From positions 62,001 through 126,000 of the forward strand of contig JARGOC010000003.1 of assembly GCA_029212365.1 (NCBI GenBank): a stretch of 64,000 nucleotides of DNA, given 5' to 3'. A program made the position numbers and the translations under genes. The stretch is from Roseovarius sp. GTDB taxonomy: Bacteria; Pseudomonadota; Alphaproteobacteria; Rhodobacterales; Rhodobacteraceae. Within the stretch, counting starts at the first letter, position 1, and the number at the start of each line of letters is the position of its first letter. Positions 1 through 64,000 of this stretch are shown here, in pieces. The notes beneath the pieces are model-generated. The model made no database searches and had not been told where the DNA came from. It was given only the letters and a program-made list of their open reading frames with translations.

Positions 1-67
1 GAATGGCCGCGACATAGCCACCGGGGCCTGCACCAATTACGATCATGTCAAAGGATTTGGCAGCCAT
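1..67 (-). CDS. lpdA: Dihydrolipoyl dehydrogenase (E3), N-terminal fragment
   Basis: Only the first 22 codons lie in the window; the gene continues past the left edge. The visible residues contain the FAD dinucleotide-binding motif GAGPGGYVAA, which with the preceding DMIVI strand is typical of lipoamide dehydrogenase, the E3 flavoprotein that reoxidises dihydrolipoyl groups of 2-oxoacid dehydrogenase complexes. The start is supported by GGAGG five bases upstream of ATG. It is far from the pdhABC genes near 52-56 kb, so it may serve pyruvate dehydrogenase, 2-oxoglutarate dehydrogenase or both. The assignment rests on a short stretch; another flavoprotein of the same superfamily cannot be fully excluded. 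Confidence 0.75.
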   Translation of the reverse strand, partial: MAAKSFDMIVIGAGPGGYVAAI

Positions 68-290
68 GCTTGCCTCCATCTGGAAATTAGAGCGTTGCGC
101 AAAAAGCCTGGGTTGCGCTTTTGCGAAACGCTGCAAAACGTTCATATTTCTTACGGGATTCCGGCTTTTCCCTGGCTCAGGTTTAAGTCGAAACACTTTA
201 GTTTAGTATTAAGCTACTTTTTGGCCGCTCACAATGACACAGCGCCCAACGCGGGATTTGGAGCCGGGTGAGCTGCTGTTTGCTGGGGGA

Positions 291-875
291 TCAGGCGGCG
301 GTGGCTGTCTGCAGTTTGCGCAGGGTCATGCCATATCCACCTGCTGCAAGATACTCCTGCTCAAGCGCGCTTGTGGTCCGGTTCAGCGCCTCATTGCGAT
401 AGGGAAAGCGGCCGAACTGGCGGATCACATCGCGGTGCGCCTGCGCGTGGATCAATTGATCTGCCCCGCCCTGTGGCATGCGTTCGCACATCAGACGCAC
501 GCAGCGGTCCTGATCACACAGGTTTTCCGAATGCATCAACGGCATATAAAAGAACTGTCGGGCCGGTTCATCAATGCGCATGTCCCATTTGCGGTTGATC
601 GCCACTTTGGCAGCGGCCAGGGCGTGTTTGTCCGTGGCAAAGGCCGCCCCCTGTTGGCGAAACATATTGCGCGGCAATTGATCCATCAGGATAATATAGG
701 CCAACGTGCCTGTGGGATACGTCAGCCACAGCGCATGCGCCCCTTCGCGGGCGCTTTGCCATGCATCGCCAAATCTATCACGAACTGTCTGATCCAGTGC
801 ATCGGTCGGGTTGTACCACCCGGATTCACCAATCTCATCCAACCAAAACCTCAGTACATCTGTCGGCGCAACCAT
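291..875 (-). CDS. DUF924 family protein
   Basis: A 194-residue soluble protein of the DUF924 family, whose biochemical role is not established. Typical family segments are visible: an N-terminal VLRFWLDEIG, the DQLPRNMFR motif at about residues 65-73, and FFYMPLMHSENL near 108-119. The length fits the family. I chose the ATG at 875 because AGGAG lies seven bases before it; an upstream in-frame ATG at 899 has no comparable site. It reads towards lpdA across a 223-bp spacer, so the two may be transcribed separately. Confidence 0.85.
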   Translation of the reverse strand: MVAPTDVLRFWLDEIGESGWYNPTDALDQTVRDRFGDAWQSAREGAHALWLTYPTGTLAYIILMDQLPRNMFRQQGAAFATDKHALAAAKVAINRKWDMRIDEPARQFFYMPLMHSENLCDQDRCVRLMCERMPQGGADQLIHAQAHRDVIRQFGRFPYRNEALNRTTSALEQEYLAAGGYGMTLRKLQTATAA

Positions 876-968
876 GGATAGTCTCCTCATGTGCTCCATG
901 ACGGTTTTGTAAACGTTAACGCCAATGTGGAAAATTGGAACAGTAAAGAATTGCTACAATTCGACATA

Positions 969-2231
969 TTATTCTTGTTCGTTTTCTTCTTGCTCCTGGG
1001 CCACTTCAATGGCGTATTCCTGAGCGACCTCAGCAATGAGGCCAGAACCGGTCGCACCAAGGGGGGAATAGCTGTCTGTATCCTCGATCGACGGTGCTGC
1101 GCGTTGGGTCATCCGGTAGGCAGCATAGATCGCCATCAAGAAGGCCAGAACGCTGATGAACAGGAAAAACCCCCAAGGTCCGACACCCCCCATCAACCAG
1201 CCGGTGATGACCGGCCCGGCCACAGCCCCCAGCCCGTTGATGAACACCATCCCGCCTGCTGCCGCGGCCATATCATCATGATCCAGAAAGTCGTTAATAT
1301 AGGCGATCAGCAGGGAATAAAGTGGGTTGGACATGCCCCCAATCAGGAAGGCCGAGACCAGCAGCATCGTGAATGTGCCGCCCAGGATCATCCCCAAGAC
1401 ACCGCCAACTCCCAACACGACAGTCGACCCAAAAATCAACACGCGCCGGTCCATTCGATCCGACAACCAACCGATTGGGAACTGCAACACCAGGGCCGCC
1501 ACAAAGAACATTGAAACGAAGATCGAGATTTGCCCAATGCTCAGCCCGGCCTCGGCGCCGTAAACAGGTGCCATGCCAAACTGTGCCGAAAATATGCCCC
1601 CCAGCAGAAACATCCCGACACAGCCCAACGGGGAAATCTTTAGTATTTCCAGTAAGCTAAGCGGCTTGGTGGTGGAAAACGCCGGGGTCGGCCCAACCGA
1701 CAACAAAATCGGCGCAAAGGCCAGAGACACCAAGATTGAAGGGATGATGAACAAGATATATCCACCCGGATCAGCCACCAGCATCAGCGCCTGTGCACTG
1801 ACGATCCCAACCATTTGCATAATCATATAGAGCGAAAGCGCCTTGCCACGATTTTTGTTATCGGCCGCATCATTGAGCCAGCTTTCGGCCGTCACATAAA
1901 CGCCCGAGAAACAAAACCCGATCAGAATGCGCGCTGCCCCCCAGGCAATGGGATCAGTGAAAACCGGATAGATGATCATCACCGCCGAGATCAGTGACCC
2001 AAGGGCCGCAAACACCCGCACATGCCCGACCCGGCGGATCATGTCGGGGGCCATGCGCGACCCAAACAAAAATCCCACGAAATAGCCGGACATAACCAGC
2101 GACATTTCATATGTGGAAAAGCCTTCGATTTCGCCCCGCACCCCCAGCAGGGTGCTTTGCATCCCGTTGCCGACCTGCAGCAGCATCATGCCCAACAACA
2201 GCGCCCATGCGCTTTTCAACACATTGATCAT
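969..2231 (-). CDS. MFS transporter (YcaD-like)
   Basis: A 420-residue major facilitator superfamily permease with about twelve hydrophobic segments. The loop motif GSRMAPDMIRRVGHVRV (about residues 57-73) is the MFS motif-A region, and GWLSDRMDRR marks its repeat in the second half. The ESWLND segment after TM4 is typical of the YcaD/YfkF-like group. The C-terminus is acidic and glutamate rich (EVAQEQEENEQE). The ATG at 2231 is preceded by GAGGAG at nine bases; a TTG nine bases upstream is an alternative start. The substrate cannot be inferred from sequence or neighbours. Confidence 0.85.
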   Translation of the reverse strand: MINVLKSAWALLLGMMLLQVGNGMQSTLLGVRGEIEGFSTYEMSLVMSGYFVGFLFGSRMAPDMIRRVGHVRVFAALGSLISAVMIIYPVFTDPIAWGAARILIGFCFSGVYVTAESWLNDAADNKNRGKALSLYMIMQMVGIVSAQALMLVADPGGYILFIIPSILVSLAFAPILLSVGPTPAFSTTKPLSLLEILKISPLGCVGMFLLGGIFSAQFGMAPVYGAEAGLSIGQISIFVSMFFVAALVLQFPIGWLSDRMDRRVLIFGSTVVLGVGGVLGMILGGTFTMLLVSAFLIGGMSNPLYSLLIAYINDFLDHDDMAAAAGGMVFINGLGAVAGPVITGWLMGGVGPWGFFLFISVLAFLMAIYAAYRMTQRAAPSIEDTDSYSPLGATGSGLIAEVAQEYAIEVAQEQEENEQE

Positions 2232-2300
2232 TTCACCCAACTCCTCAGGCGTCCGGCGCGCGGGCCGGAGGTGTCAAACAGGCGTGCGAGTCAGCGCACG

Positions 2301-3374
2301 CTATTTATTCGCGTTGACAGTGTTTTTCCTTGGGATCAACAATGAAGCGTCGCCATAGGAAAAAAAGCGATACATATTTGTGATCGCGTGGGCATAGATA
2401 TGCCGGATTTCCTCTTGGCCAATCAGGGCAGAGACCAGCATCATCAGGGTTGAGCGTGGCAAATGAAAGTTGGTCATCAGCGCATCAGCCACCTGAAATG
2501 TGAACCCCGGATAGATGAAAATATCCGTTTCCCCCTGCCATGGTGCAATCTGGCCGGTGCGGGCGGCGGTCTCTATCAGGCGCAAGGCCGTGGTGCCCAC
2601 AGGGATCACGCGCCCGCCCGCGGCTTTGGTGGCGGCAATCTCATCGGCGGCCTGTGTGCTGACTTCGCCCCATTCGGCATGCATCTTGTGGGTGGCCACA
2701 TCATCCACTTTGACCGGCAGAAAAGTGCCCGCGCCCACATGCAGGGTGACATGGGTAAACTGCACGCCTTTGGCGGCGATGGCCTGCAGCAACGCATCAT
2801 CAAAATGCAACGAGGCCGTGGGAGCTGCCACGGCGCCCGGATTTTGGGCAAACACGGTTTGGTAATCGGTTTTGTCACGCTCATCGGCCTTGCGCAGCGC
2901 CTCGATATAAGGCGGCAGCGGCATGGCTCCGGCAGCGGCCAAGGCGGCATCAAAACCATCCCCCGTCAGGTTAAAGCGCAGATGCGCCTGCCCGCCCTCG
3001 CGCCCCAGCATTTCAGCCCAAAGCGTTTCAGAGAAGTGCACCACTTCGCCGTCACGCAGCTTTTTCAGCGGCTTGATCAGCGCTGACCAACTGCCGTCTG
3101 GCTGAGGATGCAGCAGGGTCACCTCCATTCTGGCGCTGGTTTCGCCCTGATCACCTGTGCGTTTGCGCGCGCCAGTTAGACGCGCGGGGATCACGCGCGT
3201 GTCGTTCAACACCAGCCGATCACCGGGGCGCAGCCAATCGGGCAGGTCATGCACATGGGCATCGGTGATGGTATCGCCGTCACTCACCAGCAGCCTCGCG
3301 GCGGTGCGCGGGCTGGCAGGCCGAGTGGCAATCAGGCCCTCGGGCAAATCAAAATCAAAGTCAGACAGTTTCAT
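2301..3374 (-). CDS. queA: S-adenosylmethionine:tRNA ribosyltransferase-isomerase
   Basis: A 357-residue QueA, which transfers and isomerises the ribosyl group of S-adenosylmethionine onto 7-aminomethyl-7-deazaguanine in tRNA, giving epoxyqueuosine at wobble position 34. Diagnostic segments are the N-terminal [22 protein letters not shown], the [11 protein letters not shown] strand, the central ASLHFDD, the [10 protein letters not shown] stretch and the C-terminal [16 protein letters not shown]. Length is normal. The start ATG overlaps the stop of the upstream AsmA-like gene as ATGA, which implies translational coupling. The role is cytoplasmic tRNA modification. Confidence 0.97.
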
Positions 3375-6300
3375 CGTTGCACCTGCGGTGGTGGTTTGCG
3401 GAACAATTCACGGAACATCCCCGGCGTCAGCAGCGACAGGGGGTTGACCTGCACACGCGGATCAGAGGCGGGGCCTGTCAGCTCATAATTAAACCCGATC
3501 AAGCCTTCGCCGCGCCGGGTGAATATGCCACCAACGGCATTGACCAGATACAAGGGCGAAAACACGCCCTGCATATCCATCTGACCGCTTTCCAGATAAT
3601 AATACCCATCCATCGAAATCCCCATAGAGGCCCCCACCGCGCTGCCTTGTTCAAGGATCACGCGGTCAGGGGTCAGCTGAAAATCCGCCTCGATTTGGCC
3701 AAAGTGGATGCCTTCGCCGTCAAGCTGTTCCAGAATTCCCACCACGCTGAGTGTGTTAAGCAGGGCCGCCAAAGCAGGCGCATCCTTCAGGCGCAATTGC
3801 TGCACTGTCAGTTTGCCGTTGTAGCTGCCTTTGGCGGTGGCTGGGAACAACACCAGATCCATCTGGCCCTTGCGGGCGTTTTTCAACAATCCTGCGGATT
3901 TCAGCACCCCGCCGGCGTTGTCTGACTGGATGCGAAACGCGCTGCGATTGCCCTGAGGCAGCACGATACCGTTTATCGCGGCACCGCCATTTACGTTGCC
4001 CGTGAACTTGCCATCGGCCCCTTTGGACAAATCCAGATCAGCCTTGAAGTTGGTCAGCGAAATACCATCAGAAACCTGCAACCGATCGAGGCTCAGGCTG
4101 ACCGGGCCACCCTTGGCGTTGCGGCTGGCGCTGCCGCTGCCATCGCCCGCCAGTGAGGTTTGTCGCAGATCAATTGTGCCGCCTTTGACCTGCACTGCCG
4201 GGGTGGCGTTGGCCCCTCGCCCCACCAGATCAACCGGCGCATTCAGCCAAGTGCCCGCACGCACACGGCTGAAACTGGCGCGCTCCAGTTGGCCATTGGG
4301 CTTCAGCTTAACCGTGCCATCAGCCACCAACCCGCCAGCATTCAGCGACAATTTATCAATATTGGGAGGCGTCCCCAGAGTGCCCGTCACATCCAGCGTG
4401 CCGCGCGCTTTGCGTGACAGCACCCAGCCCAAGGGTTTCAGGCTCAGCCCCAGCCCGCCAAGCGATGAGCTGAGCGCGAAGCGTCCTGGGCGATCCTTGG
4501 CAAAATCAATGGTCATGTCGCCCTGCCCCACCCCCGAGATGGTGCCCGGTGGTAGGCCAATGCCAAATTCATCGGCAAAGCGTTCTGACAATTCGATCGT
4601 GCCCGTCAGACGGCTCTCACCCGTCGTGCCCTTGCCGATGTCCGTACGCCACGCGCCCGAAATTGGCACACGCCCGATCCGGCCATCACCGCTGATCGTC
4701 AGGGTGCCGGTCTTGGCAGTGATATCCAGTTTGGGCGCGGCCAGCACACGGCCCTTGACCAGGATTTCGGAACGCACCTCGCGGGCTGTGGCGCGGATGT
4801 CATAATTTACATCCTCAGGCGTCACTTTCTTTTTCAGCTGAAAGTTAAGCGTTCCTTGGATATCGGCCAGCCCATCGGCCAATGTCACGGGGCGCCCGGC
4901 CTTTTGCAAAAACCGGAACGGTTTGGAATCAAGCAAAGACAAGGCGGCCGTGATCGTGCTTTTGGCCTTGAGCCGGACAATGGCCGGGCTTTGTTTAACG
5001 CCCACATTCGAGATGATAAAACTGGTGCCTGCAATATCCACGCGCCCACCTTGAGGCGCGGTGACATGGCCGCGATCAGCCGCAATCACAAAGCGGTTGT
5101 CATAAAGGGATCCGTGCCCCGCAGCCCCTTGGATCACTGGCACATCCTTGATGAAACGTGTCTCAAGATCGTTGAATTCAAACCCCAGAAAAAAGTCAGG
5201 GCGGTGCTTGGGGGCCGAGCGCAGAGCCAGTTGGATATCACTCAGCTTGGCTGCATCTACATTCTTGCTGATCCAGGTGCGTGTTGGCGGCACCATCCGT
5301 TCGGGCCACAACTGCAACAATCGCTCAGGCGTGATCGCATCCATGCGCCCATCCAGCGCAACAGACCAACCCTCCTCTTGTGCCGCCGCCTTGCCTGTCA
5401 GCACCAGACGCTGGCCCTGGTCGCTAAAGCTCATCTCGCCCAGGGTCAGCTCAAACGGATCGAGCCTTAGCCGGGTTTCCATCGTGGCGCCCTCAATCGC
5501 CACAGGCGCGGCATAGAGATCATCCGGATTGGCGCGCAACTCAGTGATGCGAAACTGCGACCACAATTCGGTTGGCCACCCCACATCTGCCCCCACCAAA
5601 AAGGCCTTGCCCTCTACCCGCGCGGTCATCCATTTGCTGGCCACAAACACTTCGTCAACCTGCATAGACTGCGTGTTGGGATCATAGGTAAAATAGGCCT
5701 GCGCCTTTGAAAACGGAATTGGGTTGGTGGCATCAGTCGGCTGCAGCGCACCTGCCCCGATCTGCAACGTCGCGTTCAGCGGGCCCAATGCACCTGCGTC
5801 TTCGACCGATGCCCGCAGCGCCCCGGAAATGGGGGCATCCAGCGCCTCAAGCCAGGCCAGAGCGGGGGATTGTCCGGCGATATCGCGGGCGGGCATATCC
5901 TCAAAACTTACTCCGAATTGCGCAGCGGTTTGGCCGATTTCGCCGGTGTAATTCATCTCCAGCGTGGTGGCGTAGCCGCGATTGCCCAGCAGTACAAAAT
6001 CGCCGCGCAGCTGCAGGGTTTCTTTTGTACGGGTCAGCTCGATCCGGCCGCCATCCACCGTCCAGCCACGCCGCGCACGGGCATCTTCGTATTGAATGGT
6101 CAGATTGCCCGCTTCGATCCGCTTGAGGGCGGAAAAATTGGGCCTGAGCAGGAATTGATCCATCTGCTGGATCAGCCCTGCAAAACTAGGGGCTTCCTGT
6201 ACGGTTTCGGGGCTATCCCCCACCGCCAGCCCGATATTGCCTTGCGCACTGCGGCGCAGACGCACAGTAGCACCCGACAGGCGAATCGTACCCGGCTGCA

Positions 6301-6691
6301 CCTGCCCGCGCAGCAAGGGGCGCAGGGCCAATGTGCCGTCCACGTCAGACAACACGGCCAACGGCTCGCCCTGCGCATCAGAAATGGCCAGATTGCGCAA
6401 AACCAAACGCGGCACCCAGTCGCGCTCCAGCACCACGGCCATATCGCCAAAGTCAAAATGCGCGTTCTGGACTTCGCCATTGATCCGCTCGGACATGGAT
6501 TGGCGCAGCCAGTCAGGCGCACTGATCTGTTTGCCACGGATTGCAAACAGACCGATGAGCGCACTCAACAGCACTATTCCGACAATCCCACAGATCAACA
6601 GACACACCCGCCCTACCCGGCTGCGGCGGGGTTTGGGCGTGTCGGCTTGTGCTTCGGGCGCGGGGCCGGTTTCGGGGTCTGGCTCGCTCAT
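3371..6691 (-). CDS. AsmA/YhdP-like envelope protein with DUF3971-type region
   Basis: A 1106-residue protein with a single transmembrane segment near residues 30-52 ([19 protein letters not shown]) after a basic cytoplasmic tail; the rest would lie in the periplasm. The repetitive beta-rich body and the C-terminal [20 protein letters not shown] segment resemble the AsmA-like/YhdP group, bridge-like proteins implicated in moving phospholipid between inner and outer membranes. That function comes from the family and is not shown here. The ATG at 6691 has AGGAG four bases upstream; a start at 6718 is possible but less convincing. It overlaps queA by four bases. It is divergent from bcp across 106 bp. 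Confidence 0.8.
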
Positions 6692-6797
6692 AGAACTCCT
6701 GAACGTACGGATTGGCATATGGTAAGTCGGGTTTCCTTTGTTCTCGCCTTTTGTGGCAGAATATGAAAGTCACATTGCGACCAAACAAGGATGCCAC

Positions 6798-7259
6798 ATG
6801 CCCGATATCACAGATATGGCCCCTGATTTCACCCTGCCCCGCGATGGGGGTGGCGAGATCACGCTGTCAGAGTTGAAACCACAAGCCGTGGTTTTGTTCT
6901 TCTATCCACGCGATGACACCCCCGGATGCACCACCGAGGCGATTGGATTTACCCAAAGCGGGCAAGCCTTTGATGATGCCAATGTCACCGTGCTGGGCAT
7001 TTCCAAAGACAGCGTCGCCAAGCATGACAAGTTCCGTGACAAGCATGGCCTTGGCGTGGCGCTTTTGTCAGATGAGGCCAGCGATGTGTGTGAACGCTAC
7101 GGTGTGTGGAAAGAAAAAAACATGTACGGCAAGACGTTTATGGGCATTGAGCGCACGACCTTCCTGATTGATGGAACGGGCCGCATTGCGCAGGTCTGGA
7201 ACAAAGTCAAAGTGCCCGGTCATGTGGATGACGTTCTGAGCGCGGCCAAATCGCTGTGA
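6798..7259 (+). CDS. bcp: Thioredoxin-dependent peroxiredoxin, Bcp/PrxQ family
   Basis: A 153-residue peroxiredoxin that reduces hydrogen peroxide and organic hydroperoxides using thioredoxin. The active-site motif FYPRDDTPGCTTEA places the peroxidatic cysteine at residue 44. E. coli Bcp has a resolving cysteine five residues later; here that position (49) is isoleucine, so this enzyme may work as a one-Cys type or use the only other cysteine, near residue 97 (SDVCERYG). The ATG at 6798 follows AAGG by seven bases, and the product then begins with the typical MPDITDMAPDF. It overlaps the next gene by four bases (GTGA). Confidence 0.95.
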   Translation: MPDITDMAPDFTLPRDGGGEITLSELKPQAVVLFFYPRDDTPGCTTEAIGFTQSGQAFDDANVTVLGISKDSVAKHDKFRDKHGLGVALLSDEASDVCERYGVWKEKNMYGKTFMGIERTTFLIDGTGRIAQVWNKVKVPGHVDDVLSAAKSL

Positions 7260-8065
7260 GCACGCTCACTCAGATGGCGGTTGATGTGCTGAACACCTCC
7301 GATGGCCGTGCCAAAACGGCCCTATCACTGCAACATGCAAAGACCTGGTTTGAGGCGCGCGCCGCCGGGGTGGATATTCCGCTGGGGGATGCGCAGCCGC
7401 CGCTGACACCGGCACGGCCCCAAAAGCCTGAGTTACTCAACCCGCGTGATGTACCGCGCCGCCGCCCCGGCAGCCCACAGGGTCGGATCGCCCTTTTGCA
7501 CGCTGTGGCACACATCGAGCTAAACGCCGTGGACTTGCATTGGGATATCATCGCGCGGTTTGCAGATGTTAAAATGCCGATGGGATACTATGATGATTGG
7601 GTCAAGGCTGCGAGCGAAGAATCCAAACATTTCAATTTGATATCCGACTGTCTTGAGGACATGGGCAGCCATTACGGCGCCCTGCCAGCGCATGCCGGAA
7701 TGTGGCGCGCGGCCGAAGATACTGTGGATGATTTCATGGGCCGTCTGGCCGTGGTGCCCATGGTGTTAGAGGCCCGTGGATTGGACGTGACCCCCGGCAT
7801 GATCGAGGTTTTTTCCAAAGCAGGCGAGGTTCAGGCGGTAGAAGCGATGAACGTGATCTACAGCGAGGAAGTGGCGCATGTGGCCTATGGCTCAAAGTGG
7901 TTTCACTTTCTATGCGGCCGTCATGATCTGGACCCAAAAGAGGTGTTTCACGAGCTGGTGCGCACCTATTTTCATGGGCCATTAAAGCCTCCCTTCAATG
8001 AGGAAAAACGTGCCGAAGCAGGGCTGCCGCCCGATTTCTATTGGCCACTGACCGAAACCCCATGA
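7256..8065 (+). CDS. Ferritin-like DUF455 family protein
   Basis: A 269-residue member of the DUF455 family with a ferritin-like four-helix fold. Possible metal ligands are seen in the helices: HAVAHIELNAVDLHWD, the EESKHF segment and EEVAHVAYG. The family is related to ferritin-like oxygenases, but no reaction is established. Translation starts at GTG inside the bcp stop (GTGA), so the two genes are probably co-expressed. Placement next to a peroxidase is compatible with a redox or iron role, but that is inference only. Confidence 0.85.
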   Translation: MSTLTQMAVDVLNTSDGRAKTALSLQHAKTWFEARAAGVDIPLGDAQPPLTPARPQKPELLNPRDVPRRRPGSPQGRIALLHAVAHIELNAVDLHWDIIARFADVKMPMGYYDDWVKAASEESKHFNLISDCLEDMGSHYGALPAHAGMWRAAEDTVDDFMGRLAVVPMVLEARGLDVTPGMIEVFSKAGEVQAVEAMNVIYSEEVAHVAYGSKWFHFLCGRHDLDPKEVFHELVRTYFHGPLKPPFNEEKRAEAGLPPDFYWPLTETP

Positions 8066-8265
8066 GGCAACATTCACGCCGCAGGGCAAACCCTTGGAAT
8101 CGGCGGATTTTCGCCACCAGTACATCAATCCGCCAAAAACCTCGAATCACTAGGTCAAATTTCTTGCTCAACCCGAGTGCACTGGGGTATGCACGACCGC
8201 GGGGTGCCGATCACTCACACGAATACGAGCGCCACTTTGGGTTGGGATAAACTAGGGACGGGTTC

Positions 8266-9588
8266 TTGCGTACCACACTTGCGATCAAATTTGATGCTCT
8301 CTTGGAACGGTATTTTCCAGAACGGCGCGTCTTTCTAAAATCCGACACGGACACGCGGTTCATCCGTCTGCGCCCGGCCTCGCAAATGCTTGCATTCCTT
8401 GGCTGTTCGGCTGTCGTGGCCTGGGCCATTATCGCCACTGCGGTGCTTATTATGGACAGCATCGGATCGGGTAATTTCCGTGAACAGGCCAAACGTGATC
8501 AGCGCACTTATGAGACGCGCCTGAATGATCTTTCTGGCGAACGTGACTTGCGTGCAGGCGAGGCGATTGCCGCCCAAGAGCGGTTCAACTCGGCCCTGTC
8601 TGAAATTTCAAGAATGCAATCCGAGCTGCTGGCCTCCGAAACCCGGCGCCGGGAAATGGAAACCGGGATCGAAGTGATCCAGGCCACATTGCGCAAGGTG
8701 ATGAACGAACGCGATGACGCGCGTGACGAAACCACCCAACTGGCGCAATCCATCCAAGACAATGTCGGCCTGCCCGGCCAAAGCCAAACCAACGGCGGGC
8801 TGAACAAGGACACATTGGATTTCCTCACAGCCGCACTTGAAGACACCGCCACCCAACGGGATCTGGTTACTTCCAATGCCCAAGACGCTTTGCTGGCCGC
8901 CGATAAAATGGCCCAGCAGATAGCGCTGATGAAAGATCAGAACGATCAGATTTTTCGCCAACTGGAAGAGGCCATGACCATTTCGGTCGAGCCTCTGGAC
9001 AAGATGTTCAGCGCCGCAGGCATGAACACCAACAGCCTGTTGAGCACTGTTCGCAAAGGATATTCCGGACAGGGCGGCCCGCTGACACCCCTTAGTTTTT
9101 CGACACGGGGCGATGACCCTTCGGCTGATACGTTGCGTGCCAATCGCATCCTTGGCCAGATGGACAAGCTGAACCTCTATCGTATCGCCGCACAAAAAGC
9201 GCCCTTTGCAATCCCGGTGAAAAATGCCTTCCGCTACACCTCGGGCTTTGGCATGCGCTGGGGCCGGATGCACAACGGCACTGATTTTGCCGCCCCCCAT
9301 GGCACCCCGATCTATGCCACCGCCGACGGTGTTGTCACCCATGCGGGCTGGCAGTCCGGATATGGCCGGTTGGTCAAGATTCAGCATGAGTTCGGCATCG
9401 AAACCCGCTATGCCCACCAATCAAAACTCTTCGTCAAGGTAGGACAAAGGGTCTCGCGCGGGCAAAAAATTGGTGCTATGGGGAATACTGGACGTTCTAC
9501 CGGCACTCATCTACATTACGAAGTCCGTGTCGGCGGCAAGCCCGTCAACCCCATGATCTATATCAAGGCAGCGAACGATGTTTTCTAA
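8266..9588 (+). CDS. M23 family metallopeptidase with coiled coil
   Basis: A 440-residue inner-membrane-anchored peptidoglycan endopeptidase. It has a short cytoplasmic tail, one transmembrane segment at about residues 41-63, a long charged coiled-coil region (about 70-175) and a C-terminal LytM/M23 domain (about 324-430). Zinc ligands are visible as H336-x3-D340 in RMHNGTD and H415/H417 in GTHLHYE. The catalytic set is complete, so it is likely an active enzyme and not an EnvC-type activator. The start is an unusual TTG preceded by AGGGACGG. The last eleven bases overlap the bactofilin gene, a gene pairing known in several proteobacteria where bactofilin localises the peptidase. Confidence 0.92.
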   Translation: MRTTLAIKFDALLERYFPERRVFLKSDTDTRFIRLRPASQMLAFLGCSAVVAWAIIATAVLIMDSIGSGNFREQAKRDQRTYETRLNDLSGERDLRAGEAIAAQERFNSALSEISRMQSELLASETRRREMETGIEVIQATLRKVMNERDDARDETTQLAQSIQDNVGLPGQSQTNGGLNKDTLDFLTAALEDTATQRDLVTSNAQDALLAADKMAQQIALMKDQNDQIFRQLEEAMTISVEPLDKMFSAAGMNTNSLLSTVRKGYSGQGGPLTPLSFSTRGDDPSADTLRANRILGQMDKLNLYRIAAQKAPFAIPVKNAFRYTSGFGMRWGRMHNGTDFAAPHGTPIYATADGVVTHAGWQSGYGRLVKIQHEFGIETRYAHQSKLFVKVGQRVSRGQKIGAMGNTGRSTGTHLHYEVRVGGKPVNPMIYIKAANDVF

Positions 9589-10090
9589 AAGCAAAATCAA
9601 CGACCCCGCCCCGAAACCTGATGAGGTAGCAAAGCCAGCTATGCCAGCAGCCAAACCCGACGCCGCCCCTGCTGCCGCGGAATTCAAGGCCACCGCGCCC
9701 AAAGCCAAGCCGCCTGCGTCTGTGTTGTCTTCGGATTTGCATGTGACGGGCAACATGAAAACCACCGGCGATATTCAGATCGAAGGCACAGTTGAGGGCG
9801 ACATTCGCGCGCATCTGCTGACCATCGGCGAAGGCGCCACCATCAAAGGCGAAGTGATTGCTGATGATGTGGTGATCAATGGGCGCATCGTTGGACGTGT
9901 GCGTGGCCTGAAGGTGCGTCTGACCTCAACCGCGCGTGTTGAGGGCGACATCATCCACAAGACCATTGCAATTGAAAGCGGCGCTCACTTTGAGGGCTCT
10001 GTGCAACGTCAGGATGACCCGCTGAATTCCAAATCAAAGAACCCGGTACCCTCAGCCGCTCCGGTAGCGCCACAGCCTCAAAAAGGCTAA
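9578..10090 (+). CDS. Bactofilin (polymer-forming cytoskeletal protein)
   Basis: A 170-residue bactofilin, a small protein that polymerises into filaments without nucleotide and helps organise cell-wall enzymes. The N-terminal 50 residues are proline/alanine rich and probably disordered. Residues about 50-140 form the right-handed beta-helix core, with characteristic repeats such as GDIQIEGTVEGDIRAHLLTIGEGA and GEVIADDVVINGRIVGRVRG. The C-terminal tail is again proline/serine rich. It starts inside the 3' end of the M23 peptidase gene and is followed by a clear intrinsic terminator, so it ends the transcription unit. Confidence 0.95.
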   Translation: MFSKSKINDPAPKPDEVAKPAMPAAKPDAAPAAAEFKATAPKAKPPASVLSSDLHVTGNMKTTGDIQIEGTVEGDIRAHLLTIGEGATIKGEVIADDVVINGRIVGRVRGLKVRLTSTARVEGDIIHKTIAIESGAHFEGSVQRQDDPLNSKSKNPVPSAAPVAPQPQKG

Positions 10091-10111
10091 GCTTTCGGGC
10101 ACAGTAAATTT

Positions 10112-10150
10112 AGGCACCCTGCCCGATGGCAAGGGTGCCTTATTGTGTTT
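10112..10150 (+). terminator. Intrinsic terminator after the bactofilin gene
   Basis: A near-perfect 12-bp stem (AGGCACCCTGCC against GGCAAGGGTGCCT, one bulged A) with a CGAT loop at 10112-10140 is followed by TTATTGTGTTT. It lies 22 bases after the bactofilin stop and fits Rho-independent termination on the + strand. Confidence 0.85.
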
Positions 10151-10198
10151 AATCTACGAATCCAGAGCAATACGCTTTAGGTGTACGATACAGTGTAG

Positions 10199-10217
10199 GG
10201 TGGGGTTTCACCCCACC
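10199..10217. repeat. Perfect inverted repeat between convergent genes
   Basis: GGTGGGG and CCCCACC flank a five-base TTTCA loop. The repeat sits between the bactofilin terminator and the 3' end of the convergent HNH gene, 21 bases from that stop. It could help terminate leftward transcription of the HNH gene, though no strong T-run follows. Confidence 0.6.
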
Positions 10218-10238
10218 AATCGAGACCTGCTCAGCGGC

Positions 10239-10823
10239 TCACGCCTCCAGTTCTGCATCCCAATATAGGAAATCCAGCCAACTGTCGTGCAGATGGTTTG
10301 GCGGAAATTTGCGACCCATATTGCGCAATTGCTCCACCACTGGTGCACGCGGCGGTTTGCGAAGCTCCATACCGGTGTGATGCAGGCTTTTGGACCCCTT
10401 TTTCAGGTTACACGGGCTGCAGGCCGCCACCACGTTTTCCCAACTGGTAATGCCACCCTTTGCCCGCGGGATCACATGATCAAAGGTCAGATCCCCCTTG
10501 GCGCCACAATACTGGCACCGAAATTCATCCCTCAGAAATAAATTAAAGCGCGTGAAGGCCACGCGCTTTTGAGGTTTTACATAGTCTTTCAACACAATCA
10601 CCGAGGGTATCTTGATCTCGGTACTGGGGCTTCTGACAATGTGGTCATATTCCGCCACAATATCCACCCTCTCCAGGTAGGCTGCTTTGACCGCCTCCTG
10701 CCACGTCCAAAGTGACAGCGGATAATATGATAATGGCCGGTAATCCGCGTTCAGCACCAATGCCGGGTGATGTTTGAGTGCGGCGGGATCTCTGACAAAC
10801 TCGGTCCTGAAATCTGCGTCCAT
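10239..10823 (-). CDS. HNH endonuclease family protein
   Basis: A 194-residue protein with a complete HNH nuclease motif. Two zinc knuckles are visible: C103-x2-C106 (CQYCGAKG) and C135-x2-C138 (CSPCN). The catalytic DH is at 115-116 (FDHVIPR), followed by the SWENVVAA helix and a second conserved asparagine. The N-terminal 90 residues (VLNADYRPLSYYPLSLWTW) are the usual extension of this chromosomal family, which is common in alphaproteobacteria and cyanobacteria. The biological role is not known, and no toxin, phage or restriction neighbours are present. The ATG at 10823 is the only good start. Confidence 0.9.
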   Translation of the reverse strand: MDADFRTEFVRDPAALKHHPALVLNADYRPLSYYPLSLWTWQEAVKAAYLERVDIVAEYDHIVRSPSTEIKIPSVIVLKDYVKPQKRVAFTRFNLFLRDEFRCQYCGAKGDLTFDHVIPRAKGGITSWENVVAACSPCNLKKGSKSLHHTGMELRKPPRAPVVEQLRNMGRKFPPNHLHDSWLDFLYWDAELEA

Positions 10824-11108
10824 AGTCCTGTGTATATCCTCTTGCCGGGCCTATCCCGGCTTTGCTCCTATGTGCCTACTATATATCGTGCTTTGCCTCT
10901 GGCAACCCCGACATATAGCGGCCTGGTTCCACCAACAGGCTGGCACATCATTGCAACACTTGGATGACATGGCCGTCGCATCGCCAGATGGGGCCATGCC
11001 CCACATTGCCGCAGGTGTGCTTTCACCTCAATGGCATTTGCCGTGCCGAAATTGTGAGAGTAATGCGCAGAGGCACTTGAGTGGCCAAAATCAGCCGAGC
11101 GCCCCGCC

Positions 11109-11774
11109 TTAAAGCCCCAGTTTATCGCGCATAAAGGCCAAGGCCACCTGCAATCCATCCGGGGCAATCCCGTGACCGGTGCCCTTCATAATATGGGCAT
11201 ATACGTCCTGCCACCCGGCCGCCTGCAATGCCTCGGCCGCCTCGGGCAGAGATTGTGGCGGCACCACATCATCGGCGTCCCCATGGATCAGCAGGATTGG
11301 CGGGCGGCTGATGGCTTCATCTTTCAACACGTCTGGCGACAGCAATCGCCCTGATATGGCAACAATCCCCGCCACGGCATCCTCGCGTCGGGGCGCCACA
11401 TGCAATGACATCATCGTGCCTTGGGAAAACCCAAACAAAACAACCTGTTCGGGCAAAACATCCTCATCCACCATCAGGGCATCAAGATAGGCGTTCAGAT
11501 CGTCCGCGGCCGCCATCAGGCCCCGTTCAGCTTCTTCTTCGCTTGAGCCGTCGATCCATGGGATCGGGAACCACTGAAACCCATTTGGCATGCCGGGGAT
11601 GGTCTCTGGCGCATCGGGGGCCACGAACAATGTGTCGGGCAAATGCTCGCCCAGGACATCGGCCAGCCCCAACAGATCGGCCCCATTGGCACCGTAGCCG
11701 TGCAGGAACACCACCACTGATCTGGTTGTGCCGGAGTGGGGCTCTTTTCGGCCCGATTGCAATACCCGCGTCAT
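11109..11774 (-). CDS. Carboxylesterase/phospholipase family alpha/beta hydrolase
   Basis: A 221-residue cytoplasmic serine hydrolase of the carboxylesterase/acyl-protein thioesterase-like family. The nucleophile elbow GFSQG puts Ser at 117, the acid is Asp168 in HGDADDVVP, and the base is His201 in GTGHGIAP. The oxyanion region HGYGANGADL is near residues 25-34. The length is standard. Its ATG overlaps the stop of the upstream DNA glycosylase gene by four bases (ATGA), so both are in one unit with cobK and cbiD. The natural substrate cannot be read from sequence. Confidence 0.92.
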   Translation of the reverse strand: MTRVLQSGRKEPHSGTTRSVVVFLHGYGANGADLLGLADVLGEHLPDTLFVAPDAPETIPGMPNGFQWFPIPWIDGSSEEEAERGLMAAADDLNAYLDALMVDEDVLPEQVVLFGFSQGTMMSLHVAPRREDAVAGIVAISGRLLSPDVLKDEAISRPPILLIHGDADDVVPPQSLPEAAEALQAAGWQDVYAHIMKGTGHGIAPDGLQVALAFMRDKLGL

Positions 11775-12400
11775 CTGATCCCTTCCCTATTCTTAATCAC
11801 CCGGTAGTACGCCCATAAAATGCGTGCTGCAACTGATCTCCATGGGCTCCAGGCCTCGGCCATCTGTCGCAGGTCTAGTTCTTTGGGGCGCTCGGGCAGG
11901 TCGTATAAAACCTTGGCGGCTTCTTGCAGGGCCAGATCTCCCGGCGCAAAGACATCTGCCCGCCCAAGTGAGAACATCACATAGACCTCAGCTGTCCAAG
12001 AACCGATGCCCGGAATTTTGACCAGAGTCGCAATTACCTCATCCGAAGGTGCCCTGCGCAGCGCGTCAAAATCCACATCTGCATCGGCCAGTGCTTTGAA
12101 ATACTTGACCTTTGGGCGGCTTAACCCTGCGGCGCGCAAATCATCATCGCTGGCCTGCTGCACGCGGGTGATGTCAGTTAGCCCCGCCTGTTCCACCCTG
12201 GCCCAAATGGCGCTGGCCGAGGCGATGCTGACTTGCTGGCCAACAATGGCATTCAACAATTGGGCAAATCCATCGGGCTTGCGCCGCAGCGGCAAAGGCC
12301 CTGTCAAACGATAGGCATGTGCCAGACGAGGGCACATCTGCGCGAGGGCGGCGGCGCCTTCTTCTACATCCTCCAGCGTTTCGATGATCCGGCCTGTCAT
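11771..12400 (-). CDS. DNA-3-methyladenine glycosylase II, AlkA-type
   Basis: A 209-residue base-excision repair glycosylase. The helix-hairpin-helix motif VKIPGIGSWTAEVY (about residues 127-140) is followed by the catalytic aspartate at 155 in FAPGDLALQ. The protein lacks the N-terminal TBP-like domain of E. coli AlkA, as do many short bacterial homologues. I placed the start at the ATG at 12400, giving MTGRIIETLED; sequence upstream of it overlaps cobK and has no family similarity. Its start overlaps the cobK stop by four bases. The link with cobalamin genes appears to be operon packing, not function. Confidence 0.9.
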   Translation of the reverse strand: MTGRIIETLEDVEEGAAALAQMCPRLAHAYRLTGPLPLRRKPDGFAQLLNAIVGQQVSIASASAIWARVEQAGLTDITRVQQASDDDLRAAGLSRPKVKYFKALADADVDFDALRRAPSDEVIATLVKIPGIGSWTAEVYVMFSLGRADVFAPGDLALQEAAKVLYDLPERPKELDLRQMAEAWSPWRSVAARILWAYYRVIKNREGIR

Positions 12401-13125
12401 AGGCCCGCGACCCACGCCAGGGCCTCGTCCACATTGTGCGCCTTTTGCCCTGGGGGCTGCGCGGGGCGCTTGATCATGGCCACGCGAATCCCCAATTGCC
12501 GGGCGGCCACCAGTTTGGAGCGCGGCGCCTCGCCTCCTGCATTCTTGACGACCAACCAATCGACGCCCAGCCGCGTGAACAGCTCGATTTCAGCTTCAAC
12601 CGAGAACGGCGGACGGCCCACCAGAAACTCTCCGTTGGGGAACGGAAAGGGCCTGTCGGGTGGGTCAATCTGGCGGCAGATCAACCGGCAGCCCGTCAGA
12701 TTGTCATATCTTTCAAGGGTTTGCCGCCCTGTTGCCAAAAACACCGTGGCACCCTTTGCAATGTGATCAGCGGCATCTGCTTCACTGTCCAGCAGGGTCC
12801 AATCATCCCCGGTTTCGGGCTCCCAAGGCGCGCGCAGCAATTGGCAGTAAGGCATGGATTTTTGTGCACACACCCGTGCTGTGCGGTTGGAAATGCTCTG
12901 TGCGAAGGGATGCGTGGCATCTAAAACAGCGGTGATGCCTTCGTCTTTGATATACTGCAAAAACCCGCTTTCGCCGCCAAATCCGCCGTGCCGGGTGGGC
13001 AACGCCAGATCACGCGGCATACGCGTGGCCCCGGCCAAAGAGGCAACCGCATCAACGCCCGCTTTGGACAGGGCGCTGGCGATCTCAACCGCTTGCCCGG
13101 TGCCCGCCAAAAGCAGCAATGTCAT
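12397..13125 (-). CDS. cobK: Precorrin-6A / cobalt-precorrin-6A reductase
   Basis: A 242-residue CobK/CbiJ-family NADPH-dependent reductase that reduces precorrin-6A to precorrin-6B in corrin ring synthesis. Visible family features are the N-terminal LLLLAGTGQAVEIASAL, the DATHPFAQSISNRTARVC segment, VFLATGRQTLERY and the C-terminal WLVVKNAGGEAPRSKLVAA. It sits between the AlkA-like gene and cbiD, with four-base overlaps on both sides. Precorrin-6A is made after the methylation attributed to CbiD, so the two genes encode consecutive stages. Confidence 0.95.
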   Translation of the reverse strand: MTLLLLAGTGQAVEIASALSKAGVDAVASLAGATRMPRDLALPTRHGGFGGESGFLQYIKDEGITAVLDATHPFAQSISNRTARVCAQKSMPYCQLLRAPWEPETGDDWTLLDSEADAADHIAKGATVFLATGRQTLERYDNLTGCRLICRQIDPPDRPFPFPNGEFLVGRPPFSVEAEIELFTRLGVDWLVVKNAGGEAPRSKLVAARQLGIRVAMIKRPAQPPGQKAHNVDEALAWVAGL

Positions 13126-14168
13126 ATACCCGCCCTCGCCAAGATTTTGCCTTGGCGATCAATCACCACGGTATCGGCTTTGATGTCGTCGGGCAGCATC
13201 GCGCGGATGTTTTCCAGCGCGTGTTCTGCCACCCAATTCACCATGAATTCACCTGCAGATTCATAGGCTTGCAAGGCTGTGTTCATGCTGTTCAAATCTG
13301 GCATGTCCAGCGCGCCGGCAAGGGCCGTAAAATCCACCTGAGAGCGCCCGGAATGCAGATCACGCGCGCCTTGTGCCAGTTTGGTCATCTTACCTATGCC
13401 ACCACCAATTGTAATGCGCTCCACCGGATTGCGGGCCAGATACTTCAGCAGGCCACCGGCAAAATCGCCCATATCCAGCATGGCGTGATCGGGCAGATCA
13501 TACAGGGTTTGCACCGCTTTTTCGCTGGTCGATCCGGTGCAGCCTGCCACATGGGTCGCCCCATCGGCCCGCGCCACATCAATGCCGCGGTGGATTGAGG
13601 CAATCCAGGATGAACAAGAAAACGGGCGCACAATGCCCGTGGTGCCAAGAATTGACAGCCCGCCCTTGATGCCCAACCGAGGGTTCCAGGTTTTGCCCGC
13701 CATAGCCGCGCCGCCGGGGATAGAAATGGTGATCTCAATGTCAGGCTGTTGCCCCAGACGGGTTGCCAGCTGTGCCACGACATCGCTCAGCATCTGGCGC
13801 GGAACGGGGTTGATTGCGGGCTCTCCCGGCGGGATCGGCAGACCGGGCATGGTCACCATGCCGACGCCTGTGCCCGCGCGAAACTGCACGCCACCACCAG
13901 AGGCAGCGACACGCGCAATGATCAAAGCGCCGTGGGTGATATCAGGATCATCGCCCGCGTCTTTGATGACACCGGCTTCAACCCAGCCATCTCCCTGATC
14001 CCAATGCGTTATTTCAAATTCCGGGCGTTCACCTTTGGGCAGGGTTATCCGTACTTTATCAGGGCGTGCCTCGCCCCATAGCACCTTAAGCGCCGCCTTT
14101 GTGGCAGCGGTGGCGCAGGCACCTGTGGTCCAGCCACGGCGCAGGGGGGTATCAGGTTTGCGGGCCAT
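13122..14168 (-). CDS. cbiD: Cobalt-precorrin-5B (C1)-methyltransferase
   Basis: A 348-residue CbiD, which carries out C-1 methylation in corrin synthesis. The N-terminus LRRGWTTGACATAATKAAL is diagnostic, followed by GAGVGMVT-like GTGVGMVTMPGLPIPPGEPAINP and the central LGIKGGLSILGTTGIVRPFS. CbiD is classically an anaerobic (cobalt-early) pathway enzyme, whereas the neighbouring CobB and CobK names belong to the aerobic route, in which CobF performs the equivalent step. A CbiD-for-CobF replacement would explain the mix. It starts the leftward unit and is divergent from cobA. Confidence 0.95.
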   Translation of the reverse strand: MARKPDTPLRRGWTTGACATAATKAALKVLWGEARPDKVRITLPKGERPEFEITHWDQGDGWVEAGVIKDAGDDPDITHGALIIARVAASGGGVQFRAGTGVGMVTMPGLPIPPGEPAINPVPRQMLSDVVAQLATRLGQQPDIEITISIPGGAAMAGKTWNPRLGIKGGLSILGTTGIVRPFSCSSWIASIHRGIDVARADGATHVAGCTGSTSEKAVQTLYDLPDHAMLDMGDFAGGLLKYLARNPVERITIGGGIGKMTKLAQGARDLHSGRSQVDFTALAGALDMPDLNSMNTALQAYESAGEFMVNWVAEHALENIRAMLPDDIKADTVVIDRQGKILARAGI

Positions 14169-14200
14169 ACTGGCGCCGAACTATAAGGAGGGCGCAACGA

Positions 14201-14365
14201 ATGGCCAATCGGGAAAACACACGTGATGCTCTGCAATGTATGGTTTGCTCTCGCCGCGCGGGGCGGGCAAAACCGGCAATGGCTGTGAAATGCTGCTCGA
14301 ATGTCGCCCAGCCCTGCGCTGCCGGTCGTTCTCGCTCTTTCCCCGCTCAGAAACTCGCGCCATAA
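14201..14365 (+). CDS. Possible small cysteine-rich ORF
   Basis: A 54-codon reading frame between cbiD and cobA. Its ATG has a good ribosome binding site (AAGGAG, eleven bases upstream). The product has five cysteines (QCMVCS, KCCS, QPCA) and many arginines, but I recognise no family. The stretch could equally be untranslated leader of cobA. Coding status is unproven; conservation in related genomes would settle it. Confidence 0.25.
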   Translation: MANRENTRDALQCMVCSRRAGRAKPAMAVKCCSNVAQPCAAGRSRSFPAQKLAP

Positions 14366-14372
14366 CGGGCGT

Positions 14373-15224
14373 ATGAACGACTCACTTTCTCTCCCTGCGG
14401 GTCAATGGCCTGATCTACAGCCCGGTTGGGTCTGGCTTTGTGGTGCCGGTCCCGGTGATCCGGGGCTGCTGACGTTACACGCGCTTAATGCTCTGAGGCA
14501 GGCAGATGTGGTGATTTATGACGCGCTGGTACAAGAAGACATTCTGACATGGGCACCGCAGGCCGAGCACATCTATGCCGGCAAACGTGGCGGCAAACCA
14601 TCTGCCAAACAGCGCGATATTTCACTGACGCTGGTTGAGCTGGCCCAGCAAGGCAAACGGGTGTTGCGCCTTAAAGGCGGTGATCCCTTCGTTTTTGGCC
14701 GTGGCGGCGAAGAGGCCCAGACATTGGTGCAACACAATGTGCCCATTCGTATTATTCCCGGCATTTCAGCGGGTATTGGCGGGCTGGCCTATGCGGGCAT
14801 CCCTGTGACGCACAGGGATGTGAACCAATCAGTGACCTTCGTCACCGGGCATGATCAATCGGGCAAAACGCCAACATCGCTGAACTGGAAAGCCATCGCC
14901 ACAGGCAGTCAGGTGTTGGTGATTTACATGGGCATCAAACACGCCGCCCAGATCGCTCAGGCGCTGCTGGATGCTGGCCGTCCTGCGGATGAACCATGTG
15001 CCGTGGTGTCTTCGGCCACAACCAAAGCGCAGCAGGTTCTGGAAACCACCCTGGGCCAGATGGCCAGCGATATTGTCGACAGCGGGGTGGAACCCCCTGC
15101 CATTTTATGTGTCGGGCGCTCTGTGTTGATGCGTCAGGTGCTTGATTGGCAAGGCATGATCGCAGGCAACGCGCCGCGCAACCTCGATCCGCTTGGCCGA
15201 GGGCGCCCAGCCGAAGCCTCATGA
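14373..15224 (+). CDS. cobA: Uroporphyrinogen-III C-methyltransferase
   Basis: A 283-residue SUMT that methylates uroporphyrinogen III at C-2 and C-7 to precorrin-2, the branch point to cobalamin and siroheme. The N-terminal VWLCGAGPGDPGLLTLHAL is the SAM-binding P-loop, VIYDALV follows, and LRLKGGDPFVFGRGGEE is the second signature. I chose the ATG at 14373 because it begins just before the conserved domain, although its ribosome binding site is weak; an in-frame start at 14301 would add 24 unrelated residues. The stop overlaps the cobB start (ATGA). A second SUMT domain occurs in cysG of the nitrate operon. Confidence 0.95.
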   Translation: MNDSLSLPAGQWPDLQPGWVWLCGAGPGDPGLLTLHALNALRQADVVIYDALVQEDILTWAPQAEHIYAGKRGGKPSAKQRDISLTLVELAQQGKRVLRLKGGDPFVFGRGGEEAQTLVQHNVPIRIIPGISAGIGGLAYAGIPVTHRDVNQSVTFVTGHDQSGKTPTSLNWKAIATGSQVLVIYMGIKHAAQIAQALLDAGRPADEPCAVVSSATTKAQQVLETTLGQMASDIVDSGVEPPAILCVGRSVLMRQVLDWQGMIAGNAPRNLDPLGRGRPAEAS

Positions 15225-16489
15225 GCGGGCTCATCATCGCGGCCCCCGGCTCGGGCGCGGGTAAAACCACCGTCACATTGGCCCTGTTGCGCTTGCTATC
15301 ACGCCAGGGCGTGCCTGTGCGTGGTGCAAAATCCGGGCCAGATTATATTGATCCACGCTTTCACGAGGCCGCCTGTGGCATGCCCTGCCCCAATCTGGAT
15401 GCATGGGCGATGTCTCCCGAGCGTATCCGCGCGCTGGCCTCCGGTGACGGGCTGTTGATCATCGAAGGGGCCATGGGCCTGTTTGATGGCGCGCCACCGG
15501 ATGGCAAAGGCGCTGTTGGCGATCTGGCGCGCCTGATGCAGCTGCCGGTGATATTGGTGGTGGATGCCGCACGCATAGCGCAATCGGTGGCCGCGATGGT
15601 GGCAGGCTATGCCGGATTTGACCCCGAAGTGCGCGTCACCGGCGTGATCCTCAACAACGTCGGCAGTGAGCGTCACGAGACCATGTTGCGCCGTGCATTG
15701 GCGCCATTGGGCCTGCCGGTTCTGGCCGCATTGCACCGCAGCAGTGCGCTGGCGCAACCCTCGCGCCACCTGGGGCTTGTGCAAGCCACCGAGCACCCCG
15801 ATCTGGAGGTGTATCTTGACGCAGCGGGTGATGCGTTGGCCGCCACACTGGACCAGGACGCCCTGTTGGCGATGGCCGCGCCGCTTCCTGGGGCCAGAAC
15901 AGGCCCTCATATCCCGCCGCCCTCCAGCACGATCGCTGTGGCACGGGATGCGGCTTTTGCCTTTGTCTATCCACATCTGTTGCAGGATTGGCGTGACGCG
16001 GGCGCAGAGCTGCGCTTGTTTTCGCCACTGGCCGATGAGCCCGTACCAGAGGCCGGATTTATCTATCTTCCGGGCGGCTATCCTGAATTACATGCCGGGC
16101 AGCTTGCCGCAAACCAGACGTTCCTGAGAAGCCTGAGAAGTGCTGCACAAACATCTGATATATACGGAGAATGTGGCGGCTACATGCTGCTTGGAAAAGG
16201 GTTGATCGACGCTCAGGGCACCCGCCACGAAATGGCGGGCCTGCTAAATCTGGAAACCTCCTTTGCCACGCGCAAACTGCATCTGGGGTATCGCCGGTTA
16301 AGCCCATTACGTGGCCCGTTTGACACCGCGTTGATGGCACATGAGTTTCACTATGCCACCACGCTCAGCGCCACCGGCGACCCACTGTTTTGCGCCGAAG
16401 ATGCCGAAGGCACCCCCCTGCCCGATATGGGTCTTGTTCGGGGCCGTGTTTCAGGCTCGTTCGCACATGTGATCGACGCCGCACAATAA
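15221..16489 (+). CDS. cobB: Cobyrinate / hydrogenobyrinate a,c-diamide synthase
   Basis: A 422-residue CobB/CbiA amidotransferase that uses ATP and glutamine to amidate the a and c carboxylates of the corrin ring. The N-terminal P-loop APGSGAGKTT (about residues 8-17) begins the ATP-binding half. The C-terminal class I glutamine amidotransferase half has YLPGGYPELHA and the nucleophile Cys318 in YGECGGYM, with a conserved SFAH near residue 416. The ATG overlaps the cobA stop. An annotation starting 75 bases earlier would read into cobA and is unnecessary. Confidence 0.95.
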   Translation: MSGLIIAAPGSGAGKTTVTLALLRLLSRQGVPVRGAKSGPDYIDPRFHEAACGMPCPNLDAWAMSPERIRALASGDGLLIIEGAMGLFDGAPPDGKGAVGDLARLMQLPVILVVDAARIAQSVAAMVAGYAGFDPEVRVTGVILNNVGSERHETMLRRALAPLGLPVLAALHRSSALAQPSRHLGLVQATEHPDLEVYLDAAGDALAATLDQDALLAMAAPLPGARTGPHIPPPSSTIAVARDAAFAFVYPHLLQDWRDAGAELRLFSPLADEPVPEAGFIYLPGGYPELHAGQLAANQTFLRSLRSAAQTSDIYGECGGYMLLGKGLIDAQGTRHEMAGLLNLETSFATRKLHLGYRRLSPLRGPFDTALMAHEFHYATTLSATGDPLFCAEDAEGTPLPDMGLVRGRVSGSFAHVIDAAQ

Positions 16490-16530
16490 GCGGCTTGCGG
16501 GTGCGCCCCAACAGGGCTAGCACTTCGCTC

Positions 16531-17748
16531 ATGACAGATACATCACCGCCATATAATCACACACGCGCCAAGCGTAACGTAACCGTTTTGGTGCTGGCTC
16601 AGGCTTTTCTGGGCGCACAGATGGCTATGATGTTTGTGGTCGCTGGGCTGGCCGGGCAATCGCTGGCCAGCAACGTGTGTTTTGCCACTTTACCCATTTC
16701 ACTGATCGTTCTGGGGTCCATGCTGACCGCCAGCCCCCTGTCGGCAATCATGCAGCGCTTTGGTCGCCGCACCGGGTTCTTCATTGGGGCAGCCGCCGGG
16801 GCATGTGGGGCCGCAATTGGGGGCTATGGGCTGTATCTGGCGTCTTTCCCGATATTTCTGTTGGGCAGCTTTGTCAGCGGCATTTATATGTCCGCCCAGG
16901 GGTTCTATCGCTTTGCCGCCGCCGACACAGCCAGCGATGATTTTCGCCCAAAGGCGATTTCCTATGTGATGGCTGGTGGCCTTGCCAGTGCCGTGATCGG
17001 CCCGCAACTGGTGAAAGTGACCTCTCAGGCCATGGTGGTGCCGTTTTTGGGCACATATCTGGCGATCATCGCGCTCAACCTCCTTGGTGCCTTGCTGTTT
17101 TTGTTTCTCGACATTCCCAAGCCGAAACCTGAAACTGCTGACAGCCCGCGCGGTCGCACCCGCTGGGAGCTGATAACAACACCGCGCATCGCCGTGGCTG
17201 TGATCTGTGCAACTGTGTCCTACGCGCTGATGAACCTGGTGATGACATCTACACCTCTGGCGGTGGTTGGCTGTGGCTTTACCCAAGGCAATGCCGCCGA
17301 TATCGTTACAGGCCATGTTCTGGCGATGTTTGCGCCGTCGTTTTTCACCGGCCATCTGATTGCCCGCTTCGGGGTCGAGAGGATCATGGGCCTTGGCCTG
17401 TTGATCCTGGCCAGCGCAGGGGTGGTGGCCATGCAAGGCGTTGAATTGGAAAACTTCTTTATCGCCCTCATCCTGCTGGGCCTTGGCTGGAACTTCGGGT
17501 TCATTGGGGCCACATCAATGCTGGCGGCATCGCATGAACCACAGGAACGTGGCCGGATGCAAGGCCTCAATGACCTCATCGTCTTTGGCGGTGTCACAAT
17601 GGCCTCACTCGCGTCGGGCGGATTGATGAATTGCTCGGGCGGCTCGCCTCAGGCGGGGTGGACCTCCGTGAACCTCGCCATGACACCATTTCTGGCATTG
17701 GCAGGGGGCGCACTCATCTGGCTTTTGCTGCGCCCGAAAGAAACCTGA
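16531..17748 (+). CDS. MFS transporter
   Basis: A 405-residue major facilitator permease with about twelve hydrophobic segments. The loop after TM2 reads MQRFGRRTGFFIG, a variant of MFS motif A. It lies 41 bases downstream of cobB on the same strand, so it may be co-transcribed, but I see no feature showing that it carries a corrinoid or cobalt. The start ATG at 16531 gives MTDTSPPYN; a longer frame to 16390 would overlap cobB. It is followed by the short 3'-flanking repeat described separately. Confidence 0.85.
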   Translation: MTDTSPPYNHTRAKRNVTVLVLAQAFLGAQMAMMFVVAGLAGQSLASNVCFATLPISLIVLGSMLTASPLSAIMQRFGRRTGFFIGAAAGACGAAIGGYGLYLASFPIFLLGSFVSGIYMSAQGFYRFAAADTASDDFRPKAISYVMAGGLASAVIGPQLVKVTSQAMVVPFLGTYLAIIALNLLGALLFLFLDIPKPKPETADSPRGRTRWELITTPRIAVAVICATVSYALMNLVMTSTPLAVVGCGFTQGNAADIVTGHVLAMFAPSFFTGHLIARFGVERIMGLGLLILASAGVVAMQGVELENFFIALILLGLGWNFGFIGATSMLAASHEPQERGRMQGLNDLIVFGGVTMASLASGGLMNCSGGSPQAGWTSVNLAMTPFLALAGGALIWLLLRPKET

Positions 17749-17762
17749 TCTCTCACCCGGCC

Positions 17763-17796
17763 CATCTTCTTGCCCTAAATATCCCCGCCGGAGGCC
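17763..17796 (+). repeat. 3'-flanking repeat, copy 1
   Basis: Begins 14 bases after the stop of the MFS gene. It contains the shared core CTTCTTG-YYYTAAATATCC followed by CCGCCGGAGGC. It matches copy 2 at 26677 almost completely (two differences in the core) and shares the core with copy 3 at 49713. Confidence 0.75.
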
Positions 17797-17926
17797 CCCT
17801 GCCCTGTGCAATCACGCCCTGACTGTCACCCTCTTAGCACTGTCACCTGACATAGACGCCCACCGCGTGGCCCTCTCAGGGCCGCGCAAAACCAGCGAGG
17901 CTGCAAGCCTCACATTTTGACAGCGC

Positions 17927-18706
17927 TCACCAACGGCCCGTGCCCGCGCGCGCCATAAGCATTACACGACTGCGCATCGGCGAGATATCCAGAGCACCCT
18001 GCCCCACCCGCGCGGGCCGGTTTATGGCCCGGTGCAATACAGCGCTGGTTTTCCAAGCGGGCAACAAGGCCGCGCGCGCGCCAGCCGGGATCATATCCCG
18101 CGCCAACCGTGCCGAGGACAATCGGCGCAACGCCTCTGTTGCCAGCTCTTTCACCACCTCGGCACGGCCATCCACCAGCGGAATGCGCCCGGCCTGTTCC
18201 AGCGCAGGTATCGCGCGTAGGAAATTGCCCAGGCCATGGGCATATCCGACATCCATCACTGTGGCTTGTGCTGCATTGTCAGCGCCCAGGGCACGCGCAC
18301 AGGTCCACATTAAATGCCCTGAGGTTTTCAGCAGGTAGTCGTCAAACGCCGCCGCATCCTCAAACGGGTCGCGGTAGGCATCCCAGCGCCGTGCCAGGAT
18401 CAGATCGTCCAGCAGGCCAGTGGCTTCGTCGTCCAATACATCGCTCAGCGGGGTCGCCACGTCATGGCGTCGCACTGGCCCGCCTGCACGAATTTCCTCC
18501 AGCACATCGCGCCACCATTGCAAACGCATCTCGGCAATCATGCTTTCCTCGGTGACCCAAGGCGCACGCACCACTTCAGCGTTAAACGCATACAGCGGAA
18601 ACAACAGTTTCCGAGCCGCAACAGGCGCTGCCATCGCCGCCAAAAACCGCTCTGGATCGGCGCGGCGCAACAGATTGGCACAGGCGTTCAGGTCGTCATT
18701 GTTCAC
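17927..18706 (-). CDS. Squalene/phytoene synthase family protein
   Basis: A 259-residue member of the squalene/phytoene synthase superfamily. The LFPLYAFNAEVVRAPWVTEESM and MRLQWWRDVLEEI segments correspond to the first conserved helix region. The aspartate-rich motifs of true prenyl synthases are weak, which points to the NDUFAF6-like branch sometimes linked to respiratory complex I assembly. An enzymatic role in isoprenoid synthesis is therefore uncertain. The proposed start is GTG at 18706, preceded by GGAAG at eight bases. It overlaps the cimA 3' end by eleven bases. Confidence 0.75.
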   Translation of the reverse strand: MNNDDLNACANLLRRADPERFLAAMAAPVAARKLLFPLYAFNAEVVRAPWVTEESMIAEMRLQWWRDVLEEIRAGGPVRRHDVATPLSDVLDDEATGLLDDLILARRWDAYRDPFEDAAAFDDYLLKTSGHLMWTCARALGADNAAQATVMDVGYAHGLGNFLRAIPALEQAGRIPLVDGRAEVVKELATEALRRLSSARLARDMIPAGARAALLPAWKTSAVLHRAINRPARVGQGALDISPMRSRVMLMARAGTGRW

Positions 18707-20306
18707 GCAGAAGCTTCCAATTGATCGCATCCAGCAGCGCCTCAAACGAGGCATCCACTATGTTTGGGCTGACCCCGACAGTTGACCAACGCCGCCCCTG
18801 CCCGTCTTCGCTGTCGATGATGACGCGCGTGACCGCCTCGGTGCCGCCTTGGGTGATGCGGACCTTGAAATCGACCAGATGCACATCGGCAATGGCGGCC
18901 TGATAGCGGCCCAAATCCTTGGCCAGGGCTTTGCTCAGGGCGTTCACCGGGCCACGATCGCAGCCAATCCCATCCATGGATTCGCTAACCGAGAGCTTCT
19001 TTTCGCCGTCCACTTTGACCACGACCACCGCCTCGGAGAGTGATATCATCTGGTCGTATTTGTTTTTGCGCCGCTCCACTGTGACCTTATAGCGTTTGAC
19101 CTCAAAAAACTGCGGCATCTGGCCCAAAACCTCACGGGCCAGCAGTTCAAAACTGGCCTGCGCACTGTCGTAGGTATAGCCGCGGTCTTCGCGCAATTTG
19201 ATCTCTTCCAGGATGCGTGGCAGGGCCGGATCATCGTCCGCCACCTTAATGCCAGCTTCGGCCAGACGGCGGCGCAGATTGGACTGGCCCGCCTGATTGG
19301 ACATCGGGATGATGCGCCCGTTGCCGACACTCTGAGGGTCGATATGTTCATAGGTGCTGGGGTCTTTGTTGATGGCACTGGCGTGCAGCCCCGCTTTGTG
19401 GGCAAAGGCCGAGGCACCAACATAGGCCGCCTGACGCAAAGGCACGCGGTTCAGGATATCATCCAGCTGCCGGCTGGCTTGCGTCAGCCCTTCAAGAGCC
19501 TCGGGCGTGACACCTATTTCATATTGGCTGGCATAGGGTTCTTTCAACAACAGTGTCGGGATCAGCGACGTCAGGTTGGCATTGCCGCAGCGCTCGCCCA
19601 GCCCGTTCAGGGTGCCTTGGATTTGCCGCGCGCCGGCATCAACTGCGGCCAGTGCGCCCGCCACTGCATTTTCAGTGTCGTTATGGGTGTGAATGCCCAG
19701 GCGATCACCTTGGATACCTGCGCCGATCACGGCTTTGGTGATGTCGTGGATATCATGTGGCAGGGTGCCGCCATTGGTGTCACACAGCACGATCCAGCGC
19801 GCGCCGGCCTCGGCGGCGGCTATCAGACAGCCCAGCGCATAATCGGGGTTGGCTTTGTAGCCATCAAAGAAGTGCTCTGCGTCAAACAGTGCCTCGCGCC
19901 CCTGCCCCACCAGATGACTGATGGAGGCGGCGATATTGGCGGTGTTTTCTTCCAATGTGGTGCCCAGCACCTTGGTGACGTGAAAATCATGCGACTTGCC
20001 CACAAGGCAGACCGCAGGCGTGCCGGCATTCAGCACGGCCGCCAGCACATCGTCATTTTGCGCCGAGCGCCCGGAGCGTTTGGTCATGCCAAAGGCGGTC
20101 ATCGTGGCGCGGGTTTTGGGGGCTGCGTCAAAAAATGCGCTGTCGGTGGGGTTCGCCCCCGGCCAGCCACCTTCGATGTAATCGAGGCCCAGCGCATCCA
20201 GCGTTTCGGCGATCTGTTGCTTTTCCGACGTGGAAAACTGCACCCCTTGGGTTTGCTGGCCGTCACGCAGAGTGGTGTCATAAAGGAAAAGGCGTTGTTT
20301 GGTCAT
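18696..20306 (-). CDS. cimA: (R)-citramalate synthase
   Basis: A 536-residue enzyme that condenses pyruvate and acetyl-CoA to citramalate, opening the threonine-independent route to isoleucine. The N-terminal DTTLRDGQQTQG is the catalytic motif, HTHNDTENAVAGALAAVDAG supplies metal ligands, and the GLGERCGNANL segment follows. The C-terminal LeuA-dimer-type regulatory domain (about 400-536) is present, consistent with feedback inhibition. The length and the EGGWPGANP segment favour CimA over LeuA. AGGAGG five bases before ATG fixes the start. It lies between cysS and the squalene/phytoene-synthase-like gene. Confidence 0.92.
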   Translation of the reverse strand: MTKQRLFLYDTTLRDGQQTQGVQFSTSEKQQIAETLDALGLDYIEGGWPGANPTDSAFFDAAPKTRATMTAFGMTKRSGRSAQNDDVLAAVLNAGTPAVCLVGKSHDFHVTKVLGTTLEENTANIAASISHLVGQGREALFDAEHFFDGYKANPDYALGCLIAAAEAGARWIVLCDTNGGTLPHDIHDITKAVIGAGIQGDRLGIHTHNDTENAVAGALAAVDAGARQIQGTLNGLGERCGNANLTSLIPTLLLKEPYASQYEIGVTPEALEGLTQASRQLDDILNRVPLRQAAYVGASAFAHKAGLHASAINKDPSTYEHIDPQSVGNGRIIPMSNQAGQSNLRRRLAEAGIKVADDDPALPRILEEIKLREDRGYTYDSAQASFELLAREVLGQMPQFFEVKRYKVTVERRKNKYDQMISLSEAVVVVKVDGEKKLSVSESMDGIGCDRGPVNALSKALAKDLGRYQAAIADVHLVDFKVRITQGGTEAVTRVIIDSEDGQGRRWSTVGVSPNIVDASFEALLDAINWKLLREQ

Positions 20307-20435
20307 GGGTGCCTCCTGCCTTGGGCTTGGTTTGCGGCCACAGGACCAAATTGGGCAGAAAGGCCCCGGATCAAGCCCGGAACATGTGTGCGCCGTACCG
20401 GTAATTCGTGGCCCCAGCCGTGTCGCTTGCGGCAC

Positions 20436-20498
20436 GGCCAGCCCCCGACCGCCCCCCAGGGCGGGGGCTTCACCCCCACCCGCGGCCGGGGGCTGGCC
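20436..20498. repeat. Large GC-rich palindrome between cysS and cimA
   Basis: Two 15-bp arms, GGCCAGCCCCCGACC at 20436-20450 and GGCCGGGGGCTGGCC at 20484-20498, are complementary except for one position. The interior holds a further G-run/C-run pair (GGGGG-CTTCA-CCCCC). A separate shorter hairpin, CCGTGTCGC-TT-GCGGCACGG, lies just to the left at 20419-20438. It starts 17 bases after the cysS stop in the leftward direction. It may end or process the cysS transcript, though no T-run follows. Confidence 0.7.
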
Positions 20499-20514
20499 TT
20501 TAGTGCTTGCAACA

Positions 20515-21912
20515 TCATTGCAGAGCCTCCAGCTTGGCGCGATCAAAGTCTGAACCGGGCACCAGTTCCACACCGTCTTTGCTTATGCGCACCTCAATGC
20601 CTGCGTCGATCAGTGCGGCTTTCAGACGGTCCACCTCTGAGAAATCCTTCGATGCCATGGCCGTGGCACGCAGCTGGTTGAACAGGGCAGTATTGGCGGA
20701 CAAAAGCTCTTCATTTTGTGCAAGCAGAGACGCGTCTCGTGCCCGACGGTCCTGAACAAACTTTGGGTTCACCAGTTCAAAGCCAAGAAACCGCGCCGAA
20801 GCGATCAGATCTGCGTCGCGCCCTTGCTTGTGCAAGCGCCCAAGGACATCCAGCGCGCCTTTCGTGTTCAGGTCATCCGACAGCGCATCAATTATTTCAG
20901 GGTCAACTTGCCCGCCTTTGGGTGGCTCTGCATCGCGCGACCACTTTGTAAGAGTATCGAGAGCTTCCAGTGCCTTCTTCTCAGTCCAATCCATCGGCTT
21001 GCGATAATGCGTGCTGAGAAACACAAACCGGATCACCTCGCCGGGCACGCCTTGGTCCAGCAGATCCCGCACGGTAAAGAAATTGCCCAGGGACTTGGAC
21101 ATCTTCTTGCCCTCGACTTGCAACATCTCATTGTGCATCCAGTATTTCGCGAACCCGCCCGAGGGGTTGGCGCAGCAGCTTTGGGCGATTTCGTTTTCGT
21201 GGTGTGGAAACGTCAGATCATACCCGCCGCCATGGATGTCAAAGCTCTCGCCCAGCAACTCATATGACATGACCGAGCATTCAATATGCCAGCCCGGACG
21301 CCCAACGCCCCAAGGCGAAGGCCATCCCGGTTGATCGTCCGAAGACGGCTTCCACAGGACAAAATCCATCGGGTCTTCTTTGTAAGGCGCCACTTCAACC
21401 CGGGCACCGGCGATCATATCATCAACAGAGCGCCCCGACAGGCGGCCATATTCCGCATAAGAGCGCACCCGAAACAGCACATGGCCGTCACGTTCATAGG
21501 CGTGACCATTGGCAATCAACCTTTCGATCATTGTGATCATTTGCGGGATGTATTGCGTGGCGCGTGGTACCTCATTGGGTTCCAGCGCGCCAAGGGCTGC
21601 CATATCATCAAAGAACCACTGAGTGGTTTGGGTGGTGATATCGCTGATCGTGCGTCCGGTTTCAGCGGCACGCGCATTGATCTTGTCCTCGACATCGGTG
21701 ATGTTGCGCACATAGGTGACATGATCCGGCCCATAGACATGGCGCAGCAGGCGAAACAGCACATCAAACACAATCACCGGGCGCGCGTTGCCCAGATGTG
21801 CGCGGTCATACACCGTGGGGCCGCAGACATACATCTGTACGTTTTTGTCGTAATGAGGCTCGAACACTTCTTTGGTCCGGGACATGGTGTTGTGCAGTGT
21901 GATCTTGGTCAT
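20515..21912 (-). CDS. cysS: Cysteinyl-tRNA synthetase
   Basis: A 465-residue class I aminoacyl-tRNA synthetase that charges tRNA-Cys. The HIGH-type motif is HLGNAR near residues 38-43, close to the zinc-binding cysteine in [10 protein letters not shown]. The other zinc ligands are suggested by the WHIECS and HHENEIAQS segments. The KMSKS loop appears exactly as [10 protein letters not shown]. The ATG at 21912 gives MTKITLHNT, the normal start. It is separated by 208 bp of palindrome-rich DNA from cimA. Confidence 0.97.
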
Positions 21913-22109
21913 TGTGGCCCTCGTGCGCGCATGGGTTCGCTCGCGGCGGGCTTAGCAACTATGTGTCTTGGATGGAATAGAAGACCGGCCCGCGCAGCTA
22001 TGTTAGCGGGTAATGCAGCAAATAATGATGGTTGCGGTCGTCATGGGGCGACCATAGGCGGGCCGCCCCTGTTGGTCAAGTTGATCTGCTAATCCCGATC
22101 TGGCCGAAA

Positions 22110-22487
22110 TCAGGGAGCATAATGCACCACCTCAAATTCAATCTGATCTGGGCCATCAAAGTAAAACCGGGTGCCCGGTTCGTAATCTGCATGGCTGTGT
22201 GGCGTGTACCCGGCTGCCTTGATCCGGGCCTCGGTGGCGTTGATATCATCGACCACCACCCCCACATGGTTCAGCCCCGCAATCATCGCATAGTGATCCC
22301 CACGCGGTGTCAGCGGCTTGTCGGGGCGATAGAGCGCCAGATAGCTGTCGTCATCCCCCACATGCACAGTATAGCCATTGTCCTTGGCCTCTCCTGCCCA
22401 GCGCACATGCCAGCCAAACAGCTTGCACAGGATGGCGGCGCTGTCATCCGGGTTGGGCACGGTGATGTTCATATGTTCCAGTTTCAT
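22110..22487 (-). CDS. VOC family (glyoxalase/bleomycin-resistance-like) protein
   Basis: A 125-residue single-unit vicinal oxygen chelate protein. The N-terminal LEHMNITVPNPDDSAAIL and the second half GLNHVGVVVDDINATEARI show the paired beta-alpha-beta-beta-beta modules, ending in the strand FYFDGPDQIEFEVVHY, whose glutamates are possible metal ligands. The substrate is unknown. AAAGGA lies ten bases before the ATG at 22487. It is divergent from soxR across 82 bp that contain a SoxR-type operator, so it is probably a SoxR target induced by redox-active compounds. Confidence 0.85.
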   Translation of the reverse strand: MKLEHMNITVPNPDDSAAILCKLFGWHVRWAGEAKDNGYTVHVGDDDSYLALYRPDKPLTPRGDHYAMIAGLNHVGVVVDDINATEARIKAAGYTPHSHADYEPGTRFYFDGPDQIEFEVVHYAP

Positions 22488-22533
22488 CGAGGTCGTCCTT
22501 TGATATTGATTCTGTTGTATTTCCAAGGTATTT

Positions 22534-22551
22534 CTTCAAGTATACTTTAAG
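22534..22551. promoter_or_regulatory. Predicted SoxR operator in the soxR/VOC intergenic region
   Basis: The 18-bp CTTCAAGTATACTTTAAG is an imperfect palindrome matching the SoxR box consensus CCTCAAGTTAACTTGAGG at 13 of 18 positions. On the minus strand it lies inside a candidate promoter, TTGTCT and TACCTT separated by 19 bp. That long spacer is characteristic of MerR/SoxR-activated promoters. The promoter reads into the VOC gene. Confidence 0.7.
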
Positions 22552-22569
22552 ACAAGGGTGAATTTTCCT

Positions 22570-23040
22570 ATGCCATCCAGACGCTTAGCAAATCGCGGCC
22601 TGTCCATCGGCTATGTGGCACAGCGCACTGGCCTCGCCACGTCGGCCATTCGGTATTACGAGGACGAGGGCCTTGTGTCCCCTGATCGCAATGACGCCGG
22701 GCACCGGCGGTATGAGCGTGCGGACCTGCGCAGGTTGTCATTTGTGATGATCAGCCAGGACCTGGGCTTTGGCATTGCCGAGATCCGTCAGGCCCTGGCC
22801 TCTCTGCCCGATGGGCGCACGCCAACCAAGGCAGACTGGGCGCGGATTTCTAACCGGTTTGGCCGGGTATTGGATGCGCGGATCACCCAGATGCAGGCGC
22901 TACGCAACAGGCTGGACGGCTGTATCGGCTGCGGCTGCCTGTCGCTGAAAACCTGTGCTCTTTATAACCCGCGTGACCGGGCCGCCAAACGCGGCGCTGG
23001 CCCGCGGTATCTGATGGGGGATAGGGCAGTCGTAGATTAA
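22570..23040 (+). CDS. soxR: Redox-sensitive transcriptional activator SoxR
   Basis: A 156-residue MerR-family regulator. The DNA-binding helix-turn-helix is near residues 12-50 (LSIGYVAQRTGLATSAIRYY then GHRRYERADLRRL), followed by a dimerisation helix. The [2Fe-2S] ligand set C118-x2-C121-x-C123-x5-C129 (CIGCGCLSLKTC) is exactly that of SoxR and separates it from other MerR proteins. The ATG at 22570 has AAGGGTG nine bases upstream; a GTG at 22558 is an alternative. No soxS is nearby, which is normal outside enterics, where SoxR controls a few genes directly. Confidence 0.97.
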   Translation: MPSRRLANRGLSIGYVAQRTGLATSAIRYYEDEGLVSPDRNDAGHRRYERADLRRLSFVMISQDLGFGIAEIRQALASLPDGRTPTKADWARISNRFGRVLDARITQMQALRNRLDGCIGCGCLSLKTCALYNPRDRAAKRGAGPRYLMGDRAVVD

Positions 23041-23141
23041 GCCGCAACCCCGGCGGATCGCCTTGGGTCGATGGTAGCTGTGCCGGACGGAGCTGACATT
23101 GCAAAAAATCTATTCTAATGTTTCGCAGAGGAGGAACAGCG

Positions 23142-23531
23142 ATGTCAGAGCGACTTTCTGGTGGATGCAAATGTGGGTCCGTTCGCTATGAAGGCACCCG
23201 TTTGGATGCCCCCGCGTTTCGTTGCCACTGTCGTGATTGCCAACAACTTACCGGCTCGGGTCATTCAGAGATGATGCCACTTGCACTGGAAGATTTCACG
23301 ATTACCGACACCTGCAAAATATACGAGATGTCGGGCGGATCGGGTCAATCTACCTTCAGCGGTTTCTGTCCGACTTGCGGGTCTCAGGTTACGCGGAATA
23401 GCCAACGAATGAGTGATCGGATATACGTACACGCGTCTTCATTGGACGATCCCGGCAAGTATAGACCCGAAAAATCGATCTACCCGAATTCTGCGCAGGT
23501 GTGGGATGAAGCAGCGATCATAAAAGGGTAA
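23142..23531 (+). CDS. GFA family protein (CENP-V/GFA zinc domain)
   Basis: A 129-residue protein of the GFA family, named after glutathione-dependent formaldehyde-activating enzyme; most members have no proven activity. Seven cysteines typical of its zinc sites are visible: CKCGSVRYEG, CHCRDCQQLTGS and CPTCGSQV. AGGAGG seven bases before the ATG at 23142 sets the start. It follows soxR on the same strand after about 100 bp, but I see no evidence of co-regulation. Confidence 0.9.
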   Translation: MSERLSGGCKCGSVRYEGTRLDAPAFRCHCRDCQQLTGSGHSEMMPLALEDFTITDTCKIYEMSGGSGQSTFSGFCPTCGSQVTRNSQRMSDRIYVHASSLDDPGKYRPEKSIYPNSAQVWDEAAIIKG

Positions 23532-23669
23532 CTATGGGCTCAAAGCAGCCCCTCAGCACATATGAGAAATCACCCACGCCATGCTGCCCCAGATTTCCCG
23601 GCTTGACAGTTCTGCATCTCCCTGACCTTCTCGCCCAAGCTGACGATGCGTTTTGGCAAGAGGTGTAAC

Positions 23670-24845
23670 ATGCAGGTATCAAACAGAGTCAGGGGCATCA
23701 TCGGTGATGGCTCGGACGGATGGGATGTGTATTACCGCGCCAGGCAGATGGATGCGGATGGCATCAATGTCACCCATCTGACGATTGGCGAACACGACAT
23801 TCGCACCGATCCCACCATCCTTGATGCGATGCATGCCGCCGCCCTTGCCGGCCACACCGGCTATTCTATGTTCAACGGCAATCTCAATCTGCGCGAGATC
23901 ATCGCCAGCCGTGTTGCTGAACGCACTGGCGTGGCCACCACACCTGACAATGTGCTGGTGGTGCCCGGCGGTCAGGCGGGCCTTTTTGCCACCCATATGG
24001 CCACTTGTGATCCCGGTGATCATGCGCTGTTCATTGATCCCTATTACGCCACTTATCCGGGGACCATTCGCAGTGTCGGGGCCATTCCCGTGCCCATACG
24101 GGCCAGCGCGGACCATATGTTTCAACCTGATCCAAGCGATATTGCCAAGGCGGCCAAAGACGGCGCTGCAAGCCTGCTGATCAATTCCCCCAACAACCCC
24201 ACCGGCGTGGTTTATTCGCAAGGTACAATGCAAGGTATCGCGCAGACCTGCCGAGACCACGATATTTGGCTGATCTCAGACGAAGTGTATGACACCCAAC
24301 TGTGGGAGGGCACACATATCACCCCGCGCGCCCTGCCCGGTATGGACGAGCGCACGCTGGTTATTGGCTCATTGTCGAAATCCCACGCCATGACCGGCAG
24401 CCGTATTGGCTGGATTGTTGGCCCAGAGGACGCGATACAGCGCATGGGCGATCTGCTGACCAACACCACCTACGGCGTTGCCGGTTTTGTGCAAGAGGCC
24501 GCCTGCTTTGCCCTGACACAAGGCGCGGCGTTTGAGGCCCGCATTGCCGAACCGTTCCGCCGACGCCGCGATCTGGTGTTGGCGCAGGTGGCGCGCCAAA
24601 ACGTGGTGCGTGCCATCCCGGCTGATGGGGCGATGTATATCATGCTGGATATTCGCGCCACCGGCCTGAGCGGCGAGTCATTCGCCACCAAATTGCTCGA
24701 CACCCACCATGTGGCCGTCATGCCCGGCGAAAGCTTTGGCGAGGCTGCGGCAGGCCATCTGCGCGTGGCCCTGACTGTGGCCGATGATAGGTTAGTAGCC
24801 GCTGTTGCACAGCTTCTCGATCTGGCCCGCACATGCGCCTTGTGA
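23670..24845 (+). CDS. PLP-dependent aminotransferase, AruH-like
   Basis: A 391-residue fold-type I (class I/II) aminotransferase. The Schiff-base lysine is at about 237 in SLSKSHAMTGSRIGW; other family marks are INSPNNPTG near 171-179 and the C-terminal VAVMPGESFG. The N-terminus (GDGSDGWDVYYRA) and several motifs resemble arginine:pyruvate transaminase AruH, but substrate preference cannot be fixed by eye. The ATG at 23670 is preceded by GAGGTG. The next gene on the strand is the MttB-family gene 267 bp on, leaving open a joint role in amine or betaine catabolism. Confidence 0.88.
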   Translation: MQVSNRVRGIIGDGSDGWDVYYRARQMDADGINVTHLTIGEHDIRTDPTILDAMHAAALAGHTGYSMFNGNLNLREIIASRVAERTGVATTPDNVLVVPGGQAGLFATHMATCDPGDHALFIDPYYATYPGTIRSVGAIPVPIRASADHMFQPDPSDIAKAAKDGAASLLINSPNNPTGVVYSQGTMQGIAQTCRDHDIWLISDEVYDTQLWEGTHITPRALPGMDERTLVIGSLSKSHAMTGSRIGWIVGPEDAIQRMGDLLTNTTYGVAGFVQEAACFALTQGAAFEARIAEPFRRRRDLVLAQVARQNVVRAIPADGAMYIMLDIRATGLSGESFATKLLDTHHVAVMPGESFGEAAAGHLRVALTVADDRLVAAVAQLLDLARTCAL

Positions 24846-25112
24846 GGCGCGCCATCCCCCACGCCCATAAAATAGGCAACTTCTGGTCGCTTTCAGACCT
24901 GGCGTCGCAAACAGAACAGACTTTACCTTCTGTACAGCAAGGCTGATCTCAGTTTTTTTCGGAGAGCGGCCATGACGCCGATTTGCAAAATTGCTGTGAT
25001 TGTGCGGACCATCGGCGCCCAGCGGGGCCGGGCTGCGCGTGGACGACCCCAAGAGAGCATCACATTGTGACCTCTCTTAACATCGACAGTCCACCACAGG
25101 ATGACCAACCAC

Positions 25113-26651
25113 ATGACAGCTTCTCCATCCCGCCGCTCAGGCGGCCGCGCCGCCCGCAAAGCTCTGCGTTCCGCCGCCCCTCCCGAAGATCAACGCTCCA
25201 TCCGCCCCGGCATGGAGGGCGGCACCTTCCGCCCCCTGACCCAAAGCGACATGGAGCGCATTCATCAAACCGCTCTGGAGGCTCTGGAACAGATCGGCAT
25301 GGCCGATGCCCCGCCCAGCGGGATTGAACACCTGACAGGCGCCGGAGCAATCCTGGGCGATGATGGCCGCATCCGATTTCCCCGCGCATTGATCGAAGAT
25401 ATGCTGGCCAAGGCCAACCGTTCAATCACGCTGTGTGCTCGTGATCCGCAGCATGATCTGACGCTCTCTGGCGCACGGGTGCACTATGGCACCGCCGGAG
25501 CGGCTGTGCATGTGGTGGATGTCGCGGGCAATGAATACCGCGAAAGCACCGTACAAGACCTGCATGACGCCGCGCGCATTTGCGATGTGCTGGACAATAT
25601 CCACTTTCTGCAACGTCCAATGGTATGCCGCGACATCACCGACAATATGGAAATGGACCTGAACACGGTCTATGCCAGCGCGGCCGGCACCCTAAAACAC
25701 ATCGGAACATCCTTCACCGAGCCCCACCATGTAAAACCCGCATTGGACATGCTGCATATGATTGCAGGTGGCGAAGACAAATGGCGCGACCGCCCTTTCA
25801 TGAGCAACTCCAATTGCTTCGTTGTCCCACCGATGAAATTCGCCACTGAATCCTGTCAGGTGATGGAGGAATGCATCAAAGGCGGCATGCCGGTTTTGCT
25901 GTTGTCGGCGGGCATGGCGGGGGCCACAAACCCCTCCACCATCGCAGGCGCCATTGCGCAGGCCTGTGCTGAATGTCTGGCTGGGCTGGTCTATGTCAAC
26001 GCCGTGCAACCGGGCCACCCGGCCATCTTTGGCACCTGGCCCTTTGGGCTGGATCTGCGCTCAGGGGCGATGTCGATCGGGTCGGCTGAACAGGCTTTGC
26101 TCACTGCGGGTTGCGCGCAGATGCACCAGTTCTACAACGTGCCGGGCGGGGCCGCGGCTGGCGCCTCCGACAGCAAAATGCCCGATATGCAAGCCGGTTG
26201 GGAACAAATGTGCACCAATGTTCTGGCCGGCCTGTCGGGCGTCAATATGGTGTATGAGGCCGCAGGCATGCACGCTTCACTGCTTGGGTTTTGCCACGAA
26301 AGCCTGATCCTTGGGAATGACCTGATCGGCCATGCCATGCGCTGCGTACGCGGCGTCGAAGTGGATGACGACACATTGGCACTAGAGCAAATCCGCGATG
26401 TCTGCCTGAACGGACCGGGCCACTATTTGGGCACCGATGAAACCCTGGCGCGCATGCAATCAGACTACGTCTACCCGGCCCTGGGCGATCGCACCTCGCC
26501 CAAGGAATGGGCCGAAATCGGCAAACCCAATCTGGTGGCCAAAGCCACAGCGCGCAAAGAGGAGATCCTCAGCGAACGCTCCCGCGCCCGGTTTGACCCG
26601 ACGCTGGATGGCCAGATCAGGCAGGCCTTCAACATCCACCTGCCTGCATAA
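25113..26651 (+). CDS. Trimethylamine methyltransferase (MttB) family protein, non-pyrrolysine
   Basis: A 512-residue TIM-barrel methyltransferase of the MttB superfamily. In methanogens MttB has an in-frame amber codon for pyrrolysine; here the reading frame runs uninterrupted, so this is a non-pyrrolysine member. Characterised relatives demethylate glycine betaine or other quaternary amines onto a corrinoid protein. Conserved parts include PRALIEDMLAKA, SNSNCFVVPPMKFA, LLSAGMAGATNPST and PGGAAAGASDSKMPD. No corrinoid protein or second methyltransferase gene is adjacent, so the partner must be elsewhere. The start at 25113 has AGGA eleven bases upstream; ATG at 25101 is the alternative. Confidence 0.88.
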   Translation: MTASPSRRSGGRAARKALRSAAPPEDQRSIRPGMEGGTFRPLTQSDMERIHQTALEALEQIGMADAPPSGIEHLTGAGAILGDDGRIRFPRALIEDMLAKANRSITLCARDPQHDLTLSGARVHYGTAGAAVHVVDVAGNEYRESTVQDLHDAARICDVLDNIHFLQRPMVCRDITDNMEMDLNTVYASAAGTLKHIGTSFTEPHHVKPALDMLHMIAGGEDKWRDRPFMSNSNCFVVPPMKFATESCQVMEECIKGGMPVLLLSAGMAGATNPSTIAGAIAQACAECLAGLVYVNAVQPGHPAIFGTWPFGLDLRSGAMSIGSAEQALLTAGCAQMHQFYNVPGGAAAGASDSKMPDMQAGWEQMCTNVLAGLSGVNMVYEAAGMHASLLGFCHESLILGNDLIGHAMRCVRGVEVDDDTLALEQIRDVCLNGPGHYLGTDETLARMQSDYVYPALGDRTSPKEWAEIGKPNLVAKATARKEEILSERSRARFDPTLDGQIRQAFNIHLPA

Positions 26652-26676
26652 TGCCTACCTTCGGCGTGGCCCTCAT

Positions 26677-26709
26677 CATCTTCTTGCTTTAAATATCCCC
26701 GCCGGAGGC
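26677..26709 (+). repeat. 3'-flanking repeat, copy 2
   Basis: Begins 25 bases after the stop of the MttB-family gene, in the same orientation relative to the gene as the other copies. It carries CATCTTCTTG, the TAAATATCC core and CCGCCGGAGGC. Confidence 0.75.
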
Positions 26710-26824
26710 ATCCAAACATCACACCCCGCGCATCGCCCTCCATGAATGTGATCACTCACCACTGGCGTAAATCAACAAAGAGCGTGCACGCCAGGGCACT
26801 CAATAAGGTCATTTTGCGATACAC

Positions 26825-27802
26825 TTAGGGGAGCATCCACTTGCCCTGCGGCCAAAAGGCGTGAAAGGCAAACGCAAACAGCACATCATGTGCCACATCG
26901 CGCCCCGATGCATCCCGTACCCGCACCGTGCCCACATCCTTACCCTTGGCAATGCTCGCACTATCCAGCGCCGAGGCCTGCCCCGCCTCCCAGCTCAGCG
27001 TCACGCCGGCCTCAGTCACCCCGCCTTCATCGCGGATACGGGTCAGCGGCCAGGCCCGGTTGCCCACACGCACCACCCGCACCAGCGGCGGGATGCCATG
27101 CGGCGGGTTTTCACCGCTGTATAAAAACGGCTTATTCAGGCTGTCATACCCCTGATAAGGGTTCTGGCCATAGCGGCGCGCAAAATCCGGTTGCGCCATC
27201 ACCAGCCCATCGGGGTTGCGGGCCACAAACTGATCCCAGCTTTCCATCCAGCTGGGCAATTGTTTTAGCTGCGTGCCAGTCAGATCCCCGACAATCGCCA
27301 CGGCTGTGGCCTGTTGCCACCAGCTTTCGGTTTCGCGGTCATACATCACCATATCAGAATTGCGCAGCTTGCCCGACACGCCAAAGCTCAGCCTGCCCTG
27401 CTGGGTGCGCCGATCAAACACCATGGCCGAATTGCACAAAGGGCAAAACGTCACGGCCACCGGCACATGGCCCACAGTGTCATTCACTATTTCATGCCAG
27501 GTCAGATAGCGGATTGGATAGGCGCGCGCCCTGGCCCCGTTGATTTCCAGCGTGATCACCGGCTCAGTGCCTTCGATCCGCGTTTCCGAAAGGGCGTCAA
27601 TAAAAACAGGGGCGTCAATCGCGGGGATGCCATCCTTGGGCGGGCCACCCGACATGATTTCAACCCAGTTTTTCACTGTGGTTTTGTCAAAGTTGGTTTT
27701 GCTCCACTCATGTTTCCAGAAACTTGGATCAGCGGCAGCAGGACCCGCCAACAGGCCAATGGTCAGGGCGAAGATGGCAGCAAGGGATGGCACGCGCAGC
27801 AT
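26825..27802 (-). CDS. DUF3179 domain-containing exported protein
   Basis: A 325-residue protein with a signal peptide (hydrophobic residues about 5-20, likely cleavage after AAA near 24) and a DUF3179 domain. The family hallmark is the motif VTFCPLCNSAMVFDR, whose two cysteines might bind metal or form a disulfide; no function is established. Other typical segments are YPIRYLTWHEIVND, DRETESWWQQ and GENPPHGIPP. AAGGAG six bases before the ATG at 27802 defines the start. It is the last gene of a leftward group with DUF4336 and two cyclophilins, consistent with a periplasmic set. Confidence 0.9.
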   Translation of the reverse strand: MLRVPSLAAIFALTIGLLAGPAAADPSFWKHEWSKTNFDKTTVKNWVEIMSGGPPKDGIPAIDAPVFIDALSETRIEGTEPVITLEINGARARAYPIRYLTWHEIVNDTVGHVPVAVTFCPLCNSAMVFDRRTQQGRLSFGVSGKLRNSDMVMYDRETESWWQQATAVAIVGDLTGTQLKQLPSWMESWDQFVARNPDGLVMAQPDFARRYGQNPYQGYDSLNKPFLYSGENPPHGIPPLVRVVRVGNRAWPLTRIRDEGGVTEAGVTLSWEAGQASALDSASIAKGKDVGTVRVRDASGRDVAHDVLFAFAFHAFWPQGKWMLP

Positions 27803-27895
27803 GGGGCACTCCTTTGGGTGAGGCCACGTTATGATGCGGGCACGCAGCGCGTTTGCATAGCCCATCGCACGCGATTGTGACGAAAGGTGCGCCGC

Positions 27896-28675
27896 CTATT
27901 GTTGGTCACGCGCCTTGATTTCGTCCACGGCGCGGTCCCATTGCCGGGCGTTCAGAACTTTCTTGAAGGCGCGTTCTAATTCCGCCGTGCCGTTGTTTTC
28001 GTACCAGCGCCCATGCGCGATTATCACCCGACGTGCACCCCACTCCACCATGGTTTCAAGGTCTTCACCCATTGCGGCCTTGTCTTTGAAGGTCCGGCGG
28101 ATGACCGGAGGCATCTTTCCATTGGGATCATCAATCCCGTTCAGCCAGACAAACGGGCGGCAATATGTCGGCAGTTTGGCCGTTTCAAACGCTTCAATCA
28201 GATCAGTCAGAATCAACGTGCAGCTGGCGTCATGGAAAAACACCGCCTCACGGTGCCATTTGCTACCCCGGATGATCAACTGGCGCAGCTGTCCCTGCCA
28301 TGGGTCCTCGGAGCGGTCCCATTGCAGGGGCTGGCCATCGGGCAGAGCCATGCCATGTTTGGCAGCACGTTCCGCCACCCCCGGCGCGGCCCAATAAGTG
28401 GCATCAGGATAGGCCGCCTGCCAATCTACAATATGGGCGTAATGGATTTGGTTGGGCGAAATCAGATGGCGCACTGGTCCGATGGCATCCAGCTCAAGGC
28501 GCAACGCCTCTGTCAGCTGGGTAGGTGAATGCACCCACAGATCGCCGTTTTCCAACTGCACAACCGTCGCACGGGTGGAAAACGGAAAGCCATAGGATTT
28601 GATCGCAGGCCCATCAATCAGCCAGAGCCCTTCAACCACTGGTTTCAGCGTATTGAGGGGCTCATAGCCTGTCAT
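27896..28675 (-). CDS. DUF4336 domain-containing protein
   Basis: A 259-residue protein of the DUF4336 family, which has a metallo-beta-lactamase-like fold but lacks the classical HxHxDH signature. Visible conserved stretches are ATVVQLENGDLWVHSPT, SPNQIHYAHIVDW and AHGRWYENNG. Its activity is unknown. Its ATG abuts the stop codon of the upstream cyclophilin gene (TAA then ATG), so the two are translationally adjacent. No signal peptide is seen. Confidence 0.88.
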   Translation of the reverse strand: MTGYEPLNTLKPVVEGLWLIDGPAIKSYGFPFSTRATVVQLENGDLWVHSPTQLTEALRLELDAIGPVRHLISPNQIHYAHIVDWQAAYPDATYWAAPGVAERAAKHGMALPDGQPLQWDRSEDPWQGQLRQLIIRGSKWHREAVFFHDASCTLILTDLIEAFETAKLPTYCRPFVWLNGIDDPNGKMPPVIRRTFKDKAAMGEDLETMVEWGARRVIIAHGRWYENNGTAELERAFKKVLNARQWDRAVDEIKARDQQ

Positions 28676-29224
28676 TTAGTCAGTAACCGTCACGCGGGTC
28701 ATTACATCCGGCGCGCCGACAACGGCACCGTTGCTGCCCGTGCCCAGTTTGATCGCGTTAACCACGTCCATGCCCTCGCTCACCCGGCCCACAACGGTAT
28801 ATTGCCCATTCAGGAAATACCCCGGTGCAAACATGATGAAGAACTGACTGTTGGCACTGTCCGGGCTTTGCGAACGTGCCATACCCACGATTCCGCGCTC
28901 GTAGGGCACATCCGAAAACTCGGCCTTCAAATCGGCCATGTCACTGCCGCCCATACCCGCACGGGACATATCGCCACCGTCGATCTTGCCGAACTGCACA
29001 TCACCGGTCTGCGCCATGAAGCCGTCAATCACGCGGTGAAAAACAACGCCGTCATAGGCGCCCTTTTCCGCCAGTGCCGTTATTTGCGCCACATGGCCCG
29101 GTGCCACGTCCTCAAGCAGATCAATGGTGATCGTGCCATTGGCCTCGCCTGCGATTTCGATCTGCAAGCCCGTGGCCAATGCAGGGCTGGCGAGCAAGGC
29201 AAATGCGGCGGCGAGCTTATACAT
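28676..29224 (-). CDS. Periplasmic peptidyl-prolyl cis-trans isomerase, cyclophilin type
   Basis: A 182-residue cyclophilin with an N-terminal signal sequence (MYKLAAAFALLASPALATG, cleavage after ALA near 17). The catalytic core is FHRVIDGFMAQTGDV; NSQFFIMFAP and the FLNGQYTVVGRV segment are also present. It catalyses proline isomerisation during folding, here most likely in the periplasm. It overlaps the upstream cytoplasmic cyclophilin gene by nine bases. The pair of one exported and one cytosolic cyclophilin probably arose by tandem duplication. Confidence 0.95.
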   Translation of the reverse strand: MYKLAAAFALLASPALATGLQIEIAGEANGTITIDLLEDVAPGHVAQITALAEKGAYDGVVFHRVIDGFMAQTGDVQFGKIDGGDMSRAGMGGSDMADLKAEFSDVPYERGIVGMARSQSPDSANSQFFIMFAPGYFLNGQYTVVGRVSEGMDVVNAIKLGTGSNGAVVGAPDVMTRVTVTD

Positions 29225-29723
29225 CAGCGGCCACCTTCACGCTGATCATACGATCAGGGTTCGCAGGCGGCTCGCCACGGGTGATGGCGTCGACATGCTC
29301 CATGCCCGATGTGACCTGACCATAGACAGTGTACTGACCATTCAGAAAGCTGTTGTCAGAAAAGTTGATGAAAAACTGGCTGTTGGCAGAATCAGGCATC
29401 TGGCTGCGTGCGGCGCCAATGGACCCACGCGAATGCGGGATCTTTGAGAACTCGGCCTTCAGGTCTGGCTTGTCACTGCCGCCCGTGCCTGCGCTGCGCA
29501 GGTTGAAGTCCTTTTCGGCATTGCCATTGGCCACATCACCGGTCTGCGCCATAAAGCCATCAATGACACGGTGGAACACCACGTTGTCATAAGCGCCTTC
29601 GCGGGCCAGCTCTTTCATGCGCTCACAGTGGCCGGGGGCCACGTCGGGCATCAATTCGATGGTGACAGTGCCGCCTGACAACTCAAGCAGGATGGTGTTT
29701 TCGGGGTCTTTAATCTCGGCCAT
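29217..29723 (-). CDS. Cytoplasmic peptidyl-prolyl cis-trans isomerase, cyclophilin type
   Basis: A 168-residue cyclophilin without a signal peptide. Catalytic and binding residues are in FHRVIDGFMAQTGDV, SANSQFFINF and the FLNGQYTVYGQV segment. It acts on prolyl bonds of cytosolic proteins. It is first in the leftward group that continues with the exported paralogue, DUF4336 and DUF3179. It is divergent from pgk across 129 bp. Confidence 0.95.
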   Translation of the reverse strand: MAEIKDPENTILLELSGGTVTIELMPDVAPGHCERMKELAREGAYDNVVFHRVIDGFMAQTGDVANGNAEKDFNLRSAGTGGSDKPDLKAEFSKIPHSRGSIGAARSQMPDSANSQFFINFSDNSFLNGQYTVYGQVTSGMEHVDAITRGEPPANPDRMISVKVAADV

Positions 29724-29852
29724 TTGGCGCTCCTCAACTATATGCTGGCAGAATACCTAGGGCCTCTGCGCCCGATTGCCAAGTGGAGAGGTTGACGGAC
29801 CAGCCTGATCACGCCAAAGAAGGCCGCAAAGCAGGGCAAAGAGGCAAATAAC

Positions 29853-31043
29853 ATGGTCTGGAACACACTCGACAACATGGACCTGGCAGGCAAACGGGTG
29901 CTGACGCGCGTGGATATCAACGTGCCGGTTGAAAATGGGGTTGTCACCGACACCACCCGGATTGACAGGATCGTGCCCACTGTGCGCGACATTCTGGCGC
30001 GTGGTGGCAAGCCGATGTTGATCGCCCATTTTGGCCGGCCCAAAGGCAAGGTCGTGCTGGATTTGTCTTTGCGTGTTGTGCTGCCTGCGCTGGAACAGGC
30101 GTTGGGGCACAAGGTGAGATTGATTGAAACGCTGGAGGGTGCTGAAAACCTGACGGATGAGGCCAAAGCCGCTGATGTGTTGTTGTTGGAAAACATCCGC
30201 TTCAACCCCGGCGAGCAGGCAAATGACCCTGAGTTTGCCAAACGTCTGGCCGATCTTGGCGACATTTATTGCAATGATGCATTTTCCGCAGCCCACCGCG
30301 CACATGCCAGCACCGAAGGGGTGGCCCATGATATGCCCGCATGTGCCGGGCGTTTGATGCAGGCCGAACTGGAGGCGCTGGAGGCGGCCCTTGGCACCCC
30401 AAAGCGGCCCGTCATGGCGGTTGTGGGCGGGGCCAAGGTTTCGACCAAGCTGGATCTGCTGGGCAATCTGGTGGATCAGGTCAACTGCCTGGTCATCGGC
30501 GGCGGCATGGCCAATACGTTTCTGGCGGCCCAGGGGCTGAATGTGGGGAAATCCCTGTGTGAACATGATTTGGCCGACACTGCGCGCGAAATCATGCGCA
30601 AAGCCGGCGCTGCCGGATGCGAGATCATCCTGCCTGCGGATGTGATTGTGGCCCATGAATTTAAGGCCAATGCGCCCTATGAAACCCTGCCCGCCCACGC
30701 CTGCCCTGACGATCAGATGATTTTGGATGCCGGCCCGCAAAGCGTGGCCCGTATTTCGACGGCGCTGGAAAATGCCAACACGCTGATCTGGAATGGCCCA
30801 CTTGGCGCGTTTGAGATCAAGCCGTTTGACACGGCCACCAACGCCGCTGCGCGCCATGCCGCCCGTCTGAGCCGTGAAGGCAAGCTGATTTCCGTGGCCG
30901 GGGGTGGTGATACAGTTGCGGCCCTCAATCAGGCCGGTGCAGCGGATGATTTCACCTATATTTCCACCGCCGGGGGGGCCTTTCTTGAATGGATGGAGGG
31001 CAAGCCCCTGCCCGGTGTGGCCGCGCTGACAGCCAACGCCTAA
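29853..31043 (+). CDS. pgk: Phosphoglycerate kinase
   Basis: A 396-residue glycolytic enzyme transferring phosphate between 1,3-bisphosphoglycerate and ADP. Substrate residues are in [11 protein letters not shown] and HFGRPKG (about 20-60); [12 protein letters not shown] and the hinge follow. The C-terminal nucleotide domain has [14 protein letters not shown] and the [13 protein letters not shown] signature. Start ATG has GAGG upstream. gap is not adjacent; class I aldolase is 18 kb away. A long open frame on the opposite strand (29757-31103) is a composition artefact. Confidence 0.98.
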
Positions 31044-31304
31044 AACCGCTGAGCGGCCCATCTGGGCCAGTGCATCCGGGCCAGTCCATCCGGGCCTGAA
31101 CATGCGCGGTCAATCTTTGCCGTCGCAGCAAAATTCCACCGGGATGTGACCGCGAAGCTCTCTTTGTCACCCCTTGGCACAGCCTGCGCAGACTTTGGTA
31201 TAATTCTACGGTCCTCAGATACGCGGGCGAGTGGCATCTTTAGACGCCAGATCGCCCACACGGGCGACCATCCTACGCTTGACCCCATTCATGCATCAAC
31301 CCGC

Positions 31305-31574
31305 TTACTCATCAAAGACCAGCGTTCTTGAGTACTGCGCAATGTCGGACCGCGAGATCCCGATCTGGGCGAGTTGTTGATCGCTCAAGCTTGACAGCGT
31401 TGAAATCATCCGCGCCGTTTGCAGGGTTTTCATTGCAGCGCGCGCTTTTAGGAACGCCCTGCGCCCAAACATCTTTAGCCCCAAGGATAGGCTGGATGCC
31501 TTCATCGGCACTGACGTCAAACCACTGGAGGCGCTATGGCTGGTTGCTCTTGCTGGTTGCCAGTTAACAATCAT
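31305..31574 (-). CDS. DUF1127 domain protein, 89 residues
   Basis: A small basic protein with a C-terminal DUF1127 (YjiS-like) segment, STLSSLSDQQLAQIGISRSDI. Several DUF1127 proteins in Rhodobacteraceae and rhizobia have been reported as RNA-binding or stress-related small proteins. The ATG at 31574 has GGAGG six bases upstream; a longer in-frame start would read through the preceding gene. It overlaps the 3' end of a second DUF1127 gene by eleven bases, so they form a tandem pair from one promoter. Confidence 0.8.
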   Translation of the reverse strand: MIVNWQPARATSHSASSGLTSVPMKASSLSLGLKMFGRRAFLKARAAMKTLQTARMISTLSSLSDQQLAQIGISRSDIAQYSRTLVFDE

Positions 31575-31788
31575 CTGAAGCCTCCATCGCCAAGTTTTTG
31601 ATGCTGCACCGCGGTATTCCCAAATCTTTGAGAGTGCGGTCAGGCAGCGCCGAGAGCTCACGCCGCGTCGCGTGATAGATTTTAAAACTTGCTACTGCCT
31701 TTTGCATTTGCTCGCGTTTGTGATGAAAAAATGTGCGTTGGGCATCTAGGATGACGTCCAGCATTCCATGTGATCGAATTATTGCCAT
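31564..31788 (-). CDS. DUF1127 domain protein, 74 residues
   Basis: A 74-residue basic protein ending with a DUF1127 segment (LSALPDRTLKDLGIPRCSI). I placed the start at the ATG at 31788, preceded by GAGG; a longer frame reaches into the divergent promoter region. It is the first gene of the tandem DUF1127 pair. Its upstream region holds two CTGC-N3-GCAG palindromes, one of which occurs again in the nas operon promoter. Confidence 0.8.
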   Translation of the reverse strand: MAIIRSHGMLDVILDAQRTFFHHKREQMQKAVASFKIYHATRRELSALPDRTLKDLGIPRCSIKNLAMEASDDC

Positions 31789-31807
31789 TGTTCTGCCTCG
31801 TCTATTG

Positions 31808-31837
31808 CTGCGTCGCAGTATATATGCTGCACTGCAG
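31808..31837. promoter_or_regulatory. Two CTGC-N3-GCAG palindromes in the DUF1127/LysR intergenic region
   Basis: CTGCGTCGCAG at 31808-31818 and CTGCACTGCAG at 31827-31837 are spaced 19 bp centre to centre. They sit 20 to 49 bases upstream of the first DUF1127 gene and 84 to 113 bases upstream of the LysR gene. The core matches the published binding pattern of PhaR, the polyhydroxyalkanoate regulator of Paracoccus (CTGC-N3/4-GCAG). A third copy lies in the nas promoter at 35157. Confidence 0.55.
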
Positions 31838-31920
31838 AAACTAGACACATACGGCAGCGTGCACAATTTCTGAATTTGGCACAGGACCCATGCCAAAATG
31901 GAACAAGCGGAAGACGGGAC

Positions 31921-32850
31921 ATGGATATTTCAGCGCAAATGTTGATCTTTGCGACAGTTGTTGAGCAGGGAAGCATCTCTGCTGCGGCCCGATCAATTGG
32001 GCAAACGCCCTCTGCGGTCAGCAAACAGATCGCGTTACTTGAGGATCACGTTCACTATCGCCTGCTGAACCGCACCAGAACCGGCATTTCACCAACGCAG
32101 GAAGGCCAGGAACTCTATCTGAAATGCAAAGCGATGGCTGAAAAATTTAAAGAGGCCGAGGCACTTATTTCAAGCTTCGATGGCACCCCGCGTGGCAAGC
32201 TAAAGATTGCATCCTCCGTGGCATTCGGGAAATCAAAGCTGATCCCGGCCCTCCCGACATTCATCAAAGAAAACCCGGAGGTCCATATCTCGTTGGATTT
32301 GACGGATCGGGAAATTGATTTGCAAAGCGAGGGGTTTGATGCTGCCATTTGTTTTGCTGAGCAGAACAAAAACCCTGATATCATGGTCCGCCGCATTATG
32401 CAGAGCCGCCGCGTGTTATGCGCCTCGCCCGCCTACCTTGAGCGCTGCGGAACACCCAAAGATTTCAATGAGTTGGAGCAGCACAACTGTCTCAGACTCA
32501 GCACAGAGAGCAAGCGGAATTTCTGGGTCAATGTTGCGCCTGACAAAAAACGAAGCTTTGAAGCGCTGGGGAACTTTGAAGGGAACAGTACCGATGTTAT
32601 CTTTCGCGCCGCGCTCGCTGGCGTCGGGATCGCGCGGCTGCCGTGCTATATGACAGATCTGAAATTTCAGTCAGGTGAATTGGTCCATGTCATGCCGCAA
32701 TACTCGCCGCCAAGCACTGACATCGTTGTGATGTTTGCAGACAGGCGCAACCTTTCCCCGAAAACACGCGCCTTCATTGATTTTCTGGTGGCTCAGTTTC
32801 GAAACACGCCTGAGAAATCAAGGGACCGGGCCGAGTGTATTGGGTTGTGA
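31921..32850 (+). CDS. LysR family transcriptional regulator
   Basis: A 309-residue LysR-type regulator. The winged helix-turn-helix is at the N-terminus (FATVVEQGSISAAARSIGQTPSAVSKQIALLE, about residues 10-41). The substrate-binding domain starts near 90 (GKLKIASSVAFGKSKLIPALPTF). Start ATG at 31921 gives MDISAQML; a frame beginning at 31876 lacks a ribosome binding site. It is divergent from the DUF1127 pair and followed by a CMD gene after 26 bp. Its inducer and targets are unknown, but the CMD gene is a natural candidate. Confidence 0.92.
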   Translation: MDISAQMLIFATVVEQGSISAAARSIGQTPSAVSKQIALLEDHVHYRLLNRTRTGISPTQEGQELYLKCKAMAEKFKEAEALISSFDGTPRGKLKIASSVAFGKSKLIPALPTFIKENPEVHISLDLTDREIDLQSEGFDAAICFAEQNKNPDIMVRRIMQSRRVLCASPAYLERCGTPKDFNELEQHNCLRLSTESKRNFWVNVAPDKKRSFEALGNFEGNSTDVIFRAALAGVGIARLPCYMTDLKFQSGELVHVMPQYSPPSTDIVVMFADRRNLSPKTRAFIDFLVAQFRNTPEKSRDRAECIGL

Positions 32851-32876
32851 AACAGCTGCCGAGGAGAATATGAGCA

Positions 32877-33263
32877 ATGACTGAAACCACGACAGAACGA
32901 GGGAGAGCTCTCTCTGAACGGCTAAATCCGGGCATGGAAAGGGCCTTGAATGAACGCTACGGTCACTTGCTGCCCGATATGGCCGAAGGGGTTGTCGATT
33001 TTGCCTATGGCCGCCAGTACGCGCAACCCGGATTGCCATTGCGCGACAGGTATTTGGCGACGATAGCTGCGTTAACGGCACTGGGAGGTCAAACCAGACC
33101 ACAGTTGAAGGTTAACATTGAGGGCGGTCGGAAAGCTGGCCTGTCTCAAGAAGAAATTGCGGAGGTCATTTGGCAAATGGCACTATATGGCGGATTTCCG
33201 TCGGCTATTAATGCGCTGAACGCTGCGCTTGAAGTGTTTGAGGGTGAGAGTGAGGTAAACTGA
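32877..33263 (+). CDS. Carboxymuconolactone decarboxylase (CMD) family protein
   Basis: A 128-residue member of the CMD/AhpD-like superfamily. Typical segments are [30 protein letters not shown], the [26 protein letters not shown] helices and [11 protein letters not shown]. It lacks the CxxC pair of AhpD-type reductases, which favours a PcaC-like role, but no other protocatechuate genes are nearby, so function is open. GAGGAG lies ten bases before the ATG. It is probably co-transcribed with the LysR gene. Confidence 0.85.
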
Positions 33264-33326
33264 CTTGCATCCTGTAACTATCGACGCATCCGGTGTCGCC
33301 CATCATTCTGAGGTATTTTCGCGCCC

Positions 33327-33911
33327 ATGACCAAAGACCTGACCATTGTCGTTGTGGAAGAAGACCGCGACCGTGCAATAGCCATTGTCGACGCACTCCA
33401 GGAGGCTTGCGCGTGCGATGTCTCCATTATTGGCAACTCCAGCGGATTGGCCCGCAAGATCGCCGCCCGTTCGCCGGACATCGTGCTGATCGACATCGAC
33501 AACCCGACCCGCGACATGATGGAAGAACTGACTTTGGCCTCTGGCCCGTTGGAGCGCCCAGTCGCGATGTTCGTGTCCGGTGCGGCGGGCGGTTTGGCAC
33601 AGGCGGCCATCGAGTCGGGCGTGTCGGCATATGTTGTTGACGGCCTGTCGCCTGAGCGGGTCAAGCCAGTCATGGACACGGCCATCGCCCGATTTGCGAT
33701 GATACGCCAGATGCGCAGTGAGCTGGCCGAGACACGCCGTGCACTCGAAGAGCGCAAGGTCATTGACCGGGCCAAGGGGCTGCTCATGAAGGCCAAAGGG
33801 CTCGATGAGGGTGCAGCCTATGCCCTGCTGCGCAAGACCGCGATGGATCAGGGGCGGCGGGTTGCTGATGTGGCCGAGGCTTTGGTTACTGCGTCGGGGT
33901 TGTTGGGATGA
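33327..33911 (+). CDS. nasT: ANTAR-domain nitrate response regulator NasT
   Basis: A 194-residue response-regulator-like protein: an N-terminal receiver domain (about 1-120; IVLIDIDNPT at the phospho-acceptor strand) and a C-terminal ANTAR RNA-binding domain (about 130-190; KVIDRAKGLLMKAKGLDEGAAYALLRKTAMDQ). NasT binds paired hairpins in the nas leader RNA and prevents termination; NasS holds it inactive without nitrate. The gene order nasT-nasS and the leader before nrtA match that model. It overlaps nasS by four bases (ATGA). Confidence 0.95.
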   Translation: MTKDLTIVVVEEDRDRAIAIVDALQEACACDVSIIGNSSGLARKIAARSPDIVLIDIDNPTRDMMEELTLASGPLERPVAMFVSGAAGGLAQAAIESGVSAYVVDGLSPERVKPVMDTAIARFAMIRQMRSELAETRRALEERKVIDRAKGLLMKAKGLDEGAAYALLRKTAMDQGRRVADVAEALVTASGLLG

Positions 33912-35080
33912 AGACAGTCACGATCCCCGTTGCCTTCATGCCGTTGGTGGATTCGGCGCCTCTCATCATCGCGCAAGAGATGGGATTTGCCGAGGCTGAG
34001 GGCATAGCGCTAGACCTGATTACCGCGCCGTCATGGTCCTCGGTGCGCGACATGTTGGCCTTTGGCCGGGTGGATGCGGCGCATATGTTGTCGCCCATGC
34101 CAGTCGCAATGGCGATGGGGCTTGGGGGTGTGGCCACCGAATTGTCCGCAGTTTCTGTCCTGTCTGTGAACGGCAATGTGATCGGGGTTGGCAAACGCCT
34201 CGAAGAGCAGTTGCGACAAGCAGAGTACAAGTTTGATTTTTCTGATCCAATGCGTGCCGCCGAGGCCTTGGTGCAGGTCAGTCCACGGCCAATTGTGTTT
34301 GGTGTGCCATTTCCGTTTTCCATGCATGTGGAGCTGTTGCGCTACTGGGCGCGGGCTTCTGCGCTTGGCCCGGACGGTGTTGCCATCCGCACTGTGCCGC
34401 CACCGCTTATGACGAGCGCGCTGGCCAACGGCGATGTGGATGCGTTTTGTGTCGGTGAACCTTGGGGATCGGTGGCCGTCGAGCAAGGCGCTGGCGCGCT
34501 GTTGTTGCCCGGCAGTTCGATCTGGAGTTTTGCGCCCGAAAAGGTTTTGGCCACCCGCACCAATTGGGCCGATACCGAGCCGGATTTATTGGGGCGTCTT
34601 ATGCGTGCGGTCTGGAAGGCCGGGCGTTGGCTGGCCGATCCGAGCGCCCGCACCGCCGCCAGCGATTTGCTGTCACGCAAAGCCTATCTTGATGTGCCGT
34701 CTGAACTTGTTGATCGCGCGCTTTCGGGGCATCTTACACTTTCGGGTCAGGGCGAGCTGCGGCACGTCGAGAGGTTTCTTGAATTCCATAAGGGGGCTGT
34801 CAGTTTCCCGTGGCGCAGCCAGGCAAAGTGGATCGCACAACAGTTGCACAAATCAGTTGGTGGCGAACCCAATTTCGACATCGATGAAATCGCAAAGGTG
34901 TTTCGCGCGGATCTGCATCGGATGCATCTCAGTCGGTTAGACCCTGATCTGCCGGGGGCCTCTGAGAAAGTCGAGGGAGCGATTCCCCATGCGATGCCTG
35001 TGGCCTCGGCCGGAGGCGCGTTAACCTTGATGCCGAACCAGTTTTTTGATGGTCAAATTTTCGACCCGGCACTTTATTGA
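33908..35080 (+). CDS. nasS: Nitrate/nitrite sensor protein NasS
   Basis: A 390-residue protein related to NrtA/CmpA solute-binding proteins but lacking a signal peptide, as expected for the cytoplasmic nitrate sensor that sequesters NasT. Family segments include VAFMPLVDSAPLIIAQEMGFAEAEG, AHMLSPMPVAMAMGLG and the VDAFCVGEPWGSVAVEQG nitrate-site region. It shares the fold with the exported NrtA encoded downstream. The gene begins within the nasT stop. A gap of 265 bp with promoter, leader hairpins and terminator separates it from nrtA. Confidence 0.93.
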   Translation: MKTVTIPVAFMPLVDSAPLIIAQEMGFAEAEGIALDLITAPSWSSVRDMLAFGRVDAAHMLSPMPVAMAMGLGGVATELSAVSVLSVNGNVIGVGKRLEEQLRQAEYKFDFSDPMRAAEALVQVSPRPIVFGVPFPFSMHVELLRYWARASALGPDGVAIRTVPPPLMTSALANGDVDAFCVGEPWGSVAVEQGAGALLLPGSSIWSFAPEKVLATRTNWADTEPDLLGRLMRAVWKAGRWLADPSARTAASDLLSRKAYLDVPSELVDRALSGHLTLSGQGELRHVERFLEFHKGAVSFPWRSQAKWIAQQLHKSVGGEPNFDIDEIAKVFRADLHRMHLSRLDPDLPGASEKVEGAIPHAMPVASAGGALTLMPNQFFDGQIFDPALY

Positions 35081-35145
35081 GTGGTATTTTACCATTCCAA
35101 TTCAATGCGTTGAGAAAAATACCTGACTAAACCCAAATTATTGTC

Positions 35146-35173
35146 TTGAGTTTCTGCTGCATTGCAGCATACT
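35146..35173 (+). promoter_or_regulatory. Predicted nas operon promoter with a central palindrome
   Basis: TTGAGT (35146-35151) and CATACT (35168-35173) are spaced 16 bp and resemble -35 and -10 boxes. The 15-bp palindrome TGCTGCATTGCAGCA (35155-35169) lies between them and touches the -10, a classic repressor position. Transcription would start near 35180, just before the first leader hairpin. Promoter strength is a guess. Confidence 0.5.
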
Positions 35174-35182
35174 TGGACATGC

Positions 35183-35232
35183 ATCCACAACGGTGTGGAT
35201 CGCAACGAATTTTTCCCAATGACAGGGACGTT
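35183..35232 (+). ncRNA. Predicted ANTAR-target hairpins in the nas leader
   Basis: Hairpin one at 35183-35200 has a six-base-pair stem ATCCAC/GTGGAT and the hexaloop AACGGT, with A at loop position 1 and G at position 4, the hallmark of ANTAR targets. Hairpin two at 35214-35228 has TCCC/GGGA around AATGACA, also A1 and G4 but seven bases long, extended by AACG/CGTT pairing at its base. Both precede the intrinsic terminator, as expected for NasT-mediated antitermination. Confidence 0.65.
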
Positions 35233-35240
35233 TTGAGCAA

Positions 35241-35291
35241 GGTCGCTCACTTTCTGCCGATGATTTCGGCGGTCAGTGATCGGCCTTTTTT
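35241..35291 (+). terminator. Leader intrinsic terminator upstream of nrtA
   Basis: GGTCGCTCACT pairs with AGTGATCGGCC (one mismatch and one G-U pair) and encloses an inner GCCG/CGGC stem. The structure is followed by TTTTTT at 35286-35291 and another T-run a few bases on. It lies 55 bases before the nrtA start, in untranslated leader, so it is a regulatory attenuator and not an end-of-operon terminator. Confidence 0.8.
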
Positions 35292-35345
35292 GCGTTTTTT
35301 TCCGGTCTTTCTTGCCTGCGACCGGCCACAACCAAAGGACTAAAC

Positions 35346-36713
35346 ATGAGACGACTCCTCCTCGGCCTCGCCACCACAACCGCATTGTTCAGCCAGGCCT
35401 CTGCCGAATTGCTGGACCTTGAAAAAGACGAACTGAAATTCGGCTTCATCAAGCTGACCGATATGGCCCCCCTCGCGGTGGCCTATGAGCAGGGCTATTT
35501 CCTTGACGAGGGTCTCTTTGTGACGCTTGAGGCGCAAGCCAACTGGAAGGTGCTGCTGGACGGTGTGATCGACGGGCAGCTAGACGGCGCGCATATGTTG
35601 GCAGGTCAGCCACTGGCCGCCACCATCGGCTATGGCACCGAGGCCCATATCGTGACGCCCTTCTCAATGGATCTGAATGGCAACGGCATTACGGTCTCAA
35701 ATGAGGTCTGGGACATGATGCGCCCGCATATCCCATCAATGGACGATGGCCGCCCACAACACCCGATCTCAGCACAAGCCCTGGTTCCGGTGATCGAAAA
35801 TTTTAACGCCAAGGGCGAGCCTTTTAACATGGGGATGGTTTTCCCCGTATCGACCCACAATTACGAGCTGCGCTATTGGCTGGCCGCGGGTGGCATCAAT
35901 CCCGGCTACTACAGCCCCGAGAACATCTCTGGTCAGATTGCTGCGGATGTCTTTTTGTCAGTCACCCCCCCGCCACAGATGCCTGCGACGCTCGAAGCCG
36001 GGACAATCCACGGCTATTGCGTGGGCGAGCCCTGGAACCAGCAGGCGGTGTTCAAGGGCATCGGCGTTCCGATCATCACCGACTATCAGATCTGGAAGAA
36101 CAACCCCGAAAAGGTGTTTGGTATGACAGACGCCTTTGTCGCCGAGCATCCCAACACCACCAAAGCCGTCGTTCGGGCGCTGATCCGTGCGGCGATGTGG
36201 CTTGACGAAAACGACAACGCCAACCGCCCCGAAGCTGTCGAAATCCTCAGCCGCGCAGAATATGTGGGCGCTGACCCAGATGTGATTGCAAACTCCATGA
36301 CCGGGTTCTTTGAGTTTGAAAAAGGCGACAAGCGCGACATCCCTGATTTCAATGTCTTCTTTCGCCACAACGCGACCTATCCCTATTACTCCGATGCGAT
36401 CTGGTATCTGACACAGATGCGCCGCTGGGGTCAGATTGCCGAACCCCAGAGCGATGAATGGTTCGCAGAAGTTGCCGCCAGCGTCTATCGCCCGGACATC
36501 TATCTTGAGGCAGCGCGCTCACTTGTGGATGAGGGTCTTGCGAATGAAGCGGATTTCCCGTTCGACAGCGACGGCTTCAAAGAGCCAACGCCCGCGGCGG
36601 ACATCATTGACGCCATCCCCTTCGATGGGCGCACGCCCAACGCTTACCTCGAAAGCCTGCCGATCGGCTTGAAGAGCACGCAGACAGTCGTCGGTGATCA
36701 GGTTCAAGGCTAA
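35346..36713 (+). CDS. nrtA: Nitrate ABC transporter substrate-binding protein
   Basis: A 455-residue exported nitrate-binding protein. A signal peptide covers about residues 1-20 ([17 protein letters not shown]). The mature domain resembles Nrt[38 protein letters not shown] and the [17 protein letters not shown] nitrate-site region. It delivers nitrate to the NrtB/NrtC permease. Translation starts at the ATG at 35346, preceded by AAAGGA. Its last eight codons are duplicated 167 bp downstream within a 91-bp repeat. Confidence 0.95.
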
Positions 36714-36777
36714 GCGCCAAACGTGGGGGGCGACCCGGGGCGCCCCCGCCCCCCAAAATTTGCACGCGACAGGTCCA
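36687..36777 (+). repeat. Direct repeat copy A, nrtA 3' end and spacer
   Basis: A 91-bp segment that includes the last eight codons and stop of nrtA plus 65 bases of spacer. It aligns without gaps to copy B, 167 bp further right, with about 77 of 91 identical positions by hand count. A GC hairpin (GGGGGCG and CGCCCCC) is included. Confidence 0.85.
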
Positions 36778-36853
36778 GGAAGACTGGCGAAACCCCCAAC
36801 ACCCCTCATGCCGAGCGCGCGCCCTGCCGAGCGGAATGAAGCGCCCGCTGCCC

Positions 36854-36944
36854 GTCGTCGGTCAACAGGTTCAAGCCTAAGCGCCACACGTGGGGCGCGA
36901 CCCGGGTCGCCCCCTCCCCCAATATTTCGCAGGAGACAGGTCAA
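36854..36944 (+). repeat. Direct repeat copy B, vestigial nrtA tail before nrtB
   Basis: The second copy still reads VVGQQVQA followed by a stop, closely matching the true nrtA end VVGDQVQG-stop, although no gene precedes it in frame. Its 3' end supplies the AGGAG ribosome binding site of nrtB. The hairpin is kept with changed bases (GGTCG pairing with CGACC). Confidence 0.85.
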
Positions 36945-38020
36945 TGAGCACTGCCGAACCCGAATTCACCGCTGATGCCGAGCGCGAGGCCCGCCGAGAG
37001 CGTCGCTTTACCCGGATCAATACCGCCGACAAATGGTTTCAGATCATCGGCCTGTCCTGGCTGACCCCCATCCTCAAGGCCGCCGCCGGGGACAACCCCA
37101 AAGCGCAGATCGGTGAGATTTGGCGGCTTTTGGGTGTGCCCTTGCTGGCGATTGCCGGGTTCTTGACGCTTTGGTCGGTGCTGGCCCCAACTGTGCAGAC
37201 CTCACTAGGTGCGATCCCCGGACCCGCGCAGGTCTGGAGCGAAGCGGTGAACCTGCATAAAGATGCACAGGCAAAAGCAGAGTCGCGCGTCAAGTTTGAA
37301 ACCCAAGTGGCCACGCTGAATGAACGCCGCATCGAACAGGGCAAAGAGCCAGTCCAGCGCGCCTATACCGGTGCACCGAGCTACTACAGCCAAATCTGGA
37401 CGTCGATCAAAACGGTGTTCTTTGGCTTTCTGATTGCCAGCGCAGTCGCCATCCCGCTTGGTATTGCAGCGGGCCTGTCACCAACGGCCAATGCGGCGCT
37501 GAACCCGGTGATCCAGATCTTCAAACCTGTTTCGCCGCTGGCGTGGTTGCCGATTGTGACCATGGTGGTCTCGGCGGTTTACACCAATTCCGACGGGCTG
37601 TTTGCCAAGAGCTTTCTGACCTCCGCGATCACAGTGACCTTGTGTTCCCTCTGGCCCACTTTGATCAACACAGCACTTGGCGTGTCGAGCATCGACAAGG
37701 ATCTGGTCAACGTCTCCAAGGTGCTCAAAATGAACACCTATACCAAGATCACCAAACTGGTGCTGCCCTCGGCGTTGCCGCTGATTTTTACCGGGCTGCG
37801 GCTGAGCCTTGGTGTTGGCTGGATGGTGCTTATTGCAGCTGAAATGCTGGCACAAAACCCTGGTCTGGGCAAATTTGTCTGGGATGAATTTCAAAACGGG
37901 TCTTCCAGTTCGCTCGCCAAAATCATTGTGGCGGTGCTGACCATCGGCATCATCGGCTTCCTGCTGGATCGTGTGATGTATGCTCTGCAATCGCTTTTCA
38001 CCTTCACGAATAACCGGTGA
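36944..38020 (+). CDS. nrtB: Nitrate ABC transporter permease
   Basis: A 358-residue inner-membrane permease of the NrtB/SsuC type with about six transmembrane segments. An N-terminal helix (LLGVPLLAIAGFLTLWSVLA) is followed by a long soluble insertion, then the BPD-transport core. The coupling EAA-like loop is seen around VSKVLKMNTYTKITKLVLPSALPLIFTGLRLSLG. The ATG at 36944 has AGGAG nine bases upstream; upstream in-frame sequence is repeat DNA. It homodimerises in known systems and works with the fused ATPase. Confidence 0.93.
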   Translation: MSTAEPEFTADAEREARRERRFTRINTADKWFQIIGLSWLTPILKAAAGDNPKAQIGEIWRLLGVPLLAIAGFLTLWSVLAPTVQTSLGAIPGPAQVWSEAVNLHKDAQAKAESRVKFETQVATLNERRIEQGKEPVQRAYTGAPSYYSQIWTSIKTVFFGFLIASAVAIPLGIAAGLSPTANAALNPVIQIFKPVSPLAWLPIVTMVVSAVYTNSDGLFAKSFLTSAITVTLCSLWPTLINTALGVSSIDKDLVNVSKVLKMNTYTKITKLVLPSALPLIFTGLRLSLGVGWMVLIAAEMLAQNPGLGKFVWDEFQNGSSSSLAKIIVAVLTIGIIGFLLDRVMYALQSLFTFTNNR

Positions 38021-38025
38021 GCGTG

Positions 38026-39705
38026 ATGAGCATTCTCAAACTTGAAAACGTCTCGCAGAGTTTTGGCACAGGCACTCATGCCACCCATGTTCTGAAAAAC
38101 ATCGACCTTGAGGTACAAGAAGGCGAGTTCCTTGTTCTTCTTGGCTTCTCGGGGACCGGCAAGACCACGCTGATTAACTTGATGGCGGGGCTGGAACAGC
38201 CCAGCAAAGGCAAAATTACCTATCGTGGCAAGCCCATCACCGGTCCGGGGCCAGAACGCGGCGTGATCTTTCAGAGCTATTCGCTCATGCCCTGGCTGAC
38301 GGTCAGCGGCAATGTGAGGCTGGCGGTGGATACTGTTTTTCCCAAACTTAGCAAGGCGGCAAAGGCCGAAAAAGTCGCCCATTATGTCAATATGGTGGGT
38401 CTTGGCCACGCGGCCAGCCGCCGCCCGGCGGAACTGTCAGGCGGGATGCGGCAACGGGTCAACGTGGCGCGCGCGCTGGCGATGAACCCCGAAATGCTGC
38501 TGCTGGATGAGCCGCTCAGCGCACTTGATGCTCTGACCCGCGCCAATCTGGCAGACGAGATCGAACACATCTGGGAGGCCGACAAAAAGACCTGTGTGCT
38601 GATCACCAATGATGTGGACGAGGCCATTATCCTTGCCGACCGGATCATTGCACTGAACCCCGATGGCACATTGGGCCAGGAGTTTAGCGTGACCATCCCG
38701 CGCCCGCGTGACCGGATGGAAATGAACACCAATGACACATTCAAGGGTCTGCGCGCTGATGTCACCAAATACCTGATGGACGTGGGCATTGAGGCCAAGG
38801 TCGAAGGCACGCGCCTTTTGCCTGACGTGACCCCCATCCATGGGGTGCCTGTGGCAGTGTCTGAGGCGCAAAAAGGGACAGTTCAGCACCGCTATCTGGA
38901 CTTCAGCCAGCTGCACAAAGTCTATCCGACGCCAAAGGGGCCACTGACTGTTGTTGAGGATTTCAATCTCAAGATCGAACGCGGCGAATTTATCTCGCTG
39001 ATTGGTCACTCCGGGTGTGGCAAGTCCACGGTCCTGACCATGGCCGCAGGCCTGAACGAGATCTCCAAGGGGGGGATCGTGCTGGATGGAACGCATGTTG
39101 AAGGCGCCGATCCCGAACGCGCGGTTGTGTTCCAGTCGCCGAACTTGTTCCCATGGCTATCGGCCAAGGAAAACGTGGCGATCGGTGTTGACAAGGTCTA
39201 TCCGCGGGCCAGTCAGGCCGAGCGGCAAGACGTGGTTGAATACTATCTGGAACGTGTCGGGCTGGGCGATGCGATGGACAAATCGGCCTGTGACCTTTCC
39301 AACGGGATGCAGCAACGTGTCGGCATCGCGCGCGCCTTTGCGCTCAGCCCCAAACTGCTGTTGCTGGACGAACCCTTTGGGATGCTTGACAGCCTGACAC
39401 GTTGGGAATTGCAAGAAGTGCTGATGGAGGTCTGGTCGCGCACCAAAGTCACCGCGATTTGTGTGACCCATGACGTGGACGAGGCGATCCTGCTGGCCGA
39501 CCGCGTCGTGATGATGACCAACGGCCCCCAAGCGACCATTGGCAAGATCACCAAAGTCGATCTGCCCCGGCCGCGCACCCGCAAGGCCCTGCTGAAGCAT
39601 CCCGATTACTATGCCTACCGGCAGGAGGTGCTCGATTTCCTTGAGGAATACGAACATGGCGCAACCCCCAAAAAACCCACCAAAAAATCCATTGCGGCGG
39701 AGTGA
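38026..39705 (+). CDS. nrtC: Nitrate ABC transporter ATP-binding protein, two fused NBDs
   Basis: A 559-residue protein containing two complete ABC ATPase domains in tandem. NBD1 (about 1-235) has Walker A GFSGTGKT at 40-47, signature LSGGM at 137-141 and Walker B LLLDEP; its switch-loop position, normally His, is Asn in ITNDVDEA. NBD2 (about 288-545) has Walker A GHSGCGKS, a signature changed to LSNGM and a normal THDVDEA switch. This predicts one canonical and one degenerate ATP site. The ATG at 38026 is favoured; GTG at 38017 is an alternative. It is encoded between nrtB and nirB. Confidence 0.93.
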   Translation: MSILKLENVSQSFGTGTHATHVLKNIDLEVQEGEFLVLLGFSGTGKTTLINLMAGLEQPSKGKITYRGKPITGPGPERGVIFQSYSLMPWLTVSGNVRLAVDTVFPKLSKAAKAEKVAHYVNMVGLGHAASRRPAELSGGMRQRVNVARALAMNPEMLLLDEPLSALDALTRANLADEIEHIWEADKKTCVLITNDVDEAIILADRIIALNPDGTLGQEFSVTIPRPRDRMEMNTNDTFKGLRADVTKYLMDVGIEAKVEGTRLLPDVTPIHGVPVAVSEAQKGTVQHRYLDFSQLHKVYPTPKGPLTVVEDFNLKIERGEFISLIGHSGCGKSTVLTMAAGLNEISKGGIVLDGTHVEGADPERAVVFQSPNLFPWLSAKENVAIGVDKVYPRASQAERQDVVEYYLERVGLGDAMDKSACDLSNGMQQRVGIARAFALSPKLLLLDEPFGMLDSLTRWELQEVLMEVWSRTKVTAICVTHDVDEAILLADRVVMMTNGPQATIGKITKVDLPRPRTRKALLKHPDYYAYRQEVLDFLEEYEHGATPKKPTKKSIAAE

Positions 39706-39709
39706 GAAA

Positions 39710-42154
39710 ATGAACCAGACACAAAAACAGAAACTTGTCGTGATCGGTGCTGGCATGGCCTCCGGGCGCGTCATCGAAATTCTGGCCGAGACCGCGCCAG
39801 ACGACTTTGAAATCACGCTCTTCAACGCAGAGCAGCGCGGCAACTACAACCGCATCATGCTCAGCCCTGTTTTGTCGGGTGAAAAGACTTACGCTGATAT
39901 CGTCACCCATGACGATGATTGGTACGCCACACATGGCGTGAATTGCCGGTTTGGTGAGCATGTTGTCGGGGTCGACGCTGAGATGAAAGTGGTCATGGGC
40001 GAGAACGGCCATGTGCCCTATGACAAGCTGATCATTGCCACAGGCTCTGCGCCATTCATCATTCCGGTTCAGGGCAAGGACCTGCCGGGTGTGATCACCT
40101 ACCGTGATCTGGACGACACCAACGCCATGATTGAGGCCGCCGGCAAGGGCGGAAAGGCCGTCGTGATCGGTGGCGGCTTGCTGGGTCTTGAAGCCGCCGC
40201 CGGGTTGGCAGAACGCGGTATGGAGGTCACGGTGTTGCACCTGATGGGCCACCTGATGGAGCGTCAACTGGATGAGGCCGCAGGGTATCTGCTGCGCCGC
40301 GATCTGGAAAAGCGCGGGATCAAGATCATGACCCAAGCCTCGACCGCCGCCATTCTGGGCGAGGACAAGGTTGAAGGGGTGCTGCTTGAGGACAACACCG
40401 GGCTTGAGGCTGATCTGGTCGTCATGGCCGTTGGCATCCGCCCCGAAACGCGGCTGGCAAATGACGCAGGGCTGGAAGTGGCGCGTGGAATCGAAGTGAA
40501 TGCGCAGATGCAGACCTCGAACCCGGATGTGTTTGCGGTTGGCGAATGTGTCGAGTTTGACGGCAATCTCTTTGGACTGGTGGCACCGCTTTACGATCAG
40601 GCAAAGGTGCTTGCCCAAACGCTGCTGGGCCAACCCGATGCCTTTGTGACCAAGGACACGGCGACAAAGCTGAAGGTCACAGGTTGCGATCTGTTCAGCG
40701 CCGGTGATTTTGCCGATGCCGAAGGGCGCGAAGACATCGTTCTGCGTGACCCGTCACGCGGTGTCTACAAACGCCTGGTGATCGAAGACGACCGCCTGAT
40801 CGGTGCTGTGATGTATGGCGACACGGCGGACGGCAATTGGTTTTTCCAGTTGATCAAGGACGCTACAGAAATTGAGGAGATGCGGGAGAGCCTGATCTTT
40901 GGCCCATCGGCACAGGGGGGCGACACCTCGGACCCGCTCTCAGCCGTTGCAGCATTGCCGCGTGATGCGGAAATATGCGGCTGCAACGGCATCTGCAAAG
41001 GCACGATTGTGGATGCAATCGAAGGGGGCGCGGGCGATCTTGGTGCTGTACGGGCCACGACCAAAGCCAGTGCGTCTTGTGGCACCTGCACTGGGCTGGT
41101 CGAACAATTGTTGCAAGTCACGCTGGGGGACGACTTTGAGATGCCCGCCGCGCAACCGATCTGCTCTTGTTGCGACCTCACCCATGAAGATGTGCGCCGC
41201 CTGATCAAAAGCAAAGAGCTGAAAACTCAGGATGCCGTCTGGCAGGAGCTCGGTTGGAAAACCCGCAATGGCTGCATTGTCTGCCGCCCGGCGGTGAACT
41301 TCTACTTGTTGGCCGATTGGCCATTGGAATACCGCGACGACCCGCAAAGCCGGTTTGTCAATGAACGCAAGCACGCCAACATCCAAAAAGACGGCACCTT
41401 TTCTGTCGTGCCGCGCATGTGGGGCGGGATCACCAACCCCACCGAGCTGCGCGCCATCGCAGATGCGGCCGAAAAATACGATGTGCCAACCGTCAAGGTG
41501 ACCGGCGGACAGAGGATCGACTTGTTGGGCGTCAAGGGCGAAGACCTCCCCTTCATCTGGGACGATTTGAACAAGGTTGGCCTGGTCTCGGGGCACGCTT
41601 ACTCCAAGGGGCTGCGCACGGTGAAAACCTGCGTTGGCACTGACCATTGCCGCTTTGGCACGCAAGACAGCACCGGGCTTGGCATCAAGCTGGAGCAGAT
41701 TCTTTGGGGCTCATGGACGCCGCATAAGGTCAAGCTGGGGGTGTCGGGCTGTCCACGAAACTGTGCCGAGGCGACCTGCAAGGACGTCGGCATCATCTGC
41801 GTTGACAGCGGCTATCAGATCAGTGTCGCAGGGGCTGCGGGCATGGACCTGAAAGAAACCGAGGCTCTGGGCGTGGCCGACACCGAACAGGAGGCCATCG
41901 ACCTGACCATCGCCTTTGTTCAGCTCTACCGCGAGAACGCCAAATACCTTGATCGCGCCTATAAATGGGTCGCCAAGGTGGGGCTTGATTGGGTCAAGAC
42001 GCAGGTTGTTGACGATCTGGATGAACGTGCGCGCCTGGTCGAAGCATTTGAATTAAGTCAGTCGATTTATCGCCGCGACCCCTGGGCAGACCAGGCAAAA
42101 GAGGCGGCATCATTCCAACCGCTGGCGGATTTGACATTGGAGGCCGCAGAATGA
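39710..42154 (+). CDS. nirB: Assimilatory NAD(P)H-nitrite reductase large subunit
   Basis: An 814-residue cytoplasmic enzyme reducing nitrite to ammonium with six electrons. Order of domains: FAD/NAD(P)-binding reductase (about 1-320; VVIGAGMASGR and VVIGGGLLGLEAAAGL), a BFD-like [2Fe-2S] domain (CGCNGICKG ... CGTCTG), a second CSCC/CIVC motif, then the siroheme/[4Fe-4S] part with CVGTDHCRFG and SGCPRNCAEATC. All cluster ligands are present. It begins four bases after the ABC ATPase stop and overlaps nirD by four bases, so it is in the same operon. Confidence 0.97.
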   Translation: MNQTQKQKLVVIGAGMASGRVIEILAETAPDDFEITLFNAEQRGNYNRIMLSPVLSGEKTYADIVTHDDDWYATHGVNCRFGEHVVGVDAEMKVVMGENGHVPYDKLIIATGSAPFIIPVQGKDLPGVITYRDLDDTNAMIEAAGKGGKAVVIGGGLLGLEAAAGLAERGMEVTVLHLMGHLMERQLDEAAGYLLRRDLEKRGIKIMTQASTAAILGEDKVEGVLLEDNTGLEADLVVMAVGIRPETRLANDAGLEVARGIEVNAQMQTSNPDVFAVGECVEFDGNLFGLVAPLYDQAKVLAQTLLGQPDAFVTKDTATKLKVTGCDLFSAGDFADAEGREDIVLRDPSRGVYKRLVIEDDRLIGAVMYGDTADGNWFFQLIKDATEIEEMRESLIFGPSAQGGDTSDPLSAVAALPRDAEICGCNGICKGTIVDAIEGGAGDLGAVRATTKASASCGTCTGLVEQLLQVTLGDDFEMPAAQPICSCCDLTHEDVRRLIKSKELKTQDAVWQELGWKTRNGCIVCRPAVNFYLLADWPLEYRDDPQSRFVNERKHANIQKDGTFSVVPRMWGGITNPTELRAIADAAEKYDVPTVKVTGGQRIDLLGVKGEDLPFIWDDLNKVGLVSGHAYSKGLRTVKTCVGTDHCRFGTQDSTGLGIKLEQILWGSWTPHKVKLGVSGCPRNCAEATCKDVGIICVDSGYQISVAGAAGMDLKETEALGVADTEQEAIDLTIAFVQLYRENAKYLDRAYKWVAKVGLDWVKTQVVDDLDERARLVEAFELSQSIYRRDPWADQAKEAASFQPLADLTLEAAE

Positions 42155-42480
42155 GCTGGATCAACGTAGGAGCCATCGAAGACATCCCCCTGCGCGGTGC
42201 GCGCAAGATCAAGACGGCCCTTGGCTGTGTCGCGATCTTTCGTACCGGCGAGCAAGAGATCTTTGCCGCATCAGACCTATGCCCCCACAAAGGCGGGCCA
42301 TTGTCCGAGGGTATCATTCATGATCAATCCGTCACCTGCCCACTGCACAACTGGGTGTTTGATCTCAACACCGGACAGGCACAGGGTGAAGACGGGTCTA
42401 TATCAACCTTCCCCGTTGAAATCCGCGACGGCCGCATTTGGCTCGACAGTGCGGAACTGACCAAGCGGAGTGCGGCGTGA
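42151..42480 (+). CDS. nirD: Nitrite reductase small subunit, Rieske type
   Basis: A 109-residue Rieske [2Fe-2S] protein. The cluster ligands are C44-x-H46 in CPHKGGPL and C63-x2-H66 in CPLHNW. Small proteins of this type pair with NirB, and in Paracoccus the equivalent NasG carries electrons to both nitrite and nitrate reductases. Its start overlaps the nirB stop (ATGA), and its stop shares one base with the nasA start (TGATG), indicating tight coupling. Confidence 0.96.
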   Translation: MSWINVGAIEDIPLRGARKIKTALGCVAIFRTGEQEIFAASDLCPHKGGPLSEGIIHDQSVTCPLHNWVFDLNTGQAQGEDGSISTFPVEIRDGRIWLDSAELTKRSAA

Positions 42481-45110
42481 TGGATGAGACCGCCGCCCCC
42501 GCAATACGCTCGACCTGCCCTTATTGCGGGGTGGGGTGTGGTGTGTTGTTGCGCCCAAATGCACAGGGCGGTGTGGAGGTGCAGGGCGACCCTGATCACC
42601 CAGCCAATTACGGGCGGTTATGTTCCAAAGGGTCAGCCCTTGGCGAGACCGTCGGCGTGCAAGAGCGGCTGCTGACGCCGCGTGTTGACGGGCAGTCAAC
42701 AGATTGGGACACGGCGCTGCAACATGTTGCGGACAGGTTTTCGCAGATGGTCGCGGAACACGGCCCCGACAGCGCGGCCTTCTATGTGTCGGGCCAACTG
42801 CTGACCGAAGATTACTATGTCGCCAATAAGCTGATGAAGGGCTTCATTGGATCGGCCAATATCGACACAAATTCAAGGCTTTGCATGGCGTCATCAGTGG
42901 CGGGGCACAAACGCGCCTTTGGCACTGACACCGTACCCGGAACCTATGAAGACATTGATGAGGCCGATTTGGTTGTGCTGGTGGGCTCCAACCTTGCATG
43001 GTGCCATCCGGTGCTGCACCAGCGTCTTTTGGCGGCACGCAAAGCCCGTGGCACCAAGATCGTCGTGATTGACCCACGCCGCACGGCCAGTTGCCATGAG
43101 GCAGACCTGCATCTTGCCTTGCAGCCGGGGGCGGACGTGGCCCTGTTCAATCGGTTGTTGGTGTCGCTGCACGAAAACGGCGCGCTGGATCAGGGCTATC
43201 TTGCACACACCACAGGGTTTGACGCGGCGCTTGAAACCGCCAAAGGCGACACCGCACGGGCAACCGGATTGTCCGAGGCCGAAGTTGACGCATTTTGTGA
43301 TCTTTGGATGCGCACCGAAAAAGTGGTGACGATCTATTCTCAGGGGGTGAACCAATCTACCTCGGGCGCTGACAAGGTCAACGCGATCCTGAATTGCCAT
43401 CTTGCCACCGGGCGCATCGGCAAGCCCGGCATGGGCCCGTTTTCTGTGACCGGACAACCCAATGCAATGGGCGGGCGCGAAGTCGGCGGGTTGGCCAATA
43501 CGCTGGCCTGTCATCTCGATCTGGAAAACGCCGATCATCGCGCCGCTGTGCGACAGTTCTGGGCCGCGCCATCGGTTCCCGACAGCCCCGGCCTGAAGGC
43601 CGTTGATATGTTTCGCGCTGTCGCCAGCGGGAAGATCAAGGCGCTTTGGATCATTCACACCAATCCGGCCGTGACCATGCCCGAAGCCGATATGGTGCGC
43701 GATGCCATCGCGAACTGCCCGTTCACTGTGGTCAGCGACATCACCGACCAAACAGACACCGCACGGCTGGCTGATGTCTTGTTACCCGCCTCCGCCTGGG
43801 CCGAAAAAGACGGCAGCGTCACCAACTCGGACCGCACCATCAGTCGCCAAAGGCGCGTGTTGCCTGCCCCCGGAGAGGCGCGCCCCGATTGGGATATTCT
43901 TGCCGACGTCGGCAGGCGCATGGGATTCACCAAGGCCTTCGATTACGCCAATGAGGCCGAGATTTTCCGCGAGCACGCGGCCTTGTCGGGCATTGCCGGG
44001 CAGTTCGGGCGCGATTTCGATATTTCCGAGCTGGCTGCTATCTCTGACACAAGCTACGCAAAGCTGGCGCCACAAATCTGGCCGGTTTCCAAAACACGCC
44101 GCGGCGGGCGGTTCTTTGCGGACGGCGGCTTTTATCACTCTGACGGCAAAGCCCGTCTGGTGCCGGTGTCCTGGAAACCACCTGCTGCGCGGACCACCGC
44201 TCGGTTTCCTTTCCGCCTGAACACTGGGCGCACGCGCGATCAGTGGCACACGATGACCCGCTCTGGTCTCAGCCCGCGCTTGTCGGCACATCTGGCGGAA
44301 CCGTTTCTTGAAATTCACCCCGATGATGCCCGCGACCTTGGCCTGAATCCTGCCGATCTGTTGCGGATGACCAGCCCCACGGGCACTGCCATCCTGCGTG
44401 CTCTTATCACCGATGCGGTGCAGCCCGGCCATGTCTTTGCGCCGATGCACTGGACGGGTGAAACAGCCCCCTGTGCCCGGATAGATGCGCTTGTCGCGGC
44501 GGCCTGTGATCCGATCTCGGGGCAGCCCGAAAGCAAGGCCAGCGTGGTGGACGTAAAGCGCTATGACGCAAGCTGGTATGGGTTTGCTGTTTCGTCCCAG
44601 CCGATGGCACTGAGCAGTGACTACTGGGCGCTTGCGCGCACGGCAAGCGGCTACCGCGCCGAACTGGCCGGATCAAACACAGTCAGCGATTGGACGTCTG
44701 AAGCGCAGCGCCTTTTTGGCAATTCCGACAGCGAGGTGTCGTCAATCATCGACGTCAACCGCGGCACCGCCCGCATTGTACTCAGTGAGGATGGTCTCTT
44801 GATCGGGGCGCTTTTTATTTCGCGCAAGCCCGTCGCTGTCATGCGCGATTATCTCACCTCCCTGCCCGGAACCGGGGCACCTGATGCCCTGTCCGGGCGC
44901 CCGGCAAGCGGCGCGCCAAACCCCGGCCCCATTCTGTGTTCGTGTTTTGGTGTTGGCGTGAACACCATCGTCAACGCCATTGAAATGCAAGGATTGATGT
45001 CGGTGGACAAGGTTGGTGACGCGCTTGGCGCTGGTACGAACTGTGGCTCGTGCAAGCCCGAAATCGCCAATTTGTTACAAGGGTTTACGCAAAAACAGGC
45101 CGCCGAATGA
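42480..45110 (+). CDS. nasA: Assimilatory nitrate reductase catalytic subunit
   Basis: An 876-residue molybdopterin enzyme reducing nitrate to nitrite in the cytoplasm. An N-terminal [4Fe-4S] site is formed by C13, C16, C20 and C48 (CPYCGVGC). The molybdenum ligand is Cys135 in NSRLCMASS, which places it with Nas/Nap-type reductases. Molybdopterin-binding and C-terminal dinucleotide domains follow. Residues about 820-858 form a BFD-like [2Fe-2S] extension (CSCF and CGSC), an electron-entry module. No separate diaphorase subunit is encoded, so electrons may come through NirD/NirB. This is NasC in Paracoccus naming. Confidence 0.95.
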   Translation: MDETAAPAIRSTCPYCGVGCGVLLRPNAQGGVEVQGDPDHPANYGRLCSKGSALGETVGVQERLLTPRVDGQSTDWDTALQHVADRFSQMVAEHGPDSAAFYVSGQLLTEDYYVANKLMKGFIGSANIDTNSRLCMASSVAGHKRAFGTDTVPGTYEDIDEADLVVLVGSNLAWCHPVLHQRLLAARKARGTKIVVIDPRRTASCHEADLHLALQPGADVALFNRLLVSLHENGALDQGYLAHTTGFDAALETAKGDTARATGLSEAEVDAFCDLWMRTEKVVTIYSQGVNQSTSGADKVNAILNCHLATGRIGKPGMGPFSVTGQPNAMGGREVGGLANTLACHLDLENADHRAAVRQFWAAPSVPDSPGLKAVDMFRAVASGKIKALWIIHTNPAVTMPEADMVRDAIANCPFTVVSDITDQTDTARLADVLLPASAWAEKDGSVTNSDRTISRQRRVLPAPGEARPDWDILADVGRRMGFTKAFDYANEAEIFREHAALSGIAGQFGRDFDISELAAISDTSYAKLAPQIWPVSKTRRGGRFFADGGFYHSDGKARLVPVSWKPPAARTTARFPFRLNTGRTRDQWHTMTRSGLSPRLSAHLAEPFLEIHPDDARDLGLNPADLLRMTSPTGTAILRALITDAVQPGHVFAPMHWTGETAPCARIDALVAAACDPISGQPESKASVVDVKRYDASWYGFAVSSQPMALSSDYWALARTASGYRAELAGSNTVSDWTSEAQRLFGNSDSEVSSIIDVNRGTARIVLSEDGLLIGALFISRKPVAVMRDYLTSLPGTGAPDALSGRPASGAPNPGPILCSCFGVGVNTIVNAIEMQGLMSVDKVGDALGAGTNCGSCKPEIANLLQGFTQKQAAE

Positions 45111-45162
45111 GCCTTGTGCATCACATGCCCCATTGGCAAAGCCGCATAATAGGAGACCGCCC

Positions 45163-46593
45163 ATGAAAGCCTTTCCCATGTTTATCCGCACGTCGGGACG
45201 TCGGGTCGTCATTGTTGGCGGCGGCGAAATGGCCGCGCAAAAGGCCCGATTGTTGCTAAAAACCGATGCCGACCTTGTGATTGTCGCACCCACGCTTGAA
45301 GACGAATTGCAGGATCTGGTGAACAGCGGTCAGGCCCACAACATACCCGATCTTTCTGCCAGCGTCTTTGAGGGGGCTGTCATGGCCTTTGTCGCCACAG
45401 GTTGCCCCGGTCAGGACGTGGCAGCACAGGCATTGGCCAAAGCCGCAGGTTGCCTTGTGAATGTGGTCGATCAACCCGATCTGTGCGACATCACCACACC
45501 TGCCATTGTTGATCGTGATCCGATCATTGTTGCCATTGGCAGCGAGGGCACAGCCCCCGTTTTGACCCGCGAGATCAAGACACGGCTGGAGCAGATTTTG
45601 CCCCAGACCCTTGGCGGGTTTGCCGCGCTGGCGGGGCGGCTTCGCCCCAGCGTCAGCCGTAATATCCCACAGGCAGGCCGCCGAGCCTTCTGGGCTTGGG
45701 TCTTTAAGGGTGGGCCGCGGGATCTTTGGGTGCGCGGCTCTGAACGTCAGGCGACCCGAGAGATCAAAGAGGCCATCGCCCAGGGCAAGCCGTCCCAGAC
45801 TGCCGATACCGGCCACATTGCTTTGGTTGGTGCGGGCCCCGGCGCGCGCGATCTTTTGACATTGCGCGCGGTACAGCGCTTGCAAGAGGCCGATGTGATT
45901 TTTTATGACCGACTTGTTGACCAAGAGGTGCTGGAGTTGGCCCGCCGCGACGCCGAGCGGGTCTTTGTTGGCAAACATGTGGGCGCGCATCGCTGGCCAC
46001 AGGATCGCATCAACGCCATGATCGTTGCCGAGGCGCGCAAAGGCAGGCGCGTGGTGCGGTTGAAATCCGGCGATCCCGGCGTTTTTGGCCGCGCCGGAGA
46101 AGAAATAGCCGCCGCCGACGACGCCAATATCCCGATTGAGCTCGTGCCGGGTGTTACCGCCGCCTGCGCCGCTGGGGCCAGTCTAACGCGCAGTCTGACC
46201 GAGCGCGGAATTGCAGACACGCTCATACTGGCTACAGGAACAGGCAGTGCCGATGATCCCACGCCCCACAGCACCCGCTTGTCCGGTCCGGGCACGGTGA
46301 CTGCGCTCTATATGTCCATGCGCCAAGCCGCACGGCTTGCGGATCAATGGATCACTCAGGGTATTGCGCCCGACAGCAGGGTCGACATCTGCGCGGAGGT
46401 CTCAAAAAAGGGCGAAAAACATGTGCGTACAACCGTAGCGACGATGGCCGATAGCATTCGCAAGCACGGTATTACAGGCTGTGCGGTCTTACTTGTTACC
46501 TGGCCCAAAAATGAATCAACGCCCGGTGCGGATGTGAGCGTTGCGGCGCCACAGGCCACATCCGGCGCGGGTGTTGTTGCACTCCGGAATTGA
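45163..46593 (+). CDS. cysG: Siroheme synthase (multifunctional CysG)
   Basis: A 476-residue fusion supplying siroheme to NirB. The N-terminal half (about 1-210) is a precorrin-2 dehydrogenase/ferrochelatase with VVIVGGGEMAAQKARLLL and a CysG dimerisation segment. The C-terminal half (about 220-470) is a uroporphyrinogen-III methyltransferase with ALVGAGPGARDLLTLRAV, VIFYDRLVDQEVL and VRLKSGDPGVFGRAGEE. The ATG at 45163 has AGGAG eight bases upstream. It is last in the nitrate operon, 52 bp after nasA. Its SUMT domain parallels the separate cobA gene at 14.4 kb. Confidence 0.96.
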   Translation: MKAFPMFIRTSGRRVVIVGGGEMAAQKARLLLKTDADLVIVAPTLEDELQDLVNSGQAHNIPDLSASVFEGAVMAFVATGCPGQDVAAQALAKAAGCLVNVVDQPDLCDITTPAIVDRDPIIVAIGSEGTAPVLTREIKTRLEQILPQTLGGFAALAGRLRPSVSRNIPQAGRRAFWAWVFKGGPRDLWVRGSERQATREIKEAIAQGKPSQTADTGHIALVGAGPGARDLLTLRAVQRLQEADVIFYDRLVDQEVLELARRDAERVFVGKHVGAHRWPQDRINAMIVAEARKGRRVVRLKSGDPGVFGRAGEEIAAADDANIPIELVPGVTAACAAGASLTRSLTERGIADTLILATGTGSADDPTPHSTRLSGPGTVTALYMSMRQAARLADQWITQGIAPDSRVDICAEVSKKGEKHVRTTVATMADSIRKHGITGCAVLLVTWPKNESTPGADVSVAAPQATSGAGVVALRN

Positions 46594-46958
46594 AACGCTG
46601 TCATGCTCGGATAAGCAAAGACGCGGGGAACCAAGACTGACGCGATATGCATGAGCATCCGTTGCGACAGTGCAGATGGCGGTGCCCTGCGGCCTGTAAG
46701 TTTGAGCGCCCGTCCCTGGAGCGGGCTGCATGAACGCCCGCTTTGTGCGCCCCATGGCAGGGTCAAACCTGCGCATCAGCTGCGATTTCCCCACGCCACG
46801 CGCCTACAGCGGACATCTGACACGTCTGCAAGCGGTTCAAACCCGACATCGAACAATGCCCCGAGCGCTCAATCCCCATGCGCAAGGTATGGAAATCCAG
46901 ACTGTGGACGCGGCCCCGCGTTTCCTAGATTATGAAGATAGTTATAAAGGATAGATCC
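46594..46958. other. Intergenic stretch after the nitrate operon, no gene recognised
   Basis: I see no credible gene in these 365 bases: short frames on both strands lack ribosome binding sites and family similarity. A perfect GCGGGC/GCCCGC hairpin with a nine-base loop at 46721-46741, followed by TTTGTG, may terminate the operon weakly. The right end holds the leader of the secreted hypothetical gene. Confidence 0.6.
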
Positions 46959-48554
46959 ATGACATCTTTGAAATCTGCTCTTTTGGCCACCTGCATCGGC
47001 CTGACCCTTGCCAGCCCTGCCCTGTCTGAGGGAGACCCCAAACCCACCATCATGGATGTGATCACCCCTGATCGCATCGCAGAATCGCTGGCCAGCATCT
47101 CAATTTCAGCCCTTCGCACAGTGATGGAGGTGGAATATCAACACCTTGCCACTGATATCATGCGCGGCACCGTTTCGCTGTCAGGGGTCACGCTGCGCCC
47201 GCAATTGCCCTATGACCGTGCCCGCCAATGCGAGATCACCTTGCAACGCGCCGGGTTTGATCTGGGCAAGTTCCGGCCCGATCTGTCGGCCACAAATGGC
47301 TCGATCGTGATGATCGGCGCCAAGGCCAATATCGCCTGCCTGCCACGCGAGGTAGGTCTGGGCCTGCGCGCCGCCGGATACAATGACATTGAGGTAGACC
47401 GCCTTGTGATGGAGGTGGACTATGTGCATGGCACCGGCGAAATCCGCACCAATGGCTCGGCTGCAATCAACAATCTGCTGACGGTTGATCTGGCCATGGC
47501 CGGCACGATCCTGCCGCGCCTGAACGATTTTGGCACCCCCGGCGATCCGGCCATTCGGGTCCGTCAGGCGGTGCTGGGCATTCAGGACACCGGCGGCTGG
47601 GAGCGCCTGTCATCGCAAATCCCCGAAAACCTGCGCCAACCCGAAGTTCTGCAAAGTCTGGGCACCGAAGAGCTGACCAACGCGCTCAGCAACAATGGCA
47701 CCCGCGCGCTCAGCGCCACCGAGCGGCGCTTTGTTGATGATCTGATGGAACATGTGGCCGAATTCGTGCGCAATCCGGGCGAGATCACCATCGAAGCCCA
47801 GCTGCCCGCCTCAGGTATCGTGCTTGAGCCAGAGGTTATCGAAGCCCCCGAAGAGCTGTTGCAGGCGCTGGCCCCGGATGCGCGCATTGCCCCGCGTGCG
47901 CAGGCCGAATTGATGGATCCGACGCTGCTGGCCCGCATCAATGGCAATCTGAGCAGCCCCGAGCGGTTGCAACTGGCGCAAGCCCTGCTGGTGGGGAACG
48001 GTGTGCCGCGTGCCGAAGGTCTGGTTCCCGGTCTGTTGGCGCCGCTGTTGGGCTCTGATGTGCCCGAGGCCGCCCATGCCGCTTTGCTGACGGCGCGCGC
48101 ACAGCTGAGCATTGACCCCGCAGCGGCATATGGCAATGCGCTGAGTGCCAGCTCGGCGCGCTTGCCCGGCGCCGTGCCCCTGCTCGACGCGCTTGAGGCC
48201 AGATTGACCACCACGCAGGTGATTGCGGCACAGGATGCCAATCTGGTCATCTCTGGTGTATCGGTGCTGCCTCAGGGCAATGACATCCGCGCGGTGCGCA
48301 CCCTCGCCTTGCAGCATTTCACCGGCCTTGGGGCGTCGCGCTCTTATCGTCAGGCCTATTATTTTGCACTGATTGCCGAAGCAGCCGGCGACATCGGAGC
48401 CCGCCCCCTGCGTGAAGACATCGAAGCGCGGTTTGCCAATCGTGGCGAGGCGGTTGATGATTTGTGGCGTGACCTGCGCATTGCAACTCAGCAAGCCGCC
48501 CTGTCGGATTGGATTACGGGCAATTTGGCGGCGCAATACACACGCGACGAATAG
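46959..48554 (+). CDS. Exported hypothetical protein
   Basis: A 531-residue protein of no family I can name. An N-terminal signal peptide is clear (ALLATCIGLTLASPALS, cleavage near residue 23). Residues about 40-230 contain regular beta-rich sequence (DIMRGTVSLSGVTLRPQLPYD), and the C-terminal half is helical and alanine/leucine rich (AEGLVPGLLAPLL, RSYRQAYYFALIAEAAGD), with a hint of Sel1-like or TPR-like helices. The ATG at 46959 has AAAGGA nine bases upstream; an ATG at 46932 is less likely. It likely acts in the periplasm. It stands alone between cysG and the aldolase gene. Confidence 0.75.
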   Translation: MTSLKSALLATCIGLTLASPALSEGDPKPTIMDVITPDRIAESLASISISALRTVMEVEYQHLATDIMRGTVSLSGVTLRPQLPYDRARQCEITLQRAGFDLGKFRPDLSATNGSIVMIGAKANIACLPREVGLGLRAAGYNDIEVDRLVMEVDYVHGTGEIRTNGSAAINNLLTVDLAMAGTILPRLNDFGTPGDPAIRVRQAVLGIQDTGGWERLSSQIPENLRQPEVLQSLGTEELTNALSNNGTRALSATERRFVDDLMEHVAEFVRNPGEITIEAQLPASGIVLEPEVIEAPEELLQALAPDARIAPRAQAELMDPTLLARINGNLSSPERLQLAQALLVGNGVPRAEGLVPGLLAPLLGSDVPEAAHAALLTARAQLSIDPAAAYGNALSASSARLPGAVPLLDALEARLTTTQVIAAQDANLVISGVSVLPQGNDIRAVRTLALQHFTGLGASRSYRQAYYFALIAEAAGDIGARPLREDIEARFANRGEAVDDLWRDLRIATQQAALSDWITGNLAAQYTRDE

Positions 48555-48734
48555 GCCCCTGTGCAGGTTTAGTGCTGGCAAGGGTTTGGGAAACCCCCTT
48601 TTGCGTGTCGCCTTCTGTTATCGTTGGCGGCACCATGAGTGCCCCCGGTGCCCTGCTCGTCCAAATCGCTTTGCAGTCATCTGAAATATCGACTTCATGC
48701 GAAACGCGCATAAGATTTCAATGTTTCACCGCAA

Positions 48735-48767
48735 TTCGCAAAATTTGTGATTCAAGTTTTTTGCGAA
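48735..48767. promoter_or_regulatory. Inverted repeat upstream of the aldolase gene
   Basis: TTCGCAAAA (48735-48743) and TTTTGCGAA (48759-48767) form a perfect 9-bp inverted repeat separated by 15 bases, 49 bases before the aldolase start. The position suits a regulator site. The right arm continues into CGAAACACTTTAG, a 13-mer also found at 189-201 upstream of lpdA. Confidence 0.4.
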
Positions 48768-48815
48768 ACACTTTAGAAGCGGGCCAACACGTGATTATGA
48801 TCAAAGGGGCAAAGC

Positions 48816-49709
48816 ATGTCGACAGATAAACAGGCAGCGCAAATGCGCGATGGACAGGGTTTTGTGGCCGCTTTGGATCAATCCGGCGGTTCCACCCCCA
48901 AAGCGTTGGCGATGTATGGTGTTCAGGGCGATGCCTATAGCTCGGACGCGGAAATGTTTGATCTGGTGCACGCCATGCGCGCGCGGATCGCCAATGCGCC
49001 TGATTTTACCGGCGACAAAGTGCTGGGCGCCATCCTGTTTGAAATGACCATGGAGCGCCAAATGGGCGGCAAACCCTCCGCCACTTATTTGTGGGAGGAT
49101 CGCGGTGTCGTCCCTTTCCTGAAAGTCGACAAAGGTCTGGCCGAAGTCGCCAATGGTGTCCGTCTGATGAACCCGATGCCTGATCTGGATGCTCTGCTGG
49201 AACGTGCCAAGGCGGCTGGTATCTTTGGCACCAAAATGCGCTCGGTGATTGACGCCGCCTCACCACGCGGCATCGCGGCCAATGTGGCACAGCAATTTGA
49301 GGTGGGCCGCCAGATCCGCGATCACGGCCTGATGCCCATCATCGAACCAGAAGTGACCATTTCCATCGCCGACAAAGCCGAGGCCGAAGACCTGTTGCTG
49401 GCTGAACTTACCAACCATCTGAATGCCCTGCCCGAGGGCCAAGAAGTGATGCTGAAGCTGACCCTGCCCGAAGTGGCCAACAACTATAAATCACTGGTGG
49501 ATCATCCTCGTGTGATGCGCGTCGTGGCCCTGTCGGGTGGCTATTCCCGCGACGAGGCCAACAACCGCCTTTCCCAAAACACCGGCATGATCGCCAGCTT
49601 CTCTCGGGCCTTGTCCGAAGGGCTGTCAGCGCAGCAATCGGATGAAGATTTCAACGCCACAATCGGCGCCACGATTGATGAAATTCGCGCCGCGTCGATT
49701 GCCGGGTAA
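48816..49709 (+). CDS. Class I fructose-bisphosphate aldolase
   Basis: A 297-residue Schiff-base (metal-independent) aldolase of the bacterial class I type, cleaving fructose 1,6-bisphosphate in glycolysis and working in reverse in gluconeogenesis. Diagnostic segments are FVAALDQSGGSTPKAL at the N-terminus, FLKVDKGLAE near 104-113, and KLTLPE with SGGYSRDEAN near 208-245. Length fits. Start ATG is preceded by AAAGGGG. Followed directly by the third copy of the 3'-flanking repeat and a hairpin. Confidence 0.95.
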   Translation: MSTDKQAAQMRDGQGFVAALDQSGGSTPKALAMYGVQGDAYSSDAEMFDLVHAMRARIANAPDFTGDKVLGAILFEMTMERQMGGKPSATYLWEDRGVVPFLKVDKGLAEVANGVRLMNPMPDLDALLERAKAAGIFGTKMRSVIDAASPRGIAANVAQQFEVGRQIRDHGLMPIIEPEVTISIADKAEAEDLLLAELTNHLNALPEGQEVMLKLTLPEVANNYKSLVDHPRVMRVVALSGGYSRDEANNRLSQNTGMIASFSRALSEGLSAQQSDEDFNATIGATIDEIRAASIAG

Positions 49710-49712
49710 CCC

Positions 49713-49761
49713 CTTCTTCTTGCTCTAAATATCCTGGGGAGTTTGAGGGGCAACGCCCCTC
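49713..49761 (+). repeat. 3'-flanking repeat, copy 3, with hairpin
   Basis: Four bases after the aldolase stop, the core CTTCTTGCTCTAAATATCC (49714-49732) recurs. Here it continues into a perfect hairpin, GAGGGGC-AAC-GCCCCTC at 49745-49761, instead of the CCGCCGGAGGC tail of copies 1 and 2. It probably acts as a transcript end or stabiliser. Confidence 0.75.
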
Positions 49762-49829
49762 ATTCACACTTACAATACTGCGTGGCGCAGCCACCCAATC
49801 AGGTCACGTCACCAGATCAAACTCAGGGG

Positions 49830-51455
49830 TTATGGCTCTGCCAATCGCGCCAGTATCGCCGCCTCGTCCAGGCCCGACACCGCCCCCGCCACACGCCCTC
49901 TCTCACCGCTCAATCGCGTAGCAACATAGCCTTCAGCCACCGCAGGTGGGGCCTGGCGGATCAGCACCGAGGCGGTCAGCAAACTGGCCAGACTGGTGAC
50001 ATACCAACGCGCCTCAGCCTCATCCGGCAGTTTGGGAAAGCGCTGCATATGTGCCTTGATCGCGGCGTCATATTGCCGGTACTGCCCTGTCGCCTGCCCC
50101 AACTCATCACTCAGAACCTCGCCGGCCAAAGGCTCGTGGCGCAGGGTGCGCAGGATATCGAGGCACATCACATTGCCCGACCCTTCCCAGATGGAATTCA
50201 GCGGTGCTTCGCGGTACAAAAGCGGCAGACCGCTGTCCTCCACATAGCCCGACCCACCCAGGGCCTCCATCGCCTCATAAACCAGGCCCGGAGCCAGCTT
50301 GTTGCCCAAAAACTTGGCCAATGCCACGCCGAGCCGGGCGAAGGCCCGGTCGCGCTCAGAGGTGCCATCAAAGGCCCGCGCCACATGCAACCCCAGCGCC
50401 AACGTGCCTTCCCAATCCAGGGTCAGATCGGCCAGAACAGCGCGCATCAGCGGCTGATCAATCAGCCTTGCGTCAAAGGCACTGCGATGGCGCGCCCAGT
50501 GATGCGCCCTGTCCAAGGCCGCGCGCATCAGCCCGGCAGGGGCCAGCGCCGTATCCAGCCGCGTGTGGTGCACCATGTCGATGATCGTGCGGATGCCCTC
50601 GCCTTCCTCGCCCAGCGGATAGGCCAGCGCATCGACATAGTCGATCTCGGCCGAGGCATTGGCGTGATTGCCCAGCTTGTCCTTTAAACGGTTGATCTGA
50701 ATGCCATTGCGCGTGCCCTCCAGCCAACGCGGCACAACATAACAGCTCAGCCCGCCTTCGGCCTGTGCCAAGGTCAAAAACCCGTCGGACATGGGCGCAG
50801 AACAAAACCATTTGTGGCCATTCAGCCGATACACATCCCCATCCCGCACCGCAGTTGTGGTGATGGCGCGCAAATCTGAGCCACCCTGCTTTTCGGTCAT
50901 CGCCATGCCCATGGTAGCACCGGGCTTGCGTGCCAACGGCTTGGGGGCGCCGTCATAGGCGCGCGCCGTCAGCTTGGGCACCCAGTCCTTAAACAGCGCC
51001 CGATTGGCCTTTAGGGCGGGTACGGCGGCATAGGTCATGGTCATCGGGCAGCACACGCCGGGTTCAATTTGCGAGGTCAGATACACCATCCCGGCATGGG
51101 TGGCATGGCCCCCCTTATGACCCTCCCAGGCGCAAGCGGCATAGCCTGCCCCCAGCCCAAAGCGCAGCAATTCATGGTAGGCGCCCGTATACCGCACCTC
51201 GTCCAATCGCCGTCCTGCGGCATCAAACAAAACCGCCTCCGGCTGGTTGCGATTGGCCTCAGCCGCAGCAGATTGCACGGCCTGCCTGCCGATTTTGACG
51301 CCGTAACCTGCCAAATGATCTGCATCCGCTCCGGCGGCTTTGGCGTGGTCTTGCAGGGCCGGGTCTGCGGTCCATAGGTTCTGATCCCCGCGCGGCTCGG
51401 GCTGGTTGGTCACCGTGTGCGTTGGCAATTGGTGGCGCGGGGCGCTGTGTGACAT
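49830..51455 (-). CDS. Acyl-CoA dehydrogenase family protein, AidB-like
   Basis: A 541-residue flavoprotein of the acyl-CoA dehydrogenase superfamily. The FAD/substrate motif GMAMTEKQGGSD is near residues 183-194, and the C-terminal segment LLYREAPLNSIWEGSGNVMCLDILRTL matches AidB, whose members act in the alkylation response or on isovaleryl-CoA-like substrates. The N-terminal 70 residues fit AidB's longer form. Start ATG at 51455 follows GGAG. Divergent from ftsB across 133 bp. Activity versus DNA-protective role cannot be decided here. Confidence 0.88.
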   Translation of the reverse strand: MSHSAPRHQLPTHTVTNQPEPRGDQNLWTADPALQDHAKAAGADADHLAGYGVKIGRQAVQSAAAEANRNQPEAVLFDAAGRRLDEVRYTGAYHELLRFGLGAGYAACAWEGHKGGHATHAGMVYLTSQIEPGVCCPMTMTYAAVPALKANRALFKDWVPKLTARAYDGAPKPLARKPGATMGMAMTEKQGGSDLRAITTTAVRDGDVYRLNGHKWFCSAPMSDGFLTLAQAEGGLSCYVVPRWLEGTRNGIQINRLKDKLGNHANASAEIDYVDALAYPLGEEGEGIRTIIDMVHHTRLDTALAPAGLMRAALDRAHHWARHRSAFDARLIDQPLMRAVLADLTLDWEGTLALGLHVARAFDGTSERDRAFARLGVALAKFLGNKLAPGLVYEAMEALGGSGYVEDSGLPLLYREAPLNSIWEGSGNVMCLDILRTLRHEPLAGEVLSDELGQATGQYRQYDAAIKAHMQRFPKLPDEAEARWYVTSLASLLTASVLIRQAPPAVAEGYVATRLSGERGRVAGAVSGLDEAAILARLAEP

Positions 51456-51588
51456 CAAAGACTCTCCTTATGGGCGACATGGTAGCGCGTATTCGCCTAA
51501 GGATAAAAGGGGATTCACAAACCGAATCAGCTGTGGCATGGTGCCCAGGCATCGCCCACAAGAGGCGGCAATTGAGGCAGACAGAAAC

Positions 51589-51891
51589 GTGAGACACACC
51601 CGCAAACGGCCCGCATTGGGCATTGTGTTATATTTCGCCGTGGCTTTTGGCTTGGGCGTCTATTTTACATTTGCTGCTGTGCAGGGCGATTTTGGCCTGT
51701 TCCGCCGGGCCGAGATCGAAGCCGAAACCGTGGCTTTGGCCGCGCAGCTTGGCGAATTGCAGGATCAGGTTGCCGTCATGGAAAACCTGACCAAGCGGTT
51801 GTCAGACACCTATCTGGACATTGATCTGTTGGATCAACAGGCACGCGATGTGCTGGGCCTGCTGCGCGCGGATGAGATTGTAATCCGCTAA
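51589..51891 (+). CDS. ftsB: Cell division protein FtsB/DivIC (septum formation initiator)
   Basis: A 100-residue bitopic membrane protein. One transmembrane segment lies at about residues 11-30 (ALGIVLYFAVAFGLGVYFTF), followed by a coiled coil (EIEAETVALAAQLGELQDQVAVMENL). This is the FtsB/DivIC arrangement of the divisome. Translation starts at GTG (51589), with GAGG upstream. It lies 147 bp before pdhA, a neighbourhood I believe is common in this family. Confidence 0.85.
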   Translation: MRHTRKRPALGIVLYFAVAFGLGVYFTFAAVQGDFGLFRRAEIEAETVALAAQLGELQDQVAVMENLTKRLSDTYLDIDLLDQQARDVLGLLRADEIVIR

Positions 51892-51995
51892 CCATTCATT
51901 GCCCGCTCGGACAATGCCCCTCCCGCCAAAACGGGTGAATATACCTGCGCAGCAGTTTACCCCTCGTCAGGCAAGATGGGATACTGTATTAATTG

Positions 51996-52009
51996 GTTTA
52001 ACGCTAAAC
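51996..52009. promoter_or_regulatory. LacI-type palindrome upstream of pdhA
   Basis: GTTTAACGCTAAAC is a 14-bp palindrome with one asymmetric pair and a central CG, typical of LacI-family operators. It lies 30 bases before the pdhA ATG. A LacI-type regulator of central carbon genes (CceR) is known in Rhodobacter, but I cannot confirm that this is its motif. Confidence 0.35.
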
Positions 52010-52038
52010 TATCTTTGCAATCACAGGGGACGCCCTCA

Positions 52039-53034
52039 ATGGCCGCCAAGAAAACCACCAAAAAATCAAATACTTCCGGTGATGAGCTGAACAAGTTCTA
52101 CCGTGAGATGCTGCTGATCCGGCGATTCGAAGAAAAGGCCGGTCAACTTTATGGCATGGGTCTGATCGGCGGGTTCTGCCACCTCTATATCGGGCAAGAG
52201 GCCGTCGTCGTGGGGCTGGAGGCCGCCGCCAAAGAGGGCGACAAGCGCATCACAACCTACCGCGATCACGGCCATATGCTGGCGTGTGGCATGGATCCTA
52301 ATGGTGTGATGGCCGAGCTGACAGGTCGCGCAGGTGGCTATTCGCGCGGCAAAGGCGGCTCGATGCATATGTTCAGCAAAGAGAAGCATTTTTATGGTGG
52401 CCACGGAATTGTGGGCGCCAACGTGCCCTTGGGTGCCGGCCTTGCTTTTGCCGATAAATACCAAGGCAATGACAATGTAACCTTCACCTATTTTGGCGAT
52501 GGCGCGGCCAACCAAGGCCAGGTCTATGAAACCTTCAACATGGCGGCCCTGTGGCAATTGCCGGTGATCTTCGTGATCGAAAACAACCATTATGCCATGG
52601 GCACGGCGCAAAAACGCTCTACCTCTTCGCCCGATATCTACACCCGAGGCGAGGCGTTTGGCATCTCCGGAGAGGCGGTGGATGGCATGGATGTACTGGC
52701 CGTAAAAGCGGCTGGCGAAAAGGCCGTGGCCCACTGCCGCGCGGGCAAAGGGCCTTATATCCTTGAGGTGAAAACCTATCGTTATCGCGGCCATTCTATG
52801 TCTGATCCGGCCAAGTACCGCACCCGCGAAGAGGTGCAGAAAATACGCGAAGAAAAAGATGCGATCGAGCATGTGCGCGATCTGCTGTTGCAGGGCAAAC
52901 ATGCAACCGAGGACGATCTGAAAGCGATCGACAAAGAGATCAAAGCGGTCGTCAACGCCTCGGCTGAGTTTGCCAAGGAAAGCCCGGAACCCGCCGTTGA
53001 AGAGCTGTGGACTGACATTTACGTCGACGCGTAA
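52039..53034 (+). CDS. pdhA: Pyruvate dehydrogenase E1 component, alpha subunit
   Basis: A 331-residue E1-alpha that, with E1-beta, decarboxylates pyruvate using thiamine diphosphate. The TPP/Mg motif [31 protein letters not shown] is at about 155-185. The phosphorylation-loop-like [14 protein letters not shown] follows. A short lysine-rich leader ([11 protein letters not shown]) precedes the catalytic domain. The start at 52039 has AGGGGA upstream and is 63 bases inside a longer frame that lacks family similarity. Confidence 0.97.
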
Positions 53035-53062
53035 CCAGCCGAGTATTCAGGAGAAATTAGAT

Positions 53063-54433
53063 ATGCCAACAGAAGTTCTGATGCCCGCGCTGTCGCCGAC
53101 AATGGAAGAAGGCACATTGGCCAAATGGCTGGTCAAAGAGGGCGATACCGTCAGTAGTGGAGATATTCTGGCCGAGATTGAGACCGACAAAGCCACCATG
53201 GAATTTGAAGCCGTGGACGAAGGCACTATCGGTAAAATTTTGATCGCAGAGGGCTCCGAAGCGGTCAAGGTCAACACACCCATCGCGGTGATGCTGGAAG
53301 AGGGCGAAAGCGCCGACACGATTGACGCCTCCAGCGCGCCTGCGCCAGCCGCCCCCCCGGCAGAGCAAGCGCCCGCGGCATCCGCCCCTGTGGCCGCTGC
53401 CCCTGCGGCCCCGGCCCCCGACAACAGCCCCGACTGGCCTGAGGGCACGGAAATGAAACAGATGACTGTGCGCGAGGCGCTGAATACGGCGATGGCCGAA
53501 GAAATGCGCGCCGATGACACCGTCTTTGTGATGGGCGAGGAAGTGGCCGAATACCAAGGGGCTTACAAGATTACCCAAGGGCTGCTGGAAGAATTTAGCG
53601 CCAAACGCGTGATCGACACGCCGATCACCGAACACGGCTTTGCCGGGATCGGTGTGGGCGCGGCTTGGGGGGGATTAAAACCCATTGTTGAATTCATGAC
53701 CTGGAACTTTGCCATGCAGGCGATTGACCAGATCATCAACTCGGCGGGCAAAACCAACTATATGTCCGGCGGTCAGCTGGGCTGTTCCATCGTGTTTCGT
53801 GGTGCCAATGGGGCGGCGGCGCGCGTGGGTGCCCAGCACAGCCAGGATTACGCGGCTTGGTATGCCCAGGTGCCCGGTCTGCGCGTGGTGCAGCCCTATT
53901 CGGCGGCCGACGCCAAAGGCCTGCTGAAAACCGCGATCCGCGATCCCAACCCGGTGGTGTTTTTAGAGAACGAGCTGCTTTATGGGCGCAGCTTTGACGT
54001 GCCTGTGGTGGATGATCTGACCATTCCCTTTGGCAAGGCCCGTATCTGGCGTGAAGGGACAGATGTAACCATCGTCAGCTTTGGCATCGGGATGCAGTTC
54101 GCCTTGGAAGCCGCTGATAAATTGGCCGAAGATGGCATTTCTGCCGAAGTGATCGACCTGCGTACCCTGCGCCCGCTGGATTATGACACGGTGATTGCCA
54201 GTGTCATGAAAACCAACCGCTGTGTAACGGTTGAGGAAGGCTGGCCAGTCGCCTCAATCGGCAATCACATCTCAGCCACCTTGATGGAACGCGCGTTTGA
54301 TTATCTTGATGCGCCGGTGGTCAATTGCACCGGCAAGGACGTGCCCATGCCCTATGCCGCCAACCTTGAAAAGCTGGCCCTGACATCCACCGCAGAAGTG
54401 ATCGACGCGGTGAAACAAGTGACCTACCGGTAA
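53063..54433 (+). CDS. pdhB: Pyruvate dehydrogenase E1 component, beta subunit with N-terminal lipoyl domain
   Basis: A 456-residue E1-beta of the lipoyl-bearing type. Residues 1-80 form a lipoyl domain with the acceptor Lys43 in [12 protein letters not shown], followed by an alanine/proline linker (about 91-130), then the E1-beta fold ([44 protein letters not shown]-like [14 protein letters not shown]). Standard E1-beta lacks this domain; the architecture is known in alphaproteobacteria. The lipoyl part is nearly identical to that of pdhC, including a 35-base identical run. Confidence 0.97.
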
Positions 54434-54445
54434 GGAGACAGCGCA

Positions 54446-55741
54446 ATGCCTACAGAAATTCTCATGCCCGCCCTGTCGCCCACGATGGAAGAAGGCACAT
54501 TGGCCAAATGGCTGGTCAAGGAGGGCGATAGCGTGTCCTCCGGTGATCTGCTGGCCGAGATCGAAACCGACAAGGCCACGATGGAGTTTGAGGCTGTTGA
54601 CGAAGGTATTATCGGCAAGCTGATGGTCGCGGAAGGCACCGAGGCGGTGAAAGTTAACACCGTGATCGCCGTGCTGCTGGAAGACGGCGAAACTGCTGAT
54701 GATATAGACGCCTCGCCGCCAACGCCCGCCCCTGCCGAGACAGCCACGCAAGAGGCCGAAGAGGTGCCCACTGCTGCCGCCGTTAACCCTGCTCCTGCCG
54801 CCCCTGCATCGGCTGCGGGCGAACGTATCTTTGCGTCGCCCCTGGCACGCCGGATTGCCGCGCAAAAAGGTCTGGATCTGGCCAGTCTCAAAGGATCAGG
54901 TCCACATGGCCGGATCGTAAAGGCCGATGTTGAGGCCGCTCAACCCGGTGCCTCTGCCCCGGCGGCGGCTCCTGCTGGGGCATCAACCCCGGCACCGGCA
55001 GCACCTGCTGGCCCCTCGTCCTCGGCCATCGCCGCCATGTATGAGGGCCGCGAGTACGAAGAAATCCCGCTGGATGGTATGCGCAAGGTTATTGCCGCCC
55101 GCCTAACTGAGGCCAAACAAACCATCCCGCATTTCTATCTGCGCCGCGATATTCAGCTGGATGCATTGCTGAAATTCCGCAGCCAGTTAAACAAACAACT
55201 GGAAGGCCGCGGTGTGAAGCTGTCGGTCAATGATTTCATCATCAAAGCCTGCGCGCTGGCGCTGCAAGCGGTGCCCACGGCCAATGCTGTGTGGGCGGGG
55301 GATCGGGTGTTACAACTCAAACCCTCGGATGTGGCAGTGGCCGTGGCAATCGAAGGGGGGCTGTTTACGCCGGTCCTGCAAGATGCCGAACTTAAATCGC
55401 TGTCGGCCTTGTCGGCAGAAATGAAAGACCTTGCCGCGCGGGCGCGTGACCGCAAACTGGCCCCACATGAGTATCAGGGCGGCAGCTTTGCCATTTCCAA
55501 CCTTGGCATGTTCGGGATCGACAATTTTGATGCGGTGATCAACCCGCCACATGGCGCCATTCTGGCCGTTGGGGCCGGTGCAAAAAAACCTGTTGTCGGC
55601 GCGGATGGCGAATTGGCAGTGGCCACGGACATGTCTGTCACCTTGTCCGTGGATCACCGGGTGATTGACGGTGCATTGGGGGCCGAATTACTGAACGCCA
55701 TCAAAAACAACCTTGAGAACCCGATGGTGATGCTGGCCTGA
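54446..55741 (+). CDS. pdhC: Pyruvate dehydrogenase E2, dihydrolipoyl acetyltransferase
   Basis: A 431-residue E2 core enzyme. Domain order: lipoyl domain (1-80, acceptor Lys43), proline/alanine linker, peripheral-subunit-binding domain (about 130-168; [16 protein letters not shown] and [13 protein letters not shown]), second linker, and the acyltransferase domain (about 205-431), with catalytic His404 and Asp408 in [16 protein letters not shown] precedes the ATG. E3 is not downstream, as it often is; an lpdA lies at the left window edge. A perfect GGCCAG/CTGGCC hairpin follows the stop. Confidence 0.97.
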
Positions 55742-55811
55742 TTACGGCCAGAGCTGGCCGATGCAAGATCATCCCTTGCACCGGCGCGCATCTGCGCTAT
55801 AGCCTAAGCAT

Positions 55812-56366
55812 ATGTATGATAAGGCACTTCTTACGGCATCAGTCACCATTGCGCTGTGGATTCTCACGCGCTGGATCGAACTGGGCAGCCGTTGGTTCAG
55901 CAATCGGCGCGAGCGACATAACCTGATCCGCTCGCTTTATGCCGAGGTTGATTTCAACACCAAGGATCTGCACTTTTTCATTGAAAATTCAGCGGATATT
56001 TCCGCGATTGAGGCGCGACTGGCGCAAGACAGCAGCTATCTGCCCCACGTCACCGACGCGCATCATACGATCATCTATTCTTCGCATATCGACAAGTTGC
56101 ACCACCTAGAAAACGCGCTGACGGCGCGATTGGTGCTGTATTATGGGCTGCTCGAGAAGATCAAAGAACAGATCGACGGAATCAATCTGGCCAGCTTCAA
56201 GTCGGTTTCAACCGCAGGCAAGATGGCCGTTCTAAACCGCATTACGGTAAATTCTGTTGAATGCCAAAAGATTGGCGTCGAGGTTTTAGGCATGTTTTCA
56301 GATACTTACCCAAATTTGAGGCTGATACGCCACAACCGCACCTTGATCAGCACGAAGCAGCGTTAA
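55812..56366 (+). CDS. Small membrane-anchored hypothetical protein
   Basis: A 184-residue protein with one N-terminal hydrophobic helix (ALLTASVTIALWILTRWIELG, residues 5-25), then a helical soluble domain rich in charged residues (RRERHNLIRSLYAEVDFNTKDLHFFIE). I recognise no family; the layout resembles small alphaproteobacterial proteins of unknown function. It follows pdhC by 70 bp, across two hairpins, so it may be separately expressed. The gene is lower in G+C than its neighbours, a possible sign of later acquisition. Confidence 0.65.
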   Translation: MYDKALLTASVTIALWILTRWIELGSRWFSNRRERHNLIRSLYAEVDFNTKDLHFFIENSADISAIEARLAQDSSYLPHVTDAHHTIIYSSHIDKLHHLENALTARLVLYYGLLEKIKEQIDGINLASFKSVSTAGKMAVLNRITVNSVECQKIGVEVLGMFSDTYPNLRLIRHNRTLISTKQR

Positions 56367-56498
56367 CCCCATTCAAGGTCATACAACGATAGGATCAGGT
56401 TCGGTCATTTGTCTCTCCTTCATGGGGAATATATAGGCATTGAAAGGCTTTAATTCAAGTAAAGAGGCCATGCGCCGAAACGCCCTGCTCGAGATGTC

Positions 56499-57314
56499 TC
56501 ACTTGCCCGGACAGGATTGCAACAACTGGTCCATGCTCATGGAGGGTTGTTCGCACCCTGCCTCGCCCACAACCCGCGCGGGGATGCCCGCCACGGTCTT
56601 GCAGGGCGGCACGTCTTCTAGCACCACAGACCCCGCAGCGATCCGGCTGCAATGGCCCACTGTGATGTTGCCCAACACCTTGGCCCCGGCGCCGATCAGA
56701 ACACCGTCACTGATTTTGGGGTGGCGGTCTTCTTCTTCTTTGCCGGTACCACCCAAAGTGACCGAATGCAGCATCGACACATTGTCGCCCACCACGGCCG
56801 TTTCACCGATCACGATGGAATGCGCGTGGTCGATCATGATCCCCTTGCCGATCACGGCACCGGGATGAATGTCCACGCCAAACGCCTCAGAGGCACGCAT
56901 CTGAAAGAACCGCGCCAGATCAAGCCGGCCTTGTGTCCACAACCAATGCGCCACACGGTAGGCCTGAACGGCCTGGAAGCCTTTGAAAAACAACAGGGGT
57001 TGGATAAAACGATCACATGCCGGGTCACGATCTCGCACCGCCACCAGATCAGCGCGCGCGGCCACGGCCAGCTCAGGATCATCCTCATAAGCGTTGTCGC
57101 AAATCTCGCGCAGAATTTGTTCGGGCATCTCGCTTGACGCCAGTTTCAGCGAAATCCGATAGGCCAGCGCAGTTTCCAGGCTATCATGGTGCAGAATTGA
57201 CGAATGCACCAACCCGCCCATCAGGGGTTCAGCTCCAACCGCATCATCGGCTTCTTCGCGGATACGAACCCAAACCGGGTCAAGTTCTGCCAGCTTTGCG
57301 CGTGTTTTGGCCAT
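56499..57314 (-). CDS. cysE: Serine O-acetyltransferase
   Basis: A 271-residue CysE that acetylates serine with acetyl-CoA, the first step of cysteine synthesis. The N-terminal helical domain (about 1-150) is followed by a left-handed beta-helix of hexapeptide repeats (IHPGAVIGKGIMIDHAHSIVIGE, VSMLHSVTLGGTGKEEEDRHPKI, IGAGAKVLGNITVG). The catalytic His lies in DHAH. The C-terminal tail, ending near GK, matches the segment that binds cysteine synthase and mediates feedback. The GTA module lies downstream in coordinates, a linkage I recall for several Rhodobacterales. Confidence 0.96.
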   Translation of the reverse strand: MAKTRAKLAELDPVWVRIREEADDAVGAEPLMGGLVHSSILHHDSLETALAYRISLKLASSEMPEQILREICDNAYEDDPELAVAARADLVAVRDRDPACDRFIQPLLFFKGFQAVQAYRVAHWLWTQGRLDLARFFQMRASEAFGVDIHPGAVIGKGIMIDHAHSIVIGETAVVGDNVSMLHSVTLGGTGKEEEDRHPKISDGVLIGAGAKVLGNITVGHCSRIAAGSVVLEDVPPCKTVAGIPARVVGEAGCEQPSMSMDQLLQSCPGK

Positions 57315-57399
57315 GGCCGTGCTCCTTATCTCAGGCGTTGACTATACCAGATAGGTGCAAATGGTAAAATGCAAAGCAGTGATAAGAGGGATCACCCAA

Positions 57400-57550
57400 A
57401 TGAATGACGCAGAACTGGCACAGTTTCGCGCGTTGATTGTGGCCCGTCTCAGCGCGCGGGAGGGGCAAAGATCAACCGGGCGAGGCCTCGCAAGCCACTG
57501 GCGAGCTGGACCCCGCCGCACTCAAATGCATCGAATGCGCCTGCGGCTGA
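57400..57550 (+). pseudogene. TraR/DksA-family zinc-finger gene remnant
   Basis: The start ATG (57400, GAGGG upstream) encodes MNDAELAQFRALIVARLSAREG, like the N-terminus of short TraR/DksA proteins. One base later in frame the DNA reads LDPAALKCIECACG-stop, like their C-terminus with the second CxxC. About 60-70 codons of the middle (RLSRMDA region and first CxxC) are missing, and a one-base shift, perhaps an extra A in CAAAG, separates the parts. The deletion may have joined two ELD codon triplets. It lies between cysE and the GTA genes. A tiny functional ORF cannot be wholly excluded. Confidence 0.55.
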
Positions 57551-57626
57551 GCGGCTCGTCACGACCTGCATCACGTTCTGCAATACCAAGCGGCCCCCCA
57601 AAGGGCGCCGCTTCAGAATGTTCCGC

Positions 57627-60600
57627 TCACGCGGCCAGCGTGATCTCGGCATGGGGTCCGGGGCCAAAGCTGGCTGAGATTTGCGCCACTTCAATCTGGT
57701 AAAACCCGGATTGCCCGTCCGCCGCCATCTGCGCTGAGGTATAAATCCAATTCGGCGCGGTGGTGAATTCTTCGCGCAGAAGTTGCCCATTTTGGGTCAC
57801 CCGCACCAAGTAGCGTTCACTTTCCTCGCCCAGCGGCACTTCGGGCGTATCCCAACGATCGCCCCCAATGCGTGTGCGGCGAATCCACTCAACTTTTAGG
57901 TGGCCCCCCTCCATTGGCCGTGCGCTCAGGTGAACCGGGCTATAGGGGCGAAGGCCGATCCCTTCAAACGCCAGCACCGCATGCTGAAACGACGGATCAG
58001 TATAAAACTTGTCGCCCGGCCCCGCACGATAGTGGCGCTCTTGCCCCAGCGAGGTTTCGTTCAGCAGGATTTGCTGTGGTGTCTGGTCCAGCCGCACCAG
58101 CAATGATCCCGCAGGCCAGTCAGCAGGTAGCAGCGCGTCAGAGCCCAATTGCCCGCGCAACCGCAGGCTCAGATCATAGGTATCCGTGCCCACCAAAGTG
58201 GCATCGCGGAACTGAAACAGTTCCCAACCGCCGGGGGTGCCATCGCCAATGGCACATAGGTTGGCCCCGTTCAGCAATTCTGCATCACTGACGCTGGCCA
58301 ACTGGCCATTGAGCATCTCAACGCGCAGTGGCGCACCTCGGTCATAACACCCGCTGGGGGCACGCATAAGCGAGGTCTCGGTAATGCCCACGGGTGTTGG
58401 CGCATAGATCAAGGTGTTCAGCGCATAATTGGCATCCAACGTCGACGAATACAGCGCCGCGTAGCCGGGCCAGGGGTTGGCCGCCACCGCCAGATGTGGC
58501 GCATGCGGGATTTCCTGTCCCGTCATCAGCGGCAGGTCCATGAATATGGGCGTCACCGGGGCGGGCGGGGTAAACCCGCTGGTCGAGCCCGCAATATCGG
58601 GGATCTCAATGGGCACATAGCTTTCCGGCTCAATCCGCACCGCATCAACGCGCTGCGCCAGGCCCAGCTGTTCAATCCGGTCAATACGGTAAAACCCGTG
58701 GCCACCCTCCTCGGGCAGGCTGATCACATCCCCTGCCCCACGATCCATCTGCGAGGGCGGCAATGTCAGGCGCAGTGTATCGCGCGCCAACCGCGATTCT
58801 GACAGCCAGCGCTCAACCGTCTGGCGGCCCTCTGCGCGGGTCATCGAAATTGGGATTTCTGAGACCGAGACCGCGTGTGTGCCATCCTCGGGCAAAATGG
58901 CCTCTTCGGCGATCACCTCATAATCGCCGTTGGATTCCACAAAGCGCAGGCGCACCCGGCCCGACAGTTCCACCGCCGAGGCGCGCACTTCTTCGATCAA
59001 AGGCGCATCCCCGCCTTCGCGCACCACCATCGCAGGATCAACCGCATGATCCGCCAGCCCGTCGCGCATCCGAAACGTCAGCACACCGCCACGGTCGATC
59101 GCATCAAACCCATAGCGCAACACCAGCGCCTGCAACGCCGAGCGCGCGTCCGTGACATCCTCAACAACATAGCCGCGCACATGGCCATAAAGCCCGCTGA
59201 CGTCATAATGTTGCAGCCCCGCGCGCTGACACAGCTCGTCCACCACACTGGCCAGAGTGCGAGCTGAGGCCCGCCCCGTCAGCCAATGACCCCGCGCATA
59301 ATTGTCGCCATCCGACCACAGCTCGCGGTTGTTGGGGAAAAACGGATAGGGCCGCGCATCCCACGCCCAGACATAGGAATGATCCCAGTCCAACATCGGT
59401 GCTTCGTATTCGACAGACACCGGATTGTTGGCCGCATTGCTCCAATACCCCGCCATGGCGCGCAGATATTGCATCTGCATCAACTCGTCCTGACGCCCGT
59501 TGGAATGGCGCGGCAAAAGCGATTCTGAGGATTTTGGATCAAGAAATTTATTCGGCTGATTGGTGCCCTTGTCGATGGCCGCGCAGCCGTATTCGGTAAA
59601 GCGGATCGGTTTGGACTGCTCGACCCAGGCTGTTGGGCTGGCGCTGCGCACACCGTTGACCCGCTCATGGTGATCGTTCAGCCACCAGTTGCGAATGTCC
59701 TTATAGCGCCAGATCCACGGCTCATTGTGATCGCCATCGGTGATATCGGTGCGGATTTGCGCCGCGCGCGCCTCGGGTGAGTGGTAATACCAGTCATAGC
59801 CCTCGCCGCCCTCAATGTTGGATTGCAGATAGCCAAGGTCATAAATTGCACCGGCACCGGCATCCAGATGATCCTTGCCATCGCGCCAGTCAGACAGGGG
59901 CATGTAATTGTCGATGCCAATGAAATCTATGTCGTCATCAGCCCAAAGCGCATCAAGATGGAAGAACCGATCACCGGTTCCATCCTGCGGCTGATAGCCA
60001 AAATATTCTGTCCAGTCAGCGGCATAGCTGATCTTTACATCCGGCCCAAGGATCAGGCGCACCTGCCCCAACAGGGCAATCATGTGATCCACCGCCGGAA
60101 AGCTGTTGTTCGCGCCGCGAATGGTGGTCAGCCCCACCATTTCGGATCCGATACAGAAACTTTCCACACCACCGGCCGCCTTGCACAAAGCCGCCTGGTG
60201 CAGAATGAACCGGCGATACCCCCAATCATTGACCGGCCCGTTATATTCAACCGGGCTGATGCTCTGAAACCCGGTAAAGCCCTGCAATTCGATCAGATCA
60301 ATCAGCGGGCCTTCCAGCTCGTCGTCTTCTTTCAGCGCAAAATCATTGGCCATCACGGTGCCAAAAAACGCGGCCACTTCGGCCTCGGCCGCAGCGGTGC
60401 CATCCGGACTGCCCGGCTGCCCCGGTGCCTTGGAGGTGGTGATGCGCCCGCGCCAGGGTAGGATCGGCTGATCCTCGGCATCACTGTGCGGGTCAGGCAG
60501 GCCATTGCCCGCCAACTGGTCCATCAGGATGAAGGGATAATACATCACATCCTGGCCCGCTGCGGTAAGCGCCTGAATGGCCTCGACCACGGCAAAATCT

Positions 60601-61625
60601 GTGGGCGTGCCACCGTAAACCGGTTGATCATTGTCATCCAGCGGCACCTGCTGGGCAAAGATGCGGTCAATCCCGTTCACCTGCCAGGGCATGTTTGAGC
60701 TGTCATACAGCTGGTCTTCTACCTTTGGCCTGATCTCGCAGTTGGCTGCGCGCAGGTCGCCGCCAAACCAGCTGACAATCAGCGATGTCGCCCCACAATT
60801 GGTCAGCTCTCCGGTCATTGCCTCCAGCGATGTGGTAAAATCGGATTTGCCCGAGGGTGAATTGACGTTGGCGATCCCCAATGAGGCCGGTCCGAACACT
60901 TTGGTCACCGGCGTTGTGGCCAGCGCATATTCACCACTGCCGGGCAGCATCGCCACGCCGCGCACACCATGCGCCGGGTCCAGCGCACCACCGTCTTGCC
61001 AAGGCTGGCTGGGGCGCGCGACTTCAAAGGTAAACTGCGGCACACGGTTGCCATACACAGCCAGCGCCAGATCCTCGATCACCACATAGGCGGTGCCCCG
61101 ATAGGCAGGCACCTCGCCCGCCCCTTCAATGGCTTCCATCTTGGGGTCAGGAAGTTGATCGGGCGTGCCGTAATAGACCCGCATGGTGATGCTATCGGCT
61201 GCCAATTCATTGCCATCGGCCCAGATGCGCCCGATGTGGCTGATCTCGCCTTCACACAAGGCCACAGCCAGACTGACCGAATAGTCATAATTGGCCGTCT
61301 TGGGCGCACTTGGTGCCCCCTTGCCGCCACCGGTGACATTCACCGTCTCGGTAAATTCCGTGGCCCAGATCATCTGGCCGGAAATGCGCATTTTGCCATA
61401 GACCTGCGCGATACCGTCGCCTTCGCCCGATCCGGTCAGGCGCAGCCGCTCCACCCGGCCACTTTCAACAATATCCGTGCCTTCACCCAACAGGCGCTGA
61501 TCAATGGATTGGCCAACAAGAGCACCGGCAAACCGGCCAGCGGCCGCCATGGACAGGCCCAAAACTGTGCCCCCAACCGAGCCGCCAATTGCCGCCCCTG
61601 CGGCCGAAAGAAGTACCGTTGCCAT
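57627..61625 (-). CDS. GTA host-specificity / baseplate protein, TIM-barrel-like (g15)
   Basis: A 1332-residue tail-tip protein, the last structural gene of RcGTA-type clusters. The N-terminus (LSAAGAAIGGSVGGTVLGLSMAAAGRFAGALVGQSIDQ) is the glycine-rich start typical of g15. A glycoside-hydrolase-like TIM barrel spans about residues 430-730 (SYAADWTEYFGYQPQDGTGD and DFIGIDNYMPLSDWRDG). A phage tail protein domain and beta-sandwich parts follow. It probably binds the recipient cell surface. Its ATG overlaps the g14 stop (TAATG). Confidence 0.93.
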   Translation of the reverse strand: MATVLLSAAGAAIGGSVGGTVLGLSMAAAGRFAGALVGQSIDQRLLGEGTDIVESGRVERLRLTGSGEGDGIAQVYGKMRISGQMIWATEFTETVNVTGGGKGAPSAPKTANYDYSVSLAVALCEGEISHIGRIWADGNELAADSITMRVYYGTPDQLPDPKMEAIEGAGEVPAYRGTAYVVIEDLALAVYGNRVPQFTFEVARPSQPWQDGGALDPAHGVRGVAMLPGSGEYALATTPVTKVFGPASLGIANVNSPSGKSDFTTSLEAMTGELTNCGATSLIVSWFGGDLRAANCEIRPKVEDQLYDSSNMPWQVNGIDRIFAQQVPLDDNDQPVYGGTPTDFAVVEAIQALTAAGQDVMYYPFILMDQLAGNGLPDPHSDAEDQPILPWRGRITTSKAPGQPGSPDGTAAAEAEVAAFFGTVMANDFALKEDDELEGPLIDLIELQGFTGFQSISPVEYNGPVNDWGYRRFILHQAALCKAAGGVESFCIGSEMVGLTTIRGANNSFPAVDHMIALLGQVRLILGPDVKISYAADWTEYFGYQPQDGTGDRFFHLDALWADDDIDFIGIDNYMPLSDWRDGKDHLDAGAGAIYDLGYLQSNIEGGEGYDWYYHSPEARAAQIRTDITDGDHNEPWIWRYKDIRNWWLNDHHERVNGVRSASPTAWVEQSKPIRFTEYGCAAIDKGTNQPNKFLDPKSSESLLPRHSNGRQDELMQMQYLRAMAGYWSNAANNPVSVEYEAPMLDWDHSYVWAWDARPYPFFPNNRELWSDGDNYARGHWLTGRASARTLASVVDELCQRAGLQHYDVSGLYGHVRGYVVEDVTDARSALQALVLRYGFDAIDRGGVLTFRMRDGLADHAVDPAMVVREGGDAPLIEEVRASAVELSGRVRLRFVESNGDYEVIAEEAILPEDGTHAVSVSEIPISMTRAEGRQTVERWLSESRLARDTLRLTLPPSQMDRGAGDVISLPEEGGHGFYRIDRIEQLGLAQRVDAVRIEPESYVPIEIPDIAGSTSGFTPPAPVTPIFMDLPLMTGQEIPHAPHLAVAANPWPGYAALYSSTLDANYALNTLIYAPTPVGITETSLMRAPSGCYDRGAPLRVEMLNGQLASVSDAELLNGANLCAIGDGTPGGWELFQFRDATLVGTDTYDLSLRLRGQLGSDALLPADWPAGSLLVRLDQTPQQILLNETSLGQERHYRAGPGDKFYTDPSFQHAVLAFEGIGLRPYSPVHLSARPMEGGHLKVEWIRRTRIGGDRWDTPEVPLGEESERYLVRVTQNGQLLREEFTTAPNWIYTSAQMAADGQSGFYQIEVAQISASFGPGPHAEITLAA

Positions 61626-62071
61626 TAGCTGCTCTCCTCAGGAAATCTGAATCTGGCGACAATGCGCCTCTGCCAAGGGCCACTCAGGCGGCTTTCCACC
61701 ACCGCATGGCCCGAATAGGCGTGAATAAATGTGGGCTGAGGGCTGATATCGCCCGCAAGCCCCAGATGTTTGGCGACAGCGCCCGCACGCATCCGAAACA
61801 ACAACACATCGCCCTCGGCCTCTTGGCCCGGGTCTGTCCGTTGCAAATGCCGTGCGGCGGCGCGCCATAACGCCTCGTCTTGTGCGGGCTCAGACCAATC
61901 CATTGAATAGGCCGGCACCACCTCGGGTTCTGCCCCCAGCACCTCGCGCCAGATGCCGCGCAACAGGCCCAGACAATCGGTGCCTGCGCCTTTGCAACTG
62001 GCTTGATGCCGATAGGGCGTGCCAATCCAGCCGCGCGCGGCCTGTACCACCAAGGGGCCAATCTGGCTCAT
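61625..62071 (-). CDS. GTA NlpC/P60 family peptidase (g14)
   Basis: A 148-residue cysteine peptidase of the NlpC/P60 fold. The nucleophile Cys33 is in GAGTDCLGLLRGIW and the catalytic His102 in AVAKHLGLAGD, with a third polar residue near H117. Tail-associated enzymes of this type are thought to help the particle cross the recipient's peptidoglycan. It overlaps g13 by four bases and g15 by one, consistent with one long late operon read leftward. Confidence 0.92.
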   Translation of the reverse strand: MSQIGPLVVQAARGWIGTPYRHQASCKGAGTDCLGLLRGIWREVLGAEPEVVPAYSMDWSEPAQDEALWRAAARHLQRTDPGQEAEGDVLLFRMRAGAVAKHLGLAGDISPQPTFIHAYSGHAVVESRLSGPWQRRIVARFRFPEESS

Positions 62072-62958
62072 GACCGGCGGCTCCCGCCGCTGGCGCTGCC
62101 GGTGCGCGACGGATCAATGATCGACCAGTCATCACCGGGAATGTCGGGAAACCCCTGAAAGTTCGTCAGGTTATCAAACTTGTGACGACAGGTCGGAAAC
62201 CGTTTGTCACAGCCCGCTTCAATGCGCAGCGTATCGTCCGGCACAAGTCCGGCGCGAATAGGATGCCACAGCTCAATCACCCGCGTGTCTTCGTCTTGAC
62301 GGTCACGTTTGATCATCCCGCTCAGGCCCTTGGCCGCGCCCGATTGCACGATCAAGCGACCATGCTGAAACCAATTGTCGGCATAGCCCACCAGCCCGTC
62401 AAACCGGAATACACGGCGGTCCTCAATCTGATCCGCACTGCGGCTTTCGGAAAATCCGGCCCCATCCAGATCAAACCGGCACCGGGTATCGCCCAGAACC
62501 GCACTACACGGTTTTTGATACACCCGGCCGATGGGCAGGTTCAGCACCTGTGTCAGCCCCCGCAGCTCGGCCTCAAAGGCACCGTTGGCCCGGCGCATCT
62601 CTCCGATGGAGCCACGAAACAGCAAATGCCGCGCGCTCACATCACTCCAGTTGACCAGCCAGGCGCGAATTTCAGCGTTATCATAGCGCCCCGCCTCAAT
62701 ATCCTCTTCGCGGATGGCACTGTCACGCAGCGCGCCCAGCGCTTCGGTGTTGTCCACCGACAGGCCCGTGGTTTGTTGCAAGGCCATGGCACTCAGGCCG
62801 GTATCCGCGCGGTAACTGATGTCATCAAACGTCAGTGTTTGGTCGTGATCGGTGAATCCCATCACCTCACCATCCGCGCGGGTGATATCCCAAGCACGGC
62901 AAAGCGAGGTGATCCCGCCCTGCACATGCGCCAGAAGTTCCGGTGCAATCTCGGTCAT
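62068..62958 (-). CDS. GTA DUF2163 tail hub protein (g13)
   Basis: A 296-residue DUF2163 protein, the GTA counterpart of phage tail-tip protein L. Four cysteines, C151, C160, C250 and C257 (PCSAVLGDTRC and AGCDKRFPTC), have the spacing of the set that binds an iron-sulfur cluster in related tail-tip proteins. The MTEIAPELLAHVQGG start and FTDHDQTLTFDDISY segment are typical. It overlaps both neighbours by four bases. Confidence 0.92.
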   Translation of the reverse strand: MTEIAPELLAHVQGGITSLCRAWDITRADGEVMGFTDHDQTLTFDDISYRADTGLSAMALQQTTGLSVDNTEALGALRDSAIREEDIEAGRYDNAEIRAWLVNWSDVSARHLLFRGSIGEMRRANGAFEAELRGLTQVLNLPIGRVYQKPCSAVLGDTRCRFDLDGAGFSESRSADQIEDRRVFRFDGLVGYADNWFQHGRLIVQSGAAKGLSGMIKRDRQDEDTRVIELWHPIRAGLVPDDTLRIEAGCDKRFPTCRHKFDNLTNFQGFPDIPGDDWSIIDPSRTGSASGGSRRS

Positions 62959-63587
62959 ACGCGCAGCTCCACCACTGGTACAGATGGCACATCACCCGCC
63001 TGGAACGTCGACAGATTGGTGGCCAGATGGTCGGTGTCAAATCGCACCGGCACATCAAATTCGAAACACGCCGTGATCTCATCCCCTCCATTGGGGGGAT
63101 GCCCAAAGGTGACAATCCCGGTGGTGTGATCCACCTCAAAATGCACTCCTTCGGTTTGCAATTCGCCGGCCAGCCCGATGTGGACGGATCCGACAACCGG
63201 CTTGCTGATCGGGCGCAGATAGACATGCTCGCCCGAGCGGTATGTTTTCTTCAACTGCCACTCAGGCGACACATCATCGCCATACGCAATCACCTGATCA
63301 CGGTAATCCGGCTCGGCCTGCACCGGGCAGGATTTGTAATCGGCCCAGTCCTTCCAGCGAAACCCGTATATCTGACCCTGACGCGCCTCAAAAAACGCGA
63401 TCAGCTTTTCCAGATCATCAACCGAGCGCATCGCCGCCCCGGCATCATAGCGCCTGCGCGAATGGGCCCAGGGTGTGTTGCGCTCCTCATAGCCATTAGC
63501 CAGCGTCACCACATCCGTGTGCCGTTGCGGCCCCCCGATCGAGCCAAAGCTCAGAGAGGCTGGAAATCGTACCTCGTGAAATCCCAT
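62955..63587 (-). CDS. GTA DUF2460 tail protein (g12)
   Basis: A 210-residue DUF2460 protein, a distal tail component in RcGTA-like clusters. Conserved stretches are FHEVRFPASLSFGSIGGP, RRRYDAGAAMRSVDDLEKLIAFFEAR and YGFRWKDWADYKSC. The length fits. It starts 18 bases after the g11 stop and overlaps g13 by four bases. It is presumably expressed only in the GTA-producing subpopulation. Confidence 0.92.
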   Translation of the reverse strand: MGFHEVRFPASLSFGSIGGPQRHTDVVTLANGYEERNTPWAHSRRRYDAGAAMRSVDDLEKLIAFFEARQGQIYGFRWKDWADYKSCPVQAEPDYRDQVIAYGDDVSPEWQLKKTYRSGEHVYLRPISKPVVGSVHIGLAGELQTEGVHFEVDHTTGIVTFGHPPNGGDEITACFEFDVPVRFDTDHLATNLSTFQAGDVPSVPVVELRV

Positions 63588-63605
63588 AACGTGGTCTCCT
63601 CTCTT

Positions 63606-64000
63606 TTAGCGGTTACGTGCGCCACGCCCGATGACACGGCCCAATTGGGCGGCAATCTGGCCTTGGCTACGGTTGAAACTCTGCGCATCCGGCGTGGTGA
63701 CATTCATCACCACATTCACCGGGTTGCCGCCGCCCCCGCGCACGCCCAGCTTGCCATCGGCGCCGCGTGCCAGAGGCATGATCGCCTCTGGTCCTGCTTC
63801 GCCCATCAGCCCGGTCCCACCGCGCATGGGAAAGCTTGTTGGCGCGCTGACCACGCCGCCCTGCGCAAAGGGCGTGACCCGCCCCTGGGAAAAACTGGCC
63901 CCCTTGGCAAAGGGCATCAGCCCGCCCAAAGCGCTGCCAATACCCTGCGCCAGAACGCCGCCAAAATGATCAGCCACCGGATTGACAGCTGCATTAAACG
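63606..64000 (-). CDS. GTA tail tape measure protein (g11), C-terminal part
   Basis: The 3' end of a gene that runs off the right edge; 131 codons are visible and the frame stays open to the border. The glycine-rich segment FAKGASFSQGRVTPFAQGGVV followed by GEAGPEAIMPLARG is the standard C-terminal end of phage and GTA tape measure proteins, which set tail length. A start codon placed inside the window would be artificial. Next on the strand is g12. Confidence 0.9.
   Translation of the reverse strand, partial: FNAAVNPVADHFGGVLAQGIGSALGGLMPFAKGASFSQGRVTPFAQGGVVSAPTSFPMRGGTGLMGEAGPEAIMPLARGADGKLGVRGGGGNPVNVVMNVTTPDAQSFNRSQGQIAAQLGRVIGRGARNR

Follow-up and report, generated by a model that had tools for sequence, protein, structure and literature searches.

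The stretch of Roseovarius sp. DNA analyzed here (the window, 64,000 nucleotides) carries a pair of small DUF1127 genes, a divergent gene for a LysR-type regulator, and the beginning of an assimilatory nitrate (nas) operon (Table 1). The gene preceding the sensor gene is taken to encode NasT from the gene arrangement; the two genes that follow it presumably encode NasS and NrtA. Three copies of the palindrome CTGC-N3-GCAG lie exactly where a preliminary description had placed them, two before the DUF1127 pair (cores at 31808–31818 and 31827–31837) and one before nrtA (35157–35167). The same description had reported that the flanking bases of the nas and DUF1127 copies agree; the right flank GCAGCATA is indeed in register, whereas the left flank AGTTTCTGC is offset by 3 nt. 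Its placement of the nas palindrome between a −35 and a −10 element holds for a weak promoter only: a sigma-70 scan requiring at least 9/12 matches returned nothing in 35060–35350 (nas) or 31780–31940 (DUF1127), and the nas candidate seen by eye, TTGAGT-N16-CATACT, matches at 8/12. An Rfam search of 30000–36000 gave no match up to E 0.5.

Table 1. Genes and putative operators at the DUF1127–nas locus (window positions), with motif positions at the pha promoters of the same genome.
Feature	Position	Strand	Remarks
DUF1127 gene 2	31305..31574	-	PF06568, 24.3 bits on longer ORF 31305-31661; start 31574 inferred; overlaps end of gene 1
DUF1127 gene 1, 75 aa	31564..31791	-	PF06568, 34.2 bits on longer ORF 31564-31896; start 31791 inferred
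Putative proximal PhaR-type operator, DUF1127 pair	31806..31820	-	TACTGCGACGCAGCA; 20.2 bits; 19 bp from distal
Putative distal PhaR-type operator, DUF1127 pair	31825..31839	-	gene strand TTCTGCAGTGCAGCA; 23.9 bits; counterpart in 8 other loci
Palindrome TTGGCA-N9-TGCCAA	31876..31896	.	between DUF1127 pair and LysR gene; possible LysR operator
LysR-type regulator, divergent from DUF1127 pair	31921..32850	+	PF00126 and PF03466 on ORF 31876-32850; start 31921 inferred
NasT-like antiterminator	33327..33911	+	tblastn match in 80/80 nas loci (among the matches listed)
NasS-like nitrate sensor	33908..35080	+	tblastn match in 80/80 nas loci (among the matches listed)
Putative PhaR-type operator upstream of nrtA	35155..35169	+	TGCTGCATTGCAGCA; 24.1 bits with pha-trained matrix, best in window
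nrtA-like gene for a nitrate transporter binding protein, heading the nas operon	35346..36713	+	78-93% identity (best segment), 80 named loci among the matches listed
Motif at phaZ/phaC	contig C16, 82283		
Motif at phaP	contig C16, 84152 and 84180		
Motif at phaR	contig C16, 84811		

The palindromes and the pha promoters

The short 11-mer core is by itself weak evidence. It occurs seven times in the window against a shuffle mean of 2.98, a mild excess (at least seven in 2 of 100 shuffles). The extended form TGCTGC-N3-GCAGCA is found exactly at three places in the genome (4.03 Mb), the nas site among them, and with up to one mismatch at 35 places, many of them within called ORFs, versus 3 for a reversed control. 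A genome scan and an inspection of the pha genes had been set beforehand, and both turned out in favor of PhaR. The genome encodes this regulator, with PF07879 (DNA-binding, 97.3 bits) and PF05233 (accumulation domain, 42 bits), and the motif is present at the phaZ/phaC, phaP, and phaR promoters, in two copies 28 bp apart at phaP.

This arrangement recurs in a comparison set of 30 phaR loci drawn from 50 matches. With up to two mismatches, the motif precedes the PhaR domain by no more than 110 bp in 20/30 and occurs 500–1100 bp upstream, in the phaP region, in 25/30; two sites 26–29 bp apart are found in 21/30. A scoring matrix was trained on 29 of these loci (one short locus was dropped). Because the training words were first picked with the previously described palindrome at up to two mismatches, the core of the matrix depends on that palindrome; its spacer and flanks are independent of it. 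Applied to the window, the matrix ranks the three palindromes first (24.1, 23.9, and 20.2 bits), followed by words of 14.6 and 10.4 bits. Their spacers, ATT at nas and AGT and GAC on the DUF1127 strand, follow the form R-N-Y (TGCRNYGCA), as do those of 61/67 pha sites.

PhaR of Rhodobacter sphaeroides and Paracoccus denitrificans is a repressor of phasin genes. The known site invoked in the preliminary description has the core CTGCNNNGCAG, which is stated for R. sphaeroides (PMC12542648), so that Rhodobacter is a better attribution than Paracoccus. The present sites share this core, which phaP and phaR promoters bear, whereas the targets described for the two species in the sections cited include neither nas nor DUF1127 (PMC12542648). 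In Sinorhizobium meliloti, the PhaR/AniA regulon is similar in its core YGCRNYGCR, in the extended palindrome with spacer ACT, TGCTGCACTGCAGCA, that PhaR binds efficiently at rpoE8/acyP, in the target ppdK, and in a model of sequestration by PHB (PMC12542648). It differs in that Table 3 lists no gene named nas and the main text does not mention DUF1127, although the entries of unknown function listed there may still include DUF1127 (PMC12542648). For Bradyrhizobium diazoefficiens, a footprint-derived consensus, TGCRNYGCASMA, was reported together with the nitrogen-related targets nirK and nifR (Table 2, PMC6201568), and napEDABC is induced in the mutant (PMC6201568, PMC10888616). The nitrogen targets given in the relevant sections are respiratory or regulatory, in contrast to the assimilatory nitrate uptake considered here, and DUF1127 is mentioned 0 times in either paper. 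The R-N-Y spacer of the nas, pha, and DUF1127-pair sites thus agrees with both the B. diazoefficiens rule and the S. meliloti core.

Two sites elsewhere in the genome fit a PhaR reading. One extends over the called start of a ppdK-like gene, the S. meliloti counterpart of which is a target (PMC12542648); the other lies 31 bp before a gene of the methylmalonyl-CoA-mutase family. A further site (C59:191341), considered as a promoter site of a diguanylate cyclase response regulator, was rejected because two convergent ORFs have their 3′ ends there.

Occurrence of the sites in relatives

The nas comparison comprised 80 named Rhodobacterales loci among the matches listed, 76 of which include 5 kb of upstream sequence and four 2.3–4.2 kb. 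The pha-trained matrix, whose training genomes are among those scored here, reached at least 12 bits in 57/80 nas upstream regions among the matches listed and fell below this value in the other 23. At the same threshold, hits were found in 1/80 nasS segments, 0/80 nrtA segments, and 3/400 block-shuffled sequences. The palindrome itself, with up to two mismatches, occurs in 55/80 nas upstream regions among the matches listed; across 90 arrangements of the half-sites, the real one counted in, the mean was 2.2 of 80 and the best alternative 7. The spacer, which played no part in site selection, is R-N-Y in 60/65 of these relatives’ nas sites.

The DUF1127 double site is likewise conserved. Counting the window’s own, it is found at nine loci in seven genomes, spaced by 19 bp in eight and 20 bp in one, and all 18 sites have R-N-Y spacers. 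Among 30 evenly drawn DUF1127 upstream regions (four from the window’s genome), 10 carry the motif with up to one mismatch when both operator classes discussed below are pooled; by inspection, six of these are R-N-Y and four are of the ATA type. A second sample gave 14/30, a figure that is not an estimate because the choice of its eight genomes in part favored those with many motif hits or a DUF1127 match. Thus, upstream regions of both nas and DUF1127 genes are enriched for the motif, with no such enrichment in neighboring coding and downstream controls, which answers the question of its frequency upstream of genes raised in the preliminary description.

The presence of the regulator is even broader than that of the site. 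PhaR is encoded in 50/50 genomes tested of the 80, including all 25 whose nas upstream region has no match at up to two mismatches; PhaR is therefore kept where the site is missing. Only 2/292 genomes of the order lack phaR. These contain 0 and 1 pattern matches, but 0 is also seen in 2/38 phaR-bearing genomes compared. The use of the two as natural knock-outs was rejected, as they are the only ones among the 292 and a search for nas in them gave no match at E 1e-50. The nas operon is itself patchy, being present in 1/10 same-genus relatives. In the single nas-bearing one, the upstream region offers just one word at two mismatches, the core of which is broken, along with CTGC-N4-GCA; N4 spacing was examined in this relative only, and every other count refers to N3. 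A conserved DUF1127–nas neighborhood was also considered and rejected: a match to the DUF1127 pair or to the LysR gene was found at 0/80 nas loci among the matches listed, and apart from the window itself the arrangement was seen in a single genome (L282).

Candidate regulators and the direction of control

The earlier suggestion that one regulator, perhaps PhaR, serves both promoters gains support from the pha-trained matrix, the R-N-Y spacers, and the conservation of the sites, and binding of PhaR at the palindromes is highly probable. The most favored reading, at a probability of about three in four, is that all three are PhaR operators, at which PhaR would keep both nas and the DUF1127 genes repressed for as long as it is not sequestered on PHB granules. 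An improbable alternative concerns the sign of control: PhaR may bind but activate nas in most relatives and repress it only in the branch of the window. The positions of the sites lend themselves to this, as 48/55 matched nas sites lie 205–280 bp before nrtA and 7/55 at 181–191 bp. The window’s site, at 191 bp, is of the nearer kind, so that it departs from the far-type relatives in geometry and perhaps also in the sign of control. In addition, the modules of S. meliloti PhaR have a profile compatible with both activation and repression (PMC12542648).

Somewhat less probable is a LysR-type protein, either the divergently encoded one or a VtlR/LsrB-like regulator. In Brucella, VtlR regulates three DUF1127 genes through the motif CAATGCAGCCATGCA, which contains TGCAGC (PMC12595884). 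The divergent LysR homologue accompanies 8/9 DUF1127-pair loci (own counted; one homologue is in pieces), and the TGGCA..TGCC pattern of the palindrome between pair and LysR gene occurs at 5/9, own counted. The VtlR motif matches at 11/15 or better in 26/80 nas upstream regions versus 10/80 shuffled ones, perhaps through a shared half-site. At the window itself, however, the motif reaches 11/15 (nas) and 10/15 (DUF1127), within the values of shuffled sequence. It fits a different DUF1127 gene of the same genome (G000:C59:167233-167328), which carries the exact 15-mer TGCTGC-N3-GCAGCA and was at one point taken for a PhaR target. That assignment was withdrawn: upstream regions of this C59-type class match the VtlR motif at 12–14 of 15 in 7/7 cases (13/15 for the genome’s own gene), and their spacers are ATA or ATG, with R-N-Y in 0/6 sites against 18/18 for the DUF1127 pair (one of the six loci, L225, has no site, and that of the genome’s own C59 gene was a manual addition). 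The C59-type operator is thus probably VtlR-like rather than PhaR’s, resembling the Brucella case described in the cited sections, from which the window’s DUF1127 pair and nas site depart (PMC12595884). Moreover, 57 nas loci retain a good site, yet 0/80 have a LysR or DUF1127-pair match among the matches listed; the 1.5-kb flank upstream of one double-site locus (L220) contains no match to LysR; and LsrB is described as unique to Rhizobiales in the part of the source cited (PMC11975290).

Operons of the nas type are commonly under NtrC, and generally known consensus strings for NtrC and FNR-type regulators were used in a separate permutation test. A nas site of the NtrC or FNR/NnrR type is very unlikely. 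TGCACC-N5-GGTGCA occurs in 2 of the 80 nas upstream regions versus 0.1 permuted at up to one mismatch and in 25 versus 13.3 at up to three, which speaks for NtrC, but at up to two mismatches in only 3/80 versus 1.5. GCAC-N7-GTGC (up to one mismatch) gave 19/80 versus 17.2, TTGAT-N4-ATCAA (up to two) 9/80 versus 6.6, and TTGAC-N4-GTCAA 8 versus 8.3, as opposed to 55 versus 2.3 for the PhaR palindrome; the window’s nas site also lacks the TGCAC..GTGCA form. NtrC may nevertheless provide a weak extra input at nas. Chance or a dispersed repeat, which could draw on the roughly twofold over-representation of the 11-mer alone, can practically be set aside given the conservation controls and the rarity of the exact 15-mer.

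A predicted link between carbon storage and nitrate use

PhaR recognizes sequences of this kind and is sequestered by PHB, according to the sections cited (PMC12542648). From the sites, their match to the pha promoters of this and other genomes, and their conservation, we infer that the local PhaR would bind and repress the nas and DUF1127 promoters. The proposed regulator is the granule-bound PhaR of the genome’s own phaZ/phaC–phaP–phaR cluster. At low PHB content, free PhaR would occupy the palindromes and repress both nas and the DUF1127 genes; under carbon excess, accumulating PHB would draw PhaR to the granules and release both. At nas, PhaR would act ahead of the nitrate-reading NasT/NasS antitermination step, so that full expression would need stored carbon as well as nitrate.

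In other systems, RNA or the phosphate sensor PhoR is the binding partner of DUF1127 proteins, and the balance between carbon reserves and nitrogen uptake has mostly been explained through PII and NtrC. A PhaR-type site kept at nas and DUF1127 in many relatives suggests that carbon reserves may control nitrate use directly. On balance, the evidence leans toward a PHB granule that directly gates assimilatory nitrate use in Rhodobacterales, with PhaR shutting nas and one DUF1127 class until carbon is banked and, via DUF1127, perhaps influencing phosphate or RNA turnover. If this is true, some DUF1127 genes of the order would be assigned a regulator and set apart from the VtlR-like class. If granule sensing and direct control of nas are both functions of PhaR, a marine group of wide occurrence would possess a one-step switch from carbon to nitrate.

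Palindromes in the window and in the Roseovarius genome

According to the preliminary description, the palindrome CTGC-N3-GCAG occurs three times in the window, at the DUF1127 pair and at nas, and all three copies were confirmed at their positions (Table). The 11-mer alone proves little: seven copies are present in 64 kb versus 2.98 expected, and at least seven were obtained in 2 of 100 shuffles. Once TG and CA are added at its ends, the motif is rare: across the 4.03-Mb genome it matches exactly at three positions, including the nas site, and at 35 when up to one mismatch is allowed, versus three with a reversed control; many of the one-mismatch places fall within called ORFs. Flanking bases had also been said to agree between the nas and DUF1127 sites, which holds for the right flank, in register, but not for the left flank (AGTTTCTGC), 3 nt out of register. 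A sigma-70 scan called no good promoter at the sites, including the nas site, which had been described as lying between predicted -35 and -10 elements.

PhaR, a regulator bound to PHB granules, had been suggested as the common regulator, in which case the pha genes of the same genome should carry the motif. A single PhaR gene (PF07879, PF05233) lies after phaC and phaP on contig C16, and the motif is found at phaZ/phaC, phaP and phaR. For the consensus TGCRNYGCASMA published for Bradyrhizobium, 99 matches were counted over the two strands of the genome, versus 15 when it was reversed. When the window is scored with a matrix built from 67 phaP and phaR sites in relatives, the three reported sites rank highest. 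The best reading of these sites is that they are PhaR-bound operators, to which we assign a probability of roughly 0.85; that PhaR binds and also represses at nas and the DUF1127 pair is likely, though with somewhat less confidence. Separately, a good one-mismatch palindrome on contig C59 was rejected as a promoter site because of its position between convergent ORFs, with no obvious gene for it to control.

Positions of palindromes and associated features (no contig, window; C numbers, contigs of the Roseovarius genome G000)
Feature	Position	Remark
Palindrome before DUF1127 pair	31806-31820	
Palindrome before DUF1127 pair	31825-31839	
Palindrome before nrtA	35155-35169	
Weaker matrix match	31602-31616	14.6 bits; within first DUF1127 gene, upstream of second
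TTGGCA-N9-TGCCAA	31876-31896	between DUF1127 pair and divergent LysR gene
Terminator-like hairpin	35270-35282	nas leader
Motif between phaZ and phaC	C16:82283	
Motif before phaP, two copies	C16:84152, 84180	
Motif before phaR	C16:84811	
Motif overlapping called start of ppdK-like gene	C17:61827	name beyond Pfam match is our reading
Motif 31 bp before methylmalonyl-CoA-mutase-family gene	C43:28767	name beyond Pfam match is our reading
Motif after purF, before likely start of small ORF	C55:21195	name beyond Pfam match is our reading
Rejected palindrome	C59:191341-191355	between 3' ends of two convergent ORFs
Second-type DUF1127 gene	C59:167233-167328	
Locus L282 of another genome	G062:C1:2604000-2616000	

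Conservation in relatives and the VtlR alternative

Named genomes were scanned with the NrtA protein, and the best 80 loci among the matches listed were analyzed, all 80 of which have NasT- and NasS-like genes. In the 400 bp before nrtA, the palindrome with at most two mismatches is present at 55 of these 80 loci; over a set of 90 half-site arrangements that contains the real one, the mean is 2.2 of 80, and the best other reaches 7. The pha-trained matrix gives at least 12 bits in 57 of the same 80 upstreams, compared with 1/80 nasS segments, 0/80 nrtA segments and 3/400 shuffles. The spacer, which played no part in site selection, follows the purine-any-pyrimidine (R-N-Y) rule for PhaR palindromes in 60 of 65 nas sites. 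Two observations count against PhaR control. In the other 23 of these best 80 upstreams the score is below 12 bits, although phaR is generally present: all 50 genomes screened for phaR have it, among them every one of the 25 in which no palindrome with at most two mismatches precedes nrtA. Within the genus, the one relative that carries nas lacks a good site upstream. Among the 55 matched loci, the site lies 205-280 bp before nrtA in 48 and 181-191 bp in seven (191 bp in the window), and ten have at least two matches, which in four (L047, L056, L060, L104) are 23 bp apart, somewhat like the phaP double site. Locus L282 has DUF1127, LysR-like, NasT, NasS and NrtA genes in the window's order, with sites at both promoters; its LysR-like gene was matched in two pieces only.

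Homologues of the first DUF1127 protein (E<=1e-6) were found in 13 of 149 genomes of the order, own included, giving 15 matches. Nine, own included, from seven genomes carry the double site (L215, L216, L217, L218, L228, L229, L222, L224, L220), spaced by 19 bp in eight loci and 20 bp in L220, and all 18 palindromes have an R-N-Y spacer. The core of the neighboring TTGGCA-N9-TGCCAA palindrome, which may be a LysR operator, was detected at 5/9 loci. In an even sample of nine genomes including our own (30 of 40 DUF1127 matches, those with loci), the palindrome with at most one mismatch occurs in 10/30 upstreams (permuted mean 0.03, maximum 1), six with R-N-Y and four with ATA spacers, thus pooling two operator types; with at most two mismatches, it occurs in 0/30 downstream segments.

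The six other matches (L219, L221, L223, L225, L226, L227) are of a second type resembling a C59 gene of the own genome; five have ATA or ATG spacers, and L225 has no site. The second-type operator TGCTGCATRGCAGCA, seen at the C59 gene and these five loci, resembles the motif CAATGCAGCCATGCA of VtlR, reported to control DUF1127 genes in Brucella (PMC12595884), and a TTGTGCA..CTGCAGCA-like word adjoins it in several loci. LsrB/VtlR, a LysR-type regulator, has been described as unique to Rhizobiales (PMC11975290), and hence as missing from the order to which these second-type genes belong. Such a regulator might alternatively read the window sites. The VtlR motif scores 12-14/15 in 7/7 C59-type upstreams (at least 12 in 2/120 shuffles), whereas the window upstreams give 11/15 (nas) and 10/15 (DUF1127), scores that shuffles also attain. 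As a group, the best 80 nas upstreams listed do slightly exceed their shuffles, with 26 versus 10 scoring at least 11, an excess we attribute to a half-site in common. Since the motif fits the C59 type and not the window sites, the latter are set apart from the LysR alternative.

A putative link between carbon storage and nitrate uptake

In C. necator, PhaR represses without PHB synthesis and is sequestered on granules once PHB accumulates; similar functions are reported in alphaproteobacteria, with the R. sphaeroides site CTGCNNNGCAG and efficient S. meliloti PhaR binding at the rpoE8/acyP site TGCTGCACTGCAGCA (PMC12542648). A phaZCPR cluster, PhaR protein and PHA granules are all reported for Roseobacter litoralis (PMC4103551); thus, the components exist in the window's group. 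The local PhaR would hold nas and the DUF1127 pair repressed until carbon is stored. NasT antitermination is established for the NasT/NasS gene pair; the hairpin in the nas leader (0.4 expected by chance) is consistent with it, and antitermination would supply a nitrate signal on top of PhaR control. In S. meliloti, PHB is stored in response to nitrogen limitation (PMC5596199), so it would make sense for nitrate uptake to be released just then. The pair could relay the signal onward, given that proteins with DUF1127 bind RNA in Rhodobacter and, in Agrobacterium, PhoR (PMC12501420).

Among the papers listed and the excerpts consulted, largely from open-access literature and outside the primary studies on R. 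sphaeroides and Paracoccus, none links PhaR to nas or DUF1127 genes. In S. meliloti, PHB has already been connected with nitrogen genes, there through a FixK-like motif (PMC5596199), and nap and nirK of B. diazoefficiens respond to PhaR loss (PMC6201568). Therefore, the sites would extend a known regulon rather than define a novel type of system, and both nas and the DUF1127 pair are best read as probable additional members of the PhaR regulon, from which we infer a physiological carbon-to-nitrate switch.
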